Of a DNA stretch of 64,000 nucleotides, positions 1 to 64,000 are shown one piece after another. Source of the DNA: Pseudoprimorskyibacter insulae (GTDB lineage: Bacteria > Pseudomonadota > Alphaproteobacteria > Rhodobacterales > Rhodobacteraceae); the NCBI RefSeq assembly GCF_900302505.1, contig NZ_OMOJ01000006.1:62001-126000 (forward strand). The letters run 5' to 3'. A program made the position numbers and the translations under genes. The notes under the pieces are model-generated. The model was not told where the DNA came from. It saw only the letters and a list, made by a program, of their open reading frames with translations, and searched no databases. Each line of letters starts with the position of its first letter. Positions within the stretch are counted from its first letter, which is position 1.

Positions 1-1188
1 ATTGGCAACAACGCAGATGAAGTTGTTGCATCGCTGAAGGCTGGCAAATCGGGCATTCGTGCCGATGAGAGCATGGTGGAGCATGGCTTCCGCAGTCAGG
101 TGTCGGGGCAGATCGACATTGATCTGGCGGCCCATGTGGACAAGCGTACGCTGCGTTTCATGGGCGCGGGTGCGGCTTATGCTCATATCGCCATGGGGCA
201 GGCCATTGCCGATGCCGGTCTGGAGGAGGCCGATATCGTCAATCCGCGCACGGGTCTTGTGGCCGGGTCGGGCGGTCCGTCCACCAGCGCGATGCTGGCC
301 GCGCATCAGGTTGTGGCCAACACCGGCGCGACCAAGCGCATTGGGCCGTTTGCTGTGCCGAAATGTATGTCCTCGACCATCTCGGCCAACCTTGCGACGG
401 CCTATAAGATCAAGGGCATCAACTATTCGATCACCTCGGCTTGCTCGACCTCGCTGCATTGCATCGGCAACGCGGCGGAGCAGATCATGCTGGGCAAGCA
501 GGATGTGATGTTCGCGGGCGGCGGCGAGGAACTGGATTGGACGCTGTCCTGCCTGTTCGATGCCATGGGCGCCATGAGCAGCAAGTACAACGACACGCCG
601 GAAAAAGCCTCGCGCGCGTTTGACGGTGGCCGCGACGGGTTCGTGATCTCGGGCGGCGGCGGCATTGTCGTGCTGGAAGAGCTGGAGCATGCCAGGGCGC
701 GCGGTGCCAAGATCTATGCCGAAGTGACGGGCTTTGCTGCCACCTCGGACGGTCATGACATGGTCGCTCCCTCGGGCGAGGGCGGCGAACGTGCGATGCG
801 CCTGGCGCTGGAAACCCTGCCGGAAGGCCGCAAAGTGGGCTATATCAACGCGCATGGCACCTCGACCCCGGTCGGTGACGTGGGGGAGGTTGAAGCCGTG
901 CGCCGCGTCTTTGGCAAGGGCAACACCCCGCCGATCAGCTCGACCAAGTCGATGACTGGTCACGCGCAGGGCGCAGCCGGTGCGCTTGAGGCGATCTTCT
1001 GCCTGCTGATGCTGGACAATGATTTCATCACGCCGTCGATCAACGTCGAAACGCTGGACCCGGCGCTGGATGCGTCTGAAATCGCCACTGCGCTGGTCGA
1101 AAACGCAGGTCTGGACACGGTGATGACCAACTCCTTCGGGTTTGGTGGTACCAACGGGTCCATGTTGCTGTCCAAGTATCTGGGCTGA
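1..1188 (+). CDS. fabB: beta-ketoacyl-ACP synthase I, 5' end cut by window edge
   Basis: Condensing enzyme of type II fatty-acid synthesis; it elongates acyl-ACP with malonyl-ACP and is needed for unsaturated fatty acids. The frame is open from base 1 (it begins IGNNADEVV), so only about 14 N-terminal residues are missing and 395 are present. The thiolase-fold signature is complete: nucleophile Cys in SACSTSLHC (visible residue about 148), His in NAHGTSTPVGD, and Lys plus His in STKSMTGHAQGA. The glycine-rich C-terminal motif NSFGFGGTNGS is also present. fabI follows on the same strand 1.1 kb downstream, separated by a convergent membrane gene and a marR gene. fabA is the usual neighbour upstream, outside the window. 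Family assignment is secure. FabB rather than FabF is chosen on the SACSTS context and the fabI neighbour. Confidence 0.95.
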   Translation: MGNNADEVVASLKAGKSGIRADESMVEHGFRSQVSGQIDIDLAAHVDKRTLRFMGAGAAYAHIAMGQAIADAGLEEADIVNPRTGLVAGSGGPSTSAMLAAHQVVANTGATKRIGPFAVPKCMSSTISANLATAYKIKGINYSITSACSTSLHCIGNAAEQIMLGKQDVMFAGGGEELDWTLSCLFDAMGAMSSKYNDTPEKASRAFDGGRDGFVISGGGGIVVLEELEHARARGAKIYAEVTGFAATSDGHDMVAPSGEGGERAMRLALETLPEGRKVGYINAHGTSTPVGDVGEVEAVRRVFGKGNTPPISSTKSMTGHAQGAAGALEAIFCLLMLDNDFITPSINVETLDPALDASEIATALVENAGLDTVMTNSFGFGGTNGSMLLSKYLG

Positions 1189-1194
1189 TTGCCT

Positions 1195-1758
1195 TCAGGT
1201 CGTGCGGCGGGTCAGCCGCGCGACCACTGCGAACACGGCACTGGCCAGGACCATCCCCATGGCCAGCGTGATTGCCGCGAACTTGAGTGCGGCGAAGGCC
1301 GAATAGGGCAGGGCCAGCCAATCGGCAAACCCCTGCGGGTTGGCCAGCAGAGCAAAGCTGATCAGGTTTTCCAAGACATCCATCACGCATCCGGTCAGCA
1401 GGCTGATGCCTGCGGCAAGGCCCAGATTCCGCCCGATCGTGCCGGGGCGCGATGCCCGCGCGACCAGCGTCGCAAGGCAACCACCGAATGCTGCCATCGA
1501 CAGAATGAACAAGAAATCAAAGCGTTGGGTCGCGGCGTAGATATCCAGCGTGCCGAAATCTTGCATCTGGGCGTAGTAGGATTTGATCTTGCCAGCGTCG
1601 AAGGTTGTTTGCCCGGTGGCATAGTCCACGGGGTGGCGGCTGGCGGCGTATAGCGCATCTAGCCGGGCCTTGATCTGGTTGAACGCGACGAAGGCGGCGA
1701 CGGTTGCGGCGGCGTGCGCCAAAAGGGGCAGCTTTGTCAGGATGTTCAAGAAAGTCAT
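1195..1758 (-). CDS. uncharacterised four-helix membrane protein next to marR
   Basis: A 187-residue protein with about four hydrophobic segments: one near the N-terminus (LLAHAAATVAAFVAF), one around FLFILSMAAFGGCLATL, one around LAAGISLLTGCVMDVL and one near the C-terminus (FAAITLAMGMVLASAVFAVV). I recognise no family. I take the ATG at 1758. Longer in-frame starts (1782, 1845) run into the two palindromes and the marR ribosome-binding site, which would put the operator inside the coding sequence. The gene is divergent from the MarR regulator and shares its 68-bp control region, so it is the obvious candidate target of that regulator. It converges on fabB, with 6 bp between the stops and no terminator visible. 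Confidence 0.7.
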   Translation of the reverse strand: MTFLNILTKLPLLAHAAATVAAFVAFNQIKARLDALYAASRHPVDYATGQTTFDAGKIKSYYAQMQDFGTLDIYAATQRFDFLFILSMAAFGGCLATLVARASRPGTIGRNLGLAAGISLLTGCVMDVLENLISFALLANPQGFADWLALPYSAFAALKFAAITLAMGMVLASAVFAVVARLTRRTT

Positions 1759-1774
1759 GTGATCTACCAATTTG

Positions 1775-1809
1775 TATTCCATGGAATATAATCTACATTC
1801 CGCGGAATG
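1775..1809. promoter_or_regulatory. two-palindrome operator between the membrane gene and marR
   Basis: Two perfect 14-bp palindromes, TATTCCATGGAATA (1775-1788) and CATTCCGCGGAATG (1796-1809), share the half-site ATTCC-N2-GGAAT. Their centres are exactly 21 bp apart, two helical turns. They fill the divergent intergenic region. This is how a MarR-family dimer pair usually binds, so autoregulation plus control of the divergent membrane gene is inferred. Confidence 0.75.
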
Positions 1810-1826
1810 GAAGTCAAGGAGTTTGA

Positions 1827-2282
1827 ATGCCCCCTCCCAACCCAAATGTGATGGCCGCGCTGACGCGGTTCGGCATTGCCTCGGATCTGTTTCAATCGGC
1901 CATGCAGGTGCGGCTGGCAGATCACGGGCTGACCACGGCGCAATTGTCGGTGCTTTCGCATCTGGCGCGCCGGTCTGAGCCGCAGCGCGTGACGGATATC
2001 GCGCAGGCGGTGGGCGTGGGGCAGCCGGCTGTGACCAAGATGATGGTTAAGTTCGAAGGGGCGGGCTGGGTGCATATGGTGGCCGACGCGCAAGACCGCC
2101 GCACCCGGCGGGCCGAGGCGACGGATCAGGGCCGCGCCTTTCTGATGCAGGTGCAACGCGGGCTGTTCCCAGAGCTTGGCGCCTTTCTGGCGGGCTGGTC
2201 GCCCGAGGACTTGCAGGCCTTTACCGAAGGCTTGACCCGGTTCGGTCAGTTTCTGGACTCCAATCGCCGGGTTGACGATTGA
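1827..2282 (+). CDS. MarR-family transcriptional regulator
   Basis: A winged-helix regulator of 151 residues, normal for MarR. The central part carries the helix-turn-helix (ITDIAQAVGVGQPAVTKMM-like, about residues 60-80) and the wing with the typical DAQDRRTRR motif (about residues 91-99). The flanking helices form the dimer interface. The ATG at 1827 is preceded by AAGGAG at 1816-1821. The gene lies just downstream of the paired palindromes at 1775-1809 and probably represses itself and the divergent membrane gene; the ligand is unknown. It sits between fabB and fabI, but nothing in the sequence links it to fatty-acid control, since the palindromes are upstream of marR and not of fabI. Confidence 0.9.
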   Translation: MPPPNPNVMAALTRFGIASDLFQSAMQVRLADHGLTTAQLSVLSHLARRSEPQRVTDIAQAVGVGQPAVTKMMVKFEGAGWVHMVADAQDRRTRRAEATDQGRAFLMQVQRGLFPELGAFLAGWSPEDLQAFTEGLTRFGQFLDSNRRVDD

Positions 2283-2328
2283 GGGCAAAACAGCCTACCC
2301 AACGCATTAGAAAGCGCGAGGATTTCAT

Positions 2329-3117
2329 ATGCATTCGCTTAAGGGCAAACGGGGTTTGGTGATGGGCGTGGCCAATGAGCGGTCCATCGCTTGGGGCATT
2401 GCAAAGGCCTGCGCCGAGGCTGGCGCGGAACTGGCCTTCACCTATCAAGGCGAAGCCTTCGGCAAACGGCTGGAGCCGCTGGCGACGTCCGTTGGCAGCG
2501 ATTTTATGGTCGATGTCGATGTGACGGATGACGCGTCGCTTGATGCGGCCTTTGCCCAGTTGAACGAACGGTGGGACACGATGGATTTCCTCGTGCATGC
2601 CATCGCCTATTCCGACAAGAACGAACTGACGGGGCGTGTGCTGAACACCAGCCGCGACAACTTTAAGAATTCGCTGGATATTTCCTGCTTTAGCTTCATC
2701 GACGTGGCGCGCCGCGCCTATCCGATGATGAAGGACAACGGCGGCACGTTGCTGACGCTGACCTACATGGGATCCACCCGCGTGACGCCGAATTACAACG
2801 TGATGGGCATTGCCAAGGCGGCGCTGGAAAGCGCGACGCGCTATCTGGCCAACGATCTTGGGCCGGAAGGCATCCGCGTCAACGCCATCTCGCCCGGTCC
2901 GATGAAGACCTTGGCGGGGGCGGCGATTGGCGGCGCGCGCAAGACGTATAAACACACCGACATGAACGCGCCGTTGCGGTCGAACGCAACGCTTGAGGCG
3001 GTGGGCGGCACGGCAGTTCACCTGATTTCCGACGCGGGCGCCTGCACCACGGGCGAGATCCTGCGCGTCGATGGCGGCTTCCACGTACTGGGCCTGCCGC
3101 AATACGAGAACCTGTAA
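2329..3117 (+). CDS. fabI: NADH-dependent enoyl-ACP reductase
   Basis: Catalyses the last reduction of each fatty-acid elongation cycle (trans-2-enoyl-ACP to acyl-ACP). It is a 262-residue short-chain dehydrogenase-type protein. The nucleotide-binding start GVANERSIAWGIAKA replaces the usual TGxxxGxG of classical SDRs, as is diagnostic for FabI. The catalytic Tyr and Lys lie in YNVMGIAKAALE (Tyr-x6-Lys), followed by RVNAISPGPMKTLA and the C-terminal TGEILRVDGGFH. The start at 2329 has GCGAGGA upstream. It follows marR by 46 bp with no terminator visible, so it may be partly read through from the marR promoter. Confidence 0.97.
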   Translation: MHSLKGKRGLVMGVANERSIAWGIAKACAEAGAELAFTYQGEAFGKRLEPLATSVGSDFMVDVDVTDDASLDAAFAQLNERWDTMDFLVHAIAYSDKNELTGRVLNTSRDNFKNSLDISCFSFIDVARRAYPMMKDNGGTLLTLTYMGSTRVTPNYNVMGIAKAALESATRYLANDLGPEGIRVNAISPGPMKTLAGAAIGGARKTYKHTDMNAPLRSNATLEAVGGTAVHLISDAGACTTGEILRVDGGFHVLGLPQYENL

Positions 3118-3120
3118 GAT

Positions 3121-3474
3121 ATGGCGCTGCGCCGGATCATAACCTCGGTCCGGCGCAAGCCGTTGCTGGCACTGGCCTTTGGGCTGGCCGTTGCGGTGCT
3201 GGTGGTCTTTGGCGCACGGTTCTTCATGCATTCGACCCGGTGGGATGATCCAAAGTTCCGCGACCAAAAGATCGAGGCATGGATGACGCCGGGGTTTGTG
3301 GGCCATTCGTGGCACGTCCCCAAAGAGGTGGTTTTCAACGCTTTGGACCTGACCAAAGATACGCCCAAAGTCGGATCATTGGACGAACTGGCCGATCTGC
3401 GCGGCGTTCCGGTCGAAGACTTGATCCAGAAGCTTGAAATCGCAATCGCGGTGTTCCGGTCCAAGCATGACTGA
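3121..3474 (+). CDS. small single-span membrane protein, unknown function
   Basis: A 117-residue protein with a basic N-terminus (RRIITSVRRKP), one transmembrane segment (about residues 16-34, LALAFGLAVAVLVVFGARF) and a soluble tail predicted to face the periplasm. The tail looks globular (HSWHVPKEVVFNALD, then LADLRGVPVEDLIQKLE). It starts 3 bp after the fabI stop and its own stop overlaps the start of the next gene, so fabI, this gene and the dedA-like gene probably form one operon. I do not recognise a named family. Confidence 0.75.
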   Translation: MALRRIITSVRRKPLLALAFGLAVAVLVVFGARFFMHSTRWDDPKFRDQKIEAWMTPGFVGHSWHVPKEVVFNALDLTKDTPKVGSLDELADLRGVPVEDLIQKLEIAIAVFRSKHD

Positions 3475-4054
3475 CGCCCTTTTTGCCATGGTGCCGCTTT
3501 ATGGCGCGTGGATCCTGTTGGTTGCGACCTACCTGTCTTGTTTGGCAGTGCCGATGCCGTCGTCCTTGATGATGTTGGCGGGCGGGGCCTTTGCAGCGTC
3601 GGGCGATCTGAGCTTGGTCGGCTCAGCTGGTGCGGCCTATATCGGTGCGATTGCCGGCGATCAGACGGGGTTTGTGATTGGCCGCAGGGGCGGGGCACCT
3701 TTGGTTGATCGGTTGCGCCGCCGCAGATCCGCCGCCGAACCCATCCGCCGGGCCGAGGCGATGCTGGGCCGCAAGGGCGCGATCACCGTGTTCCTGACCC
3801 GCTGGCTGCTGAGCCCGCTTGGCCCTTACGTGAACTTCCTTGGCGGGGCGATGCGGATGCCTTGGCCGCATTTCACCCTTGGCAGCGTGACAGGCGAATC
3901 CGTCTGGGTGGTTGTCTATGTCGGACTGGGATGGATGTTTGCCGGTCAGATCGTTCTTGTCGCTGAACTGGCATCGGATGTGGCGGGCATGTTGGCGGCA
4001 GGGGCCGTGGCAATCGTGTTGGGCAGCATGCTGTTCCGCAAGCGCCCGCACTAA
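3467..4054 (+). CDS. DedA/VTT-family inner-membrane protein
   Basis: A 195-residue integral membrane protein of the DedA (SNARE-associated/VTT) family; members are linked to lipid flipping and membrane homeostasis. Family features are the reentrant-loop motif CLAVPMPSSLMMLAGG, GAIAGDQTGFVIGRRGG, and the second half FLTRWLLSPLGPYVNFLGG with the conserved arginine and GGAMRMPWPHF. The ATG at 3467 overlaps the previous stop by 8 bp (ATGACTGA), which argues for translational coupling. A longer frame from 3434 would overlap the upstream gene by 41 bp and adds no conserved sequence. Confidence 0.85.
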   Translation: MTDALFAMVPLYGAWILLVATYLSCLAVPMPSSLMMLAGGAFAASGDLSLVGSAGAAYIGAIAGDQTGFVIGRRGGAPLVDRLRRRRSAAEPIRRAEAMLGRKGAITVFLTRWLLSPLGPYVNFLGGAMRMPWPHFTLGSVTGESVWVVVYVGLGWMFAGQIVLVAELASDVAGMLAAGAVAIVLGSMLFRKRPH

Positions 4055-4071
4055 CCAATGGTCCCCGCAGC

Positions 4072-4941
4072 TTAGAACCACTGCGCCGGGTCCATCAGAC
4101 CCAGATCCATCAGCTTGCGCGAACTCCAGTCGAATTCGGTCGACTCGCGCCAGACGAAGGATTGGATGGCGTCGTTTGACCCCGGATTGAGCTTTAGCGC
4201 TTTTGCGGTGCGGAAACTGACGATGGCCGATGTCAGATTGCTATGCCACGGGCAGGCGTAAGTGTTATATTCCTGATCGTTGAACGTGTGATCGTCCAGC
4301 AGCCGTAGCCCCGGCTTGGCCTTGAACAGCGCCACCCGGTCGATTTTGCGGCGCGACTGGGGGACATGTTCTTCGAACCGCCAGCGCAGGCCGCCAAAGA
4401 AATCAAGCTGCCGTTCCTTTGGGTGGTTGTGGTTGGCCGGATCGGGGCGGGCGAGGGCGTAATACCCAACGCTGTCCATGTAGGCTTCGCTGACATTGAC
4501 GCCGAAGGTCGCGTTTTTCAGATCCCGCGCGTACAGGTCCACCACATAGGCGATCATCGCGTCGCGGCGTTCCTGTTCATGAAAGGCCAGCATTTCGCTG
4601 ATCGAGCGCGTCTCGCAGAACGGGTAGAACAGAAATTCGGTGTTGTAGCAGTAATAGAGCCACCGTCCGGGCATATGCTGGATGATGGCATTTACCGCCT
4701 CGGGGACGGCGCCATCGGCGGCGGTTTCGACATTGACGCGTGACACAAGCTCAGTGGCGGTGCTGTTCAGGCGAAACCGTTCGGGCATCATCAGCACGAT
4801 CGCGTCAAACCCGCATAGCAGGTGGTGGCGCACGGTTGCTTCGATCTCAACCTCATCCTCGGCAAAGATCAGCGCGACCGGCCCGGATGGCAATTGGGAC
4901 AGGCCATTGTTGAAAAAATCTGACAGAGACGTGTACTGCAT
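4072..4941 (-). CDS. glycosyltransferase family 2-like protein (tentative)
   Basis: A 289-residue soluble protein. It resembles the GT2-like proteins of roseobacters that scan as Glyco_tranf_2_4: an early hydrophobic strand ALIFAEDEVEIEATVRHHLLCGFD, an acidic catalytic-type region, and a C-terminal part rich in aromatic residues (SDFLDDHTF-like LRLLDDHTFNDQEYNTYACPWHS). There is no signal peptide or membrane segment. The start at 4941 (MQYTSL) is chosen because extension to 5085 would overlap the divergent miaB; the extension contains a Cys-rich CLQCEEDC stretch, so an upstream start cannot be fully excluded. No neighbouring polysaccharide genes support the function. Confidence 0.55.
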   Translation of the reverse strand: MQYTSLSDFFNNGLSQLPSGPVALIFAEDEVEIEATVRHHLLCGFDAIVLMMPERFRLNSTATELVSRVNVETAADGAVPEAVNAIIQHMPGRWLYYCYNTEFLFYPFCETRSISEMLAFHEQERRDAMIAYVVDLYARDLKNATFGVNVSEAYMDSVGYYALARPDPANHNHPKERQLDFFGGLRWRFEEHVPQSRRKIDRVALFKAKPGLRLLDDHTFNDQEYNTYACPWHSNLTSAIVSFRTAKALKLNPGSNDAIQSFVWRESTEFDWSSRKLMDLGLMDPAQWF

Positions 4942-5056
4942 CGACTCGCTATCGGCCTGTTTGGGTCGTGCCAGAATCGAACAATCTTCTTCGCATTGCA
5001 AGCAGGGGCGGTTTTGCGGTATTGCCGCGACCTGACCCCAGACCCGGAGCCGCGCG

Positions 5057-6376
5057 ATGACTGAGCCCAAGAAGCTATTTATCAAGACCTATGGCTGTCA
5101 GATGAACGTCTATGACAGCGAACGTATGGCCGAAGCGCTTGGCGGGCAGGGCTATGTGGAAACACAAAGCCCCGATGATGCCGATATGATCCTGCTGAAC
5201 ACCTGCCACATCCGCGAAAAAGCGGCTGAGAAGGTGTATTCCGAACTGGGACGGTACAAGGGGCTGAAGGCGGCCAAGCCCGATCTGAAGATCGGCGTGG
5301 CGGGCTGCGTTGCACAGGCCGAGGGCGAAGAGATCATGCGCCGTCAGCCGCTGGTCGATTTGGTCGTCGGCCCCCAAAGCTATCACCGCCTGCCCGAAAT
5401 GGAGGCGAAGGCGGGGCAGGGCGTCAAAGCGCTCGACACGGATTTCCCTGAGGAAGACAAGTTCGAAAAGCTGAAAAGCCGCCCCAAGGCCAAGCGCGGC
5501 CCGTCGGCCTTTCTGACGGTGCAAGAGGGCTGCGATAAGTTCTGCGCTTTTTGCGTGGTGCCCTACACCCGCGGCGCCGAAGTCAGCCGCCCGGCTGGCC
5601 GCATCCTGGATGAAGCCCGAGATCTGGTCGAACGTGGCGTGCGCGAAATCACGCTGCTGGGCCAGAACGTCAACGCCTATCACGGCGCGGGCGAGGGCGG
5701 CGATTGGGGGCTTGCGCGCCTGATCTGGGCTCTGAGCGAAATCGACGGGCTGGCCCGCATCCGCTTTACCACCAGCCACCCCAATGACATGGACGACGCC
5801 TTGATCGAGGCGCATGGCACCTGCGATAAGCTGATGCCCTATCTGCATTTGCCGGTGCAATCGGGCAGTGACCGCATTCTGAAGCGCATGAACCGGTCGC
5901 ACACGCGCGACGACTATTTCCGCCTGATTGACCGTATGCGCGATGCCCGCCCCGACTTGCACCTGTCGGGCGATTTTATCGTCGGCTTCCCCGAAGAGAC
6001 CGATCAGGATTTCGAAGATACGCTCGATTTGATCCGCCGCGTCGAATATGGCTCGGCCTTCAGCTTCAAATACTCCACCCGCCCCGGCACCCCGGCGGCA
6101 GAGCGTGCGCAACTGCCGGAGGACGTAAAAGACGAACGTTTGCAACGGCTTCAGGGGCTTCTGACCGAACAGCAGCGCCGGTTGCAAGACGCGATGGTTG
6201 GCAAAACCGTCGGCGTTCTGTTCGAAAAGACGGGCCGTCTTCCGGGGCAAATGGTGGGCAAATCCGACTACCTGCATGCGGTGCATGTGGCCGCCGAGGG
6301 CGTGGTGCCGGGCGAACTGCGACAGGTGAAAATCGTCGAAAGCGGCCCCAACTCGCTGAAAGGCGAATTGATCTGA
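5057..6376 (+). CDS. miaB: tRNA-2-methylthio-N6-dimethylallyladenosine synthase
   Basis: A radical-SAM methylthiotransferase that adds the 2-methylthio group to i6A37 in tRNAs reading U-starting codons. The 439 residues show the full architecture. The N-terminal MTTase domain has three cluster cysteines (Cys14 in TYGCQMN, then [10 protein letters not shown] and [10 protein letters not shown]). The radical-SAM domain has [15 protein letters not shown], and a TRAM domain forms the C-terminus. It opens the block miaB / phoH / ybeY / corC / lnt / metK that is widely conserved in alphaproteobacteria, here with two envelope-protein genes inserted after it. Confidence 0.97.
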
Positions 6377-6559
6377 GCCGCACGGCACCGGCTTTCGGTG
6401 CTGCAAATTCGGTTCAAAGCAACAACATACCACAAGATGTGGTGGTTTTTGCTTCACACGGGCGTTTCGTTTGTTAATCTGCCGGTTATAGATAGTCAGA
6501 GTCGCCAATTCGAATCTGCTCGGCGACTTTGGATTTGGGAAACAGAAAGGGACAGGGCT

Positions 6560-7129
6560 GTGGGTCAAAATTTCTCCAAAGCCGTAGGCGCCGCGATTTC
6601 GGCTGCTGCACTGGTCGCCCTGACCGCCGTGTCGGTCGCCACACCGGCCATGGCCGACCGCGTGGTTAAGGGTGAACGTTACATTCCGGGCATTTGGGTT
6701 GACCCGGACGGCTGCGAACACTGGGTCATGGACGATGGCGTCGAGGGCTACATGAGCCCGCACACCAACCGTCAGGGCATCCCGGTTTGCCGTCGCAGCA
6801 ACACCTGCGGCGTGCTGAACACCGACCAGTTCTTTGCCACCGACAAATACGCGATCAGCGCAGCGGGCCAGCAGCGCATTCGCGAATTCTTCCAGTCGTC
6901 CACGGCAACCGCCTTTGTGATCGCCGGTCACACCGATTGGCGCGCTTCCGACGAATACAACATCAAGCTCAGCTACAACCGCGCCAATGCGGTGGCATCG
7001 GTCGCCCGCAGTGTCGGCGCCAATGTTGTTGACGTGCGCGGCTACGGCGAACGCATGCCGGTTGCGTCGAACCAGACCAGCGACGGCATGGCCCGCAATC
7101 GCCGGGTAGAGATCATTTGCATTCAGTGA
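6560..7129 (+). CDS. exported OmpA-domain protein with an N-terminal WVDPDGCEHW module
   Basis: A 189-residue envelope protein starting at GTG 6560, behind AAAGGGA. It has a classical signal peptide (KAVGAAISAAALVALTAVS, cleavage after AMA about residue 32). Next comes a short module with two cysteines (IWVDPDGCEHWVMDDGVEGY to GIPVC). The C-terminal OmpA/MotB peptidoglycan-binding domain reads TDQFFATDKYAISAAGQ, IAGHTDWRASDEYN, LSYNRANAV and VRGYGERMPVASN, ending in the NRRVEI motif. It probably anchors outer membrane or periplasmic components to peptidoglycan. The next gene carries the same module on a lipoprotein. An in-frame ATG at 6398 is rejected because it would bury the signal peptide. 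Confidence 0.85.
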   Translation: MGQNFSKAVGAAISAAALVALTAVSVATPAMADRVVKGERYIPGIWVDPDGCEHWVMDDGVEGYMSPHTNRQGIPVCRRSNTCGVLNTDQFFATDKYAISAAGQQRIREFFQSSTATAFVIAGHTDWRASDEYNIKLSYNRANAVASVARSVGANVVDVRGYGERMPVASNQTSDGMARNRRVEIICIQ

Positions 7130-7143
7130 TTGGGGACAAGAAA

Positions 7144-7458
7144 ATGACGTTTCGCAAACCCTTGGTGGCCCTGATCGCGGCGACCGCCTTGTCGGGCTGC
7201 TTCCTGCCGGATGCCCCGGCGGACAAAAGCCAGGACCGCAACATGTTCGACCGCAAAGACCTCAGTCAGCTGAAGGCCGGCGTCTGGATCGACCCGAATG
7301 GCTGTGATCACTGGATCATCGACGATGGCGTCGAAGGATACCTGTCGCAGCGCCTCGATAAATACGGCAAGCCCGTTTGCTCGGGCACCGCACCGCCGAC
7401 AGTGGCAACCGGTGATTTCAAAGGCGGCTCGACCGCACTGATCGGCGACCCGATCTGA
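7144..7458 (+). CDS. lipoprotein sharing the DPxGCxHW module with its neighbour
   Basis: A 104-residue lipoprotein. The signal peptide is MTFRKPLVALIAATALSGC, with lipobox LSGC and lipidated Cys19, start ATG 7144. The mature part is little more than one module, VWIDPNGCDHWIIDDGVEGY through GKPVC, followed by a low-complexity tail. The module is clearly related to residues about 44-75 of the upstream OmpA-domain protein, including both cysteines, which could form a disulfide. The gap of 14 bp suggests one transcript and joint function in the envelope. I know no name for this family. Confidence 0.8.
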   Translation: MTFRKPLVALIAATALSGCFLPDAPADKSQDRNMFDRKDLSQLKAGVWIDPNGCDHWIIDDGVEGYLSQRLDKYGKPVCSGTAPPTVATGDFKGGSTALIGDPI

Positions 7459-7484
7459 GCTTGCGCCTGACGATCAACATACCG

Positions 7485-7522
7485 GGCCGCGCGGCGTTTC
7501 GCCGGGCGGCCTATTTTATTTT
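7485..7522 (+). terminator. intrinsic terminator after the lipoprotein gene
   Basis: A GC-rich hairpin (GGCCGCGCGGCG / CGCCGGGCGGCC, one mismatch, loop TTT) is followed by the T-rich tract TATTTTATTTT. It ends the OmpA-domain/lipoprotein unit before phoH. Confidence 0.75.
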
Positions 7523-7585
7523 GCGGTCTGGTCAGGACCGTGATGGCCTCTCCTCTCCCGTCACCCCCACCATCAGGAGCAATGC

Positions 7586-8563
7586 GTGACAACAGGCACC
7601 CTAAGCGAAGCCCTCCTCGAATTTCCCGACAACCGTCTGCTGATCGATCTGTGCGGCGAATATGACCGCAACCTGACCGATATCGAAACCCGGCTGGGCG
7701 TGCAGATCCTGCGCCGTGGCAATCAATTGGCCATCTTCGGCGAACCCGCAGCCCAAGCCGAAGCGGTTGAAGTTCTGAACGCGCTCTATGCTCGGCTCGA
7801 ACAGGGCCGGTCCGTCGAACGCGGCGACATCGACCGCGAATTCCGCATGGCTCCTGAGCCGGAAGAAGACGAAACCCAGCTTGAAATGTTCGACGGCGGC
7901 AAGGTCGAAATCAAGACCCGCAAGAAACTGATCGAACCGCGCACCGACGCGCAAAAGGCCTATGTCCGGTCGCTGTTCACCAACGAATTGGCCTTTGGCA
8001 TCGGCCCGGCGGGCACGGGCAAAACCTATCTGGCCGTGGCGGTGGGTGTGAACATGTTCATCAACGGTCTGGTCGATAAGATCATCCTCAGCCGCCCGGC
8101 GGTCGAGGCGGGTGAAAAGCTCGGCTATCTGCCCGGCGACATGAAGGACAAGGTCGATCCTTACATGCAGCCCTTGTACGACGCGCTCAACGATTTTCTG
8201 CCGGGCAAACAACTGGCCAAAATGATCGAAGAAAAGACCGTCGAAATCGCGCCGCTGGCCTTTATGCGTGGCCGCACGCTGGCCAATGCCTTCGTCGTTC
8301 TGGATGAGGCGCAGAACGCCACGTCGATGCAGATGAAGATGTTCCTCACCCGTTTGGGCGAAGGCAGCCGCATGGTCATCACCGGCGACCGCACCCAGAT
8401 CGACCTGCCGCGCGGCATGCCCTCGGGTCTGGCCGACGCCGAACGGCTTCTGACCAGCATTCCCAAGATCAGCTTCAATTACTTTACTTCGAAGGATGTC
8501 GTGCGCCACCCCCTTGTGGCGGCGATCATTGAGGCATACGAGAAAGATGCTCACACACCCTGA
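7586..8563 (+). CDS. phoH: PhoH-family ATPase
   Basis: A cytoplasmic P-loop ATPase of 325 residues, related to the helicase-like PhoH proteins that occur next to ybeY and are tied to RNA metabolism. Walker A is GPAGTGKT, Walker B is AFVVLDEAQNA, and the arginine-containing GDRTQIDLPRG motif follows. A short KH-like N-terminal part precedes the ATPase domain (DIETRLGVQILRRGNQLAIFG). The start is GTG 7586, with AGGAG at 7575-7579; the ATG 4 bp upstream is out of frame. The stop codon is embedded in a dispersed hairpin repeat. ybeY, corC, lnt and metK follow. Confidence 0.93.
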   Translation: MTTGTLSEALLEFPDNRLLIDLCGEYDRNLTDIETRLGVQILRRGNQLAIFGEPAAQAEAVEVLNALYARLEQGRSVERGDIDREFRMAPEPEEDETQLEMFDGGKVEIKTRKKLIEPRTDAQKAYVRSLFTNELAFGIGPAGTGKTYLAVAVGVNMFINGLVDKIILSRPAVEAGEKLGYLPGDMKDKVDPYMQPLYDALNDFLPGKQLAKMIEEKTVEIAPLAFMRGRTLANAFVVLDEAQNATSMQMKMFLTRLGEGSRMVITGDRTQIDLPRGMPSGLADAERLLTSIPKISFNYFTSKDVVRHPLVAAIIEAYEKDAHTP

Positions 8564-8614
8564 GCATTTTCTGACAATAAATATTCCCGGGGGTCCGGGG
8601 GCAGAGCCCCCGGC
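8561..8614. repeat. intergenic hairpin repeat, copy 1
   Basis: The sequence GAGCATTTTCTGAC, then AATAAATATTCCCGGGGG, then the hairpin CCGGGGGC-AGA-GCCCCCGG (8595-8613). It matches other copies in the window (12927, 29513, 30537, 36838, 54990). It lies between phoH and ybeY and could attenuate the transcript. Confidence 0.75.
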
Positions 8615-8622
8615 GCGTAACG

Positions 8623-9126
8623 ATGCTGACCGATACGATCCTTGAAGACGACCGCTGGGAAGAGGCGGATCTTGAAACACTGGCCGAAACGGCGGCAGTG
8701 GCGGCGCTATCCCATCTGGGCATGGTGCCCCAGGACTATGAAATCGCCGTTCTTGGCTGTGATGATGCGCGGATTGCAGTCCTGAACGCCGAGTTCCGCG
8801 ACAAGCCGACGCCAACCAATGTGCTGAGCTGGCCCGCGTGGGATTTGGCCGCCGAAGATGACGGCGCCGCGCCAGAGCCCGCGCCCGAGGGCGATGAAAC
8901 CATGCCCGAAGCGCTTGGCGATATCGCGATCTCCTATGACACATGCTTAGCCGAGGCAGAGGCAGCGGGCAAACCTTTGGCCGATCACGTCACCCATCTG
9001 GTGGTGCACGGCGTCCTTCATTTGCTGGGCTATGATCACATCCGTGACAATGACGCCACGCTGATGGAAGGAATTGAGACCAAAATACTTGGCAAAATGG
9101 GTATTTCAGACCCATATAGGGAATAG
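8623..9126 (+). CDS. ybeY: endoribonuclease YbeY
   Basis: A zinc-dependent single-strand endoribonuclease acting in 16S rRNA 3'-end maturation and ribosome quality control. It has 167 residues. The diagnostic metal site HLVVHGVLHLLGYDH is near residues 126-140, preceded by the family motif LNAEFRDKPTPTNVLSWP. An acidic, proline-rich insert (APEPAPEGDETMPE) sits in the middle, as is common in this lineage. The start at 8623 follows the hairpin repeat directly, with no strong Shine-Dalgarno, so it may depend on coupling or on the repeat structure. It is followed by corC. Confidence 0.95.
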   Translation: MLTDTILEDDRWEEADLETLAETAAVAALSHLGMVPQDYEIAVLGCDDARIAVLNAEFRDKPTPTNVLSWPAWDLAAEDDGAAPEPAPEGDETMPEALGDIAISYDTCLAEAEAAGKPLADHVTHLVVHGVLHLLGYDHIRDNDATLMEGIETKILGKMGISDPYRE

Positions 9127-9159
9127 TCAGGGCCAATGGCCCGTTTTTGGACAGGATTT

Positions 9160-10098
9160 ATGGGCGATAACGACGGCTCTTCTAATGCGGCGCAAAGCGC
9201 GCAGCCAAAAGGGCAACAAGTAACGAAGCGGCCGTTGTTGGGCCGATTGTTGAAACGCTGGACCCCGACGCCAGAACCTGCGCCCCAAAGCGCAGCGCCT
9301 GTCACGCAGACGCGCCCTCAGACCCACGGCATGGTGAACCTGCGCCGTATGCGGGTCGAAGATGTGGCGATCCCGCGGGTTGAGATCATCTCGGTTCCCG
9401 ACACGATTTCCCGCGACGATCTGGTGCAGGTTTTCCGTGACAGCGGTCTGACCCGTGTGCCCGTCTATGAAGGCACGCTGGACACGCCGATCGGTCTTGC
9501 ACACCTGAAGGATTTCGCGCTGCACCACGGCTTTAACGGCCATACCGAAGACTTCGATCTGCGCAAACTGCTGCGCCCGTTGCTGTTCGTGCCGCCCTCG
9601 ATGCCAATTGGTGTGCTGCTGACGAAGATGCAGGCCGAACGCCGGCATATGGCGTTGGTGATCGACGAATACGGCGGCGTAGATGGGCTTGTGACCATCG
9701 AAGACCTGATCGAACAGGTCATCGGCGAGATCGAAGACGAACACGACATAGACGACGAAAAGAACTGGACCCGCGAAAAATCTGGCGCTTATCTGGTTCT
9801 GGCCCGGACAATGCTTGACGAATTCGAACGCGAAATAGGCGTTGATCTTTGCGAGGACGAAGCCATCGACAGCGAAGAGATCGACACGCTGGGCGGTCTT
9901 GTCTTCATGCTGGCCGGACATGTTCCCGCACGAGGAGAGGTCGTATCGCATCCCGCAGGTGTCGAGTTTGAGGTGATTGATGCCGATCCCCGGCGGATCA
10001 AGCGTTTGCGTGTCGTGCCGCCCGGTACGGTTGCAGCCCGCGCCGCGCCCAAAGCCGCCGCGCCCGATGCTGCGGCCCCCAAACCCGCCGGCAAGTAA
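9160..10098 (+). CDS. corC: CorC/TlyC-type CBS-domain protein
   Basis: A cytoplasmic protein of the hemolysin III-like CorC family, associated with Mg2+/Co2+ handling. The order is N-terminal low-complexity region, a CBS pair (MRVEDVAIPRVEIISV to HLKDFALHHGF, then LLRPLLFVPPSMPIGVLL and MALVIDEYGGVDGLVTIEDLIE), and the CorC_HlyC FAD-binding-like C-terminal domain (EEIDTLGGLVFMLAGHVP). I choose ATG 9160 (MGDNDGSS, preceded by GGACAGGA), which gives 312 residues and is the start I recall in relatives. ATG 9136 is an in-frame alternative. It lies between ybeY and lnt as in many alphaproteobacteria. Confidence 0.92.
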   Translation: MGDNDGSSNAAQSAQPKGQQVTKRPLLGRLLKRWTPTPEPAPQSAAPVTQTRPQTHGMVNLRRMRVEDVAIPRVEIISVPDTISRDDLVQVFRDSGLTRVPVYEGTLDTPIGLAHLKDFALHHGFNGHTEDFDLRKLLRPLLFVPPSMPIGVLLTKMQAERRHMALVIDEYGGVDGLVTIEDLIEQVIGEIEDEHDIDDEKNWTREKSGAYLVLARTMLDEFEREIGVDLCEDEAIDSEEIDTLGGLVFMLAGHVPARGEVVSHPAGVEFEVIDADPRRIKRLRVVPPGTVAARAAPKAAAPDAAAPKPAGK

Positions 10099-10104
10099 CC
10101 CTTC

Positions 10105-11565
10105 ATGCGGGTTTCCCGGATATCGCTGGCCAGCCTAGGCGCGGGCGGAGCCTTTGCGCTTGGCCAGCCGCCATTCGGTCTTTGGCCGGTGGCGCTATTG
10201 GGGCTGGTCGCGGGGTTTGCCGTCTTGCGCCGGGCCGCCAATGCGCGGCATGCGGCCATGCTGGCATGGCTGTTTGGGCTTGGCTATTTTGGGCTGTCCC
10301 TGACGTGGATTGTTGAGCCATTCTTTGTTGATGCCGCCGATACCGGCTGGATGGCCCCCTTTGCCCTGATTGGCATGGCGGGCGGTCTGGCGCTGTTCTG
10401 GGGCGTAGCGGGCTGGGCTGGGCAGCGCCTTGGCGGCAAGGGCTGGTTTGCGGTGACATGGGCGCTGGTGGAACTGGCCCGCAGCTATATGTTGACGGGT
10501 TTTCCTTGGGGGCTGGTCGGCTATGTCTGGGCCGATACCTGGGCGCTACAATGGGTCGCCTTCATCGGCGCACAGGGGCTGACGCTGGTCTCGCTGGGGT
10601 TGGCGGCATTGGCCAGCGCTGGCCGCAAGGGCGCCGCGATGGCCGCCATTGGTGCGGCAGGCCTGTTGATCGGCGGCTATGCGCTGCGCCCGGCCGCGGC
10701 ACTGCCCAAGGCAGACGCGCCGGTTGTGCGCCTGATCCAGCCCAATGCCCCGCAGCATCTGAAATGGGATCCCGATCACATCCCGACCTTCTTTCAGCGC
10801 CAGCTGACCTATACCCGTGCTGAACCGCGCCCGGATTTGGTGGTCTGGCCCGAAACCTCACTTCCGATGTGGTTGCATGACGCCGATGAGGCGCTGTCGA
10901 TCATGTCGGATGCGGCCAATGGCGCTCCGATCGCCGTTGGTGTTCAGCGCTACAATTTTGAGACCGCGCAGACCTTCAATTCGATGCTGCTATTGGACGA
11001 GGGCGGGCAGCAATCGGCGATCTATGACAAGCACCACCTTGTCCCATTTGGCGAATACATGCCCGCCGCTTGGCTGTTTGACCGGTTCAACATCCTTGGC
11101 CTCGCCTCCCGCGCGGAAGGGGGATATTCCGCAGGCCCCGGCCCGCAGGCCTATGACCTGCCGGGGGTGGGGCGCATTTTGCCGCTGATCTGCTATGAGG
11201 CGGTGTTTCAGCAGGATCTGCGGCTGGACGGCGCGCGCCCCGATCTGGTGCTACACCTGACAAATGACGCTTGGTTCGGTACTTTCTCGGGCCCCTATCA
11301 GCACTTGCAACAGGCCCGCGTGCGGGCGGTCGAATTCGGCCTGCCGGTTTTGCGGGCCGCCAATACCGGGGTCTCAGCGGTGATTGATCCGGCGGGCCGG
11401 GTGCTGCAAAGCCTTGATCTGGGGCAGGCGGGTTACCTTGATGCGCCGCTGCCCGCGCCCCGCGCCACCACGGTTTACGCGAAAATCGGCGATTGGCCGG
11501 TGGTATTGTTGCTGATCGCGCTCTCTTTGGCGGGTTTGGCAATGTCTTTACGGAATCGTCATTGA
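10105..11565 (+). CDS. lnt: apolipoprotein N-acyltransferase
   Basis: An inner-membrane enzyme that adds the third acyl chain to lipoproteins. It has 486 residues. The N-terminal half has about six membrane segments, with the family motif [18 protein letters not shown]. The periplasmic nitrilase-like domain has the triad Glu in VVWPETSLP, Lys in [15 protein letters not shown] and Cys in [11 protein letters not shown] final membrane helix ([17 protein letters not shown]) closes the protein. It starts 6 bp after corC and ends at the metK promoter region. Confidence 0.96.
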
Positions 11566-11590
11566 CCCGCGCCATTCAGGGGCATAGGCA
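11562..11590 (+). promoter_or_regulatory. candidate metK promoter
   Basis: TTGACC (11562-11567), a 17-bp spacer and TAGGCA (11585-11590). The -35 overlaps the lnt stop codon. The transcript would start some 15 bp before the riboswitch. This is predicted from the sequence alone. Confidence 0.45.
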
Positions 11591-11610
11591 TGTGCCTTGT
11601 CAAAAAATCC

Positions 11611-11656
11611 CGTCACAACGGCTTCCTGGCGTGGCGGAGAAATGTAATGGAGCAGC
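11611..11656 (+). promoter_or_regulatory. SAM/SAH riboswitch in the metK leader
   Basis: The leader contains CGTCACAACGGCTTCCTGG, then CGTGGCG, and ends ATGGAGCA. Stem P1 is CGUCAC with GUGGCG (six pairs, one U-G). The loop segment GCUUCC can pair with GGAGC in a pseudoknot that captures the GGAG ribosome-binding site of metK (11649-11652). This matches the short SAM/SAH riboswitch known from Rhodobacterales upstream of metK, and implies translational shut-off when SAM (or SAH) is high. Confidence 0.92.
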
Positions 11657-11660
11657 CCCA

Positions 11661-12842
11661 ATGTCGCGACAGAACTATATCTTCACTTCGGAATCGGTCT
11701 CCGAAGGGCACCCGGATAAGGTATGTGACCGCATCTCCGACGCCGTTCTGGACGCGTTTCTCGCGGAAGAACCTGAGGCGCGGGTGGCGTGCGAAACCTT
11801 TGCCACCACGAACCGCGTCGTCATCGGCGGCGAGGTGGGCCTGTCCGACAAGGACAAGCTGGCCGAATACATGGAACGCATTCCCGATATTGCCCGGGCC
11901 TGTATCAAGGACATCGGGTATGAGCAGGACAAGTTCCACCACGAAACCTGCAAGATCACCAATCTGTTGCACGAACAGTCGGCGCATATCGCGCAAGGCG
12001 TGAATGCGGCGGAAAACAAGGACGAAGGCGCCGGCGATCAGGGCATCATGTTTGGCTATGCCACCAATGAAACGCCCGCGCTGATGCCTGCGCCGATCCA
12101 ATACAGCCACGCCATCCTGCGCCGTCTGGCTGAGGTGCGCAAATCCAGCGAACAGCCGACCCTGCGCCCGGATGCGAAATCGCAGCTGTCCGTGCGCTAT
12201 GAAAACGGCAAGCCGGTCGGCGTGACCTCGATCGTTCTGTCGACGCAGCATGAGTTTGAGACGCAGACCTCGGCAGACATTCGGCAAATTGTTGAACCCT
12301 ATATTCGCGAAGTCCTGCCCGAAGGCTGGATCAGCGAAGACACCGAATGGTGGGTCAACCCCACGGGTGTCTTCGTGATTGGCGGCCCGGATGGCGACGC
12401 AGGCCTGACCGGCCGTAAGATCATCGTCGACACCTATGGCGGCGCGGCCCCCCATGGCGGCGGCGCCTTCTCGGGCAAAGATCCGACCAAAGTGGACCGC
12501 TCGGCCGCCTATGCCGCGCGGTATCTGGCCAAGAACGTGGTCGCCGCCGGTATGGCAGACCGCTGCACCGTGCAGCTGAGCTATGCCATCGGCGTGTCAA
12601 AGCCGCTGTCGATCTATGTCGACACCCATGGCACGGGTGAGGTGGATGACGCCGCGATCGAGCTTGCCATTCCCAAGGTTATGGATCTGACGCCGCGCGG
12701 CATCCGCACGCATCTGGACATGAACCGCCCGATCTACCAGCGTACTGCCGCATATGGCCATTTTGGCCGCGAGCCCGAAGCCGATGGCGGCTTTAGCTGG
12801 GAACGCGTTGATCTGGTCGATGCGCTGAAAGCATCTGTTTGA
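11661..12842 (+). CDS. metK: S-adenosylmethionine synthetase
   Basis: Makes SAM from methionine and ATP. It has 393 residues, the normal size being about 385-395. Signatures: [20 protein letters not shown] at the N-terminus, [15 protein letters not shown] in the middle, and [19 protein letters not shown] with the phosphate-binding lysines. The start is ATG 11661, with GGAG at 11649-11652. That site lies inside the SAM/SAH riboswitch pseudoknot, so feedback control by product is expected. A frame extension to 11493 overlaps lnt and the leader and is not coding. Confidence 0.98.
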
Positions 12843-12851
12843 TCCAATTGT

Positions 12852-12906
12852 GTGCGGCTTGCGCCGCACGCATGATATCTTGGCTGCGCGCTTTGAGCGC
12901 GCGGCC
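12852..12906 (+). terminator. tandem hairpins after metK
   Basis: There are two GC-rich hairpins: GTGCGGC-TTGC-GCCGCAC (12852-12869) and GGCTGCGCGC-TTTGA-GCGCGCGGCC (12882-12906). Neither has a clear T-tract, so termination may rely on the stronger hairpin at 13017-13041. Confidence 0.45.
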
Positions 12907-12926
12907 TCGGGGTTGCCTCCGGCGGG

Positions 12927-12996
12927 AGAGTATTTGAGAGAAAGATGAAAGCAGGGGCGCGCTTTCCTTTCATCTTTCCAATAAATACCTCTGGGG
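12927..12996. repeat. intergenic hairpin repeat, copy 2 (longest form)
   Basis: It begins GAGAGTATTTGAGAG, has 11-bp perfect arms AAAGATGAAAG (12941-12951) and CTTTCATCTTT (12967-12977) with a 15-nt loop, and ends AATAAATACCTCTGGGGG. It combines the left half seen alone in the copies at 30537 and 36838 with the right half seen in the copies at 8561 and 54990. Confidence 0.75.
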
Positions 12997-13016
12997 GTGA
13001 ATTGGGCCTGGCCCAA

Positions 13017-13041
13017 GAGGGGGCAAAGCCCCCTTTCTTTT
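13017..13041 (+). terminator. intrinsic terminator between metK and hisE
   Basis: The hairpin GGGGGC-AAA-GCCCCC is followed by TTTCTTTT. It is preceded by a second palindrome, TTGGGCC-T-GGCCCAA. It separates metK from the convergent hisE. Confidence 0.75.
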
Positions 13042-13071
13042 CACCCAGCGTTTCGCTTAGGCTTAAGATGC

Positions 13072-13386
13072 TTAGGATTTGGGGCGGCTGGCTTTTTCGG
13101 CGATGCCGGATTGGCGTTGGCGGCTGGCCAGCTCGTCCATCACTGCGCTGAGTGGCACGTCGCGTGATTGCAGCATCACCAACAGGTGGAACAGCACATC
13201 GGCCGCCTCTGAGGCGAGCCCATTTTTGTCGTCTTTGACGGCTTCGATCACCGCCTCAATCGCCTCTTCCCCGAACTTTTCGGCGCATTTCTCCGGGCCT
13301 TTTGCCAAAAGCTTGGCGGTCCAGCTGCTGGAGGGATCGGCTTTGGCGCGCTCGGCTACGATTTGGGCAAGATCGTCAAGGGTCAT
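13072..13386 (-). CDS. hisE: phosphoribosyl-ATP pyrophosphatase
   Basis: The second step of histidine synthesis, hydrolysing PR-ATP to PR-AMP. A 104-residue all-helical MazG-like protein. Metal-binding acidic residues are in [16 protein letters not shown] and [14 protein letters not shown]. It is a stand-alone HisE (not fused to HisI), as usual in alphaproteobacteria. Its start overlaps the hisF stop by 4 bp (ATGA), so the two are translationally coupled. Confidence 0.95.
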
Positions 13387-14144
13387 GCGAGCCTCATGGG
13401 GATGCCCGCGTTTGCCATGTGTTCCTTGGCTTCGCGGATGGTGTAATCGCCAAAGTGGAAAATCGAGGCGGCCAGAACCGCGCTCGCGCCGCCCTTGGTG
13501 ACGCCTTCGACCAGATGGTCGAGCGTTCCAACGCCGCCCGAGGCGATGACCGGAACAGACACTGCATCGGAAATCGCGCGGGTCAGCGGAAGGTTGAAGC
13601 CGGCGCGGGTGCCGTCACGGTCCATCGAGGTGAGTAGGATTTCGCCTGCGCCTTTGGCAACCACGGTGCGGGCAAATTCGACGGCGTCGATGCCTGTGGG
13701 TTTGCGCCCGCCATGGGTAAAAATCTCCCACTTGCCGGGCGCGACCGTTTTGGCGTCGATGGCGACCACAATGCATTGGCTGCCGAATTGGTCTGCGGCC
13801 TCGGCCACCACATCGGGGTTAGCCACGGCGGCAGAGTTGAAGCTGACCTTGTCGGCCCCCGCCAGCAGCAGTGCCCGAACATCGGCCACGGTGCGCACGC
13901 CGCCGCCCACGGTCAGCGGGATAAAGCACTGTTCTGCCGTGCGGGTCACCACATCGAACATGGTGCCACGGTTTTCGTGGGTGGCGTGGATGTCGAGAAA
14001 ACAGATCTCATCCGCGCCAGCGGCGTCATAGGCGCGGGCGGATTCCACAGGGTCGCCAGCATCGACCAGATCGACAAAGTTCACGCCTTTGACCACGCGG
14101 CCATCGGCGACATCAAGGCAGGGAATGATGCGAGTTTTCAGCAT
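13383..14144 (-). CDS. hisF: imidazole glycerol phosphate synthase cyclase subunit
   Basis: Forms IGP and AICAR from PRFAR using ammonia supplied by HisH. A 253-residue (beta/alpha)8 barrel. Catalytic Asp11 is in [15 protein letters not shown], and the second Asp is in [11 protein letters not shown]. Phosphate-binding loops are [10 protein letters not shown] and [11 protein letters not shown]. hisE follows with a 4-bp overlap. The gene upstream on the same strand encodes a small membrane protein. Confidence 0.97.
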
Positions 14145-14189
14145 GGGGGCCTTATGGCTTGGAATGTGGCGCTTGGGAAGGGCGCAGGC

Positions 14190-14495
14190 TTATTCGGGGG
14201 TGATCTGGATGGTTTGGCGCAGCGCGCCCGTCAGTTGGTCGTAGATCAGAATGCGGTCATCTGTGGTGACAATGGCGTACCAGCCCGTGCCTTGGGTGAA
14301 GGCGGCCGGGCTTGTGCCGTCCGGCAGGGTGATCTGGTCTGGAAGCAGGGGCGTTTCATCGCTATAGCGTGACCAGATCAGCGCAACGATCAGCACCATA
14401 CCGACGATCATCACGACCGTCAGGGCTGTCACCAACCCGCGCAAGAACTTCAGGCTGGCTGGAAGCTCAATTTCTGGCTCAGGAGATTCCGTCAT
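14190..14495 (-). CDS. DUF6476-like small membrane protein
   Basis: A 101-residue protein with an acidic N-terminus (TESPEPEIELP), one transmembrane segment (about residues 23-43, VTALTVVMIVGMVLIVALI) and a C-terminal part that reads like a single beta-propeller blade (WYAIVTTDDRILIYDQLTGALRQTI). It resembles the short Rhodobacteraceae family listed as DUF6476. It lies 45 bp upstream of hisF on the same strand. Its ATG (CAT at 14493-14495 on the plus strand) overlaps the divergent rluD-like ATG at 14494, so both starts share the palindrome CATG. Confidence 0.75.
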   Translation of the reverse strand: MTESPEPEIELPASLKFLRGLVTALTVVMIVGMVLIVALIWSRYSDETPLLPDQITLPDGTSPAAFTQGTGWYAIVTTDDRILIYDQLTGALRQTIQITPE

Positions 14496-15519
14496 GGCAA
14501 CCACCGAATTGATTGTAATCATCGGCGCGGCACCGCCGCCCCGCCTTGATAAGGCGCTTGCGCGGGATGTGCCAGAGGAGGCGTCGCTTTCTCGCACCCG
14601 TTTGGCGCGGTTGATCGCGGATGGCCAGGTTCAGGTGAACGGCGCGATTGTTACGGACGGCAAGGCCAAGGTCGCGGAAGGCGATGAGGTGGCGATTATC
14701 GTCCCTGAGGCCGAAGACTATGACGTGCTGCCCGAGGATATCCCGCTAGAGATCCTCTATGAGGATGATGACCTGATCGTGATCAACAAACCGGCGGGTA
14801 TGGTCGTCCATCCCGCGCCGGGGTCGCCTTCGGGGACGTTGGTGAATGCGCTGCTGCATCACTTTGGCGGCAATCTGTCTGGCGTGGGCGGCGAAAAGCG
14901 GCCCGGCATCGTGCACCGGATCGACAAGGACACATCGGGGCTGTTGGTCGTGGCCAAGTCGGACCGGGCGCATCATGGGCTGGCGGCGCAGTTCGAAAAG
15001 CACACGGTTGACCGCGAATATCGCGCGGTGTGCTATGGCGTGCCGGATACCGCCGATCCGCGCCTGCGCGGTGTTCGTGGCGTTTCGGTCGAGCCGGGCA
15101 ATACCATCTGCATCACCACGCAATTGGCGCGGCACAAGACCGACCGTCAGAAACAGGCGGTGTATTTCGGGCAGGGGCGCCATGCGGTGACGCGTGCGCA
15201 ATTGCTGGAAGCGTTCGGCACACCCGGCACCGCGGCCTTGGTGGCTTGCCGGCTGCAAACGGGGCGCACCCATCAAATCCGCGTGCACATGGCCCATGCC
15301 GGGCATGGATTGATCGGTGATCCGGTCTATGGCGGCAAGCGAAAGATCGCGGCCAAGGCCCTGAGCCCCGCCGCGGTGGAGGCGGTGAACGCGTTCAGCC
15401 GTCAGGCGCTGCATGCGGCGGTTTTGGGCTTTGTCCATCCGGCAACGGGCGAGATGCTGGAATTTGAGGCAGAGCTGCCCAGCGACATGCAGGATTTGCT
15501 GAATGCGTTGCGCAGCTGA
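14494..15519 (+). CDS. RluA-family pseudouridine synthase, RluD type
   Basis: Isomerises uridines in rRNA; the RluD type modifies helix 69 of 23S rRNA. It has 341 residues. The N-terminal S4 RNA-binding domain is PPRLDKALARDVPEEASLSR to IADGQVQVNG, and the catalytic domain has the Asp motif HRIDKDTSGLLVVAK. Then come LQTGRTHQIRVHMAHAGH and GDPVYGG. AGGAG at 14481-14485 supports ATG 14494. rpoH follows after 157 bp, an order common in Rhodobacteraceae. Confidence 0.93.
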   Translation: MATTELIVIIGAAPPPRLDKALARDVPEEASLSRTRLARLIADGQVQVNGAIVTDGKAKVAEGDEVAIIVPEAEDYDVLPEDIPLEILYEDDDLIVINKPAGMVVHPAPGSPSGTLVNALLHHFGGNLSGVGGEKRPGIVHRIDKDTSGLLVVAKSDRAHHGLAAQFEKHTVDREYRAVCYGVPDTADPRLRGVRGVSVEPGNTICITTQLARHKTDRQKQAVYFGQGRHAVTRAQLLEAFGTPGTAALVACRLQTGRTHQIRVHMAHAGHGLIGDPVYGGKRKIAAKALSPAAVEAVNAFSRQALHAAVLGFVHPATGEMLEFEAELPSDMQDLLNALRS

Positions 15520-15608
15520 CGCATTTTACACATCCTTGTGACGACGCCGACATAATCACGCGCGCCCGCGCCCCTTGCCCTACATTGGGATTGAAGAAAT
15601 TCGGACCC

Positions 15609-15642
15609 GGGCGCTTGAAACATGTTAGCGCCCTTCTTATCT
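15609..15642 (+). promoter_or_regulatory. candidate rpoH promoter with embedded inverted repeat
   Basis: CTTGAAA (15614-15620) and TTATCT (15637-15642) with a 17-bp spacer from CTTGAA fit a heat-shock or housekeeping promoter. The inverted repeat GGGCGC (15609-15614) / GCGCCC (15628-15633) brackets the -35 and spacer. Regulation is inferred. Confidence 0.5.
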
Positions 15643-15676
15643 GGATGTTAAGACAATAAACATCGAAGGGACTGCG

Positions 15677-16573
15677 ATGAGTAACTATGCAAATCTGCCG
15701 GCACCTTCGCCGGAGGCTGGCCTGAGCCGCTACCTGCAAGAGATCCGCAAGTTTCCTCTGCTGGAGCCGGAAGAGGAATATATGCTGGCCAAACGGTGGG
15801 TTGAGGAACAGGACACCGCCTCGGCCCATAAAATGGTCACGTCGCACCTGCGCTTGGCCGCCAAGATTGCAATGGGCTATCGCGGTTACGGTCTGCCGCA
15901 GGCAGAGGTGATTTCTGAGGCGAACGTTGGTCTGATGCAGGCCGTCAAACGCTTTGACCCGGAAAAGGGCTTCCGCCTTGCGACCTATGCGATGTGGTGG
16001 ATTCGCGCCTCGATCCAGGAATATATCCTGCGATCCTGGAGCCTTGTGAAACTGGGGACGACCTCGGCGCAGAAGAAGCTGTTCTTCAACCTGCGCAAGG
16101 CCAAGAACCGGATTGGTGCGCTGGAAGACGGCGACCTGCGGCCCGAGCATGTCGAAAAGATCGCCAACGATCTGGGCGTGTCCGAGAATGAGGTCATCTC
16201 GATGAACCGTCGTCTGTCGGGCGGGGATGCGTCGCTGAACGCGACCGTCGGCTCCGAAGGCGAAGGCACCATGCAATGGCAGGACTGGCTTGAGGACGAA
16301 GATGCGGACCAAGCTGGCGACTACGAGGCGCGGGACGAACTTGAGACTCGCCGCGATATGCTGGTGGCGGCGATGCAGGTGCTCAATGACCGGGAAAAGG
16401 ACATTCTGACCCAGCGTCGTTTGATGGATCAGACGGTCACGCTTGAAGATCTGAGCGCGCAATACGGCGTAAGCCGCGAACGCATCCGCCAGATCGAAGT
16501 GCGCGCGTTTGAAAAATTGCAGAAGAAAATGCGCGATCTGGCCCGTGAACAAGGCCTTTTGCCTTCGGCTTGA
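15677..16573 (+). CDS. rpoH: RNA polymerase heat-shock sigma factor (sigma-32)
   Basis: Directs transcription of heat-shock genes. It has 298 residues. Region 2 includes the core-binding GLMQAVKRFDPEKGFRLATY and the -10 recognition MWWIRASIQEYILRSW. The RpoH-box motif QKKLFFNLRKAKNR is specific to sigma-32 proteins. Region 4 carries the helix-turn-helix TLEDLSAQYGVSRERIRQ. There is only one copy here, although many alphaproteobacteria have two. A CTTGAA-N17-TTATCT promoter lies 35 bp upstream of the ATG. Confidence 0.96.
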   Translation: MSNYANLPAPSPEAGLSRYLQEIRKFPLLEPEEEYMLAKRWVEEQDTASAHKMVTSHLRLAAKIAMGYRGYGLPQAEVISEANVGLMQAVKRFDPEKGFRLATYAMWWIRASIQEYILRSWSLVKLGTTSAQKKLFFNLRKAKNRIGALEDGDLRPEHVEKIANDLGVSENEVISMNRRLSGGDASLNATVGSEGEGTMQWQDWLEDEDADQAGDYEARDELETRRDMLVAAMQVLNDREKDILTQRRLMDQTVTLEDLSAQYGVSRERIRQIEVRAFEKLQKKMRDLAREQGLLPSA

Positions 16574-16643
16574 TCCTGCGCATGGCGCGACCCTTTGGGG
16601 CCGTGCAAGGACCTGACATCATTCATTTTCACAGGGGGCTGTG

Positions 16644-16940
16644 ATGACGGATACGACTGACGATTTTACGATTGAAGATGCCGAACCGGTGACCGACCAA
16701 GAACCGATCTGGAAACGCATCCTCTATGCGGTGGTTTTGCTGATTCTGTTCGCGATTGCCGAAACCGTTCTGTGGGTGCTGACCGCGCTTCAGATCATCT
16801 GGGTTCCGCTGACCGGTGGGCCGAATAAGGCGATTGCCGATTTTGGCAAAACGCTGGCCGATTGGACCCGCAACGCGGTGGCCTATCTGACCGGGGCGGC
16901 TGCGGATAAGCCCTTCCCTTGGGCGGACACCAACAGCTAA
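16644..16940 (+). CDS. DUF4389-type small membrane protein
   Basis: A 98-residue protein with an acidic N-terminus, then one long hydrophobic segment (YAVVLLILFAIAETVLWVLTALQIIWVPLTGG) that continues into KAIADFGKTLADWTRNAVAYLTG. This pattern matches DUF4389, a family of predicted membrane-associated proteins without known function. ATG 16644 is preceded by AGGGGG; the GTG 3 bp upstream is an alternative. It follows rpoH by 70 bp without an evident terminator. Confidence 0.8.
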   Translation: MTDTTDDFTIEDAEPVTDQEPIWKRILYAVVLLILFAIAETVLWVLTALQIIWVPLTGGPNKAIADFGKTLADWTRNAVAYLTGAAADKPFPWADTNS

Positions 16941-16998
16941 TCACCTTGCGACGCAGGTCGGTTGCGCTAACATGCGCGCAACTACACCGGAGGACGCA

Positions 16999-17976
16999 AT
17001 GAGAAACCATGTGAATTGGGGCGTTTTGGGCGCCGCAAAATTCGCCAAGGAACATATGGCCCCGGCCATCCACGCCGCCCGTCGTGGGCGCTTGGCCGGG
17101 TTGGCCACATCCAGCGCTGACAAGGCCGCGCCTTTCGCGGCTATGACGCCGGACCTGACCGTATACGACAGTTATGATGCAATGCTGGCCGATCCGGCCA
17201 TCGACGCCGTTTATGTACCGCTGCCCAACCACCTGCATGTGGAATGGGCGCTCAAGGCGATGGACGCGGGCAAGCACGTGCTGGTCGAAAAGCCACTGAC
17301 CCTTAGGGCCGACCAATTTGACGAGGTGATCGCCAAGCGCGATGCGACCGGGTTGATTGCTGCCGAGGCCTTCATGATCGTGCACCACCCGCAGTGGCAC
17401 AAAGCCCGCGAGCTGTATCAATCCGGGGCCATCGGCAAGCTGCGCCGCGTGTCGGCCGCGTTTTCTTATGACAATCGGCAGGACACAGGCAACATCCGCA
17501 ACCGTCCCGATACGGGCGGCGGCAGCCTGCCGGACATCGGCGTCTATGTCTTCGGCTCAACCCGTTTCGTCACCGGAGAGGAGCCGACGCGCATCCTGTC
17601 GACCGAGATCGAGTATGAAAACGGTGTTGATGTCTGGGCGCATGTCACGGCGGAATTCCCCAGCTTCCACTATAGCGGCGTGACCTCGATGCGGATGACG
17701 CCTTGGCAGGATATGACTTTCCACGGGGATAAAGGCCTGATGCGGCTGACCGCGCCGTTCAACGCCAATGTCTACGATATCGCTCAGGTGGAACTGCATC
17801 TGCCGAATGCGGAACGCCAGTTCTACCGCTTCCCGATGGCATCGCATTACGTCAATCAGGTTGAGGCGTTTAACGCCAGTGTTCTGGATGGGGCAGACTA
17901 TCCATGCCCGTTGGAATTCGTGCGCGGCACGCAGACCATGATCGATATGGTGATGGATTTCGAAAAAGCCAAGTAA
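16999..17976 (+). CDS. Gfo/Idh/MocA-family oxidoreductase
   Basis: An NAD(P)-dependent dehydrogenase of the glucose-fructose oxidoreductase/inositol dehydrogenase superfamily, 325 residues. The N-terminal Rossmann fold starts WGVLGAAKFAKEHMAPAI. Substrate-domain signatures are YVPLPNHLHVEWALKAMDAGKHVLVEKPLT and a GGGSLPDIGVY loop. GGAGG at 16989-16993 supports ATG 16999. The substrate is unknown: no sugar-transport gene is nearby. It ends at a strong bidirectional terminator shared with phaZ. Confidence 0.88.
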   Translation: MRNHVNWGVLGAAKFAKEHMAPAIHAARRGRLAGLATSSADKAAPFAAMTPDLTVYDSYDAMLADPAIDAVYVPLPNHLHVEWALKAMDAGKHVLVEKPLTLRADQFDEVIAKRDATGLIAAEAFMIVHHPQWHKARELYQSGAIGKLRRVSAAFSYDNRQDTGNIRNRPDTGGGSLPDIGVYVFGSTRFVTGEEPTRILSTEIEYENGVDVWAHVTAEFPSFHYSGVTSMRMTPWQDMTFHGDKGLMRLTAPFNANVYDIAQVELHLPNAERQFYRFPMASHYVNQVEAFNASVLDGADYPCPLEFVRGTQTMIDMVMDFEKAK

Positions 17977-17993
17977 GCCGCTGGTCCAAAACG

Positions 17994-18024
17994 AAAACGC
18001 CGCCCTCATAAGGGGCGGCGTTTT
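17994..18024. terminator. bidirectional terminator
   Basis: A perfect 12-bp stem AAAACGCCGCCC / GGGCGGCGTTTT with a 7-nt loop has A-tract and T-tract on opposite sides. It serves both the oxidoreductase gene and the convergent phaZ. Confidence 0.9.
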
Positions 18025-18042
18025 GCTGTTCTTGGGCAAGGT

Positions 18043-19308
18043 TTAGGCTGCGTTGATATTCGCAGGCTTGCCCGATTTGCCCGAGTTCTGGTCGATGAAT
18101 TCCAGAACCAGCGGGCGGATGTTGTTGCGCCAGCTTTTGCCAGCGAAGATGCCGTAATGGCCTGCGCCTGGCTCCACGTGGCTGGCTTTCTTGCTGTCAG
18201 GCAGGCCGGTGCAAAGGTTCAAAGCGGCGATACACTGGCCGGGGGCCGAGATATCGTCTTTCGCGCCTTCGACGGTCTTGACCGCAACGCTGGTGATCGC
18301 ACCCATGTCCACCTTATGCCCATCAACGATGAATTCGTTCTTGGCAATTTCGCGGTTCTTGAACACGCGTTCCACCGTCGACAGATAGAATTCAGCGGGC
18401 ATATCCATGACGGCCAGATATTCGTCATAGAAGCGATTGTGCGCATCGTGATCCGACGCTTGCCCGCGCGACACGCGCGAGATTTGATCGGTGAAGGCTT
18501 TGCTGTGGCGGTCGGCGTTCATCGACATGAAGGACGACAGTTGCAGCAGGCCCGGATAGACCATGCGGCCCACCCCTTTGTATTTAAAACCAACCCGCTG
18601 GATCATGGTTTCTTCCAGTTGGCCCATGGTGACGCGGCGGCCAAAGTCGGTGACTTCGGTCGGGGCAGCGCCCGGATCGATCGGGCCACCGATCAGCGTC
18701 AGCGAACGGGGCTGCGCGTCGGGGTCCAGCTCGGCCAGATAAGCGGTGGCGGCCAAGGTCAGCGGCGCAGGCTGGCACACGGCGATCACGTGGGTGTCCG
18801 GTCCAAGGAAGCGCATAAACTCCATCAGATAGAGTGTGTAATCTTCGATGTCGAACTTGCCAGCGCTGACCGGGATATCGCGGGCATTGTGCCAATCGGT
18901 GACGTAGACTTCGCAATCGGGGATCAGCGATTGCACGGTCGAGCGCAGCAGGGTCGCGTAGTGACCCGACATCGGCGCAACCAGCAGGATTTTTCGCGCC
19001 ATTTCTTCGCGGCCCAAAACGTTGAAGTGCAGCAGATCGCCAAAGGGCTTTTCCACCACGACTTCTTTGCTGACCAAGTGATCGCGGCCATCGGCGCAGG
19101 TCATGGTGCGGATGCCCCAGGACGGTTTGACGACCATACGTTCGAAGGTGCGTTCCGTCACTTCGCCCCATGCAGCAAGCCACTGCATTGCCGGGTTCGG
19201 CATGGCAGCCATTGCAGGATAGGAGGCCATGGTCTTCGCCGTCGCACCAAGCCACTGGTTGGTGTTGCGAATGGTTTCCATCAGGTCGTAAGTCGCCATA
19301 TAGCGCAT
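18043..19308 (-). CDS. phaZ: intracellular polyhydroxyalkanoate depolymerase
   Basis: Mobilises stored polyhydroxybutyrate. It has 421 residues in the alpha/beta-hydrolase fold of the PHB_depo_C family. The nucleophile sits in HVIAVCQPAPLTLAA, a cysteine instead of serine as in PhaZ1-type enzymes. The acid is in VEGAKDDIS and the His in VEPGAGHYGIFAGKSWRN. There is no signal peptide, which fits an intracellular enzyme. I use ATG 19308, with GGAG 6 nt upstream; an ATG at 19320 is in frame. It is divergent from phaC across a 105-bp control region containing an AATCTGA/TCAGATT palindrome. Confidence 0.93.
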   Translation of the reverse strand: MRYMATYDLMETIRNTNQWLGATAKTMASYPAMAAMPNPAMQWLAAWGEVTERTFERMVVKPSWGIRTMTCADGRDHLVSKEVVVEKPFGDLLHFNVLGREEMARKILLVAPMSGHYATLLRSTVQSLIPDCEVYVTDWHNARDIPVSAGKFDIEDYTLYLMEFMRFLGPDTHVIAVCQPAPLTLAATAYLAELDPDAQPRSLTLIGGPIDPGAAPTEVTDFGRRVTMGQLEETMIQRVGFKYKGVGRMVYPGLLQLSSFMSMNADRHSKAFTDQISRVSRGQASDHDAHNRFYDEYLAVMDMPAEFYLSTVERVFKNREIAKNEFIVDGHKVDMGAITSVAVKTVEGAKDDISAPGQCIAALNLCTGLPDSKKASHVEPGAGHYGIFAGKSWRNNIRPLVLEFIDQNSGKSGKPANINAA

Positions 19309-19378
19309 GCGCGTCTCCATCTCTCCGGGTTAATAGTCCCGGGTAAAACGCCGCGTTGAACTTTGGCAATGCGACGTT

Positions 19379-19394
19379 AATCTGACATCAGATT
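19379..19394. promoter_or_regulatory. palindrome in the phaZ-phaC intergenic region
   Basis: AATCTGACATCAGATT is a perfect 7-bp inverted repeat with a CA centre, 20 bp before the phaC start. It is a possible operator. Its half-site CTGA differs from the TGC-rich sites at phaP and phaR, so the regulator may be different. Confidence 0.5.
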
Positions 19395-19413
19395 GTATGG
19401 GGGATTTGTTTAG

Positions 19414-21207
19414 ATGACAACGAACGACGTTGCCGCAGCTGCAAACAAGACGCGTTTGGAGGAAAATCTCTCTCGAATCGAGGAGTTATCGCAACGGTTG
19501 GTTGCGGCGCTGCGGCAAAAGCAGTCGGTCAACCCATCGCTGAGTGCGCCAAGTGGCGATCTCTATGTTAAGGCCGCGCAGGCCTATATGCATGAGTGGA
19601 TGCAAAACCCGGCCAAGGTTCTTGAACATCAGATTGAATTTTGGGGCAGTTCCGTGCGGCATTTCGTCGATGCCCAAAGCGCCCTGTCCAAAGGCAAGTT
19701 GCAGCCGCCCGCCGACACTGGCCCAAAGGACCGCCGGTTCAGCAATCCGCTCTGGGATTCGCACCCCTATTTCAACTTCGTCAAACAGCAGTACCTGATC
19801 AACGCCAAGGCCATCGAACAGGCCGTTGGCGATGTCGAAGATCTGGACGAAACCGAGAAGCGCCGGCTCAAGTATTTCGCCAGTCAGATCGTCGATATGA
19901 TGGCGCCGACCAACTTTTTGGCCACCAACCCCGACGCCTTGGAACGTGCCGTTGCAACCGAAGGCGAAAGTCTGGTGCGCGGGCTGGAAAACCTTGTCGC
20001 CGATCTTGAGGCGAACAAGGGCGAATTGATTGTCCGACTGGTGGATGAAAGCGCGTTCGAGGTCGGGGGCAATATCGCCACCGCCGATGGTGAAGTGGTT
20101 TTCCGCAACCACATGATGGAGATCATCCAATACGCGCCCACCACCGAAAAGGTGCGTGAGACGCCGATCGTGTTGTTCCCGCCGTGGATCAACAAGTTCT
20201 ACATTCTGGACCTGCGGGAATCGAACAGCTTTATCCGCTGGGTCGTCGATCAGGGTTATACGCTGTTTGTCGTCAGCTGGGTGAACCCCGATGAAAGCAT
20301 GGCGCAGATCGGCATGGGCGACTATGTGCAAGACGGCTATCTGACCGCCTTCGACGTGGTCAAATCCATCACCAAGCAAGACCGGATCAACGCCATCGGC
20401 TATTGCATCGCGGGCACCACGTTGAACCTAACGCTGGGCTTGCTGAAAAAACGCGGCGACAAATCGGTCAAATCCGCGACCTTCTTTACCACGCTGACCG
20501 ATTTCTCGGATCAGGGGGAATTCACGCCCTTCTTGCAGAATGACTTCATCGACGGGATCGAGGCCGAGGTGAACGCCAAGGGCATTCTGCATTCCTTCAT
20601 CATGGCGCGAACCTTTTCCTTCCTGCGTTCCAACGATCTAGTCTATGGGCCTGCGATCCGCAGTTACATGCTGGGCGAAACGCCGCCCGCCTTCGACCTG
20701 CTTTATTGGAACGGGGACGGGGCCAACCTGCCGGGCAAGATGGTGGTCGAATATCTGCGCGGGCTGTGCCAGCGCAACGAACTGGCCGGGGATGGCTTTG
20801 AGGTTCTGGGCGAGACGGTGTCGCTAAAGGATGTCGATGTGCCCATGTGTTCCATCGCGTGTGAGACCGACCATATCGCCGCGTGGAAAGATTGCTATCG
20901 CGGGTTCCAGCAGGCGGCCAGCCGGTCGAAGACCTTTATCCTGTCTGAGTCGGGCCACATCGCGGGCATCGTTAATCCGCCCTCCAAAAAGAAGTACGGC
21001 CATTATCTGAACACCGATCTGAAACTGCCTGCCGAAGACTGGCAGGCGCAGGCAGATTTCCACGAAGGGTCCTGGTGGCCGCATTGGGAAAAGTGGATCG
21101 CCAAGCGGTCTGGCAAGTGGATTGACGCTCGCCCTGTAGGCGATTCGGAGCATCCGCCGCTCGCCCATGCGCCGGGGACGTATGTGTTGGTGAAGGCAAA
21201 GGGTTGA
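19414..21207 (+). CDS. phaC: class I polyhydroxyalkanoate synthase
   Basis: Polymerises 3-hydroxyacyl-CoA to PHA at the granule surface. It has 597 residues, normal for class I. The PhaC N-terminal domain is followed by the alpha/beta-hydrolase core. The catalytic Cys is in GYCIAGTTLNL (about Cys331), the Asp in ACETDHIAAWKDCY (about 486) and the His in LSESGHIAGIVNPP (about 515). The typical C-terminus is WWPHWEKWI. The lipase-like box ends AGT where many have GGT. It is the head of the phaC-phaP-phaR series and divergent from phaZ. Confidence 0.97.
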   Translation: MTTNDVAAAANKTRLEENLSRIEELSQRLVAALRQKQSVNPSLSAPSGDLYVKAAQAYMHEWMQNPAKVLEHQIEFWGSSVRHFVDAQSALSKGKLQPPADTGPKDRRFSNPLWDSHPYFNFVKQQYLINAKAIEQAVGDVEDLDETEKRRLKYFASQIVDMMAPTNFLATNPDALERAVATEGESLVRGLENLVADLEANKGELIVRLVDESAFEVGGNIATADGEVVFRNHMMEIIQYAPTTEKVRETPIVLFPPWINKFYILDLRESNSFIRWVVDQGYTLFVVSWVNPDESMAQIGMGDYVQDGYLTAFDVVKSITKQDRINAIGYCIAGTTLNLTLGLLKKRGDKSVKSATFFTTLTDFSDQGEFTPFLQNDFIDGIEAEVNAKGILHSFIMARTFSFLRSNDLVYGPAIRSYMLGETPPAFDLLYWNGDGANLPGKMVVEYLRGLCQRNELAGDGFEVLGETVSLKDVDVPMCSIACETDHIAAWKDCYRGFQQAASRSKTFILSESGHIAGIVNPPSKKKYGHYLNTDLKLPAEDWQAQADFHEGSWWPHWEKWIAKRSGKWIDARPVGDSEHPPLAHAPGTYVLVKAKG

Positions 21208-21251
21208 ATTCTTTTGAAGATTATTTTTTCGGCAGCGCAGAAAGAAAATCC

Positions 21252-21293
21252 TTGAAATGCTGCGCCGCAGCATGCATATTGTTTGCAGCTGCA
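21252..21293 (+). promoter_or_regulatory. phaP promoter with PhaR-type operators
   Basis: TTGAAA (21252-21257) and CATATT (21275-21280) are 17 bp apart. The perfect palindrome ATGCTGCGCCGCAGCAT (21257-21273) fills that spacer and contains CTGC-N3-GCAG. A second TGC palindrome, TGCAGCTGCA, lies at 21284-21293. TGC-rich CTGC-N3/4-GCAG sites are, as I recall, the binding sequence of PhaR in Paracoccus. Repression by PhaR when no granules are present is inferred. Confidence 0.75.
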
Positions 21294-21338
21294 GAAAAAG
21301 CGAGGTGGGCTCGCTCAGCAAGCTAAAGGATTTTTAAG

Positions 21339-21788
21339 ATGGCCAAGACCCAAGATTTCACCGCCCTGATGAAAGACATGATGGGCGCGTTCCCGGTTGA
21401 CACCGCAGCCATGGAAGACGCTTTCAAAACCACCGCGACGCTGAACGAAAAGCTGTCGGGCGTTGCTCTGGAAGCTGCTGAAAAGTCGGCCGACATTTCG
21501 TCCAAGTGGACCAAAGACACCCTGACCAAACTGGCAGACATGTCGAAAGCAAAGGCAGAGCCGGCAGATTACGCAAAAGCCATCACCGATTTCGCATCGG
21601 CTCAGGCTGAAGTTGCTGCTGAAAACATGGCCGCCTTTGCTGAGATCGCCAAGAAAGTACAGATGGAAACCGTTGAGCTGATGATGGCTGCCGGCAAAGA
21701 TCTGTCGGAAGACGCAACTGCCGCAGTGAAGAAGGCCACCAACGACGTGACCGCCGCTGCTAAGAAAGCTGCAACCGCAGCAAAGTAA
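21339..21788 (+). CDS. phaP: phasin, granule-coat protein
   Basis: A 149-residue protein that coats PHA granules and controls their size and number. It is almost entirely amphipathic helix, rich in Ala and Lys, with the phasin_2-type core FKTTATLNEKLSGVALEAAEKSADISS and a Lys/Ala C-terminal tail (AAVKKATNDVTAAAKKAA). AAGGA precedes ATG 21339. The codon use is uniform, with few rare codons, as expected for an abundant protein. It is controlled by the promoter/operator at 21252-21293 and ended by a strong terminator. Confidence 0.92.
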   Translation: MAKTQDFTALMKDMMGAFPVDTAAMEDAFKTTATLNEKLSGVALEAAEKSADISSKWTKDTLTKLADMSKAKAEPADYAKAITDFASAQAEVAAENMAAFAEIAKKVQMETVELMMAAGKDLSEDATAAVKKATNDVTAAAKKAATAAK

Positions 21789-21844
21789 GCTGACAAGCTT
21801 CGCGACGCTCACTTTCTCCTCCCAAATGTTATGAGCGTCGCTGC

Positions 21845-21879
21845 AAGGCCGGATCTTCAGATCCGGCCTTTTGTTTTTT
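21845..21879 (+). terminator. strong intrinsic terminator after phaP
   Basis: The stem AAGGCCGGATCT / AGATCCGGCCTT is followed by TTGTTTTTT. Just upstream a separate 9-bp inverted repeat (GCGACGCTC 21802-21810, GAGCGTCGC 21833-21841) adds structure to the 3' UTR. Confidence 0.9.
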
Positions 21880-21911
21880 CAATGGCTTGCTTTTGTTCTG
21901 CAGTCGCATAA

Positions 21912-21924
21912 GCTGCAATGCAGC
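21912..21924. promoter_or_regulatory. PhaR-type operator upstream of phaR
   Basis: The perfect palindrome GCTGCAATGCAGC contains CTGC-N3-GCAG, the same core as the operator in the phaP promoter. It lies 23 bp before the phaR start, suggesting autorepression. Confidence 0.7.
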
Positions 21925-21947
21925 GCCGCACTCTAGGGGAGGGACCC

Positions 21948-22490
21948 GTGCCAACCACCGATAAGCCACTCTTGATTAAGCGGTATGCCAGCCGTCGTCT
22001 GTACAACACCGAAACGTCTGACTACGTGACCTTGGAAGATATCGCCGGGTTCATTCGTGATGGCCGTGAAGTACAGATCGTCGATCTGAAGTCCGGCGAC
22101 GACCTGACTCGCCAGTATCTGCTTCAGATCGTGGCTGAGCACGAAAGCCGTGGCGAAAACGTTCTGCCGATCAATGTTCTGACAGATCTGGTCCGCAGCT
22201 ATACGACGCAAGCGACAAGCGTCGTGCCGCAGTTTCTGGCGGCCAGCTTTGATATGTTTCGCGACAGCCAATCGCATTGGGTTGAGAATATGAACAAGGT
22301 CAACCCAATGGCCGGTATTCCGGGGTTTGAGGCCATGCAAGCCCAGCAAGAGGCCTTCTTGAAGGCCATGACGGGCGGGCTAAAGCCGGGCAGCACCGTT
22401 CCTGGCACTGAAACCGGGGGCGAGGATCTGAGCGATATAAAGCGCCAGTTGGCCCAGTTGCAGGAAAAACTGTCGAAGATGGACAAATAA
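21948..22490 (+). CDS. phaR: polyhydroxyalkanoate synthesis repressor
   Basis: A DNA- and PHB-binding repressor of phasin synthesis; it is released from DNA when it binds nascent granules. It has 180 residues. The N-terminal PHB/PHA accumulation regulator DNA-binding domain reads PLLIKRYASRRLYNTETSDYV and continues to VQIVDLKSGDDLTRQ. The PHB_acc domain follows (PQFLAASFDMFRDSQ), then a C-terminal coiled coil (LSDIKRQLAQLQEKLSKM). The start is GTG 21948 behind AGGGGAGGG. The ATG at 21918 is rejected because it lies inside the operator palindrome and has no ribosome-binding site. Confidence 0.93.
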   Translation: MPTTDKPLLIKRYASRRLYNTETSDYVTLEDIAGFIRDGREVQIVDLKSGDDLTRQYLLQIVAEHESRGENVLPINVLTDLVRSYTTQATSVVPQFLAASFDMFRDSQSHWVENMNKVNPMAGIPGFEAMQAQQEAFLKAMTGGLKPGSTVPGTETGGEDLSDIKRQLAQLQEKLSKMDK

Positions 22491-22517
22491 AAAGGGCGCC
22501 CCTCGGGGCGCCTTTTT
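22490..22517. terminator. terminator between phaR and the DegT aminotransferase gene
   Basis: GGCGCCCC-TC-GGGGCGCC is flanked by A and T tracts. It works for phaR and, in reverse, for the convergent minus-strand gene. Confidence 0.85.
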
Positions 22518-22529
22518 CATCGTGTGGCC

Positions 22530-23744
22530 TTAGGTGCCGTAGGCTTTGACCTGACCGGCGACCGTTTGCGCCGCGTCAATCAGAACGGCGGCCACGGCAT
22601 CGCATTCCTCCAGCGTCAGACGGGCGGGCAGGCGGGTATCACAAGCCCGCATCAGCATGGCCCGTGTCTGCGGCAGGTCCGGCATTTCGGGCATGAACTG
22701 CCAGTTCCAATAGGCGCGGGCGTTGTCGGTGCTTTGGCCAAAGACCTGCACCTTGACGCCATGCGCTTCGGCCTCGGCGGCGAAGGCTTTGACCTCATTG
22801 TCGCTCATGTCCACCAGATTGAACTGAAGCGAATCCGGCGCGCGATCTTCGGGCGGCAGTTTGTCCGGCACGTTGATCCAGGGCGAGGCGTTGATCTGCG
22901 CGGCCACGTGGTCGTGGTTGCGGCGGCCATCGGTGATCCGTCGCGGCACCTCGGCCAGCTGGGGGCGTAGCACGGCGGCGCTGAGGTTCGACATGCGCAG
23001 ATTGTAAAGCGGCAGTTTGTTCTGCCAGCGCGCAAAAGCGTCGTGCAATTCGGTCGAGTTTTCGCCGCGCGGGCCTTTGTGCTTTTTCCAGTTATGCTCG
23101 TAAGCGCCCGACAGGATGACGGCCTGCGCGATAATGTCAGGATCGTTTGAGATCATGACCCCGCCTTCACCCCCATTCATCAGCTTGTAGCTTTGGAAGC
23201 TGAAGCAGCCGATCTTGCCGATGGTTCCGATTTTCTGTCCATGCCACGTGGTGCCAAGCGAATGGGCCGCGTCTTCGATCACGGGAATATCGCGCGCATT
23301 GCACAGCGCCATGATCGCATCCATGTCAGATGTATGCCCGCGCATATGGCTGATGATGACGGCCTGAACGCTGTCCAGCTTGGTCTCAAAATCGGCGATG
23401 TCGATGCGATAGTTGTCGCCCACTTCGCAGAGCACCGGCACACAATCGGCATGCACGATCGACGACGGCACAGCCGCAAATGTAAAGCCGGGGATCATCA
23501 CCCGCGCGTCGCGGGGCAGGCCAAGCGCCTTGAGCGACAGGAACAGCGCCGCAGAACAGCTGCTTACGCAAAGCGCGTATTTCACGCCCATCATCTGGGC
23601 GAATTCGGCTTCCAGCAGGGTCACCGGTGCGTTTTCAGAGGCGGTGTAACGGAACAAATCGCCAGAGGCCATAAGCCGGTCGATCTCGGCGCGGGCCGCG
23701 TCTGGGATCGGCTCTGCGTCGTGCATGTTGGGCATATCGGACAT
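22530..23744 (-). CDS. DegT/DnrJ/EryC1/StrS-family PLP aminotransferase
   Basis: A PLP-dependent fold-type I enzyme of 404 residues. The Schiff-base Lys is about residue 187 in CFSFQSYKLMNGGEGG, and the ring-nitrogen Asp is about 158 in PVIEDAAHSLG. The family phosphate-binding start VSSCSAALFLSLKALGL is also present. Most DegT enzymes aminate nucleotide sugars, but no sugar genes are near. It is the last gene of a minus-strand run with an FAD amine oxidoreductase and gamma-glutamyl ligases, so a role in amine or amino-acid turnover is possible. The 116-bp gap to the oxidoreductase gene leaves room for its own promoter. Confidence 0.85.
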   Translation of the reverse strand: MSDMPNMHDAEPIPDAARAEIDRLMASGDLFRYTASENAPVTLLEAEFAQMMGVKYALCVSSCSAALFLSLKALGLPRDARVMIPGFTFAAVPSSIVHADCVPVLCEVGDNYRIDIADFETKLDSVQAVIISHMRGHTSDMDAIMALCNARDIPVIEDAAHSLGTTWHGQKIGTIGKIGCFSFQSYKLMNGGEGGVMISNDPDIIAQAVILSGAYEHNWKKHKGPRGENSTELHDAFARWQNKLPLYNLRMSNLSAAVLRPQLAEVPRRITDGRRNHDHVAAQINASPWINVPDKLPPEDRAPDSLQFNLVDMSDNEVKAFAAEAEAHGVKVQVFGQSTDNARAYWNWQFMPEMPDLPQTRAMLMRACDTRLPARLTLEECDAVAAVLIDAAQTVAGQVKAYGT

Positions 23745-23860
23745 ATTTCAAAATCCTGAAACTTCACTTTGGAAATAGTAAATTAAGCGGGCGGGAAAGC
23801 CAAGCAGATCGCCCTGCACTGATGGTCGCGGGGGCTGTCAAAAGTGAAAGCGTTGGAAGA

Positions 23861-25165
23861 TCAAACGCCTAGGCGGTCGCGCAGCGAAAACCACGTCATG
23901 GCAAGCGCCAAAAGCGGGCTACGGAAGGCCGTACCGCCCGGAAAGCGCGGGGTTGGGACGGCGGCCATAGCATCAAATCCGGCGGCTTGTCCTTCGATGG
24001 CAAGGGCCATCAATTGGCCCGCGTGTACCGCCGTGCCAAGGCCGTGGCCGGAATAGCCCGAGGCCGTCAGGATGTTGCGGTCCAGCCGCGCCAGATTGGG
24101 CATTCGGGTCATGGTAATCGCCAGCGTGCCGCCCCAGGCATAGTCAATACGAACGTCGCGCAGGTGCGGATACACCTTGGTCATCGGCTTGCGCACCACC
24201 GCCGCGATATTCCTGGGGAAGCGGTAGCCATAGCTTTCACCACCGCCGAACAGCAGGCGGTTGTCATGGCTGAGGCGAAAATAGTTCACTACGAATTTCG
24301 AATCCGCGACCGCCACATCTTCGGTCAACACGCGGGCGGCATCATCGCCCAGCGGTTCGGTTGCGACGATGAAATTGTTGATCGGCATGACCCGTTTCGG
24401 CACGCGATGATCCAGCTTGCCCAGATAGCCGTTGCCCGCCAGAACGACGTGATCGGCAACAACGCTGCCATCGACGGTCTGGACGGTGACTTTCGCGCCG
24501 CGCTCGATATCCAGCACTTGCGATTGTTCGTGCAGCACCGCGCCCGCGCGTTCAGCGGCATCGGCCAGCCCCAGCGCAAAGCGCAAAGGGTGTAGATGCG
24601 CCGCGCCCCGGTCAATCAGCCCGCCGACATAATCGGGCGAGGGGCACATGGCGTGGCATTCCTCGGCGTTCAGGGGGTGGATCTGATCGTAGCCATAGTC
24701 GGTCTGCAAATGCCGGGCATAGCTTTGCAGCTCCTCTGCCTCGGCTTGGGTCGATCCGGTCCAGGCCACGCCGGGTTTGAGGTAACAGTCAATCTGGTGC
24801 TGCGCGATCAGGGATTTGACCAGCGCCTTGGCATCTTCGCCCAAGTCCCACAGGTGGCGGGCATGGTCGGGGCCCATCATCTTTTCCAGCTTGCGTTGGT
24901 CCTGCCGTTGGCCGCTGCCCAATTGCCCGCCATTGCGGCCCGACGCACCAAAGCCCGCCCTGTGCGCCTCAAGGACGATGACCTTCAATCCTGCCTCGGC
25001 CATGTGCAGCGCCGCCGACAGCCCGGTGTAGCCCGCGCCGATCACGCAGACATCCGCTGTTTCCTGCCCCTTCAGGGCAGTGCGGGGCGCTTTGATATCG
25101 GCGGTCGCGGCATACCAGCTATCGGGGTATTGGCCGGATTGGTCGTTCGAATAGAGCAGGTTCAT
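23861..25165 (-). CDS. FAD-dependent oxidoreductase, PuuB/OrdL type
   Basis: A D-amino-acid-oxidase-superfamily flavoprotein of 434 residues. The dinucleotide motif VIGAGYTGLSAAL is at about residues 42-54. Further motifs are VIVLEAHRAGFGASGRNGGQLGSGQ and the C-terminal ASGYSGHGLGTAVHAGQL. It is close to PuuB (gamma-glutamylputrescine oxidase) in architecture and context: it lies 7 bp downstream of a glutamine-synthetase-like gene. The likely reaction is oxidative deamination or demethylation of a gamma-glutamylated amine; the substrate is not determined by sequence. Confidence 0.9.
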   Translation of the reverse strand: MNLLYSNDQSGQYPDSWYAATADIKAPRTALKGQETADVCVIGAGYTGLSAALHMAEAGLKVIVLEAHRAGFGASGRNGGQLGSGQRQDQRKLEKMMGPDHARHLWDLGEDAKALVKSLIAQHQIDCYLKPGVAWTGSTQAEAEELQSYARHLQTDYGYDQIHPLNAEECHAMCPSPDYVGGLIDRGAAHLHPLRFALGLADAAERAGAVLHEQSQVLDIERGAKVTVQTVDGSVVADHVVLAGNGYLGKLDHRVPKRVMPINNFIVATEPLGDDAARVLTEDVAVADSKFVVNYFRLSHDNRLLFGGGESYGYRFPRNIAAVVRKPMTKVYPHLRDVRIDYAWGGTLAITMTRMPNLARLDRNILTASGYSGHGLGTAVHAGQLMALAIEGQAAGFDAMAAVPTPRFPGGTAFRSPLLALAMTWFSLRDRLGV

Positions 25166-25172
25166 ACGGGCT

Positions 25173-26534
25173 TTAGACGTTCAGCAACAGGTGTTCACGT
25201 TCCCACGGAGAAATCACCTGAAGGAATTCTTGGTATTCGGTGCGTTTGACGATGGAATAGACGCGGCAGAAATCCGGGCCCAGCACCTCTTGCATCGGTT
25301 TGCAGTCGTCGAACAGATCCAGCGCATCGCCCAGCACATTGGGGATTTCGCCGTCGCCCTCGTAGGCGTCACCGCGATATTGCTTGGTTGGGCGCAGGCC
25401 CTCTTTCATGCCCAGATAGCCCGCCGCCAAAGAGGCCGCGATGCCAAGGTATGGGTTGCAGTCCATTCCCGCCAGACGGTTTTCCACCCGGCGCGAATCC
25501 GGCGAGGACAGCGGAATGCGGATGCCGGTGGTGCGGTTGTCCCGACCCCATTCAAGATTGATCGGGGCGGCGTGGTCGCGCACGTAGCGGCGATAGCTGT
25601 TCACATAGGGCGCCATTACGGCAATCACCGACGGCAGGTATTTCTGAAGCCCGCCGATGAAGTTGTAGAACGCGTCGGTTTCGCCGTCATGCGGGCCTGA
25701 AAACATGTTCCGACCCGTTTCGATATCCAGCACCGAATGGTGAATATGCATGGCGCTGCCCGGCTCATTGGCGATGGGCTTGGCCATGAAGGTCGCAAAA
25801 CAGTTGTGGCGCAGGGCAGCTTCGCGGATCAGGCGTTTGAAGTAAAACACCTCATCGGCCAGCTTGACCGGGTTGCCATGGCGCAGGTTGATTTCCAATT
25901 GGCCGGCGCCGCCTTCTTGGGTGATGCCGTCAATCTCAAAGCCCTGGGCCTCGGCGAAATCATAGATGTCGTCGATGACCGGGCCAAATTCATCCACGGC
26001 GGTCATGCTATAGGCCTGACGCGCGGCGGCCGGACGGCCCGAACGGCCCATCATCGGTTCGATTTCCTTGGCCGGATCAAGATTGCGGGCCACCAGATAG
26101 AATTCCATCTCGGGGGCGACCACGGGCTTCCAACCTTCAGCCAGGTACAGATCCATCACCCGCCTCAGCACGTTGCGCGGTGCATAGGGAATGCGGCGGT
26201 CCTTGCGGTCATAGGCGTCGTGGATCACCTGAAGCGTGACGTCCCCCGTCCAAGGCGCGGCGGTGGCGGTGGACATGTCCGGCTTCAGGATCATATCGCG
26301 TTCGATAAAGCCTTCGTCCTCATCCGCAGCTTCGCCCCAGTCGCCGGTGATGGTCTGGAAAAAGATGCTGTCGGGCAGGTGAAAATGCTGTTGGCGGATG
26401 AACTTGCTTGCAGGCACGGCCTTGCCCCGCGCGATCCCCGGCAGGTCCGAGATGACGCATTCCACCTCATCCAGCCGCTGTTCCGTTACATAGGCGCGGG
26501 CGGCCTCGGGCAGGTCATCGGTCCAATCGCTCAT
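25173..26534 (-). CDS. glutamine-synthetase-family gamma-glutamyl ligase, PuuA-like (first of two)
   Basis: A 453-residue ATP-dependent ligase of the GS fold that probably joins glutamate to an amine. The N-terminal beta-grasp reads VECVISDLPGIARGKAVPASKF. Catalytic-domain motifs are APEMEFYLV, GQLEINLRHG, MAKPIANEPGSAMHIHHSV (the GS ATP signature, with HIH in place of the usual H-H spacing) and NRTTGIRIP / RRVENRLAGMDCNPYLG. It lacks the C-terminal adenylylation Tyr region of GlnA. Its ATG overlaps the stop of the amidotransferase-like gene by 4 bp. Confidence 0.92.
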   Translation of the reverse strand: MSDWTDDLPEAARAYVTEQRLDEVECVISDLPGIARGKAVPASKFIRQQHFHLPDSIFFQTITGDWGEAADEDEGFIERDMILKPDMSTATAAPWTGDVTLQVIHDAYDRKDRRIPYAPRNVLRRVMDLYLAEGWKPVVAPEMEFYLVARNLDPAKEIEPMMGRSGRPAAARQAYSMTAVDEFGPVIDDIYDFAEAQGFEIDGITQEGGAGQLEINLRHGNPVKLADEVFYFKRLIREAALRHNCFATFMAKPIANEPGSAMHIHHSVLDIETGRNMFSGPHDGETDAFYNFIGGLQKYLPSVIAVMAPYVNSYRRYVRDHAAPINLEWGRDNRTTGIRIPLSSPDSRRVENRLAGMDCNPYLGIAASLAAGYLGMKEGLRPTKQYRGDAYEGDGEIPNVLGDALDLFDDCKPMQEVLGPDFCRVYSIVKRTEYQEFLQVISPWEREHLLLNV

Positions 26535-27214
26535 GCAAGGGTTCCTGTCTTGAAGAAGGTTTCAAATTCGTCGGCAAGGCGCTGGGTTGCCAAGGGCGTC
26601 TCAATCCGGTCATTGGCCGTATCAATCAGCGGCTGCGGCACTACGCCGGGTGCGCGCAAATCGATCAGGCCTTTGACCACGTCATGGCCGAATTCGGGGT
26701 GCGGCTGCACGGTATAGGCATGACCGGGATACAGCAGCGCCGCATGGGCGCAAAAATCGGTCTTGGCCACGGTTTCCGCCCCTTCGGGCGGGGTTACGAC
26801 CTGATCCTGATGCCAGGCGTTCAGGCGGCGGGTTTCATCGCCAAAGGCATAATCCGTGGCGCCGATTGACCAGCCACCATCAAATTTGCGCACATCGCCG
26901 CCAAGCGCCTGCGCGATGATCTGGTGGCCAAAGCACACGCCAATCAGCGGCTTGCCAGCGGTGTAGATGTCGCGGATCAGCGCCTCAAGCGGGGGCAGCC
27001 ACGCGTGGTCCTCATAGACCCCATGGCGCGATCCGGTGATCAGCCAGCCATCCTGCGCCTCTGGCCCATCAGGGAATTCGCCGTTCACCACGGCATAGGT
27101 GGTAAAGTCAAAGCCGCGCCCATCCAGAAGACGGGCGAACATGTCTGGGTATTCGCCCAACTGCTGCGCAAGCTCAGACGGGACGAGGCCGGTTTGAAGA
27201 ATTCCGATTTTCAT
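26531..27214 (-). CDS. class I glutamine-amidotransferase-like hydrolase
   Basis: A 227-residue stand-alone GATase1 domain. The nucleophile Cys94 is in LIGVCFGHQIIAQALGG, and the partners are His and Glu in VQPHPEFG. The oxyanion region is GWLITGSRHGVYED. It is not PuuD by fold detail (it is closer to the GuaA-type GATase/YfeJ group), but lying between two gamma-glutamyl ligase genes it could hydrolyse the gamma-glutamyl product and recycle glutamate. The 4-bp overlap with the next gene indicates coupling. Confidence 0.88.
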   Translation of the reverse strand: MKIGILQTGLVPSELAQQLGEYPDMFARLLDGRGFDFTTYAVVNGEFPDGPEAQDGWLITGSRHGVYEDHAWLPPLEALIRDIYTAGKPLIGVCFGHQIIAQALGGDVRKFDGGWSIGATDYAFGDETRRLNAWHQDQVVTPPEGAETVAKTDFCAHAALLYPGHAYTVQPHPEFGHDVVKGLIDLRAPGVVPQPLIDTANDRIETPLATQRLADEFETFFKTGTLA

Positions 27215-27274
27215 GGGTCACCAATAGGGTTGTACCAGTAAGGTACGGTCAGGGGCGGTGCAGAACAAGACGGC

Positions 27275-28624
27275 TCAGACCGTGTCGAGATAAATTTCCA
27301 CCTGCTCGGTCGCGCTCAGTTCGGCCATATAGTGCAGTTCCTGCCGTTTGGTCAGAACCATGTTGCGGATCAATTCCTTAGGGAAAATCCGCGGCATGAT
27401 GGTGCTGTTTTCAAAGGCGGTGATGGCGTCGCCCCACGTTCCGGCGATCTGCGGCAGGTCTTGGGCGTAGGAATTGCCGCGAATAGGTTCAGGCGGCTGG
27501 GTTTGATCCTCAATCCCATTCAGCGCCGCGCCAAGGATTGCGGCCAGCGTCAGGTACGGGTTCACATCGCCGCCCGACACGCGGTGCTCAATCCGGCGGC
27601 CTTTGTGGTTGCCACCGGGAATGCGTAGCGCCGCCGTGCGGTTTTCATAGCCCCAGCACATGCCGGTCGGCGCATGGGCGTCGGGCACCATTCGGTCATA
27701 GCTGTTCTGGTGCGGGGCAAAGATCAGCGTGCTGTCATACATCGCCTCAAGGCATCCGCCCACCGCATGCATAAGCGTCGAGGTGCCCTTGGCCGTGCCA
27801 TCGTCAAAGATGTTTTTGCCCGCGTAATCCAGCACGGAAAAATGCGTGTGCATGCCCGATCCGGCGTAATCTTCATAGGGTTTGGCCATGAAGGAGGCGG
27901 CAAAGCCGTGGCGGCGGGCAATTCCCTTGACCAGCATCTTGAACAGCCAGGCATCGTCGGCGGCGCGCAGGGCGTCATCCTGATGCATCATATTGACCTC
28001 AAACTGGCCCAGCCCCGCCTCGGAAATCGCGGTATCGGCGGGAATGTCCATCGCTTCACAGGCGTCATACAGATCGGTGAAGAAGCTGTCGAAAGCATCC
28101 AGCGCCCGGATCGACAGAACCTCAGCCGCCTTGCGCCGCTTGCCCGACCGGGGCGATACAGGCACGGTCAGCTTCTTACCGCTGTCATCGATCAAAAAGA
28201 ACTCCAGCTCCATCGCGACAACGGGTGTCATGCCGTTCATCCGATACCGGTCCACCACGGCCCGCAAGGCGTGGCGCGGATCACCGGCAAAGGGTTCGCC
28301 ATTTTCGCGGAACATCCACAGCGGCAACAGGGCAGTCGGCGCCTCTAGCCACGGCATAGGCACAAAGCCTCGTTCCGTGGGCCGCAATACGCCGTCGGCA
28401 TCGCCAGTGTCGAACACCAGCGGGCTGTCGTCGATATCCTCGCCCCAAATGTCCAGATTCATCGCCGACAGTGGAAAGCGCGTGCCATCCTCAACCACCT
28501 TATCGGCAAAGCGCGCCGGAACCCGTTTGCCGCGCGACTGTCCGTTCAAGTCGGCCGCCGCACAGCGAAAGGTGCGGATTTGGGGGTTCTTGCGCAGGAA
28601 GTGTCGGGTTTGGGAAAAGCTCAT
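27275..28624 (-). CDS. glutamine-synthetase-family gamma-glutamyl ligase (second of two)
   Basis: A 449-residue GS-fold ligase, clearly divergent from its neighbour at 25173. Motifs: FRCAAADLNGQSRGKRVPA, VVAMELEFFLIDDSG, GQFEVNMMHQDDAL, MAKPYEDYAGSGMHTHFSV, NRTAALRIPGG and RIEHRVSGGDVNPYL. All ATP and metal positions of the fold appear intact, so it is likely active. Two such ligases in one operon suggest either two substrates or two steps. It starts 57 bp after the second permease gene on the same strand. Confidence 0.92.
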   Translation of the reverse strand: MSFSQTRHFLRKNPQIRTFRCAAADLNGQSRGKRVPARFADKVVEDGTRFPLSAMNLDIWGEDIDDSPLVFDTGDADGVLRPTERGFVPMPWLEAPTALLPLWMFRENGEPFAGDPRHALRAVVDRYRMNGMTPVVAMELEFFLIDDSGKKLTVPVSPRSGKRRKAAEVLSIRALDAFDSFFTDLYDACEAMDIPADTAISEAGLGQFEVNMMHQDDALRAADDAWLFKMLVKGIARRHGFAASFMAKPYEDYAGSGMHTHFSVLDYAGKNIFDDGTAKGTSTLMHAVGGCLEAMYDSTLIFAPHQNSYDRMVPDAHAPTGMCWGYENRTAALRIPGGNHKGRRIEHRVSGGDVNPYLTLAAILGAALNGIEDQTQPPEPIRGNSYAQDLPQIAGTWGDAITAFENSTIMPRIFPKELIRNMVLTKRQELHYMAELSATEQVEIYLDTV

Positions 28625-28681
28625 CTCAGGCCATCTTGTTGTTATTCTTGTCGTATCGCCACGCTCGCACCAAACACGCCT

Positions 28682-29488
28682 TTAGCGCAGCAACCTGGGC
28701 TTCAGCTTCAGACGCGGGCGGTCATTCTGCGGCAAATGCCGGTTCAGACGGCGGTTCACGATGCCAAACAGGGTGATGATGATCAGCGTCAGCAAGATGA
28801 AGTACCCCGCCAGAATGGGGTAGGGGATGAAGGGGTTGAAGGTCTTGTCTGCGAAGTAACTGGCGTAATAAAGCGCATCGCCCTGCTGTTGCCGCGCCGG
28901 GAAGCCGGAAAAGAACACCAGCGTCGTGGCATGGAACAAAAAGATCGCTTCATTCGTATAGGCGGGCCATGCCAGCCGCAGCATGGTCGGCCATGTGATC
29001 TTGCGGAACTTGGACCAGCCTTTGAACCCATAGGCATCGGCGGCCTCAATGTCGCCCTTGGGGACAGACATCAGCGCGCCGTAGAAAATCTCGCCGGAAT
29101 AGGCGGCGGTGTTCAGGATCAGCACCACCAGCGCCCCGGACCATGCCGAGGTAAAGACCGATGCCGCCGGAAAGCTGGACTTCAGGCTGAGGAACAGGAA
29201 GTAGGCAAAGAAGAACTGGATGAACAACGGCGAGCCGCGAAACAGAAAGATGAACCATTCCGACAGTTTGCGCCACAACGCGCTTTGCGAGGCTTTGCCA
29301 AGCGCAACTGCCGTCGCCAGCATGAAGCCAACGATCACCGACAGCACGCCGAAATAGATGTTCCACAGCATGCCCGATCCAATCAGGACCACCTGTTGGC
29401 AAATGGTTAACTCGTCCCGCGGTAAAAGCCGCTCGCCATAGCCCAGCGAACGCAATCCGTAATCGGCCAGCGTTTCCCAGCAACTCAT
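28682..29488 (-). CDS. polar-amino-acid ABC transporter permease, HisM-like
   Basis: An inner-membrane permease of the HisM/GlnP family, 268 residues with about five to six membrane helices. The family signature is EAADAYGFKGWSKFRKITWPTMLRLAWPAY, which contains the EAA loop that contacts the ATPase. FLFRGSPLFIQFFFAYF is the typical TM2 region. It pairs with the HisQ-like permease upstream. The intergenic space to that gene holds a dispersed hairpin repeat. Confidence 0.92.
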   Translation of the reverse strand: MSCWETLADYGLRSLGYGERLLPRDELTICQQVVLIGSGMLWNIYFGVLSVIVGFMLATAVALGKASQSALWRKLSEWFIFLFRGSPLFIQFFFAYFLFLSLKSSFPAASVFTSAWSGALVVLILNTAAYSGEIFYGALMSVPKGDIEAADAYGFKGWSKFRKITWPTMLRLAWPAYTNEAIFLFHATTLVFFSGFPARQQQGDALYYASYFADKTFNPFIPYPILAGYFILLTLIIITLFGIVNRRLNRHLPQNDRPRLKLKPRLLR

Positions 29489-29512
29489 CTGAAAACGCCC
29501 CCGTGTATTTTC

Positions 29513-29575
29513 TGACCCGAAATATCCCGGGGGGCACGCGCGTCAGCGCGGGCGGGGCAGAGCCCCAATTTCAGG
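29513..29575. repeat. intergenic hairpin repeat, copy 3
   Basis: GTGTATTTTCTGACCCGAAA, then TATCCCGGGGGG, then hairpins CGCGC-GTCA-GCGCG and GGGGC-AGA-GCCCC. It lies between two permease genes of the same operon and could act as a processing or attenuation site that adjusts subunit ratios. Confidence 0.75.
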
Positions 29576-29627
29576 CCGTTGTCCAAAGGCGCGGCGGCCC
29601 CAGAGACTAGATCCAACCAAACCATCC

Positions 29628-30500
29628 TCACGCGGCCTTTCGCTGGGCTTCGCCGCCAACAGTGGCTTGGCCGTGGGTCAGGCGCTTCATCAGACGGTCC
29701 AGCACGACCTCAGACACGCGGGTGAACAGCAGGTAGAACACCAAAAGCCCAAAGAAGTACCACATCCGCCAGTCGGCATGCGGATAGTCGGTAAACCGGG
29801 CTGTCTTGGCCCCGCCCAATTCGCGGGCCCAATAGACGATGTCCTCAACCCCGAGCAGGAACAGCAGCGGCGTTGCTTTGATCAACACCATCCACAGATT
29901 GCCCAAACCGGGCAGCGCATAGACCCACATCTGCGGGACCAGAATGCGCCAGAAGGTCTGGCGCGGGGTCATGCCATAGGCCGCTGCGGTTTCAAGCTGC
30001 GCATGCGGAACCGACCGCATCGCACCGTACAGCACATTGGCGGCAAAGGCGCCAAAGACGATAGCAAAGGTCAGGACCGCCAGAAAAAACCCATAGGTTT
30101 CATGCACCCATTGCGGCGCGGTGCCCAAAGGCATCTTTGCCGCGGCGCAGACGATAAAGTCATTGCCCTGCCGGATCGGATCCGGCCAATCGGGGCATTT
30201 GACCTGATGCCGGATCCATTCGAACCCTTGGTCCAGCGCGATGACAAAGAACAAAAAGAACGCGATATCCGGCACGCCGCGCACAATGGCGATATAGCCT
30301 TTTCCGAACCAGCGCAGCGGCGTGATGCGCGACCGGGCCGAGGTGGCCCCGCCAAACCCGAACAGCAGCGCCGCCGGGGCGGTGATCGCCAACAGCGACA
30401 GAACAGTGCCGACCGACCAATACAGCGCCATGTGTTTTGGCGTGGTCAGGTAGCAGGCCAGCCAAGAAAACTGGTCAAGCTGGCTTGGGTCTGTGCACAT
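29628..30500 (-). CDS. polar-amino-acid ABC transporter permease, HisQ-like
   Basis: A 290-residue inner-membrane permease. It has the EAA-type loop (AQLETAAAYGMTPRQTFWRILVPQMW) and the motif AIVRGVPDIAFFLFFVIAL. A Cys-containing periplasmic insertion (HQVKCPDWPDPIRQGNDFIVCAAAK, between helices 2 and 3) makes it longer than typical HisQ (about 230 residues); such an insertion is seen in some alphaproteobacterial members. It forms a heterodimer with the downstream HisM-like permease. Confidence 0.9.
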   Translation of the reverse strand: MCTDPSQLDQFSWLACYLTTPKHMALYWSVGTVLSLLAITAPAALLFGFGGATSARSRITPLRWFGKGYIAIVRGVPDIAFFLFFVIALDQGFEWIRHQVKCPDWPDPIRQGNDFIVCAAAKMPLGTAPQWVHETYGFFLAVLTFAIVFGAFAANVLYGAMRSVPHAQLETAAAYGMTPRQTFWRILVPQMWVYALPGLGNLWMVLIKATPLLFLLGVEDIVYWARELGGAKTARFTDYPHADWRMWYFFGLLVFYLLFTRVSEVVLDRLMKRLTHGQATVGGEAQRKAA

Positions 30501-30536
30501 ACTGAAGATGGGGTGCCTCGGGGGATGTTGCGGTTT

Positions 30537-30618
30537 TTGCGTATTTGGAAAGAGAAGAAGGGGGCGGGTCTGCCCCCTTAGACAGACCGGGGGGCGAATG
30601 GCTTCGCCGCCCCGATCA
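30537..30618. repeat. intergenic hairpin repeat, copy 4
   Basis: TGCGTATTTGGAAAGAGAAG leads into GGGGGC-GGGTCT-GCCCCC, and then GGGGCG...CGCCGCCCC. It is the left-half type of the family. It separates the binding-protein gene from the permease genes and could be a partial terminator that keeps the binding protein more abundant. Confidence 0.7.
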
Positions 30619-30623
30619 GACGC

Positions 30624-31352
30624 TTAGAACGCAGCGCCGATTTCCCATTTTGCGATCAGCGTGTTCAGGCTGCCGTCGTCTTTCATCGACTGGATGGCAG
30701 CGTTGAACTTTTCTTTCAGCTCGCCATCGCTTTCGCGCAGGCCCATGCCAACACCGCCGCCGATCAGCTCTTCACGCTCCAGCATGACCAGATCGCCGCC
30801 TTCATCCGCAATCGGGGTCAGGAAGGATTTATCGGCCAGAACCGCGTCGGCTTCGCCGTTGCGCACCGCAGCAATGGTTTCATCGGGGGATGCAAATTCC
30901 AGCAGGGTCGCGCCCATTTCGGCGACAAAGCTGGCCTGAATGGTGTTGGTCTGAGCCGCGATGACCGCGCCTTCCAGTGCCACACCTTCATTGCCTGCCA
31001 TCACCAGATAGGCCGAGGGGTCGGGCTGGGTGTAGTTCTGGGTGAAGTCGATGACCTCATCACGTTCTGCCGTGATCGACATTCCTGCGATGATGGTGTC
31101 GTAGTTGCCCGACACAAGGTTCGGGATGATCGAATCCCATTCGTTGGTGACCCATTCACAGGTCAGTTCAGCGCGTTTGCACAGCTCATCGCCCAGCTCA
31201 CGCTCAAACCCATCAACTTGCCCAGCATCGTTGATGAAGTTGTACGGAGGGTAGGCGCCTTCGGTGCCCATGCGAACAACCGAGTGGCTGCCAGCGAATG
31301 CGACCGAGGCGGTGACAGCTAATGCGGCGGTGCCCAGTAGCAGTTTTTTCAT
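30624..31352 (-). CDS. polar-amino-acid ABC transporter substrate-binding protein
   Basis: A periplasmic binding protein of the HisJ/ArgT/SBP_bac_3 family, 242 residues. The signal peptide is MKKLLLGTAALAVTASVAFA. Family motifs are MGTEGAYPPYNFINDAGQVDGFE (shown in part), IPNLVSGNYDTIIAGMSITAER and IAAVRNGEADAVLADKSFL. Acidic residues in the ligand pocket are compatible with a cationic ligand, but the exact substrate cannot be read from sequence. ATG 31352 has AGGGAG upstream. It lies 16 bp after the ATPase gene. Confidence 0.93.
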   Translation of the reverse strand: MKKLLLGTAALAVTASVAFAGSHSVVRMGTEGAYPPYNFINDAGQVDGFERELGDELCKRAELTCEWVTNEWDSIIPNLVSGNYDTIIAGMSITAERDEVIDFTQNYTQPDPSAYLVMAGNEGVALEGAVIAAQTNTIQASFVAEMGATLLEFASPDETIAAVRNGEADAVLADKSFLTPIADEGGDLVMLEREELIGGGVGMGLRESDGELKEKFNAAIQSMKDDGSLNTLIAKWEIGAAF

Positions 31353-31368
31353 GATAGTCTCCCTGAGG

Positions 31369-32154
31369 TTAGACGGCCATTGTTGAGGCCAGAAAGCCCT
31401 GTAGCCGTTCTGATTTTGGCGCGCCGAACAGCGTGTCCGGTGCGCCTTCTTCTTCGATTTTTCCTTGGTGCAGGAATATGACATGGTCGCTGACATCGGC
31501 GGCCATTTTCATATCGTGGGTGACGATCAACATGGTCCGGCCTTCGTTGGCCAGTTCCCTGATGACCTTGACGACCTCTTGTTCCAACTCGGGGTCCAGC
31601 GCCGAGGTGGGTTCATCAAACAAAAGCGCCTGCGGCTCCATACATAGGGCGCGGGCAATGGCGGCGCGCTGTTGCTGGCCGCCCGAAAGCTGCGCGGGAT
31701 AGACATCGCATTTGTCGCCAATGCCGACCTTGTCCAGATAGGACCGCGCGGCGGCTTCGACCTCATCCCGGTCGCGGCCCAGCACCGTGACCGGCGCTTC
31801 CATGACGTTTTGCAGGATGGTCATATGGGCCCACAGATTGAACTGTTGGAACACCATCGACAGGTTCGTTCGGATGCGCAGGATCTGCGACGGATCAGCC
31901 GGGCGGCGCGGATGGCCGGACCAGCGCACGGGTTCACCGTTGAACAGGATGTCGCCCTTTTGGCTGTCTTCCAGAAGGTTGGCGCAGCGCAGCAGGGTGG
32001 ATTTGCCCGACCCCGACGATCCGATCAGCGACACAACATCGCCGCGATGCGCGGTGACGTCGACACCCTTGATGACCTCCAAATCGCCGTAGCGTTTGTG
32101 AAGGTCACGAATTTCGATGACGGGTGATTCTGTTGGTTTTGGCGTGCTTGGCAT
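31369..32154 (-). CDS. polar-amino-acid ABC transporter ATPase, HisP-like
   Basis: The energy-coupling subunit, 261 residues. Walker A is IGSSGSGKSTLLRC, the Q-loop is MVFQQFNLWAHMT, the signature is LSGGQQQRAAIARAL, Walker B is LLFDEPTSALD and the H-switch is IVTHDM. The first gene of the minus-strand operon, which continues with the binding protein, two permeases, two gamma-glutamyl ligases, a hydrolase and an oxidoreductase. The leader upstream holds TGACC/GGTCA palindromes and CACGTGAC repeats. Confidence 0.95.
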   Translation of the reverse strand: MPSTPKPTESPVIEIRDLHKRYGDLEVIKGVDVTAHRGDVVSLIGSSGSGKSTLLRCANLLEDSQKGDILFNGEPVRWSGHPRRPADPSQILRIRTNLSMVFQQFNLWAHMTILQNVMEAPVTVLGRDRDEVEAAARSYLDKVGIGDKCDVYPAQLSGGQQQRAAIARALCMEPQALLFDEPTSALDPELEQEVVKVIRELANEGRTMLIVTHDMKMAADVSDHVIFLHQGKIEEEGAPDTLFGAPKSERLQGFLASTMAV

Positions 32155-32159
32155 GATTT

Positions 32160-32253
32160 GACCGTTTGGTCGGGAATTTTGCCAAGTTTTCCGCAAGAGG
32201 CAATGTCAAATCCGCCGGATCACGTGACGTTTCCGCCACGTGACCAAAGGTCA
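32160..32253. promoter_or_regulatory. control region of the transporter/ligase operon
   Basis: Plus-strand elements: GACC-GTTT-GGTC (32160-32171), two direct copies of CACGTGAC (32221-32228 and 32237-32244, 16 bp apart) and the perfect palindrome TGACC-AAA-GGTCA (32241-32253). On the minus strand TTGACA (a consensus -35) lies between them. They look like operators for a substrate-sensing regulator that is not encoded here. Confidence 0.5.
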
Positions 32254-32293
32254 GCCGCGTTTCAAGGCAGTTTCACGCCCTTTCGCCAGAGGA

Positions 32294-32740
32294 TTAGCCG
32301 CCCGAGATACGTCGCCGTGCCAATGCGCTGTCTTGATCCGAGATGCCAAGGAAGGACGTGACCATCCGCATCAGCGCGTCTTCTTCGGGGTCGCGCACGC
32401 CATCTGCCAGCACGACCTGCCACATCGCCTCAATCACGCCGATCCGATCTTCCAGCGGCACCGCCGCCTTGATCGCCGAGGTAAAGCGGAAGGTGTCGGG
32501 GGCCTCGGATTCCAGCGTTTCGGCGTCATGGCGCAGCTTGCTCGCCTCAAACGGCGACAGGGCGTAACGCTGGCTGCAGATCCGGTCGATCCGGGCCTGT
32601 TCTTCGGCGTCATAGCTTTCATCCGCGCGGGCAATCCGCACCAAAAGCGCCGTCAGCGCAAGACGTGCGTCCAGATCGGGCAGGGGCGCGGCATTCGTCG
32701 CCGTAAGGCGTTTTAGAAGATCAGCAAACATATGTGGCAT
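32294..32740 (-). CDS. TerB-like tellurite-resistance-family protein, copy 1
   Basis: A 148-residue helical protein of the TerB/COG4103 type. Two similar halves each carry an acidic metal-binding-like motif: IARADESYDAEEQARIDRI (about residues 36-54) and VLADGVRDPEEDALMRM (about 109-125). It is cytoplasmic, with no signal. It is related to the next gene, so the pair is a tandem duplication. An in-frame ATG at 32731 is an alternative start. No other ter genes are nearby, so a tellurite phenotype is not implied. Confidence 0.82.
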   Translation of the reverse strand: MPHMFADLLKRLTATNAAPLPDLDARLALTALLVRIARADESYDAEEQARIDRICSQRYALSPFEASKLRHDAETLESEAPDTFRFTSAIKAAVPLEDRIGVIEAMWQVVLADGVRDPEEDALMRMVTSFLGISDQDSALARRRISGG

Positions 32741-32770
32741 ATATGGCAGGCTATGCCGCCTGCCAATGGG

Positions 32771-33214
32771 TCACGGAATGCTATGGGCCAAACGGGCCGC
32801 TTCGGAATCCTCGTGGGACACGCCGATCTGTTCTACCACCAGCTCCACAAGCTCTGCTTCGCTTTCATGCGTAAAACCATCGGCCTGCGCGATCCGCCAT
32901 AGCGCATCAATCAGCGCGCGGCGATCGTCATAGGACACACCATCGCGGACGACGGCGGCCAGATCGGCATTGGCGGGCAGTTCGCGGCCAAAGCGTTCAC
33001 AGCGGGCGCGGAATTTGGCGGCCTCCAGCGGTTTCATCCCGTAGGCATCGCACAGAACCTTGTCGATCTGCTCAACCTCTTGAAACAGATAGGCATCGTC
33101 GGCCATGGCCACGCGGACCAGCAAGGTACCGACCGCCGCCTGGGCATCCAATTCGCCAAGCGGTGCGGGCTTTTTCGGCGGCGCATGTAGCAATTTTAAA
33201 ATACGTTCGAACAT
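32771..33214 (-). CDS. TerB-like protein, copy 2
   Basis: A 147-residue paralogue of the downstream gene, with the same layout: short N-terminus MFERILKLLHA, then VRVAMADDAYLFQEVEQIDKV, LEAAKFR, and a second half LWRIAQADGFTHESEAELVE. The acidic residues of the putative metal site are only partly kept in the first half. It precedes copy 1 by 30 bp and is probably co-transcribed with it. Function is unknown. Confidence 0.82.
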   Translation of the reverse strand: MFERILKLLHAPPKKPAPLGELDAQAAVGTLLVRVAMADDAYLFQEVEQIDKVLCDAYGMKPLEAAKFRARCERFGRELPANADLAAVVRDGVSYDDRRALIDALWRIAQADGFTHESEAELVELVVEQIGVSHEDSEAARLAHSIP

Positions 33215-33277
33215 GGCTTCACCCTCCTGCGGGCAGGCTATCGGGTTTGGCGCAAATGGGTAGGGGGAAATCGCCGC

Positions 33278-34060
33278 CTATGCAGACAGTTGGGCGAAAT
33301 TCTTGGTCAGCCGCGCGGCTTCTTCCGACAGGCCATAGGGCGGATTGACGATGAACATGCCCGATCCGATCATCCGGTGGCCATCGCGGGCGGGGGGGAA
33401 CCGCACCTCATGTTTCAGCGCATCGGGGAATTCGGCCTGAAGCGCCCGGATCATGGGGCCGTGCGGGCCATCCTTCAGCAGCGGATACCAAAGCGCCAGA
33501 ATTCCGACGTTCCACTTGCGGTCAAGCTGTTGGAAGACCTTCGGGATCAGGTCGTAATCCGTTTTGATCTCATAGCTGGGGTCGACCAGCAGCAGCCCGC
33601 GGCGCGGGGTCGGAGGACAGATGCTTTGCACCATGTCCCAGCCGTCTTGCTGATAGGTGTTGGCCGATTTGATCCGCATCGCCGTGCGTAGGGCCGCATG
33701 TTCCTGCGGGTGCAGTTCGGCCAGATGCAACGTGTCCGTGTCGCGCAGCAGCGCCTTGGCAATCACCGGAGAGCCGGGGTAGGCGTTCGGCCCATGGGCT
33801 TTGCGCACCTCGGCCAAGGCCCGCATATAGGGGTGGCCGGGGGCAAACCATTTTGCCACCTTCGCAATGCCTTGTGCTGCCTCACCGGTCTTGATCGCCT
33901 CATCCGCCGACAGGTCATAAAGCCCGCGCCCGGAGTGGGTCTCGATATAGGACAGCGGTTTGTCCTTGCGCGTCAGATAATCCAACATCCACGCCAAAAG
34001 CGCATGTTTCTGAACATCCGCCAGATTTCCGGCGTGGTAGATATGTTGGTAGGAGAGCAT
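33278..34060 (-). CDS. rlmJ: 23S rRNA (adenine-2030-N6)-methyltransferase
   Basis: A SAM-dependent methyltransferase of 260 residues, formerly called YhiR/ComJ. The N-terminus MLSYQHIYHAGNLADVQKH is diagnostic. The SAM-binding region is YIETHSGRGLYDLS, and the catalytic N6-adenine motif DPSYE lies at the end of strand 4 (GLLLVDPSYEIKTDY). The C-terminal part MIGSGMFIVNPPYGL completes the fold. Confidence 0.93.
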   Translation of the reverse strand: MLSYQHIYHAGNLADVQKHALLAWMLDYLTRKDKPLSYIETHSGRGLYDLSADEAIKTGEAAQGIAKVAKWFAPGHPYMRALAEVRKAHGPNAYPGSPVIAKALLRDTDTLHLAELHPQEHAALRTAMRIKSANTYQQDGWDMVQSICPPTPRRGLLLVDPSYEIKTDYDLIPKVFQQLDRKWNVGILALWYPLLKDGPHGPMIRALQAEFPDALKHEVRFPPARDGHRMIGSGMFIVNPPYGLSEEAARLTKNFAQLSA

Positions 34061-34115
34061 GTGAGAGCATTAAGGCGGCAAATTTCTCGGCGCAATAGCT
34101 CAATCGGTGGGATCG

Positions 34116-34139
34116 GGCGCAAGTTTAAGAACTTGCGCC
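34116..34139. other. perfect 10-bp hairpin upstream of rlmJ
   Basis: GGCGCAAGTT-TAAG-AACTTGCGCC, without a T-tract on either strand. It lies between the small secreted-protein gene and rlmJ and may be a weak terminator or a leader structure. Confidence 0.5.
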
Positions 34140-34161
34140 TAATTGGTGTTGTGTAAGTCGT

Positions 34162-34347
34162 TCAGTGGCAGTGAAGCGGTTGCTTCCCAGCATGGCAGCA
34201 TTGACCCGGAGGCGAGGATTTACGGCAGCCGCCGCCATGGGAAATGGTTTGTTCTTTTGGGTGAACCCCAGTCCATACAGGTGCTGCAAAAGCGGAGCCG
34301 CCTGACGATAAGGCAAAGAAAAGAAACAGGAACGTACGAGGAATCAT
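34162..34347 (-). CDS. small exported Cys/His-rich protein
   Basis: A 61-residue protein with a clear signal peptide (MIPRTFLFLFFALSSGGSAFA, cleavage after AFA). The mature part of about 39 residues ends GGGCRKSSPPGQCCHAG then QPLHCH: four cysteines and several histidines that could bind a metal or form disulfides. The coding signal is supported by the signal peptide, by the pattern of Cys/His at the end, and by the AAAGG 10 nt upstream. A TTAA-N7-TTAA sequence is just upstream. I recall similar short proteins in roseobacters but no assigned function. Confidence 0.62.
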   Translation of the reverse strand: MIPRTFLFLFFALSSGGSAFAAPVWTGVHPKEQTISHGGGCRKSSPPGQCCHAGKQPLHCH

Positions 34348-34366
34348 GGCAGGTGCCTTTAAATGG

Positions 34367-34381
34367 TTAACAATACGTTAA
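34367..34381. promoter_or_regulatory. TTAA-N7-TTAA, CtrA-type site
   Basis: TTAACAATACGTTAA is an exact match to the CtrA full-site consensus and lies 20 bp upstream of the small exported protein gene. One such match per 64 kb is expected by chance, so only its position makes it interesting. Confidence 0.4.
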
Positions 34382-34414
34382 TTTTCTTAGAAATAGAAAA
34401 CCATTACAAGGCGA

Positions 34415-34456
34415 TTAAAAAAATATCGCCGCCCAAATGGTTGTGGGCGGCGATAT
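34415..34456 (-). terminator. pyrG terminator
   Basis: A perfect 12-bp stem ATATCGCCGCCC / GGGCGGCGATAT, followed on the minus strand by TTTTTTTAATC. It ends the pyrG transcript. Confidence 0.88.
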
Positions 34457-34474
34457 AATTTGTTTCGTTTGGTT

Positions 34475-36118
34475 TTATACCAGACGCGAATTGTCCTTGG
34501 CGGCGCGGACGAAGTCTTTGAACAGCGGATGGGGCTGGAACGGTTTGGACTTCAGTTCAGGGTGGAATTGGACGCCGATGAACCACGGGTGGTCCTTCCA
34601 TTCGACGATTTCCGGCAAGCGGCCATCGGGCGACATCCCCGAGAAGCACAGGCCGACCTGTTCCAACTGGTCCTTATAGCTGATGTCCACTTCGTAGCGG
34701 TGGCGGTGGCGTTCGTCGATGGCGGTTGCGCCATAGACTTCGGCCACTTTCGACCCTTCGGCCAGAACCGCGTCATAGGCGCCAAGGCGCATGGTGCCGC
34801 CTTTGTCATCGGCGACCGACCGGTTGACCTTTTCGTTGCCCTGCACCCATTCCTTGAGGTGATAGACGACAGGTTCAAAGCGTTTCTTGCCGGCTTCGTG
34901 GTCAAATTCTTCGGACCCGGCCGCGGTCATGCCTGCCACGTTGCGCGCGGCTTCGATGACGGCCATTTGCATGCCAAGGCAAATGCCAAGGTAAGGGATC
35001 TTGTGTTCGCGGGCGAATTGCGCCGCTTTGATTTTGCCTTCGGTGCCGCGTTCGCCAAACCCGCCGGGCACAAGGATCGCGTGGAAGCCTTGAAGATAGG
35101 GGGTCGGGTCTTCGCGGTCGAAAATCTCGGCATCGACCCATTCCACCTTAACCTTGACCCGGTTGGCCATACCGCCATGGGTCAGGGCCTCGGCGATCGA
35201 CTTATAGGCGTCTTCCAGCTGGGTGTATTTGCCAACGATGGCGACTTTGACTTCGCCTTCGGGGTTGTAGATGCGGTCGGCCACATCTTCCCAACGCTCA
35301 AGGTTCGGCTTGGGGGCCGGGGCGATGCCGAAGGCATCCAGAACCGCCTGATCCAACCCTTCGCGGTGGTAGGCGAGCGGGGCCTCATAGATCGACTTGA
35401 GGTCCTGCGCGGCAATCACCGCATCGGGGCGCACGTTGCAGAACAGCGCCAGCTTGTCGCGTTCTTTTTGCGGGATCGGACCTTCGGAGCGGCAGACCAG
35501 AATATCGGGTGCAATCCCGATGGAGCGCAGTTCCTTGACCGAGTGCTGAGTCGGCTTGGTCTTCAGCTCGCCCGAGGCGGCGATATAGGGCAGCAGCGTC
35601 AGGTGCATGAACACGCACTGGCCGCGCGGTTTGTCCTGGCTGAATTGGCGGATGGCTTCAAAGAAGGGCAGGCCTTCGATGTCGCCCACGGTCCCGCCGA
35701 TTTCGCACAGCATGAAATCAACCTCATCCTCGCCGATCGAGATGAAATCCTTGATCTCATTGGTGACGTGCGGAATCACCTGAATCGTTTTGCCAAGGTA
35801 ATCGCCCCGACGCTCTTTCTCGAGAACGTTGGTGTAGATCCGGCCCGACGAGATCGAGTCTGTCTTGCGGGCGGCCACGCCGGTGAAGCGTTCGTAATGG
35901 CCCAGATCAAGGTCCGTTTCGGCGCCGTCGTCGGTGACGAAAACTTCGCCATGTTCAAACGGGCTCATGGTGCCGGGATCGACGTTTAGATACGGATCCA
36001 GCTTGCGAAGACGCACAGAATACCCGCGCGCCTGCAAAAGCGCACCCAAAGCGGCCGAGGCAAGACCTTTGCCCAGACTTGAAACAACACCGCCGGTGAT
36101 GAAGATAAAGCGTGCCAT
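34475..36118 (-). CDS. pyrG: CTP synthase
   Basis: Makes CTP from UTP with ammonia from glutamine. It has 547 residues. The N-terminal synthetase domain starts [20 protein letters not shown]; the inhibitor/UTP site includes [22 protein letters not shown] (shown in part). The C-terminal GATase domain has [16 protein letters not shown] (nucleophile Cys) and [10 protein letters not shown]. It follows secG on the same strand, an arrangement common in alphaproteobacteria, but has a 230-bp leader of its own. Confidence 0.98.
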
Positions 36119-36295
36119 GTGGCCCGAACCCCGTGATTTATTTCATATTTTTCTGCCCCAGGTCCGAGTCGGATCCATAGCATCACGGGACTTGAGATAT
36201 ACAAGATTCGGTCAACATTGTCCAGATAACCGCAAGATGCTGTTACGGTTCTTATGATCTTGTCTATCGGTAGTGGGTGTTGCGCAACGCACAAC

Positions 36296-36322
36296 AAAAA
36301 CACGCCGGCCCGTTTGGGCCGG
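36296..36322 (-). terminator. secG terminator
   Basis: CCGGCCC-GTTT-GGGCCGG, with GTGTTTTTG on the minus strand after the stem. It lies between secG and pyrG. The rest of that 230-bp gap is AT-richer and presumably holds the pyrG promoter. Confidence 0.8.
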
Positions 36323-36348
36323 GGTGAGTCGTCAGATCTTATAACTGC

Positions 36349-36720
36349 TTAGTCGGCGCGCGGAACCAGCGGCGTGTTTGCGTCCGTGCTCGAAGGTGGC
36401 GGAAGCAGACCGTCCGTTTCAAGCGGTGCCGGTGTGTCCGTCGCAGTTGCATCCACAGCGGGTGCGCCGCCCAGACGATCCAGAACCGAGCTGCCAGCGG
36501 ATTTTTGCGCCGCGACAACGGTCAGACCGATAGAGGTGATGATAAACGCAATGGCCAATACCCAAGTCACCTTGCTGATGGCCGTCAGCGGGGGACGACC
36601 AGCGGCGGCGCCGCCGGGACCACCCATGCCAAGGCCGCCACCTTCGGAGCGCTGAAGCAGCACCACGGCGATCAAACCGAGGGCGAGCAGAAGGTGGACA
36701 ATCAGGATGACGTTTTCCAT
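36349..36720 (-). CDS. secG: protein translocase subunit SecG
   Basis: An accessory subunit of SecYEG. It has 123 residues with two membrane helices (VILIVHLLLALGLIAVVLLQ and TWVLAIAFIITSIGLTVVAA). These are separated by the glycine-rich cytoplasmic loop RSEGGGLGMGGPGGAAAGR, the SecG hallmark. A Pro/Asp/Thr-rich C-terminal tail is typical of the alphaproteobacterial form. The start at 36720 gives the normal N-terminus MENVILIV. Confidence 0.93.
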   Translation of the reverse strand: MENVILIVHLLLALGLIAVVLLQRSEGGGLGMGGPGGAAAGRPPLTAISKVTWVLAIAFIITSIGLTVVAAQKSAGSSVLDRLGGAPAVDATATDTPAPLETDGLLPPPSSTDANTPLVPRAD

Positions 36721-36837
36721 GAGGCGGGCCTGCGTTTGCAACGTTTCGCGCTATGTAGGCGCAAAGGCCTCAGGGTGCAAGCCGTTCATCCGGCCATTGC
36801 ACCATTCACCCGGCGGCAGCGAACGGGGCTGGTCGGG

Positions 36838-36874
36838 CTGTGCGTATTTATAAAAGAGAAGAAGCAGGGGACGG
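36838..36874. repeat. intergenic hairpin repeat, copy 5 (left half only)
   Basis: TGTGCGTATTTATAAAAG then AGAAGAAGCAGGGG. It matches the copy at 30537 and the left arm of the copy at 12927. It lies between secG and the membrane-protein gene at 36887. Confidence 0.65.
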
Positions 36875-36886
36875 CGCGGTTTGGCG

Positions 36887-37282
36887 TCATTCGTCCACAT
36901 CGTCCACGTCTGCCTGACCAGAGAGTTTGCGGCGCACCAAGCTCCAACTCAGGCCGATGCCCAGAACGATGGACAGCGCAAAAATGCCCAGCCACAGCGA
37001 CAGCGTGCGGTTCGTCAGGTCCAGCAGACCGAAATCATACAGCACCCAAAGCAGCGCTCCGACCAAAGCCAGCACCAAGACCATGCCAAAAGGCCCGATG
37101 GAGCGCAGCGTGGCGCGCAGATAAATAATGTACCCAATCAGCAGAAGCAGACCGAAGAGGGCGATCAGCGGCATTTGTGCGGGCCAGTTGCTTATGGACC
37201 AAGCCACATAGTTCAAGGGCGTGGGATTGTAGGTCAGCGCGACCAGCAGGAAGGCAAACAGCCAACGAAGAAAAAAGCTCAT
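36887..37282 (-). CDS. DUF6524-like membrane protein
   Basis: A 131-residue protein with four hydrophobic segments: FFLRWLFAFLLVALTYN, MPLIALFGLLLLIGYIIYL, FGMVLVLALVGALLWVLYDF and LSLWLGIFALSIVLGIGLSW. The N-terminal motif SFFLRWLFAF...TYNPT...NYVAW fits the Rhodobacteraceae family listed as DUF6524. It ends in an acidic tail (DVDDVDE). Function unknown. The start at 37282 is chosen to avoid an unconserved extension. Confidence 0.8.
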   Translation of the reverse strand: MSFFLRWLFAFLLVALTYNPTPLNYVAWSISNWPAQMPLIALFGLLLLIGYIIYLRATLRSIGPFGMVLVLALVGALLWVLYDFGLLDLTNRTLSLWLGIFALSIVLGIGLSWSLVRRKLSGQADVDDVDE

Positions 37283-37351
37283 AGACAGTGTCCTTGGGGC
37301 AAATGCCTGCACAAAGTGGCGGTTTGTGGCAGGGCTGTCTAGGGTTTGCCG

Positions 37352-38005
37352 TTATTGGCCAGCGATGAACAGAGTGATCAGCAGGGCGGTTCCGATAAAG
37401 CTGTGCAGATATCTTAGTAGCCAAGGTGCGCTGGATTTTCGCAGGTAATACTGCGCGAGGGTTTGCAGAAACACCAAGCTAAACATCAGCGATACCGGCG
37501 GGACAGGCCCCCGGATGATTTGCCACGCCAGAAGCGCGATGACGATCAGTGGCCAGACCCATGCATATCGCGCAGAGGCATTCTCGGGCGAGGTATCGAA
37601 CAGCTTTTCGATTTCGACAACGAACGCGGGGGCTTTCTTATTGCGCCGAAGCAGCAGCGCCATCGATCCGCCAAAGATAAGTGTCAGCAAGATCAGGCTG
37701 TACCCGATCGCATCCATCGATGTTTCGGGATCCCACGTCAGCAGCAAGAACAGGGTGGAAAAATGCAGGCCCTGATGAAACGCATAGATCGACCGTCCGA
37801 ACCGGCGCCCGGTCAGGGCCATATGCTGGGCCGGTTGCAGCACGTCTTGCGCCATAAGGCCCAGTGCCACGGCAAAGCCGACTCGTTGCCAGATGAGGTC
37901 CGTTTGGCCGCGCAAGACATAGGAAAAAAGCAGTACAAGCGCCCCGCCCATAACGGCATAGATATACGGGCCAAGGTGCATAAATGCGGTGCGATCGATG
38001 CGCAT
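37352..38005 (-). CDS. polytopic membrane protein, unknown
   Basis: A 217-residue protein with about seven hydrophobic segments (for example YIYAVMGGALVLLFSYVL, IGYSLILLTLIFGGSMALLL and VWPLIVIALLAWQII). A loop of about 35 residues between helices 4 and 5 includes FVVEIEKLFDTSPENAS. I recognise no family. The histidine pairs (QPAQHMALTG, FHQGLHF) might suggest cofactor or metal binding but prove nothing. It lies 69 bp upstream of the DUF6524-like gene on the same strand, possibly in one operon, and divergent from purA. Confidence 0.7.
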   Translation of the reverse strand: MRIDRTAFMHLGPYIYAVMGGALVLLFSYVLRGQTDLIWQRVGFAVALGLMAQDVLQPAQHMALTGRRFGRSIYAFHQGLHFSTLFLLLTWDPETSMDAIGYSLILLTLIFGGSMALLLRRNKKAPAFVVEIEKLFDTSPENASARYAWVWPLIVIALLAWQIIRGPVPPVSLMFSLVFLQTLAQYYLRKSSAPWLLRYLHSFIGTALLITLFIAGQ

Positions 38006-38170
38006 GAAATGTTCCGATTTGAAACGAGGCTATCCCCGCGCCTTTCATATCAAGGCGCATAATGGCGGTCAAAGGGGGCTCAGTTGCCGCGCTGGCGCAG
38101 ATTCGGGTTTCACACTTCGCAGACCGGGGCTATACGAGCGCGGGTTTGGCTTTTGCAGAAAGGTCCCAGA

Positions 38171-39466
38171 ATGGCAAACGTGGTTGTGGTCGGCGCTCAG
38201 TGGGGCGACGAAGGAAAAGGTAAAATCGTCGATTGGCTCAGCGAACGCGCTGATGTGATCGCCCGTTTCCAAGGTGGTCACAACGCCGGCCACACGCTGG
38301 TGATCGACGGCAAAGTCTATAAATTGCACGCGCTGCCGTCGGGCGTTGTGCGCGGCGGCAAGCTTTCGGTGATCGGTAACGGCGTGGTTTTGGATCCTTG
38401 GCACCTGATCAAAGAGATCGCCACGATTCGCGCGCAGGGCGTCGAAATCACGCCCGAGACGCTGATGATCGCGGAAAACACCCCGCTGATCCTGCCGATT
38501 CACGGTGAATTGGATCGCGCCCGCGAAGAAGCGGCCAGCGCAGGCACCAAGATTGGCACCACGGGCCGCGGCATTGGCCCGGCCTATGAGGACAAAGTGG
38601 GCCGCCGTTCGGTTCGGGTCGCCGATCTGGCCGATGCTGCCACGCTGGAAGCACGTGTTGATCGGGCCTTGCTGCATCACAACGCGCTGCGCAAAGGTCT
38701 TGGCATTGATCCCGTGGACCGTGACGCGCTGATCGCCCAGTTGCGAGACATCGCGTCCGAGATCCTGCCCTATGCCGCACCGGTCTGGAAGGTTCTGAAC
38801 GAAAAGCGCAAAGCGGGCAAACGCATCCTGTTTGAAGGGGCGCAGGGCGCGCTGCTGGACATCGATTTCGGCACTTATCCGTTTGTGACCTCGTCCAACG
38901 TGATCGCCGGTCAGGCCGCCACTGGTGTTGGCATTGGCCCCGGCGCGATCGACTACGTTCTGGGCATCGTCAAAGCCTACACCACCCGCGTGGGCGAAGG
39001 CCCGTTCCCGTCGGAGCTGTTTGACGCCGATGGTCAGCGTCTGGGTGAACGCGGGCATGAGTTTGGCACCACAACGGGCCGCAAGCGTCGTTGCGGCTGG
39101 TTCGATGCGGCGCTGGTCCGCCAGACCTGCGCAACCTCGGGTGTGAACGGTATTTCGCTGACCAAGTTGGACGTGTTGGACGGGTTCGAAACGATCCGCA
39201 TCTGCACCGGCTATGATCTGGATGGCGAGACGCTGGATTACCTGCCCACGGCTGCCGATCAGCAGGCGCGTTGCAAGCCGATCTACGAAGAAATGCCCGG
39301 CTGGTCGGAATCGACCGAAGGCGCACGGTCGTGGAACGATCTGCCCGGCAACGCGGTGAAATATGTTCGCCGCATCGAAGAGCTGATCGATTGTCCGGTT
39401 GCGCTGCTGTCCACCTCGCCCGAGCGGGACGACACGATTCTGGTCACGGACCCGTTCTCGGACTAA
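38171..39466 (+). CDS. purA: adenylosuccinate synthetase
   Basis: Catalyses the first committed step to AMP (IMP + aspartate + GTP). It has 431 residues. Signatures: [21 protein letters not shown] at the N-terminus (P-loop-like GDEGKGK, shown in part) and [10 protein letters not shown]. The IMP loop is [14 protein letters not shown], and PVYEELPGW-like [13 protein letters not shown] lies near the C-terminus. ATG 38171 is preceded by AAAGG. A frame extension to 38084 is not conserved. Confidence 0.98.
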
Positions 39467-39509
39467 GTTAAACGGCCTGATACCTGTTTTGACGCGAAGG
39501 ACCTGAACC

Positions 39510-39725
39510 ATGGCGCTGTCTTATAAGGCCCGTCGCCGGCTGTCGCTGCTGATTTTGCTGGTTGGCTTGCCGCTTTATGTTGTGGTGGCAGTGACGATTG
39601 TGAACCTGCTGGGGCGTCCGTCTCTGTTGGTCGAACTGCTGGTCTATATCGTGCTGGGCATTCTTTGGGCGATCCCGTTCAAGAAGGTGTTTCGCGGGAT
39701 TGGTCAGGCCGACCCGGACGCGTAA
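39510..39725 (+). CDS. DUF2842 membrane protein
   Basis: A 71-residue protein with two hydrophobic segments (LSLLILLVGLPLYVVVAVTIVNLL, LLVELLVYIVLGILWAIPF) and a conserved end PFKKVFRGIGQADPD. This is the whole of DUF2842, an alphaproteobacterial family of unknown function. It lies 43 bp after purA and probably shares its transcript, which ends at the terminator at 39751. Confidence 0.85.
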   Translation: MALSYKARRRLSLLILLVGLPLYVVVAVTIVNLLGRPSLLVELLVYIVLGILWAIPFKKVFRGIGQADPDA

Positions 39726-39750
39726 CGCGGCGCGTTGACGTTGGAAATGC

Positions 39751-39788
39751 AAAAGACCGCCTCGGGGGACGAGGCGGTCTTTTCTTTT
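39751..39788. terminator. bidirectional terminator
   Basis: A 14-bp perfect stem AAAAGACCGCCTCG / CGAGGCGGTCTTTT with loop GGGGA and A/T tracts at both ends. It serves the purA unit and the convergent 926-residue acidic protein gene. Confidence 0.93.
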
Positions 39789-39800
39789 GATCTGACAGGT

Positions 39801-42581
39801 TTAGCCCGCCGCGCGGGTATCTGGCTTATAGCCGATGCTGTCGGATGCGGTGAACCGGCCACCGCGCGTCTTTTCGATTTTGCCATCGCGCAGCAATTGA
39901 CCAAAGCTGCGAAGGCGATCTTCGCGGCTTGATTCATCCTGCTCGACTTGCGTCACCTTGCTCATCAATTGCGGGCGCGAAAACTGGTCAATGCCTTCCA
40001 CGAAGGACATATACGAGGCGGCAGCCTCCAGCAGATCGGGCAATTCGGTTGCGCCCATATCGGCGGCGAATTGGGCAAAGCCACTGTCCTCCGAACCGGC
40101 GGTCGCGCTGCGGCGCGGGGCGGCAGCGGCGGCGGCGGCACTGACCCGGCGGGGGCGGACCGGACGGGCGGCAGGCGCCTGTTCAGCATCGACACGCTGG
40201 GCGGCGACCAGGGTCAGCGGCGCCGGACGATCGTTCGAAGTTGGGCGTTCGGTGCGCGATCCTGCGGCTTGCGGGCGGCGGGGGCGCACCACATCGGCCA
40301 GATCTTCGCGATAGGCTTGGTTCGCCTCTTCTGGGTCGCGCTTGCGGCCCAGAATACGGTCGGCTTTGGTGGCGGCGACGGCTGCACGCAGATGCGCGAT
40401 GGCCGAGCGGCGGCCTTTGCCTTCGGGCTCATTCAGTTCCGAATTGGTCTGGTTCAGCAGGCGCGAGACGGAATTCGAATCGTCCTCGACGCTGGTTTCG
40501 GTCAGCATCGCGCGGGCCGGGCTGGCCATACGAACGGTTTTGCGCACGCTTTCACGGGCCAAACGTTCGATGGTTGCTTCCATTTCCTCGGTTTTGCGCT
40601 GATCCTCTTCGGCGCGGATGCGTGCCTCGGCCTCGGCCCATTTGCGGGCCTCTTCCTCGTCATCGTCGTCATCGTCGTCATCGTCCCAATCCATGTCCTG
40701 CGCGGCAGGGGCAGGGGCGGCGGCCTGAGGTTCAAGCTCTTCCTCGTCTTCGTCCTCATCGTCCCAATCACCAAAGTTGGATTCGGCAACCTCGTCTTCG
40801 TCGAGGAAATCGTCCTCAGGCAACAGGTCGTCGCTGTCCAGGGTGTCTGCGGCGCGGGCCGGTTCAAGGTCTTCGTCTTCGTCGTCCCAGTCTTCGTCCT
40901 GATCGTCCCAGTCGGTGTCTGCATCTAGATCGGAAACATCGTCTTCGACGTCGTCATCATCATAGGCGGCCATGCTGGCGGCGATGGCGGTTTCGACGCT
41001 GTCGTCTTCGTCCAGATCGGCGACATCCGGCAGTTCAGCGGCAAGGTTTTCTTCGATCTCGGCGCTGAGGGCGGCGAGTTCACGGGCCAGTTCGTCTTCT
41101 TCGTCCGCATCCAGTGTCGACATATCCGCCAGCGGAACCGAGCGTAGAGGCTTGACGGCGGGGGCGGCGTGGGCAGCTTCGGCCACTTCTTCGATTGCGC
41201 CGCGGGCCACGGCATCGTCAAAGACGGCGCGTTTGACGCGGGTGACGCGGGCGCGCAGACGCGGGCGGTCTTCCTCGGCAGGCGCGGGGGCGGTGGACGC
41301 CGCGAATTGACCAAGGTTCAGCGCAGCGGCAGGGGCGGCCACTGCTGCGGCTTCGGCGGGGCCTTCGTTCAGATCCTCGTCGTCGTACAGCAGATCTTCA
41401 TCGTCTTCGAGCAGGTCATCAAGATCGCCATCATCAGCCAAATCCTGTTCGTCTTCCTCGTCATAGAGGTCTTCGTCATCATAATCGGCGTCTTCGGTAA
41501 TATCGTCCGCGTCGTCCTCTTCAAGGTCGATTGCATCCAGCGCGGCCAGCGTGTCATCCAGATCTTCGGCGCTATCGTCGCCCAGACCAAGTGCCGAGAA
41601 ATCAATCGGTTCCTCGTCGTCATCTTCGTCCAGCGAGTTTAGAAGGCTTTCGTCTTCGTCTTCGTCCTCAAGATCGTCCGTTTCGTCGATGTCCAATCCA
41701 TCAAGCAGATCGTCGTCTTCGTCCTCATTCAGCGCGGCAAGGTCTGCCAGATCTTCGTCATCCAGATCCTCAGAGATGTCATCGGCAAACGCGCCCAGCA
41801 GGCTGTCGTCCGATGCGTCGTCCAGATCGGTTTCGTCTTCTTCGTCATCGTCTTCAACCGCGTCAAAGGACATGCCTTCGATTTGCGGCAGCGTGAAGTC
41901 TTCCTCGGCGTCCTCGGCAGTTTCGGCCTCGGGCGCATCGACGTTTTCAACCTCGGGCTGGTTGTCGGTCAGTGCCTCGTTTTCGACGGCATCTGCAAGG
42001 TCCGCTTCCTGATCTGCAAGAAAGGCGGCAATGGACCCATTGTCCGCGCCTCCTTCCTCTTCGGTCTCGGCGTGCTCATCCTCAGTAAAGGCGGGCGCGG
42101 CGGGGGTTCCGACGACAGACCGGATGCGACGCAGTTTTTCTTCGACATTGCGCGGGGCCGGGGCGGCCGCAGCCTTGCCCAGCGGTGGCAGGTCTTCGGC
42201 AAGGTCTTCGGCAAGGTCTTCGGCAGTGTCGTCTTGGGCAGTGTCCTGTTGCGGTTCAGGCTGGCGAGCAGGCACAGCCTGAACCTTGGATGCGGGGGCG
42301 GTGGCAGATCCACCCTCCGGCGCATTCAGCGAGGGGCGCAGAACCACGCCGCCCTTTTCCAGACGCGCCTCAACCCGGCGTTCCACTTCGCGTTCAGCGA
42401 TGCGGGCCAGCATTTCGGTGTCCGGGGTCGGCGGTTCGGCGCCAAAGTAGCGATCATCCGATGCAAGGTCGCGGAAGTATTCGGCAATAGCCTTCATCAT
42501 CCCGAATGAATCGTCGAACCCTTCTAGGGTGCACGAAAACGTCCCGTACGACACCGTAAGGATTTTGTTCGAGTTGACCAT
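39801..42581 (-). CDS. very large acidic protein, unknown function
   Basis: A 926-residue protein without signal peptide or membrane helices. Residues about 1-85 are globular and look conserved (ILTVSYGTFSCTLEGFDDSF, then FRDLASDDRYFGAE). A Pro/Ala linker follows with DLAEDLAEDLAEDL encoded by a 12-bp tandem repeat. Residues about 165-640 are dominated by Asp and Glu, with runs such as DDDDDDDDD. Then comes a charged coiled coil (EARIRAEEDQRKTEEMEATI), a basic Arg/Pro/Ala linker, and a C-terminal domain of about 90 residues (FAQFAADMGATELPDLLEAA, then GKIEKTRGGRFTAS). Relatives are sometimes labelled CheA, but no histidine-kinase motif exists here. The strong acid/base separation suggests a nucleic-acid or ribosome-associated scaffold; this is speculation. 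Confidence 0.85.
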   Translation of the reverse strand: MVNSNKILTVSYGTFSCTLEGFDDSFGMMKAIAEYFRDLASDDRYFGAEPPTPDTEMLARIAEREVERRVEARLEKGGVVLRPSLNAPEGGSATAPASKVQAVPARQPEPQQDTAQDDTAEDLAEDLAEDLPPLGKAAAAPAPRNVEEKLRRIRSVVGTPAAPAFTEDEHAETEEEGGADNGSIAAFLADQEADLADAVENEALTDNQPEVENVDAPEAETAEDAEEDFTLPQIEGMSFDAVEDDDEEDETDLDDASDDSLLGAFADDISEDLDDEDLADLAALNEDEDDDLLDGLDIDETDDLEDEDEDESLLNSLDEDDDEEPIDFSALGLGDDSAEDLDDTLAALDAIDLEEDDADDITEDADYDDEDLYDEEDEQDLADDGDLDDLLEDDEDLLYDDEDLNEGPAEAAAVAAPAAALNLGQFAASTAPAPAEEDRPRLRARVTRVKRAVFDDAVARGAIEEVAEAAHAAPAVKPLRSVPLADMSTLDADEEDELARELAALSAEIEENLAAELPDVADLDEDDSVETAIAASMAAYDDDDVEDDVSDLDADTDWDDQDEDWDDEDEDLEPARAADTLDSDDLLPEDDFLDEDEVAESNFGDWDDEDEDEEELEPQAAAPAPAAQDMDWDDDDDDDDDEEEARKWAEAEARIRAEEDQRKTEEMEATIERLARESVRKTVRMASPARAMLTETSVEDDSNSVSRLLNQTNSELNEPEGKGRRSAIAHLRAAVAATKADRILGRKRDPEEANQAYREDLADVVRPRRPQAAGSRTERPTSNDRPAPLTLVAAQRVDAEQAPAARPVRPRRVSAAAAAAAPRRSATAGSEDSGFAQFAADMGATELPDLLEAAASYMSFVEGIDQFSRPQLMSKVTQVEQDESSREDRLRSFGQLLRDGKIEKTRGGRFTASDSIGYKPDTRAAG
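42191..42226. repeat. 12-bp tandem repeat inside the acidic gene
   Basis: Three units of GGTCTTCGGCAA (the last ending AG), encoding AEDL repeats on the minus strand. The copy number may vary between strains. Confidence 0.8.
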
Positions 42582-42718
42582 AAGCCATTAACCTTTCACT
42601 ACATTCGGCCTAGCACATAGAAGGGTCACAGCGTCTAAAGGTGAACGAATCTGTGCCAATGAGGGTATCATTTCGTGACGTGTTTGTGATCTGTTTCCGA
42701 AATGAGGATTAATATTGC

Positions 42719-43405
42719 ATGGATATAGGAATTGTTCGCAGTACTTCCATGGTCGCCTTGGTCGGTGGTGGGCGCAGCGACAAATCCGAATTGGAGCCGC
42801 TATTGATGACGGCTTCGCATCTGGTTGCCGCCGATGGCGGCGCTGACCGCCTGTTTGACTGGGGCATTCAGCCCGACGCGGTGATCGGCGATCTTGATTC
42901 CGCCTCGCCTACGGTGTTGGCCGCGCTGCCTGCGGGCTGTGTGCACCACATCGCCGAACAGGATAGCACGGATTTCGACAAATGCCTGCGCAATATCGTG
43001 GCACCGATGGTTGTGGGCGTCGGCTTTCTGGGCGGGCGTGTGGATCATGAACTGGCGGTTCTGAACGTTCTGGTGCGTCATGGGCATCGCCGCTGCGTGC
43101 TGGTCGGGCAGGACGATGTGATCGCCCATATCCCCCCCGCGCTTGACCTGCCGCTGCCAGAAGGCGCGCGTGTGTCCTTGTTTCCACTGTTGCCGGTTCA
43201 GGGGCAATCGACAGGGCTGCGCTGGCCGATTGACGGGCTGGCAATGGCCCCCGGCGGGCAGACCGGCACTTCGAATGAGGCAACGGGACATGTGTCGTTG
43301 CGGATGGACGGGCCGGGGATGCTGGTGCTGCTGGACAGCCATTGGCGCGATCTGCTGATCGACGCCCTGCGCCGCGCCCCCAAGGATTGGCCGGACCGCC
43401 GTTAA
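42719..43405 (+). CDS. thiN: thiamine diphosphokinase
   Basis: Transfers pyrophosphate from ATP to thiamine. It has 228 residues. The N-terminal catalytic domain has LVAADGGADRLFDWGIQPDAVIGDLDS (parts of the conserved AADGG and GDLDS motifs), QDSTDFDKCL and FLGGRVDHELAVL, all diagnostic of the TPK fold. The C-terminal beta domain includes LRWPIDGL and SNEATGHVSLRMDG. The stop overlaps the stop of the convergent sdaA (TTAA, 43402-43405). Confidence 0.92.
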   Translation: MDIGIVRSTSMVALVGGGRSDKSELEPLLMTASHLVAADGGADRLFDWGIQPDAVIGDLDSASPTVLAALPAGCVHHIAEQDSTDFDKCLRNIVAPMVVGVGFLGGRVDHELAVLNVLVRHGHRRCVLVGQDDVIAHIPPALDLPLPEGARVSLFPLLPVQGQSTGLRWPIDGLAMAPGGQTGTSNEATGHVSLRMDGPGMLVLLDSHWRDLLIDALRRAPKDWPDRR

Positions 43406-44775
43406 CAGTTCGGCACGTTTACAGCCAAACCACCAAGCGAGGTTTCTTTATACTTCTCGCTCATGTCGTGGCCGGTTTGGCGCATTGTTTCGATGCAGGC
43501 GTCCAGCGGTACAAGGTGCTGGCCATCGCCGCGCAGGGCGAGCGATGCCGCCGACACGGCCTTGATCGTCCCCAGCCCGTTGCGTTCGATGCAGGGCACC
43601 TGCACCAAGCCCTTCACCGGATCGCAGGTCATGCCAAGGTGATGCTCCAACGCGATTTCAGCGGCGTTTTCGATCTGTTCGGGCGTTCCACCCATCACCG
43701 CACAAAGCCCTGCCGCCGCCATGGCCGAGGCGCTGCCGACTTCGGCCTGACATCCGGCCTCAGCCCCCGAAATGGAGGCGTTGTATTTGACCAACCCACC
43801 AATCGAAGCGGCGGTCAGAAGAAAATCGGGGATGCGGGACCGCGTGGCGCCCGGTACGAAATCCAGCCAATAGCGAATGGTGGCCGGAACAACGCCCGCC
43901 GCGCCATTCGTCGGGGCGGTGACCACCTGACCGCCAGCGGCGTTTTCTTCGTTCACCGCCATGGCGAACGCGCTCATCCAATCGTTGATCGTATGGGGCG
44001 GCGCGATGTTCAGCCCGCGTTCAGCCAAAAGCGATGCGTGCATCGCCTTGGCCCGTCTACGCACCTTTAGCCCGCCGGGCAGGGTGCCATCGCTTGCAAG
44101 CCCGCGTTCGATACAGGCGTTCATCACGTCCCAGATCCGTTCTAGCCCGCGATCCAGCCGATCCACACCGCCCCGTGCGATTTCATTGCTGCGTTTCATC
44201 TGGGCGATGGTCTTGCCGGTGGCATTGGCCATCTCCAGCATCTCGGCTGCGGTTTTGAACGGGTGCGGCACCGGCGGGCCATCATCGGTATCGCGGCCTG
44301 CGGCCAGTTCATCGGCGGTCAGAACAAAGCCGCCACCGATAGAATAATAGGTCTCCTGCAAGATCACGTCGCCTTGGTGGTCGAGTGCCATCAGGATCAT
44401 GCCATTGGCATGGCCGGACAGGGGGCGGTCATAGTCGAAGATCAGATCGGTTGCGGGGTTGAACACCATCGGGTCATGCCCATCCGGGCAAACGGTGCCT
44501 TCGGCGGTGATCCGGGCCAGTTCGGCCTCGGCCTTGTCCTGATCGTAGGTTTCCGGCGCAAACCCTGCGAGGCCCAGAATGGTAGCGCGGTCGGTGGCGT
44601 GGCCAACACCGGTAAAGGCCAATGACCCATGCAGCGACCCGCGCAGCCCGTGCACCGCAAAGGGCGCAGCCTTGATCGTCTCAAGAAATCGCCCGGCAGC
44701 CACCATCGGCCCCATTGTATGCGAGGACGACGGACCAACGCCCACTTTGAACATGTCGAAGACCGATAGAAACAT
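43402..44775 (-). CDS. sdaA: L-serine ammonia-lyase (iron-sulfur type)
   Basis: Deaminates serine to pyruvate and ammonia. It is a single-chain enzyme of 457 residues. The N-terminal beta domain begins FLSVFDMFKVGVGPSSSHTMGPM. The catalytic alpha domain holds cluster cysteines in AEAGCQAEVGSASAMAAAGLC and MTCDPVKGLVQVPCIERN. The start at 44775 is clear; an open frame continues upstream through the GST gene but is only its shadow. It overlaps the GST stop by one base (TAATG), so the two are coupled. Confidence 0.96.
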   Translation of the reverse strand: MFLSVFDMFKVGVGPSSSHTMGPMVAAGRFLETIKAAPFAVHGLRGSLHGSLAFTGVGHATDRATILGLAGFAPETYDQDKAEAELARITAEGTVCPDGHDPMVFNPATDLIFDYDRPLSGHANGMILMALDHQGDVILQETYYSIGGGFVLTADELAAGRDTDDGPPVPHPFKTAAEMLEMANATGKTIAQMKRSNEIARGGVDRLDRGLERIWDVMNACIERGLASDGTLPGGLKVRRRAKAMHASLLAERGLNIAPPHTINDWMSAFAMAVNEENAAGGQVVTAPTNGAAGVVPATIRYWLDFVPGATRSRIPDFLLTAASIGGLVKYNASISGAEAGCQAEVGSASAMAAAGLCAVMGGTPEQIENAAEIALEHHLGMTCDPVKGLVQVPCIERNGLGTIKAVSAASLALRGDGQHLVPLDACIETMRQTGHDMSEKYKETSLGGLAVNVPNC

Positions 44776-45476
44776 TACAGGGCGCTTCCTTCTGGGGGCG
44801 TCGGCGGCTCCGGCGCGGTAAACGGGTGCGGGCCAAGCCCTTCGGCTTTGATGGCGGCCTGTGCGCTTGGGCGTTGTTCGAACAATTGCGCCATGCGGGC
44901 CAGTGCGGGCAAGTCTGCAAGGCGGAACCAATCCGTCTGCCCAGCGGGATAAAGCGCGCTCCAACGCAGCAACGGGGCGGCGTAGCAATCCAAGATATTT
45001 GGCGCGCCCCCGCCGAAATAGGGGCCTTGTCGTGTGGCCAAGGCCGCATCCAGCAGTGCCCATTCCGACATCAGCGTCGATTGCACATGACGGCGCAGCG
45101 CGGATTGCGCCTCTGCCCCATCGCCTGCGTAACGATTCGGATAAAAGGTCATGCGCAGCCCGGCGTGGACGGTGTTCGACGTAAAGAACAGCCATTTCAA
45201 AAGCCCGGCGCGGGCGGGGGCGGTGATGGCGGGGGCCATTGCGCCATGCCGATCGGCCAGCCAAAGCAAAATCGCGGCGGTTTCAAAGATCGGCCCATCC
45301 GGGGTTTCAAGCGTCGGGATTTTGGCGGCGGGGTTCAGCGCGCGATAGGCATCAGATGCCTGCGCATGACCGGCGCGATCGACAAGCCGGGTTCGGTAAG
45401 GCAGGCCAAGTTCCTCTAACGTAAGGCGAACCGCAAGCGAGGCGTTGTCTGGGGCATAGTGAAGCACGTAATCCAT
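44775..45476 (-). CDS. glutathione S-transferase family protein
   Basis: A 233-residue cytosolic GST. The N-terminal thioredoxin-like domain (about 1-80) has YAPDNASLAVRLTLEELGL and the glutathione-binding cis-Pro region AAKIPTLETPDGPIFETAAILLWL (shown in part). An all-helical C-terminal domain follows. The usual N-terminal Ser/Cys is replaced by Asp-Asn-Ala-Ser, so Ser11 may be the active residue. It is coupled to sdaA downstream. The substrate is unknown. Confidence 0.88.
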   Translation of the reverse strand: MDYVLHYAPDNASLAVRLTLEELGLPYRTRLVDRAGHAQASDAYRALNPAAKIPTLETPDGPIFETAAILLWLADRHGAMAPAITAPARAGLLKWLFFTSNTVHAGLRMTFYPNRYAGDGAEAQSALRRHVQSTLMSEWALLDAALATRQGPYFGGGAPNILDCYAAPLLRWSALYPAGQTDWFRLADLPALARMAQLFEQRPSAQAAIKAEGLGPHPFTAPEPPTPPEGSAL

Positions 45477-45668
45477 AGGGTCTTCTACCGCAGCACATTG
45501 CCCATGTCCTGAGTCGAAAGCGACTTAATCGCGGCAATTGCGTCTTTCGCGCATGCATTGTGCGCGATGGAGATCACTCATGGACGAATTGTGCTGCTCT
45601 GCGTTTTCTCACTCGCACGGCGGGGGCGAACGTCCTATAACTGCCAAAAAGCAAGGAGGTGCGCCTAC

Positions 45669-46454
45669 ATGACCGTTGAGCTTTCCCCGATCGACCGAGC
45701 CAAGTTCGTGTCCGCCAAAAGGGCAGCGGAATTCGTTGAAGATGGCATGCGGGTCGGTCTTGGAACAGGGTCAACTGCGGCATGGCTGGTGCGCTGCCTG
45801 GGCGAACGGGTCCGTGACAATGGCTTGCGCATTCGCGGAGTGCCGACCTCGGCCCGGACGGCGAAACTGGCGCGGGACGTCGGGATTGAGGTCATCACGC
45901 TGGACGATGCGCGTTGGCTGGACCTGACGATTGATGGCGCAGATGAATTCGATCAGGAACTGAACCTGATCAAAGGCGGCGGCGGTGCCCTGCTTCAGGA
46001 AAAGATCGTCGCCACGGCCAGCGACCAGATGATTGTCATCGCTGATGCCGCCAAAGAGGTTGAAAGCCTTGGCGCTTTCCCGCTGCCGGTTGAGGTGATC
46101 AAGTTCGGCTGGCGCACCACACAAGCCCTGATCGAAGAGACACTGATTTCCATGGATGTCATGGGGCGGACCTCGACCCTGCGGATGAATGGCGATCAGC
46201 CCTATGTGACCGACGAAGGCAATTACATCATCGATCTGCATCTGAACCGGATCGAAAACACCCGCCAATTGGCGCTGGTGCTGAACCAGATGCCGGGTGT
46301 GGTTGAAAACGGTTTGTTCGTGGATATCTGCGATGTGGTGGTGATCGGCAATTCCGATGGCCGCGTCGAAGTGCGCGATATCAACGAAGGCACCGTGCGC
46401 GAAGAACAGATGGATGTCGGCGATAGCGACAACCTGTTCGTTGACGGTGACTAG
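45669..46454 (+). CDS. rpiA: ribose-5-phosphate isomerase A
   Basis: Interconverts ribose 5-phosphate and ribulose 5-phosphate. It has 261 residues. Motifs: VGLGTGSTAAWLVRCLGE (phosphate loop), TIDGADEFDQELNLIKGGGG (catalytic Asp/Glu, shown in part) and LLQEKIVA. A perfect AAGGAGGTG ends 7 nt before ATG 45669. The 190-bp region upstream, divergent from the GST gene, should hold its promoter. gor follows after 106 bp. Confidence 0.96.
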   Translation: MTVELSPIDRAKFVSAKRAAEFVEDGMRVGLGTGSTAAWLVRCLGERVRDNGLRIRGVPTSARTAKLARDVGIEVITLDDARWLDLTIDGADEFDQELNLIKGGGGALLQEKIVATASDQMIVIADAAKEVESLGAFPLPVEVIKFGWRTTQALIEETLISMDVMGRTSTLRMNGDQPYVTDEGNYIIDLHLNRIENTRQLALVLNQMPGVVENGLFVDICDVVVIGNSDGRVEVRDINEGTVREEQMDVGDSDNLFVDGD

Positions 46455-46560
46455 GCGTCACCGCTTCACAGCTTAAGGATTTCGCCGTGATCCGGCCTTG
46501 CACTGGTCATTTCCGGGACCATGTGTGATACCGGCATGACATCGAAATGGAGACAGGCGC

Positions 46561-47922
46561 ATGAGCGATTTTGACTTTGACCTTTTCGTGATTGGTGGCG
46601 GTTCCGGCGGCGTCCGGGCGGCACGGGTCGCAGCCGGAGAGACCGGCGCGAAGGTCGGTCTGGCTGAAGAAGATCGCTATGGCGGCACCTGCGTTCAGCG
46701 CGGCTGTGTGCCTAAAAAGCTGATGGTATTTGCCTCGACCTATGGCGAAATGGCCAAAGATGCCCGCGAATATGGCTGGGACATGCAGGCGGGTGATTTT
46801 TCGTGGGATGTGTTCAAAGGCAAGCTGGAAGGCGAACTTGATCGTTTGGAAGGCGTGTACCGCCGGTTGCTGAACGGGTCGGGCGTGGAAATGTTCGACG
46901 CGCGTGCGACAGTGGTCGATGCGCATACCGTGCAGCTCAGCACGGGCGAACGCAAAACCGCCAAGCATATCCTGATCGCCGTGGGCGGCGCACCGACGCT
47001 GGCCGATATTCCGGGCGCGGACCTGGCCATCACCTCGAATGAGATTTTCCACCTTGAAACGCTGCCCAAGTCGATCCTGATCCTTGGCGGCGGCTATATC
47101 GCCTGTGAATTTGCCTGCATTCTGCACGGCTTGGGCGTTGAGGTGACACAGTATTATCGCGGTGCGCAGATCCTGCGCGGCTTTGATGACGAAGCGCGCG
47201 GTCTGATCGCCGAGGAAATGACCCAGCGCGGGATTGGCCTGCACCTTGGCACCAATATCCTGTCGATGGAAAAAGTCGAAGGCGGCATCAAGGTCAAGGC
47301 GACCAATGGGTCGGAACAGGTGTTCGAACAAGTAATGTTCGCCACAGGCCGCACGCCGAAAACCGAAGGTCTGGTTGCCCCGGATCTGGGGGTCGAACTC
47401 GACCGTCAGGGCGCCATTGTCGTGGATGAATACAGCCAGACCAAGGTTCCTTCGATCTATGCGATTGGCGATGTGACCAACCGCGTGAACCTGACCCCGG
47501 TCGCCATCCGCGAAGGCATGGCGTTTGTGGAAACCGTGTTCAAAGGCAACCCGACCCCGGTCGATCATGACCTGATCCCGTCGGCGGTGTTCACACAGCC
47601 TGAACTTGGCACCGTTGGCCTAAGCGAAGAACAGGCGCGCGACAATGGCCCGATTGAGGTCTACTGCACCTCGTTCCGGCCGATGAAGACATCATTTATT
47701 GGCAAGCAAGATCGCGTGCTGATGAAGCTGATCGTTTGCGCCGACACCCGCAAGGTTCTGGGCTGTCACATCGTTGCCCCCGAAGCGGGGGAAATGATCC
47801 AGCTTGCGGGTATTGCCGTAAAGATGGGCGCAACCAAAGAAGACTTCGACCGCACCGTGGCGGTGCATCCGACGATGTCGGAAGAACTGGTCACGATGCG
47901 CAATCCGACACGAACAGCTTGA
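46561..47922 (+). CDS. gor: glutathione-disulfide reductase
   Basis: Reduces GSSG with NADPH and keeps the cytoplasm reduced. It has 453 residues. FAD motif FVIGGGSGGVRAARVAA, redox-active disulfide GGTCVQRGCVPKKL (about Cys42/Cys47), NAD(P)-binding ILGGGYIACEFACILHGLG, and the C-terminal catalytic VAVHPTMSEELVTM. It sits just after rpiA, with the pentose-phosphate isomerase as a functional neighbour, and ahead of the hflKC unit. Confidence 0.97.
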   Translation: MSDFDFDLFVIGGGSGGVRAARVAAGETGAKVGLAEEDRYGGTCVQRGCVPKKLMVFASTYGEMAKDAREYGWDMQAGDFSWDVFKGKLEGELDRLEGVYRRLLNGSGVEMFDARATVVDAHTVQLSTGERKTAKHILIAVGGAPTLADIPGADLAITSNEIFHLETLPKSILILGGGYIACEFACILHGLGVEVTQYYRGAQILRGFDDEARGLIAEEMTQRGIGLHLGTNILSMEKVEGGIKVKATNGSEQVFEQVMFATGRTPKTEGLVAPDLGVELDRQGAIVVDEYSQTKVPSIYAIGDVTNRVNLTPVAIREGMAFVETVFKGNPTPVDHDLIPSAVFTQPELGTVGLSEEQARDNGPIEVYCTSFRPMKTSFIGKQDRVLMKLIVCADTRKVLGCHIVAPEAGEMIQLAGIAVKMGATKEDFDRTVAVHPTMSEELVTMRNPTRTA

Positions 47923-47986
47923 TATCTTGCAAAAGATACACAGGTTAGACCCGGACATGGGTAAGATGAAAGAGGGAAGGACCCTT

Positions 47987-49123
47987 ATGGCAGGCAACAG
48001 CGGCGGCCCCTGGGGCGGCGGAGGCGGAAACAGCAACGGTGGCAACCGTGGCAATTCCGGCGGTGGCAACAACGGCGGCGGACGTCGTCCGGGGGAAGAC
48101 CCGCAGATCCCAGAGATCGACGAGTTGGTCAAAAAAGGCCAAGAGCGTCTGCGCGTTCTGGTGGGCGGTGGCGGCGGTGGTCGCGGATCGTCCTCGGGCG
48201 GCGGTTCGGGCGGTCCGGGCTTTACGCGTGGCACCATCGCGCTGGGCGCATTGGCCGCTGTCGGTCTTTGGGCTTTCAGCAGCTTTTATACGGTCAAGCC
48301 CGAAGAACAGTCGGTTGAACTGTTCCTTGGCGAATATTACTCGACCGGCAATCCTGGTCTGAACTTCGCGCCTTGGCCCTTCGTCACCGCCGAAGTGATC
48401 CCGGTTACGCGCGAACAGACCGAAGACATCGGTGTGGGCGGTCGCGGCAGCGACGCGGGTCTGATGCTGACGGGGGACGAAAATATCGTTGATATTGATT
48501 TCCAGGTTGTCTGGAACATCAATGACCCGGCCAAGTATCTGTTTAACCTGCGTGATCCGCGCATGACCATTCGCGCTGTGTCTGAATCGGCGATGCGCGA
48601 AATCATCGCTCAGTCCGAATTGGCGCCGATCCTGAACCGCGATCGTGGTTCAATTGCCAGCCGTTTGCAGGACCTGATTCAATCGACGCTGAACAGCTAT
48701 GACAGCGGCGTGAACGTGGTGCGTGTGAACTTCGACAAGGCCGACCCGCCCGAGCAGGTCATCAGCGCCTTCCGCGAAGTACAGGCTGCGGAACAGGAAC
48801 GCGACCGTTTGGAAAAGCAGGCTGACGCCTATGCCAACCGGATCGTTGCCGAAGCCCGCGGTGAAGCCGCGCAGGTTATGGAAGAGGCCGAAGGCTATCG
48901 CGCCCGCGTCGTGAATGAGGCCGAGGGTGAAGCCAGCCGTTTCCGCGCTGTTCTGACCGAATACCAAAAGGCACCCGATGTGACGCGCAAGCGTCTTTAT
49001 CTGGAAACGATGGAAAACGTTCTCGGCAGCGTCGACAAGATTATCATTGATGACAAGGCCGAAGGCGGGCAGGGCGTCGTGCCCTATCTGCCGCTGAACG
49101 AACTGCGCCGGGGGAGCAACTGA
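47987..49123 (+). CDS. hflK: FtsH protease modulator HflK
   Basis: An SPFH/prohibitin-type inner-membrane protein that forms the HflKC cage around the FtsH protease. It has 378 residues. A glycine/asparagine-rich N-terminus (GGPWGGGGGNSNGGNRGNSG and following) precedes one membrane helix (IALGALAAVGLWAFSSFY), the SPFH domain (EQSVELFLGEYY to LAPILNRDRGSI) and a long coiled coil with repeated Ala/Glu (AEARGEAAQVMEEAEGYRAR). ATG 47987 has AGGGAAGGA upstream. The stop overlaps the hflC start (TGATG region). Confidence 0.95.
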   Translation: MAGNSGGPWGGGGGNSNGGNRGNSGGGNNGGGRRPGEDPQIPEIDELVKKGQERLRVLVGGGGGGRGSSSGGGSGGPGFTRGTIALGALAAVGLWAFSSFYTVKPEEQSVELFLGEYYSTGNPGLNFAPWPFVTAEVIPVTREQTEDIGVGGRGSDAGLMLTGDENIVDIDFQVVWNINDPAKYLFNLRDPRMTIRAVSESAMREIIAQSELAPILNRDRGSIASRLQDLIQSTLNSYDSGVNVVRVNFDKADPPEQVISAFREVQAAEQERDRLEKQADAYANRIVAEARGEAAQVMEEAEGYRARVVNEAEGEASRFRAVLTEYQKAPDVTRKRLYLETMENVLGSVDKIIIDDKAEGGQGVVPYLPLNELRRGSN

Positions 49124-49998
49124 TGAAAAAGACGACCTATCTTTTGCCCGCCGTCTTTGTGGCGCTGATTATCGCGCTGTCGTCTGTGTTCATCGTGGAT
49201 GAACGTGAACGCGCGTTGGTGCTTCAGTTTGGCCGCGTTGTCGCCGTCAAGGAAGATCCTGGGCTGGCATTCAAGATCCCGCTTATTCAGGAAGTCGTGC
49301 GTTACGACGACCGTATCCTCAGCCGCGATATCGACCCGCTTGAGGTCACACCGCTGGATGACCGCCGCTTGGTCGTTGATGCCTTCGCGCGCTATCGCAT
49401 CCAAGACGTGAACCAGTTCCGTCAGGCCGTGGGTGTGGGCGGCATTCCGGCGGCGGAAAGCCGTCTGGATTCGATCCTGCGTTCGCAAACCCGTGAAGTT
49501 CTGGGTTCGGTGTCGTCCAACGATATCCTAAGTTCGGATCGTGCGGCGCTGATGCTTCGTATCCGCAACGGGGCCGTCAAAGACGCGACCTCGCTGGGGA
49601 TTGAAATCATTGACGTTCGTTTGAAGCGCACCGACCTGCCGCGCGAAAACCTGGACGCGACTTTTGCCCGGATGCGCGCCGAACGTGAACGTGAAGCCGC
49701 TGACGAAATCGCCCGTGGTAACGAAGCCGCGCAGCGTGTTCGTGCTCAGGCCGACCGGACGCAGGTGGAAATCGTGTCGGACGCCAACCGCGAGAGCGAG
49801 ATCATCCGAGGCGAAGCCGACGCATTGCGCAACGGGATCTTTGCCGATGCCTTTGGCGCGGATGCGGAGTTCTTCGAATTCTACCGTTCGCTGTCGGCCT
49901 ACGAAAAAGCGCTGAAGGGCGAGAATTCGACCATGGTGATTTCGCCGGATAGCGAATTCTTCAACTATCTCAAATCGGCGAACGGCGCCGGTCGGTGA
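49123..49998 (+). CDS. hflC: FtsH protease modulator HflC
   Basis: Partner of HflK, 291 residues. An N-terminal signal-anchor helix (YLLPAVFVALIIALSSVFIV), the SPFH domain (ERERALVLQFGRVVAVKEDPG onward, shown in part), a conserved DVRLKRTDLPRE motif and a helical region ending in SAYEKALKGENSTMVISPDSEFFNY. The ATG shares its A with the hflK stop, and its own stop overlaps the GTG of the next gene by 3 bp, so the three genes are coupled. Confidence 0.96.
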   Translation: MKKTTYLLPAVFVALIIALSSVFIVDERERALVLQFGRVVAVKEDPGLAFKIPLIQEVVRYDDRILSRDIDPLEVTPLDDRRLVVDAFARYRIQDVNQFRQAVGVGGIPAAESRLDSILRSQTREVLGSVSSNDILSSDRAALMLRIRNGAVKDATSLGIEIIDVRLKRTDLPRENLDATFARMRAEREREAADEIARGNEAAQRVRAQADRTQVEIVSDANRESEIIRGEADALRNGIFADAFGADAEFFEFYRSLSAYEKALKGENSTMVISPDSEFFNYLKSANGAGR

Positions 49999-50186
49999 TC
50001 GCTGATCTGGCCACGGCCATCGGGATTGTCCTGATTTTCGAGGGGCTGGTGTTCGCACTGGCCCCTTCGTACATCGAACGTATGCTAGAGGCCCTGCGCC
50101 TGCTGCCAGAAGAGGCGTTGCGCCTGTTGGGGCTGCTATCTGCAATAACGGGTTTGGCCATGCTCTGGGCCGTCTACGCGCTGTAA
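49995..50186 (+). CDS. DUF2065 small membrane protein
   Basis: A 63-residue protein with two hydrophobic segments separated by a charged turn (ATAIGIVLIFEGLVFALAPS and LGLLSAITGLAMLWAVYAL). This is the DUF2065/YjeT-like family regularly found between hflC and a Do protease. It starts with GTG 49995, overlapping the hflC stop. Function is unknown; a link to HflKC-FtsH is suggested only by position. Confidence 0.88.
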   Translation: MIADLATAIGIVLIFEGLVFALAPSYIERMLEALRLLPEEALRLLGLLSAITGLAMLWAVYAL

Positions 50187-50329
50187 CCTCTTCACCTTTC
50201 GCTCACATCTGCTTGATATTTGGAAATCAGGTCTTTCGTGTTGCTCAATCGCACCTATGTCTGCGACACTGGATCGAGGCAGGGGCAATAGGTGCCCGTG
50301 AAGTCCTCCGAACAAGCAAGGAGAGAGAC

Positions 50330-51796
50330 TTGAAACCCTTATCACTCGCATTGACGCGCGATCACGCCACGCCTTTGCGCATGTTCTGGCTGACGACCTT
50401 GTCGATGGTGCTGATCGTGTCGCAGTCGCTTTCGGTGGATGCACGCGGCGCACCTGAAAGTTTCGCGGATCTGGCCGAAAAAATCAGCCCCGCCGTGGTC
50501 AACATCACCACCTCCACCACGGTCGAAGGCCGCACCGGCCCGCAGGGCATTGTGCCCGAAGGATCACCGTTTGAGGATTTCTTCCGCGATTTCCAAGACC
50601 GCAATGGTCAAAACCAGGACCGCCCGCGCCGGTCGTCGGCATTGGGGTCGGGCTTTGTGATCTCGGAAGACGGGTTCGTTGTCACCAACAATCACGTGAT
50701 TGAAGGCGCAGACGAAATCACCATCGAGTTTTTCTCGGGCGAGGAACTGCCGGCCACGGTGGTTGGCACCGATCCCAAGACCGATATCGCGCTGCTGAAG
50801 GTGGACACCGAAACCGCGCTGTCCTTCGTCAATTTCGGTAATAGTGACAACGCCCGCGTCGGCGATTGGGTTATGGCCATGGGCAACCCGCTGGGACAGG
50901 GTTTTTCCGTCTCGGCCGGGATCGTCTCGGCCCGCAACCGCGCCCTGAGCGGCACCTATGACGATTACATCCAGACCGACGCTGCCATCAACCGCGGCAA
51001 CTCGGGCGGTCCGCTGTTCAACATGGACGGTGATGTGATCGGCGTGAACACCGCAATCCTGTCGCCCAACGGCGGCTCGATCGGGATCGGGTTCTCGATG
51101 GCGTCCAACGTTGTCACCAAGGTAGTGGACCAACTGAAGGAATTCGGTGAAACCCGCCGCGGCTGGCTGGGCGTGCGCATTCAGGATGTGACGGCAGACG
51201 TTGCCGAAGCGCTGGGTCTGGCCTCGGCCTCGGGCGTGCTTGTCTCGGATGTGCCTGATGGTCCGGCGAAAGATGCCGGGATGCTGGCCGGTGACGTGAT
51301 CACCAAGTTCGATGGCGTGGATGTCAGTGATACGCGCGGTCTGGTGCGTCAGGTGGGCAACACCACCGTTGGCAAAGCTGTCCGCGTGGTCGTGAACCGC
51401 AGCGGCGCAACCGAAACGCTGCTGGTCACGCTGGGCCGCCGCGAAGAGGCAGAGGCCGTGCCGGTTGTTGCCCCGATGGAAGAACCCGCACCGGAAACCA
51501 GCACCATTCTGGGAATGGAGCTGAGCCCGGTGACCGAAGATCTGCGCACGGAAATGGATCTGGGCGCATCGGTCAAAGGTCTGGTTGTCACGAACATCGA
51601 CGAAATGGCCGAAGCCTACACCAAAGGCCTGCGTGCCGGTGACGTGATCACCGAAGCCGGTCAAAGCCAGGTTCTGACGGTTGAAGATCTGGAAAACCGG
51701 ATCACCGAAGCCAAGGAACAGGGCCGCAAATCGCTGCTGCTTCTGGTGCGCCGCGCCGGGGATGCCCGCTTTGTCGCGCTGGGGATCGAAGAGTAA
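50330..51796 (+). CDS. Do/DegP-like periplasmic serine protease
   Basis: A periplasmic protease/chaperone of 488 residues with two PDZ domains. The signal peptide has its hydrophobic core at FWLTTLSMVLIVSQSLS. Catalytic triad: His in VTNNHVIEGAD (about 121), Asp in KTDIALLKVD (about 151), Ser in NRGNSGGPLFN (about 224). PDZ1 follows (GWLGVRIQDVTAD) and then PDZ2 (KGLVVTNIDEMAEA). I assign a TTG start at 50330 because AAGGAG lies at 50318-50323; the ATG at 50381 (no ribosome-binding site, very short n-region) is the alternative. It closes the hflKC operon region. Confidence 0.93.
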   Translation: MKPLSLALTRDHATPLRMFWLTTLSMVLIVSQSLSVDARGAPESFADLAEKISPAVVNITTSTTVEGRTGPQGIVPEGSPFEDFFRDFQDRNGQNQDRPRRSSALGSGFVISEDGFVVTNNHVIEGADEITIEFFSGEELPATVVGTDPKTDIALLKVDTETALSFVNFGNSDNARVGDWVMAMGNPLGQGFSVSAGIVSARNRALSGTYDDYIQTDAAINRGNSGGPLFNMDGDVIGVNTAILSPNGGSIGIGFSMASNVVTKVVDQLKEFGETRRGWLGVRIQDVTADVAEALGLASASGVLVSDVPDGPAKDAGMLAGDVITKFDGVDVSDTRGLVRQVGNTTVGKAVRVVVNRSGATETLLVTLGRREEAEAVPVVAPMEEPAPETSTILGMELSPVTEDLRTEMDLGASVKGLVVTNIDEMAEAYTKGLRAGDVITEAGQSQVLTVEDLENRITEAKEQGRKSLLLLVRRAGDARFVALGIEE

Positions 51797-51818
51797 TTCC
51801 CGGTTCGAACGAATACAG

Positions 51819-51845
51819 AAAAGGGCGCCCTAGGGCGCCCTTTTT
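51819..51845. terminator. bidirectional terminator
   Basis: AAAAGGGCGCCC-TA-GGGCGCCCTTTTT, symmetrical with A and T tracts. It serves the protease gene and the convergent gene at 51852. Confidence 0.9.
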
Positions 51846-51851
51846 CGTGGC

Positions 51852-52637
51852 CTATTCAGCGGCCAATTGCCTGTGTGCGCCAGACAGGCTTTGCGCTTGC
51901 CGCCAAAGGGCAAAGCGCGGATCGTGTTCGCTATAGGTGCAATCGCTCAGGCGGATGCGGCGGCCCTGCGGGACCGGGCGTTTCAGGTACAGGCCGGGAT
52001 GCAGCGGTATCGGCAGACCTTCGTGAAAATCATAGGGTCGGTTGGCCTCGGGCGCTTCGTGATGGGCTTTCATCATCGCCGGGGTCAGCGCCGTTCCGGC
52101 AGGCAAATCATCGGCGGCATAGGCCGTCTGCGGCCCGGTCTGCGCCAGCGCCAGATCGCTTGGCCCCGATGGCAGGCAGGCGCGGGCCAACGCGGCCTCG
52201 GGCGCCTCATCGACGCCAGGGCAGGTCAGCCGAGCCCCCGACTGCGCGGCCAACTGGGCCAGCCACTGGCCATAAAGCGTCAGCGTGTCGGGTTGAACCA
52301 CCAGAACCGATATCCCACGTTCCAGCGCGGCCGCTGCCGATAGGGCGGCCTCAAAGGGGGTGTCTGTGGTCTCGATCAGCAGATCCGCCGCAATGGTTTG
52401 GGCCAGCAACGCCGGATCGCTGCAATGCGCCACCTGTCCGCAATCATGGGCCAGCCTGATTTCATGAACATCGGTTGCTTGCCGAAGCGGCACGCCAAGC
52501 GCCTCGGCCAAGGTTCCGGCAACCGCAATACCGCTCAGGGCGATGTCATCGCTTTGGCTGATGGCGGCCAGATAGGCCGGTGCCAGTTTGGAGCCAAGAC
52601 CAATCAATGCGACGCTGCGCTGGTGCTGGTTTTGCAT
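51852..52637 (-). CDS. Rossmann-like protein with a SAF-type C-terminal region (tentative)
   Basis: A 261-residue protein. It starts with a nucleotide-binding-like strand (SVALIGLGSKLAPAYLAAI) and continues as a Rossmann-type fold with LLIETTDTPFEAALSAAAALE. The C-terminal part TAYAADDLPAGTALTPAMMK and RPVPQGRRIRLSD resembles a SAF domain as found in some homoserine-dehydrogenase-like oxidoreductases, but those are usually over 400 residues, so this one is compact. GAGGAGG lies before ATG 52637. It has no functional neighbour. Low certainty on function. Confidence 0.6.
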   Translation of the reverse strand: MQNQHQRSVALIGLGSKLAPAYLAAISQSDDIALSGIAVAGTLAEALGVPLRQATDVHEIRLAHDCGQVAHCSDPALLAQTIAADLLIETTDTPFEAALSAAAALERGISVLVVQPDTLTLYGQWLAQLAAQSGARLTCPGVDEAPEAALARACLPSGPSDLALAQTGPQTAYAADDLPAGTALTPAMMKAHHEAPEANRPYDFHEGLPIPLHPGLYLKRPVPQGRRIRLSDCTYSEHDPRFALWRQAQSLSGAHRQLAAE

Positions 52638-52717
52638 GTTGAACCTCCTCGGGATGCGCAAAGGCTGATTGCGCAACTATGAGGAGATTTTCGGGCAGAC
52701 CCGTGCCGAAAGCGGGG

Positions 52718-53251
52718 TTATTGGTCTGATTTTGGCGGAATCAGGATGGCCAGAACGCCCAGATCCCGCGCGGTATCCATCGAAAGCTGGTCGCTGTTCA
52801 GCCCTTGGCGCTGCTGGTAATGCAAGATCGCGTCGCGGGTCGGCTTGTCCATCTGGCCGTTGATCCGGCCTTTGTAATAGCCCCGCGCGAATAGGGCGCG
52901 TTGCAGCGTGGCAATGAATTGCGGCGTCTGTTGATCGGGGCAGGGGGTCTGAAAGCGGATCTCGCTGCGCGGCTTGACCACTTTGGGCACCGGTTGATTG
53001 CGATAGACCGGCGGCGTGACAACGCGGCCATCGGCGGCGCGTTCGGCCTGCACCACCTGCACCTGGCCCATGACATAGCCGTATTCGGCAGGCACCACCT
53101 TGCTGGCCCAACAGACTGCACCTGTGGCGGTCGGCTGCGTTTCGGTCTGCGCGGGCTCTGCCGTTGCGGCGGGCGCAGTGGTGGCGGCAGGCTGGTCGCA
53201 GGCGCTCAGGGCGATGAAGGCCAGACAGGCCAGTGTGTAGTGCTTGGTCAT
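52718..53251 (-). CDS. lipoprotein with peptidoglycan-binding domain
   Basis: A 177-residue lipoprotein: signal with lipobox LSAC (lipidated Cys18), an Ala/Thr/Pro linker, a middle part around VCWASKVVPAEYGYVMGQVQ with a conserved-looking Cys, and a C-terminal PG_binding_1 repeat (FIATLQRALFARGYYKGRIN, TRDAILHYQQRQGL). It probably tethers the outer membrane to peptidoglycan. It is not clustered with other envelope genes. Confidence 0.85.
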   Translation of the reverse strand: MTKHYTLACLAFIALSACDQPAATTAPAATAEPAQTETQPTATGAVCWASKVVPAEYGYVMGQVQVVQAERAADGRVVTPPVYRNQPVPKVVKPRSEIRFQTPCPDQQTPQFIATLQRALFARGYYKGRINGQMDKPTRDAILHYQQRQGLNSDQLSMDTARDLGVLAILIPPKSDQ

Positions 53252-53286
53252 GAACTGCTCGTGCCAGTTTCGGCTTGGCGCAGACC

Positions 53287-53667
53287 TTAACCGGTTTGCC
53301 CCGTTTGGGAAAGCGCCTCTGACGGGCGGAGCAATTCATCCAACATGGGCGAGATATCTTCGACCAGTTCGGCAATGATATGCGTCACGCCATTTTCGCG
53401 CTGAAGCCGCCCCGTCACGCGCAGCAGCCGCCCGGCAATCACCGCCCGGCGAAACCGTTCGTATAAGGTGCGCCAGACGATGATATTCACCACGCCGGTT
53501 TCATCCTCCAGCGTCAGAAAGATCACCCCCTTGGCGGTTCCGGGGCGCTGACGCAGGATCACCAGCCCTGCCACGGCCACACGCGCACCCTGCGGCGGCT
53601 CGCCCAATCGGGCGGCCATAAGACAGGACGGGGGCCGGGGCCAAGTGTCATAAGCTGGGCGCTGCAT
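53287..53667 (-). pseudogene. dnaE2: C-terminal remnant of error-prone DNA polymerase DnaE2
   Basis: An open frame of 126 codons whose middle matches the OB-fold near the C-terminus of DnaE2: GARVAVAGLVILRQRPGTAK, GVIFLTLEDETGVVNIIVW and ITGRLQRENG-like VTGRLQRENGVTHIIAELVED. The polymerase, PHP and fingers domains, together about 900 residues, are absent, and a ferredoxin gene begins 118 bp upstream. The usual DnaE2 C-terminal tail after the OB fold also looks lost. Codons before about 53600 show no DnaE2 similarity and may be deletion-junction sequence. A LexA-type box ends 2 bp before the first ATG. It could still make a small OB-fold protein, but decay is more likely. Confidence 0.75.
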
Positions 53668-53669
53668 GA

Positions 53670-53684
53670 GAACAAACATAGAAC
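53670..53684. promoter_or_regulatory. LexA-type SOS box (GTTC-N7-GTTC)
   Basis: On the minus strand GTTC-TATGTTT-GTTC matches the alphaproteobacterial LexA consensus exactly. It lies immediately upstream of the dnaE2 remnant and probably contains the -10 (TATGTT) of an old SOS promoter. Confidence 0.65.
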
Positions 53685-53715
53685 TAACGCAAAATTGAGT
53701 CCAGCATGACTGTAA

Positions 53716-54107
<392 letters not shown>

Positions 54108-54108
<1 letters not shown>

Positions 54109-54992
54109 TGGCCGGCAAGGCGCGGCACGTTCTGTTGCGCGCCTGCCGCGCGACGGCCCGCCGCGCCGGGCCAGTGTTGGGCTTTTGGCTGGCGGCGCTT
54201 GCCGCCACCGCCTCGGCGGACTGCCCGCCCGATCACCTGGTGCAGCCGATGGCAGGGCGTAGCGCGGCTGCCTCGGTCGCCAATCAACATGACCGGGGCC
54301 TGCATGCCCCTTGGGCCGAGGCCAGCGCCCAGCTATCGCTGACCGCCGCTTTGGCCGTCCCAACGGATGAATATGGCCACGGCATTCTGGGCGATCTGCG
54401 CGATGCCAAAGCGCTGATCATCACGCTGGGCGATCCTGCCACGAACCGCATCGCTTGCCCTGCGCGGGTCTCGCTCCCAAAAGGCGAGGTGTTCGAAGAC
54501 ATCGCCCCGCGCCTTGCGGATCTGACCGGCGATGGCCTGCCAGAGATCATCACCGTTCAATCGAGCATCCAGTCCGGTGCCCGCCTTGTCATCTACGATG
54601 CCCAAGGCACGCTTCTGGCCGCGACCAAACCCATCGGCCGTCGCAACCGCTGGCTGGCCCCGATTGGCGTCGCGGATTTCGACGGCGATGGTGCCCCCGA
54701 TATAGCCTATATCGATCGTCCGCATCTGGCCAAGCGCCTGACCGTTTGGCGCTGGCAAAGCGGCAAGCTGACCCCAATGCCGCCCCTGGACGGGGTGACC
54801 AATCACCAAATCGGTTGGGCCTTCATCGCAGGCGGCATCCGCAATTGCGGCCCATCCCCAGAACTCATCCTGTCCGATGGCAACTGGCGCAATACCCTTG
54901 CCATAAAATGGTCCGGCACTGGCTGGTCCACCAAAACGCTGGCCACCCACGCCACGCCCGCAAGTTTAGCCCAAGCCCTGACATGTCCCTGA
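54108..54992 (+). CDS. exported FG-GAP/VCBS-repeat protein
   Basis: A 294-residue secreted or periplasmic protein. A signal peptide with a long basic n-region (KARHVLLRACRATARRAG) and core FWLAALAATASA precedes a beta-propeller-type part with FG-GAP calcium loops: LADLTGDGLPEI and VADFDGDGAPDIAYID. Two further weak repeats follow. It is coupled to the ferredoxin gene by a one-base overlap, though a functional link is unclear. The TGA stop lies inside a dispersed hairpin repeat. Confidence 0.85.
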
Positions 54993-55067
54993 GTATTTTC
55001 TGACCAGAAATATTCCTCGGGGGGTGAATGCGCCGCAGGCGCAGAGGGGGGCAGACAGCCCCCCTTT
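54990..55067. repeat. intergenic hairpin repeat, copy 6
   Basis: GAGTATTTTCTGACCAGAAA, then TATTCCTCGGGGGG, then GCGCC-GCA-GGCGC and GGGGGGC-AGACA-GCCCCCC with TTT. The last hairpin may work as a terminator between this gene and the convergent purD. Confidence 0.78.
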
Positions 55068-55164
55068 CACGTCGGGCCGCGCAGCGGTTCGAAAGAATTA
55101 TGCAAAAGACAACAGGCGCAGGGTTTCCCCTACGCCTGCCAAACAGGTCGCAATCCAACCGCGT

Positions 55165-56433
55165 TTACCCTTTCAAGGCACGCCAACCGATGTCGCGGCG
55201 GCAGAAGCCTGTGGGCCACTCGACGGTATCGACCAGCGCATAGGCGCGGTCCGCGGCCTCTTGCAAGGAGGCCCCGCGCGCGGTGGCGTTCAGCACACGG
55301 CCGCCATTCGCCGTGATCTTGCCGTCCACCTGCTTTGTGCCAGCATGGAACATCACATTGAAACTGTCCTCGGGCAGGGCGTTCAGCCCGCCAATTTCGG
55401 CCCCCTTGGCATAGCTGCCGGGATAGCCTTCGGCGGCAATCACCACGGTCATCGCATGGTCATCGGCCCAAGTGACCTGAGCATCCGCCAAACGCCCTTC
55501 GGCGCAGGCCTGCATCAGGTCCAGCGCCTGCGCGCCAAGGCGCAGCATCAGCACCTGACATTCGGGATCACCAAAGCGGACGTTGTATTCCACCAGACGG
55601 GGCTGGCCGTCCTTGATCATCAAACCCGCGTAAAGCACGCCGGAATAGGGCATGCCGCGCTTGGCCATTTCGGCCATGGTCGGGCGGATGATTTCATCCA
55701 TCGCCTTTTGTGCGATCTCATCGGTCAGCACAGGCGCGGGCGAATAGGCGCCCATGCCGCCGGTGTTCGGACCGGTGTCACCTTCGCCCACGCGCTTGTG
55801 GTCTTGGGCCGTGCCGATCGGCAGGCAGGTTTCGCCATCCACGAGGATGAAAAAACTCGCCTCTTCGCCGGTCATGAACTCTTCGATCACCACTTCGGCG
55901 CCCGCCGCCCCAAAGGCCCCGCCGAACATGTCGTCCAGCGCGGCCAGCGCCTCGTCCAGCGTTTCGGGGATGATCACGCCTTTACCGGCGGCCAGCCCAT
56001 CGGCCTTGATGACCAGCGGCATGCCCTGTTCGGTCACATAGGCTTTGGCCGAGGCCAGATCGGTGAAATGTGCATAGCCTGCGGTGGGCGCGCTTGCCGC
56101 ATCGCAGATTTCCTTGGTAAAACTCTTCGACGCTTCCAGCCGCGCTGCCGCCGCCGAAGGGCCAAACACGGTCAGGCCCGCCTCGCGCAGTCGGTCGGCC
56201 ACACCGGCGGCCAAGGGCGCTTCGGGGCCGATGATGACCATGTCGATGGCGTTCTCTTCGCAGAAGCCCGCAACCACGCCGCCGTCTTCGGTATCCAGCG
56301 CCGCGCATTCGGCGATCTGCGCAATCCCGGCATTGCCCGGCGCGACGATCAGCTTGTCGCATTTGGGGTTCTGCATCACGGCCCAAGCCAGTGCATGTTC
56401 GCGTCCGCCGCTACCAAGGATGAGAATGTTCAT
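55165..56433 (-). CDS. purD: phosphoribosylamine-glycine ligase
   Basis: The second step of purine synthesis, an ATP-grasp enzyme of 422 residues. N-terminus MNILILGSGGREHALAWA. IIGPEAPLAAGVADRLR, FGPSAAAARLEASKSF, the ATP-grasp loop VIKADGLAAGKGVIIPET, and metal-binding EYNVRFGDPECQ are all present. It is transcribed alone, divergent from xseA across about 140 bp. Confidence 0.98.
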   Translation of the reverse strand: MNILILGSGGREHALAWAVMQNPKCDKLIVAPGNAGIAQIAECAALDTEDGGVVAGFCEENAIDMVIIGPEAPLAAGVADRLREAGLTVFGPSAAAARLEASKSFTKEICDAASAPTAGYAHFTDLASAKAYVTEQGMPLVIKADGLAAGKGVIIPETLDEALAALDDMFGGAFGAAGAEVVIEEFMTGEEASFFILVDGETCLPIGTAQDHKRVGEGDTGPNTGGMGAYSPAPVLTDEIAQKAMDEIIRPTMAEMAKRGMPYSGVLYAGLMIKDGQPRLVEYNVRFGDPECQVLMLRLGAQALDLMQACAEGRLADAQVTWADDHAMTVVIAAEGYPGSYAKGAEIGGLNALPEDSFNVMFHAGTKQVDGKITANGGRVLNATARGASLQEAADRAYALVDTVEWPTGFCRRDIGWRALKG

Positions 56434-56577
56434 GCGCGTGACCTTTTTGCCGGAAAATCTGCCGGTTCCTTAGTGCCAAGGCCGCTGTAACGCAAGCGCC
56501 GCCCCATGCCTGCTTGGTTGCGGTTTCCTCTGGCGCGGCGGCGGGCTAGGGTGGGGCAAATCACTGATGGGGCCTAT

Positions 56578-58125
56578 ATGTCTGACCTGATTGACGATCC
56601 GCAGCCCGGGCAGAACCTGCCAGAATTCACTGTTGCCGAAATCTCGGGCGCGGTGAAACGCACGCTGGAGGATCAGTTTTCCCGCGTTCGCGTGCGCGGT
56701 GAGGTCGGGCGCGTGTTCACGGCGCGGTCGGGGCATCTGTATTACGACATCAAGGACGACAAAAACGTGCTGGCCTGCACCACGTGGAAAGGGCAGGTGT
56801 CGCGCCTGTCGGTCGTGCCCGAGGAGGGGCTTGAGGTCGTGGTGACCGGGCGGCTGACGGCTTTTGGCGGGCAGTCCAAGTACAATATGAACGTCGAAGA
56901 GGTGGCCGTCGCGGGCAAGGGCGCGTTGATGGCCCTGCTGGAAAAGCGCAAAGCCCAGCTTCAGGCCGAAGGGCTGTTTGAGCAAAGTCGCAAGCGCCCC
57001 TTGCCCTATCTGCCTGAGATTATCGGCGTTGTGACCTCGCCCTCCGGGGCGGTGATCCGCGATATTCTGCACCGCTTGCGCGACCGCTTTCCGCGCAAGG
57101 TGCTGATTTGGCCAGTGGCGGTGCAGGGTGAGGCCTGCGCGCGTGAGGTGGCCAATGCGATTGACGGGTTCAACCTGTTGACGCCGGGCGGGGCCTTGCC
57201 CCGGCCTGATCTGTTGATCGTGGCGCGAGGCGGCGGGTCTATCGAAGACCTGTGGGGCTTTAACGAAGAAATCGTCGCGCGGGCTGCAGCGCGGTCTGAA
57301 ATTCCGCTGATTTCGGCGGTGGGCCATGAAACCGATACGACGTTGATCGACTACGTGTCCGACCGGCGGGCGCCCACGCCCACGGCGGCGGCGGAAATGG
57401 CCGTGCCCGTGCGAATGGAACTTTTGGCATGGGTTGGCGAACAGCAAACGCGTCTGGTCCGGGCCTTGTCGGCGCGGGTGGACCAGCGTGGCCAGCGCCT
57501 GCGCGATCTGGGCCGCGCCCTGCGGCGGCCTGAAACCTTGCTGGAAGGGCCGCAGCAGCGATACGATCTGATGTCAGACCGCCTGCCGACCGCGCTGATG
57601 CGCGGGGTGGAGAGGCGTCGCGTGGCCCTGTCTGAGGCCTCGGGCAGTCTGCGGCCAGGTTTGCTGGCGCGGATGCTGGGGCAGGATCAGCGCCGGATTT
57701 CCAATAGCGCCGACCGGCTGGCCCCGGCGCTGCAACGCGCAGCATTGGCCAAGCGCGAGGCTTTGGGCCGACGGGCCGACCGGTTGACCCCGCGTGTAAT
57801 CGAACGGGACATCGCGCAGGGGCGTGACCGCCTTGAGGCGCTGACCCGCCGGTTGAAGGACGCAGGCACCCGCCAAACCACCGCGCCGCGCGACCGGTTG
57901 GAAGCGTTGATGCGTCTGCATGAAACGCTGGGCTACAAGGCCACGCTGAAGCGCGGCTATGCTGTGGTCTATGGCGATGGCGGGCAGGTTGTCGGGACCA
58001 AAGCCGCAGCCGAGGCGGCAGCAGGGCTGGAGATCGAATTTGCCGATGGCAAGTTCAAGATCGGCGGCACAACTCGCAAAAGTGCAACCAAACCCAAGCC
58101 GCCCGAACAGGGCAGTCTGTTCTAA
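56578..58125 (+). CDS. xseA: exodeoxyribonuclease VII large subunit
   Basis: A nuclease subunit that degrades single-stranded DNA with XseB. It has 515 residues: an OB-fold N-terminal domain (VRGEVGRVFTARSGHLYYDI region), the catalytic domain with GVVTSPSGAVIRDIL, ARGGGSIEDLWGFNEE and SAVGHETDTTLIDYVSDRRAPTPTAAAE, and a long coiled coil ending LKRGYAVVYGDGGQVV. The start at 56578 (MSDLIDD) is preferred over 56506, which adds unconserved residues. xseB is not adjacent. trmB follows. Confidence 0.96.
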   Translation: MSDLIDDPQPGQNLPEFTVAEISGAVKRTLEDQFSRVRVRGEVGRVFTARSGHLYYDIKDDKNVLACTTWKGQVSRLSVVPEEGLEVVVTGRLTAFGGQSKYNMNVEEVAVAGKGALMALLEKRKAQLQAEGLFEQSRKRPLPYLPEIIGVVTSPSGAVIRDILHRLRDRFPRKVLIWPVAVQGEACAREVANAIDGFNLLTPGGALPRPDLLIVARGGGSIEDLWGFNEEIVARAAARSEIPLISAVGHETDTTLIDYVSDRRAPTPTAAAEMAVPVRMELLAWVGEQQTRLVRALSARVDQRGQRLRDLGRALRRPETLLEGPQQRYDLMSDRLPTALMRGVERRRVALSEASGSLRPGLLARMLGQDQRRISNSADRLAPALQRAALAKREALGRRADRLTPRVIERDIAQGRDRLEALTRRLKDAGTRQTTAPRDRLEALMRLHETLGYKATLKRGYAVVYGDGGQVVGTKAAAEAAAGLEIEFADGKFKIGGTTRKSATKPKPPEQGSLF

Positions 58126-58237
58126 GGCCGCGCGGGGCGCGACAGGATATCTCGTCTGCGCCCTTTGGGCGCTTCCTCGGGCGGGAGCGGTGCGGCTGGT
58201 GTTGCGCGGCGCGTCCGAGCCGGGTAAAGGGCGGCGC

Positions 58238-58951
58238 ATGAGCGAGAAGCAACACCCAAACGGCACCCCTTGGCGCAATTTCTATGGTCGGTGGAAGGGC
58301 AAGACCCTGCGTCCGAACCATAAGGACTATCTGGAGAACGACCTTGAGGCGTTGTCTCCGGGGGCAGTGTCGTGGGAAGACAACCCAGATCGCACGCCGC
58401 TGGACCCGAACGCGATGTTCGGCGGACGGCCATTATGGCTGGAGATCGGCTTTGGCGGCGGCGAGCATATGGTGCATCAGGCGGTGAACAATCCTGGCGT
58501 TGGCATCATCGGCTGTGAGCCATTCATCAATGGCGTTGCCATGCTGCTGGGCAAAATCCGCGAAGCCGAGGTGGACAACGTGCGCGTCTATCCCGGCGAT
58601 GCCCGGCACATGTTCGACGTGTTGCCCGAAGGGTCGGTCGAGAAGGCGTTTTTGCTTTATCCCGATCCTTGGCCGAAAAAGCGCCACCACCGCCGCCGGT
58701 TCGTCACGCCCGACCATCTGGAGCCGCTGTCGCGGGTCATCAAACCAGGCGGTGAATTCCGCGTGGCGACCGACATTCCCGACTATGTGCGGCAAACGCT
58801 GGAACAGGTGCCGAAGGCCAACTTTGAATGGCAGGCCGAAGCGCCCGATGATTGGCGCAAGCCTTGGGATGACTGGATCAGCACGCGCTATGAAAAGAAG
58901 GCCTTCCGCGAAGGCCGCACGGCGCATTACCTGACCTTCCGCCGCGTCTGA
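58238..58951 (+). CDS. trmB: tRNA (guanine-46-N7)-methyltransferase
   Basis: Methylates G46 in the tRNA variable loop. It has 237 residues. An N-terminal GRWKGKTLRPNHKDYLE precedes the SAM site LEIGFGGGEHMVHQA. FINGVAMLLGKI and the signature YPDPWPKKRHHRRRF follow. AAAGGG precedes ATG 58238. In several Rhodobacteraceae trmB follows metK; here it has moved to the xseA side. Confidence 0.96.
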   Translation: MSEKQHPNGTPWRNFYGRWKGKTLRPNHKDYLENDLEALSPGAVSWEDNPDRTPLDPNAMFGGRPLWLEIGFGGGEHMVHQAVNNPGVGIIGCEPFINGVAMLLGKIREAEVDNVRVYPGDARHMFDVLPEGSVEKAFLLYPDPWPKKRHHRRRFVTPDHLEPLSRVIKPGGEFRVATDIPDYVRQTLEQVPKANFEWQAEAPDDWRKPWDDWISTRYEKKAFREGRTAHYLTFRRV

Positions 58952-59052
58952 GCCACCCTGCCAATTGGTCGGCGTTTGCGCTGCCAAAAGGGGATGTACC
59001 TGCCTGCGTGGGCTTGCTAAGACGCAGCCAACGCTAAGACAGGAAGGTTCAC

Positions 59053-60399
59053 ATGTCCGCACATGGCACGCCCATCCCGATGACCTCGTACAAATGTGGC
59101 CCCCTGACGGGTGAGGCCCATGTGCCGGGGGACAAATCCATTTCGCACCGGTCCTTGATCCTTGGGGCCATGGCCATTGGCGAAACCCGGATCGAAGGTC
59201 TGCTGGAAGGCGAGGACGTTCTTGATACCGCCAAGGCGATGCGGGCCTTTGGCGCGACTGTGACGGATCATGGTGGCGGCAAATGGTCGGTGCAGGGGGT
59301 GGGCGTTGGCGGCTTTGCCGAGCCGGACAATGTGATTGACTGCGGCAATTCCGGCACCGGTGTGCGCCTGATCATGGGTGCGATGGCCACCACGCCGATC
59401 ACCGCGACCTTCACGGGCGATGCCAGCCTGAACAAACGGCCCATGGCCCGCGTGACCGATCCTTTGGCCTTGTTTGGCACGCAATCGGTTGGCCGGTCTG
59501 GCGGTCGCCTTCCGATGACCATCGTTGGTGCGGCCGAGCCGAAGCCTGTGCGCTTTGTCGTGCCGGTGCCGTCGGCGCAGGTGAAATCGGCGGTTCTGCT
59601 GGCGGCGCTGAATGCGCCCGGCGAATCTGTCGTGATCGAAAAAGAGGCCACGCGCGACCATACCGAACGGATGCTGACGGGCTTTGGCGCCAATATCACC
59701 ACCGAAGTCACAGACGAAGGCCGGGTTATTACGCTGCAAGGCCAGCCCGAGCTGAAGCCGCAGCACATCGTTGTGCCGCGCGATCCGTCCTCGGCGGCAT
59801 TCCCGGTCTGTGCGGCGCTGATCACCGAAGGGTCGGACGTGTTGGTGCCGAACATCGGTCTGAACCCGACCCGCGCGGGACTGTTCTTTACCCTGCAAGA
59901 GATGGGCGCGGATCTGACCTTTGAGAATATGCGCGAAGAGGGCGGCGAGCCGGTCGCCGATCTGCGTGCTAAATTCAGCCCGAACCTTAAGGGCATCGAA
60001 GTGCCTGCCGAACGCGCGGCCAGCATGATCGACGAATATCCGGTTCTGTCGGTTGTCGCGGCCTATGCCGAGGGCAAGACGCATATGCCCGGTGTCAAGG
60101 AACTGCGCGTCAAGGAATCGGACCGAATTGATGCGATGGCCACGGGCCTGCGTGCCAATGGCGTGGCCGTGGACGAGGGCGAAGATTGGTGGACGGTCTA
60201 TGGCTGCGGCCATGGCAAAGTGCCGGGCGGCGCGATGGTTCAAAGCCATCTGGACCACCGCATTGCCATGTCGTTCATGGTGATGGGCATGGGCAGCGAA
60301 GCGCCGGTCAGCGTGGATGACGGCAGCCCGATTGCCACGTCTTTCCCAATTTTTGAGCCGCTGATGGGCGCGCTTGGTGCACGGGTCGAACGCAGCTGA
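59053..60399 (+). CDS. aroA: 3-phosphoshikimate 1-carboxyvinyltransferase (EPSP synthase)
   Basis: The sixth step of the shikimate pathway, 448 residues. [18 protein letters not shown] at the N-terminus, [25 protein letters not shown] and [15 protein letters not shown], plus the C-terminal [14 protein letters not shown]. The N-terminal loop reads GNSGTGVRL (glycine to alanine substitution at GNAGT-type position, common in class II glyphosate-tolerant enzymes); this cannot be taken as proof of tolerance. It starts the aroA-x-cmk unit. Confidence 0.97.
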
Positions 60400-60456
60400 T
60401 TGCGGTTGGCCTGCGCCGCCCGCGTGGGTAGCATGGGCCAATGACAGGAGGCTGAC

Positions 60457-60849
60457 ATGAGCAATTGCATCGGCACATGGGTGCTGATCCCCGAGCTTTG
60501 CCACTATAGCAAAGGCCACCCGCCAGATGCGGGCCGGTATGAGATCGGGATGATCGATGGCCGGTTTGTCTTTGTCATCCAATCTGAAAAGGACGGCCAG
60601 CCGGTGCGGTCTGATTTCTCGGCCCCCGCGAATGGCGAGGCAGAGGAGACGCATATCCCCGGTCTGACCCATGTGTCGGTGCAAGCGGTGGATGACGCAA
60701 CGCTGGACAGTTCGGCCTTTGCCGGTGATCGGCGTATGGCCTATGCGCGGCGGCGGGTGTCGCCGGATGGGCAGTTGCTCAGTGTCTTTATGGAAAACAA
60801 CCTGCCTTCGGGCGCGGTGCAGATTTATCAGGTGTATAAACGGGCATGA
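60457..60849 (+). CDS. conserved-looking hypothetical protein between aroA and cmk
   Basis: A 130-residue soluble protein, beta-rich by appearance, with no signal or membrane segment. It begins [20 protein letters not shown] and ends [13 protein letters not shown], resembling a small lipocalin-like or THAP4-like barrel only in general pattern. GGAGG lies just before ATG 60457. Its stop overlaps cmk by 4 bp (ATGA), so translation is coupled to cmk. Function unknown. Confidence 0.75.
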
Positions 60850-61454
60850 GCTTTACCATCGCTATCGACGGGCCTGCCGCTGCGGGTAAGGGCACCATTT
60901 CCAAGGCCGTGGCCGCACATTTCAATGTCCCCCATTTGGACACCGGGCTTCTTTATCGCGCGGTCGGGTTGAAAATGCTGGGCGGTGTCGATCCGATCGA
61001 CGCCGCGCGTGCCTTGAGGCCTGAGGATCTTGAAGTCGAGGGCTTGCGCACCGCCGAAGTCGCGCAGGCGGCGTCGAAGGTTGCTGTGATCCCGGAAGTT
61101 CGGGCCGCCTTGTTGGATTTTCAGCGGGTCTTTGCCCGCCGTGCCGGGGGCGCGGTTCTGGATGGGCGCGACATCGGCACCGTGATCTGCCCCGAGGCCG
61201 AAGCGAAACTGTTCGTGACCGCCAGCGCCGAAGTGCGTGCACAGCGCCGGTTCAAAGAGCTGACGGAGCAGGGCGCGGCCACCGAATTCGATACGGTTCT
61301 GGCCGATGTGCGGGCGCGGGACGAACGCGACATGAACCGCGCCGATGCCCCATTGAAACCCGCCGATGACGCGGTGCTGGTCGATACCTCGACCATGACG
61401 ATTGACGAGGCGGTGGCCGCGGCCATTCAGGCCGTCGACGCCAAGCGAGGCTAA
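60846..61454 (+). CDS. cmk: cytidylate kinase
   Basis: Phosphorylates CMP and dCMP. It has 202 residues. P-loop [32 protein letters not shown]; the [22 protein letters not shown] motif; and [23 protein letters not shown]. It usually precedes rpsA, but here three genes stand between them. Confidence 0.96.
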
Positions 61455-61458
61455 AGGC

Positions 61459-62178
61459 GTGCTGCGGGCGCTGCTGGTTTGGCTGGCTTTGTTGGCCCCT
61501 TCTGCGGCGCTTGCGAACTCGCCCTATTTGTCCGACCCGTTTGATTGCCAGATCGACGGTGATCGGCACATGGCGTTTCTGCTGGGCGATGGCCTGTTCG
61601 GACCTGATCCCAAGGCGGCGGTGATCCTTTCGCCTGAGGGGCGGTTGCTGGGATATTTGCAGGTCGGGCTGCTAAGCTATCCCATGCTGGGCCCGGACTG
61701 CGCGGTTTATGATGCTGATGCGAAGGCCGTGTTTGTCTGGGAAGAAGACAGCGCATTTGACGGCCCCTTGATGACCGGAACCTCGAAAGAGGCGCTTGCG
61801 GCCCGCTGGACCTATGATCCGGCAAGGCAAGACGCGGCCCCTGCATTCGGGTTCGCCCGCGCCGCCGATCAGCCGGGCTTTGCCGCCATTCTGGCCGCCG
61901 AAGTCGCGCAGATCACGCAGGTTGTGGCGTTCATCTTGTGCTTTTCGACGCTTGCCTCGGCTTGCTTGGTTCTGGTGCCGGGGCTGCCGTGGCGCAGGCG
62001 GCCTTGGGCCTCAACCATCGGAGCGGCGATTCTTGTCGGCGTGGGCGGAGGGGCCGGGCTGTTGGTTTTCGTGGCCTATGGATTGTCGGGACTGTCGGCG
62101 GCTTTGACGGTGATCTGTATTGGCGCGGGCGCGATTCTTGGCCTCGGGGCATTGGCGCTAAAGCGCGCCGCTGTTTAG
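61459..62178 (+). CDS. exported protein with C-terminal membrane helices, unknown
   Basis: A 239-residue protein starting at GTG 61459, four bases after the cmk stop. The signal peptide is LRALLVWLALLAPSAALA. A periplasmic domain follows with two Cys (DPFDCQIDGDR, GPDCAVYDAD) and the phrase VWEEDSAFDGPLMTG, then three hydrophobic segments (QVVAFILCFSTLASACLVLV, TIGAAILVGVGGGAGLLVFV, AALTVICIGAGAILGLGAL). No family recognised. The stop overlaps that of the convergent hxlR gene (62175-62178). Confidence 0.7.
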   Translation: MLRALLVWLALLAPSAALANSPYLSDPFDCQIDGDRHMAFLLGDGLFGPDPKAAVILSPEGRLLGYLQVGLLSYPMLGPDCAVYDADAKAVFVWEEDSAFDGPLMTGTSKEALAARWTYDPARQDAAPAFGFARAADQPGFAAILAAEVAQITQVVAFILCFSTLASACLVLVPGLPWRRRPWASTIGAAILVGVGGGAGLLVFVAYGLSGLSAALTVICIGAGAILGLGALALKRAAV

Positions 62179-62546
62179 GCGTTTTGCTGTGCCGCGTCAT
62201 AGTCGGCGCGGGCTGTGTCGATTTCGTCCAGATTATCTATGGCCCATTGGCTAAGTGTTCGCACGGCCATGCCGAACGATTCCCCAAGCGTGGTCAGTTG
62301 ATATTCGACCGTTGGTGGCACGGTGGGATAGGCGGTGCGGGTGACCAAGCCGTCACGTTCTAATTCCCGCAGGGTGATGGACAGCATCCGCTGAGACACG
62401 CCCAAATGCCGCTTCAATTCGTTGAACCGCATTACGCCCGTGCCTTTCAGGGCGATGATCACCAGCAGGCTCCATTTGTCACCGATCCGCGCCAGCACAT
62501 CTTTGATGCGGTCGCAGCTGGTGGTGCAATGTCCGATGTCCTTCAT
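62175..62546 (-). CDS. HxlR-family transcriptional regulator
   Basis: A 123-residue winged-helix regulator. N-terminal Cys motif HCTTSCDRIKDVLARIGDKW, helix-turn-helix in FNELKRHLGVSQRMLSITLREL, wing VTRTAYPTVPPTVEYQLT, as typical of HxlR proteins, several of which sense electrophiles or oxidants via that Cys. Divergent from a nitroreductase gene with three AT-rich inverted repeats between, so it likely controls that gene and itself. AAGGGA precedes ATG 62546. Confidence 0.92.
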   Translation of the reverse strand: MKDIGHCTTSCDRIKDVLARIGDKWSLLVIIALKGTGVMRFNELKRHLGVSQRMLSITLRELERDGLVTRTAYPTVPPTVEYQLTTLGESFGMAVRTLSQWAIDNLDEIDTARADYDAAQQNA

Positions 62547-62564
62547 GGCGGTTCCCTTTTTGAT

Positions 62565-62624
62565 ACTGGGTAACAAATTTGTGCCTTCTTGCGGAGGCTG
62601 ATTAGTCACAAATATATACCCAGT
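62565..62624. promoter_or_regulatory. HxlR-type operator region
   Basis: ACTGGGTAACAAATTTGTG (62565-62583) and CACAAATATATACCCAGT (62607-62624) are imperfect inverted copies of one sequence, centred about 41 bp apart. A third ACAAATTA half lies downstream. They are probably bound by the adjacent HxlR regulator. Confidence 0.65.
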
Positions 62625-62663
62625 TACAAATTAATACCAATCAAACTGTAGAAGGGTTTGAAA

Positions 62664-63296
62664 ATGTTCTACGAAAAGCTCGAATGGCGCTACGCAACCA
62701 AGGCAATGGACGCGAACCGGGTCGTACCGTCCGAGAAAATTGAACGCATCATCGAGGCTGCGCGCAAGGCGCCCACCTCGTCTGGGCTTCAGCCGTTTGA
62801 AATGGTTCTGGTGACCAACCCCGAGGTGCGTGCCGAGCTGTCTGAGGCCGCTTTTGGCCAGCAGCAATTGGTTGATGGCACCGCCGTTCTGGTGTTCGCC
62901 GCTTGGGACAACTACACCGACGCCCGCATTGACGACTTCGTCAACCTGACCGGCGAAGTGCGTGGCGGCGTGACTGAGGCGTTGACCGCTTATTATGATC
63001 GACTCAAGGGCATGTACCTGCCGCGCGATGCCCGCACCAATTTCGAACATGCTGCCCGTCAGGCCTATATTGCGCTGGGTTTCGCCCTGATGGCCGCTGC
63101 CGAGGAAGGCGTGGACGCGACCCCGATGGAAGGTCTGGATCCTGCTAAGTTTGACGAGATTCTGGGCCTTGGGGCGAAGGGCCTGAAAACTGTGGTCATT
63201 CTGACCATCGGCTACCGTGATGAGGCCAAGGATTGGCTGGCACCGCTGCCGAAAGTGCGCAAATCGCGCGACCAGATCGTCACGGACGTAAAGTAA
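62664..63296 (+). CDS. nitroreductase-family NAD(P)H-dependent oxidoreductase
   Basis: An FMN-dependent reductase of 210 residues, NfsB-like in length. EWRYATKAMDANRVVPSEKI, ARKAPTSSGLQPFEMVLVTN, a QQLVDGTAVLVFAAW stretch, and the C-terminal GLKTVVILTIGYRDEAKDWLA all fit. GAAGGG at 62651-62656 supports ATG 62664. The neighbouring HxlR regulator suggests induction by quinones, aldehydes or nitro compounds. It lies ahead of rpsA. Confidence 0.9.
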   Translation: MFYEKLEWRYATKAMDANRVVPSEKIERIIEAARKAPTSSGLQPFEMVLVTNPEVRAELSEAAFGQQQLVDGTAVLVFAAWDNYTDARIDDFVNLTGEVRGGVTEALTAYYDRLKGMYLPRDARTNFEHAARQAYIALGFALMAAAEEGVDATPMEGLDPAKFDEILGLGAKGLKTVVILTIGYRDEAKDWLAPLPKVRKSRDQIVTDVK

Positions 63297-63304
63297 GCCG
63301 CGCA

Positions 63305-63335
63305 GGGCAGGGGCGGATTCCGTCCTTGCCCTTTT
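63305..63335 (+). terminator. terminator after the nitroreductase gene
   Basis: GGGCAGGGGCGG / CCGTCCTTGCCC (two G-U pairs, 3-nt loop), then TTTT. A possible rpsA promoter overlaps it (TTGCCC at 63326, TAATGA at 63349, 17-bp spacer). Confidence 0.75.
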
Positions 63336-63402
63336 GGCCAATTTTGGCTAATGAGCGCGCGTCGACAAGGTGAAAACACCGCATTCCAAAGAGATCGAGC
63401 AA

Positions 63403-63431
63403 GGGTCGGACCAACCGGCCCTCTTTGTTTT
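63403..63431 (+). promoter_or_regulatory. hairpin with T-tract in the rpsA leader
   Basis: GGGTCGG-ACCAA-CCGGCCC followed by TCTTTGTTTT, 80 bp before rpsA. It looks like an intrinsic terminator within the leader and may be an attenuator. Confidence 0.5.
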
Positions 63432-63511
63432 GCGTTTGATACGACCAACCCAAAGACCGGCGGAGACAACCGCTCGGCCAGATAAAACCGATGTAAAGGA
63501 TGTAATGCCAC

Positions 63512-64000
63512 ATGGCTAATGCAATGGAAGAATTTGAAGCCCTCCTTCAGGAAAGCTTCGAAATGGACACCCCCGAAGAGGGTTCGGTTGTCAAAGGCAA
63601 GGTAATTGCCATCGAGGCCGGTCAGGCCATCATCGACGTAGGCTACAAAATGGAAGGCCGCGTTGATCTGAAAGAATTCGCAGAGCCGGGTGAAGCACCG
63701 AAAGTTGCCGTAGGCGACGACGTTGAAGTGTACCTGCGCGCCGCAGAAAACGCCCGTGGCGAAGCCGTCATCTCGCGTGAGATGGCCCGCCGCGAAGAAG
63801 CCTGGGACCGCCTGGAAAAAGCATACGCAGACGACGCACGCGTCGAAGGCGCGATCTTTGGCCGTGTCAAAGGTGGCTTCACCGTCGATCTGGGTGGCGC
63901 TGTTGCCTTCCTGCCCGGCAGCCAAGTTGACGTGCGCCCCGTGCGTGACGCTGGCCCGCTGATGGGTCTGAAGCAGCCGTTCCAGATCCTCAAGATGGAC
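63512..64000 (+). CDS. rpsA: 30S ribosomal protein S1, 3' end cut by window edge
   Basis: The first 163 residues of S1, the mRNA-binding protein of the small subunit. The start MANAMEEFEALLQESFE and the first S1 repeats (GSVVKGKVIAIEAGQAIIDV, EGAIFGRVKGGFTVDLGGAV) are clear, along with the alphaproteobacterial motif LPGSQVDVRPVRD. The frame is open to the end of the window at codon KMD. AAGGA lies 11 nt before ATG 63512. It is expected to continue for about 390 more residues. Confidence 0.95.
   Translation, partial: MANAMEEFEALLQESFEMDTPEEGSVVKGKVIAIEAGQAIIDVGYKMEGRVDLKEFAEPGEAPKVAVGDDVEVYLRAAENARGEAVISREMARREEAWDRLEKAYADDARVEGAIFGRVKGGFTVDLGGAVAFLPGSQVDVRPVRDAGPLMGLKQPFQILKMD

Follow-up and report, generated by a model that had tools for sequence, protein, structure and literature searches.

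A predicted PhaR-controlled phaP promoter with two operator boxes, and mirrored box centres across the Rhodobacteraceae

In the 64,000-nt stretch of DNA analysed here (the window), a palindrome lies within a promoter-like element upstream of a phasin gene. Is this palindrome an operator for the repressor PhaR, and if it has a partner, where is the second site? The genes of the cluster are arranged in the order phaZ (minus strand), phaC, phaP and phaR, and the palindrome is located between the phaC stop (21207) and the phaP start (21339). The features are the following.

18043-19320, minus strand: phaZ, intracellular PHB depolymerase (TIGR01849, 589 bits, cut-off 301)
19414-21207, plus strand: phaC, class I PHA synthase (TIGR01838, 734 bits, cut-off 623)
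21230-21240, no strand: distal PhaR-type box CGGCAGCGCAG, one mismatch to CTGCRNYGCAG
21252-21257, plus strand: -35 element TTGAAA (promoter scan; TTG at the same place in relatives)
21257-21273, no strand: 17-nt palindrome ATGCTGCGCCGCAGCAT, from the sequence, containing the proximal box
21260-21270: proximal PhaR-type box CTGCGCCGCAG, exact match to CTGCRNYGCAG
21275-21280, plus strand: -10 element CATATT (promoter scan; 17 nt past TTGAAA)
21284-21293, no strand: downstream TGC palindrome TGCAGCTGCA, from the sequence, not conserved
21339-21788, plus strand: phaP, phasin (PF09361 Phasin_2, 25.7 bits, cut-off 24.9)
21845-21870, plus strand: terminator-like hairpin and T run 3' of phaP (consensus scan only)
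21913-21923, no strand: PhaR-type box CTGCAATGCAG in the phaR leader, exact match to CTGCRNYGCAG
21948-22490, plus strand: phaR, PHA synthesis repressor (TIGR01848, 154.3 bits, cut-off 109.5; PF07879 and PF05233)

The preliminary description of this DNA had named the gene behind the promoter as phaP and PhaR as its regulator. Both names agree with the profile searches, PF09361 identifying a phasin and a PhaR gene being present two genes away. The Pfam assignment of the phasin is narrow, and NCBIfam profiles gave no match for the phaP product; it is supported by proteins of 51-88 percent identity encoded at the corresponding position in 23 regions from relatives. One such phasin gene was detected in the genome at E values up to 10. 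For phaR, the GTG at 21948, preceded by GGGGAGGGA, appears to be the likelier start; the ATG at 21918, given by a mechanical list of open reading frames, falls within the PhaR-type box of the leader. Comparison of PhaR with solved structures yielded no meaningful match.

TTGAAA and CATATT, which had been described as 17 bp apart with the palindrome exactly between them, are indeed separated by 17 nt and represent the sole sigma70-like match in 21100-22000 (consensus scan; shuffles average 0.3). The TTG and TATA-like hexamers of the predicted phaP promoter thus have a spacing within the 16-18 nt of sigma70-type promoters, and they are conserved. The palindrome, a perfect 8+1+8 repeat, does fill the spacer, but its position is off by one base: its first A is shared with the last base of the -35 element, and a single G remains before the -10 element.

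Taken alone, a 17-nt odd palindrome is weak evidence and not rare. The window contains three odd perfect palindromes with 8-nt arms (1.4 expected). The exact 17-mer is found at a single place in the genome. Two exact copies of the consensus CTGCRNYGCAG are present in the window (0.57 expected), one at 21260 and one at 21913, and each belongs to the phaP-phaR stretch. The genome has 58 exact copies, against 10 of the reversed pattern; the core box also arises there by chance. Could the palindrome then serve phaC as an intrinsic terminator, or be a product of chance in a GC-rich genome? The terminator-like listing of 21257-21273 by the consensus scan and the number of such palindromes in the window speak for these explanations. 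Against them, the T tract is weak, the tail GCATATTGTT being a poor U run, and chance is excluded by the conserved two-box architecture described below; because this architecture is kept among relatives, the palindrome must be regarded as exceeding chance. A terminator or a fortuitous palindrome is therefore very improbable.

The sequence of the box points to PhaR. According to the parts of the literature consulted, R. sphaeroides PhaR binds CTGCNNNGCAG at phaP (Chou and Yang 2010 as cited in PMC12542648), and the PhaR motifs are YGCRNYGCR in S. meliloti (PMC12542648) and TGCRNYGCA in R. eutropha (PMC12849132). The core CTGCGCCGCAG matches the R. sphaeroides site, TGCRNYGCA is found exactly at 21260-21270, and the window box fits both motifs.

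PhaR was present in 46 of 61 genomes searched, and 23 of 30 PhaR loci examined carried a phasin gene in the same stretch, which gave 24 upstream regions for comparison. The spacer box was exact in 21 of these and had one mismatch in the remaining 3, with TTG located 8 nt upstream of it in 23 of 24. A PhaR-type box lies within the promoter spacer, as had been proposed, and the promoter geometry is kept in relatives. A different picture was obtained for the second TGC palindrome, which the preliminary description had placed just downstream. The palindrome TGCAGCTGCA does exist at 21284-21293, but its role as a second site was not borne out: among the 24 regions the best candidates downstream of the spacer box carry 2-5 mismatches, and as it is not conserved, TGCAGCTGCA was rejected as the second operator. 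Upstream of the -35 element, by contrast, at a distance of about 10 nt from the TTG, a second box was exact in 20 of 24 regions and had one mismatch in 3 (window included) and four mismatches in one, the second phasin gene of a genome. Taking into account that the upstream box is exact or near-exact in 23 of 24 regions and that there is no good downstream box, the conserved second operator is predicted to be the overlooked upstream box CGGCAGCGCAG at 21230-21240. It lies on the other side of the -35 element, starts 22 nt past the phaC stop codon, and has its single mismatch in a conserved arm, CGGC instead of CTGC.

The layout common to these regions is one box just 5' of the -35 element and another in the spacer, followed by (C/T)ATATT. 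Exact two-box architectures were found in 76 of 149 family genomes and, with free centres, in 196 of 394; in both searches the reversed control gave 0 among the matches listed. The exact pattern was absent from 198 of the 394, the genome studied here among them. A scan of named genomes gave at least 120 two-box stretches, and the 80 listed belong to Rhodobacteraceae or to unplaced Alphaproteobacteria/Rhodobacterales, except one Actinomyces record. A phasin gene lies downstream of 260 of 261 distinct two-box stretches. The set of 260 operators used below leaves out the Actinomyces record (L137), a locus with no phasin downstream and a non-RNY box (L188), and four listed pairs (G100, G101, G074, G123). 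Within this set 236 operators are located within 120 nt behind a phaC stop. The -10 position has A at position 2 in 98 percent and T at position 3 in 95 percent, and CATATT stands at the window's very -10 position in 101 of 260. Box starts are 26-31 nt apart (26-30 in the 24 regions), so that the two boxes do not hold a strict helical phase to each other. All 520 boxes have an RNY centre; this is no evidence for loci L053-L082, because their search pattern required RNY, whereas in the search of 394 genomes the centre was left free, and the 89 further pairs among the matches listed there had RNY in all 178 boxes. In some genomes (loci L058, L306 and others) the first phasin gene is followed by another that has a two-box operator of its own, and those pairs are rarely mirrored in the sense described below.

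With its genes, promoter-like geometry, box sequence and conservation directly visible in the DNA, the stretch is very probably a regulated phaP promoter with two predicted PhaR operators. PhaR binding, repression and release by the polymer would here follow the published PhaR systems. Polymer-free PhaR would occupy both the spacer box and its partner directly 5' of the -35 element, covering the surface needed by RNA polymerase and keeping the phasin gene off; as the preliminary description proposed, occupancy might block polymerase completely. Once PHB accumulates, PhaR would leave the DNA for the granule, which is reported to sequester it (PMC12542648 and PMC9049629, in the parts consulted), and transcription of phaP would follow. 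The loop would be closed by the phasin so produced, which would take the place of PhaR on the granule. As an operator this is a known, ordinary type of switch. What the analysis adds is a sharp and checkable anatomy of phasin control in Rhodobacteraceae, namely a box in the 17-nt spacer, a box just upstream of the -35 element and RNY centres, and a correction as to which second palindrome is relevant for operator tests.

PhaR-type boxes also occur elsewhere. TGCRNYGCA is present in 91 of 198 phaR leaders (0.7 in shuffles), and the leader box CTGCAATGCAG is likely to serve autoregulation. Of the 58 exact boxes in the genome 50 were examined, and by a crude GC rule 35 lie in coding-like frames and 15 have no clearly coding frame. 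One box, CTGCGCTGCAG, is found 94 nt upstream of an acetyl-CoA acetyltransferase gene (phaA-like; contig C9, 219548-219558) with CATATT behind it at close to the spacing seen in phaP; as a family trait a box before the ketothiolase gene was rejected, since no more than 2 of 23 loci of the family, the present one included, have it in exact form. On contig C7, around 104378, the box-like sequences CTGCAACGCGG and CTGCGTCGCAG stand about 35 nt apart before a small open reading frame (MQIVETLRARIARHRQYSRTL...), which we presume to resemble DUF1127 proteins.

When the two boxes of an operator were compared, their central trinucleotides were reverse complementary in 70 of 260 operators, against 19.2 expected and a maximum of 35 in 10000 shuffles. 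Identical centres were not enriched (19 vs 15.8 expected). The excess was seen both in the first 78 pairs (26 mirrored vs 5.3 expected) and in the 89 further pairs, which came from other genomes (28 vs 7.0). At the middle base, Watson-Crick combinations number 115 (65.5 expected), and G-C or C-G outnumber G-G or C-C by 97 to 33. Shared ancestry was rejected as the source of mirroring: when 241 operators were shuffled 3000 times, each only among those of related proteins, the observed value was never attained (with 80 groups, most of them single and the largest of 49, the mean rose to 32.7 vs 62 observed). The window, with the centres AGC and GCC, is a poor example, because only two of three positions are complementary and the distal arm is changed. 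Box centres vary nearly as much between the closest as between distant relatives, with the CTGC/GCAG arms fixed, as the search pattern itself required. The consulted parts of the PhaR literature, in a search not aimed at mirroring alone, do not describe it, and the mirrored covariation of two PhaR boxes looks new.

Mirroring is a statistical finding, for which template switching, an RNA hairpin behind phaC and a mirror-symmetric PhaR complex are candidate causes. Strand-specific reverse complementarity is unreadable for a symmetric dimer on one box, and the centres change fast. Family-wide, the two phaP operators may form a co-evolving mirrored pair, that is, a single two-part element which, besides being recognised by PhaR, has a further property: a twofold-symmetric PhaR complex across the -35 element or else a stem at the phaC 3' end; we put this forward tentatively, as a possibility that falls somewhat short of even. 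If phaC transcripts run into the boxes, distal and proximal box could fold as an 11-bp hairpin fixing or protecting the phaC 3' end, and mirrored centres would keep the pairing. The prevalent location behind phaC and the excess of reverse-complementary centres are consistent with such a stem, as is the higher frequency of perfect mirroring with a longer inner stem (50 of 130 with C directly after the distal box, 20 of 130 with another base). However, G-U is not favoured at the middle base (21 vs 29.3 expected; A-C 15 vs 23.0; 260 operators), a U run is absent behind the boxes, mirroring is not commoner at shorter spacing, and two stem positions are broken in the window. Moreover, pairing of the next outer base is less frequent in mirrored (45 of 70) than in unmirrored operators (153 of 190), with outer pairing over all operators above shuffles (198 vs 166). 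A simple longer stem is also at odds with the base before the distal box, since perfect mirroring is commoner if this base is other than G (35 of 78) than if it is G (35 of 182). Mirrored centres occur in 3 of the 23 operators away from phaC and in 66 of 236 behind phaC, a difference that leans toward a stem but is indecisive (Fisher 0.14); a restriction of mirroring to operators behind phaC was accordingly rejected as not significant. Covariation by itself is no proof of RNA structure, and an RNA stem is distinctly unlikely as the cause.

Mirroring could also be a functionless by-product, if during replication the new strand snaps back onto the inner arms of the two boxes and one centre is copied onto the other (quasipalindrome correction). 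Template switching is a published source of compensatory changes in stems (PMC8794818, in the part consulted). It would fit the confinement of the enrichment to Watson-Crick identity, the dependence on the inner arm just mentioned and the fast turnover of centres, whose divergence averages 0.45 over 11 nearest pairs (<8 percent difference in PhaC and PhaP). Among nearest pairs, however, single-side centre changes outnumber compensated double changes by 132 to 44, and a copying tract should extend to the next outer base, which pairs less in mirrored operators; this origin is somewhat unlikely. Alternatively, a PhaR oligomer whose twofold axis falls between the two boxes might bind both and work best on oppositely oriented copies. 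That orientation counts at the middle base, in a way invisible to a symmetric dimer on a single box, argues for such a complex. So do the higher frequency of mirroring with a fuller distal box and at spacings of at least 28 nt (58 of 190 vs 12 of 70 at shorter ones), and the dimer-dimer contacts proposed for R. eutropha PhaR (PMC12849132, in the part consulted). On the other side, for a rigid complex the spacing, at 26-31 bp, is loose, and mirroring is absent from the phaP1 and phaP2 boxes of S. meliloti (PMC12542648, Table 3). In addition, the phaR box shares its word with the phaP boxes of the same genome in 3 of 17 cases (2.7 expected; a small sample), which leaves a species-specific word common to phaP and phaR unsupported. 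Protein symmetry is thus an unlikely cause. If the mirrored covariation is functional, operator swaps could separate protein symmetry, RNA stem and template switching.

The two-box phaP promoter can be compared with known systems as they appear in the consulted parts of the publications. The R. sphaeroides phaP operator, compared by box sequence alone, has the same box, regulator family and target gene as the window. In R. eutropha phaP1 the PhaR sites fit YTKNTGCRNYGCANMAR (PMC12849132); the TGCRNYGCA core and one site directly 5' of the -35 element are shared with the window, whereas the other site is situated around the start of transcription and not in the spacer. In B. diazoefficiens phaP1 two boxes separated by 17 nt flank the -35 element, as in the window; mutation of either weakens binding and both are needed for full binding (PMC10888616). 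Its proximal box overlaps the -10 element, whereas that of the window is placed in the spacer and stops 4 nt short of the -10 element. In S. meliloti the outer arms differ, the centres are not mirrored and the phaP1 box starts are 18 bp apart. Nevertheless phaP1 and phaP2 of this species have, like the window, two PhaR (AniA) palindromes of the YGCRNYGCR type around the -35 element (PMC12542648), and those of phaP2 start 28 bp apart.
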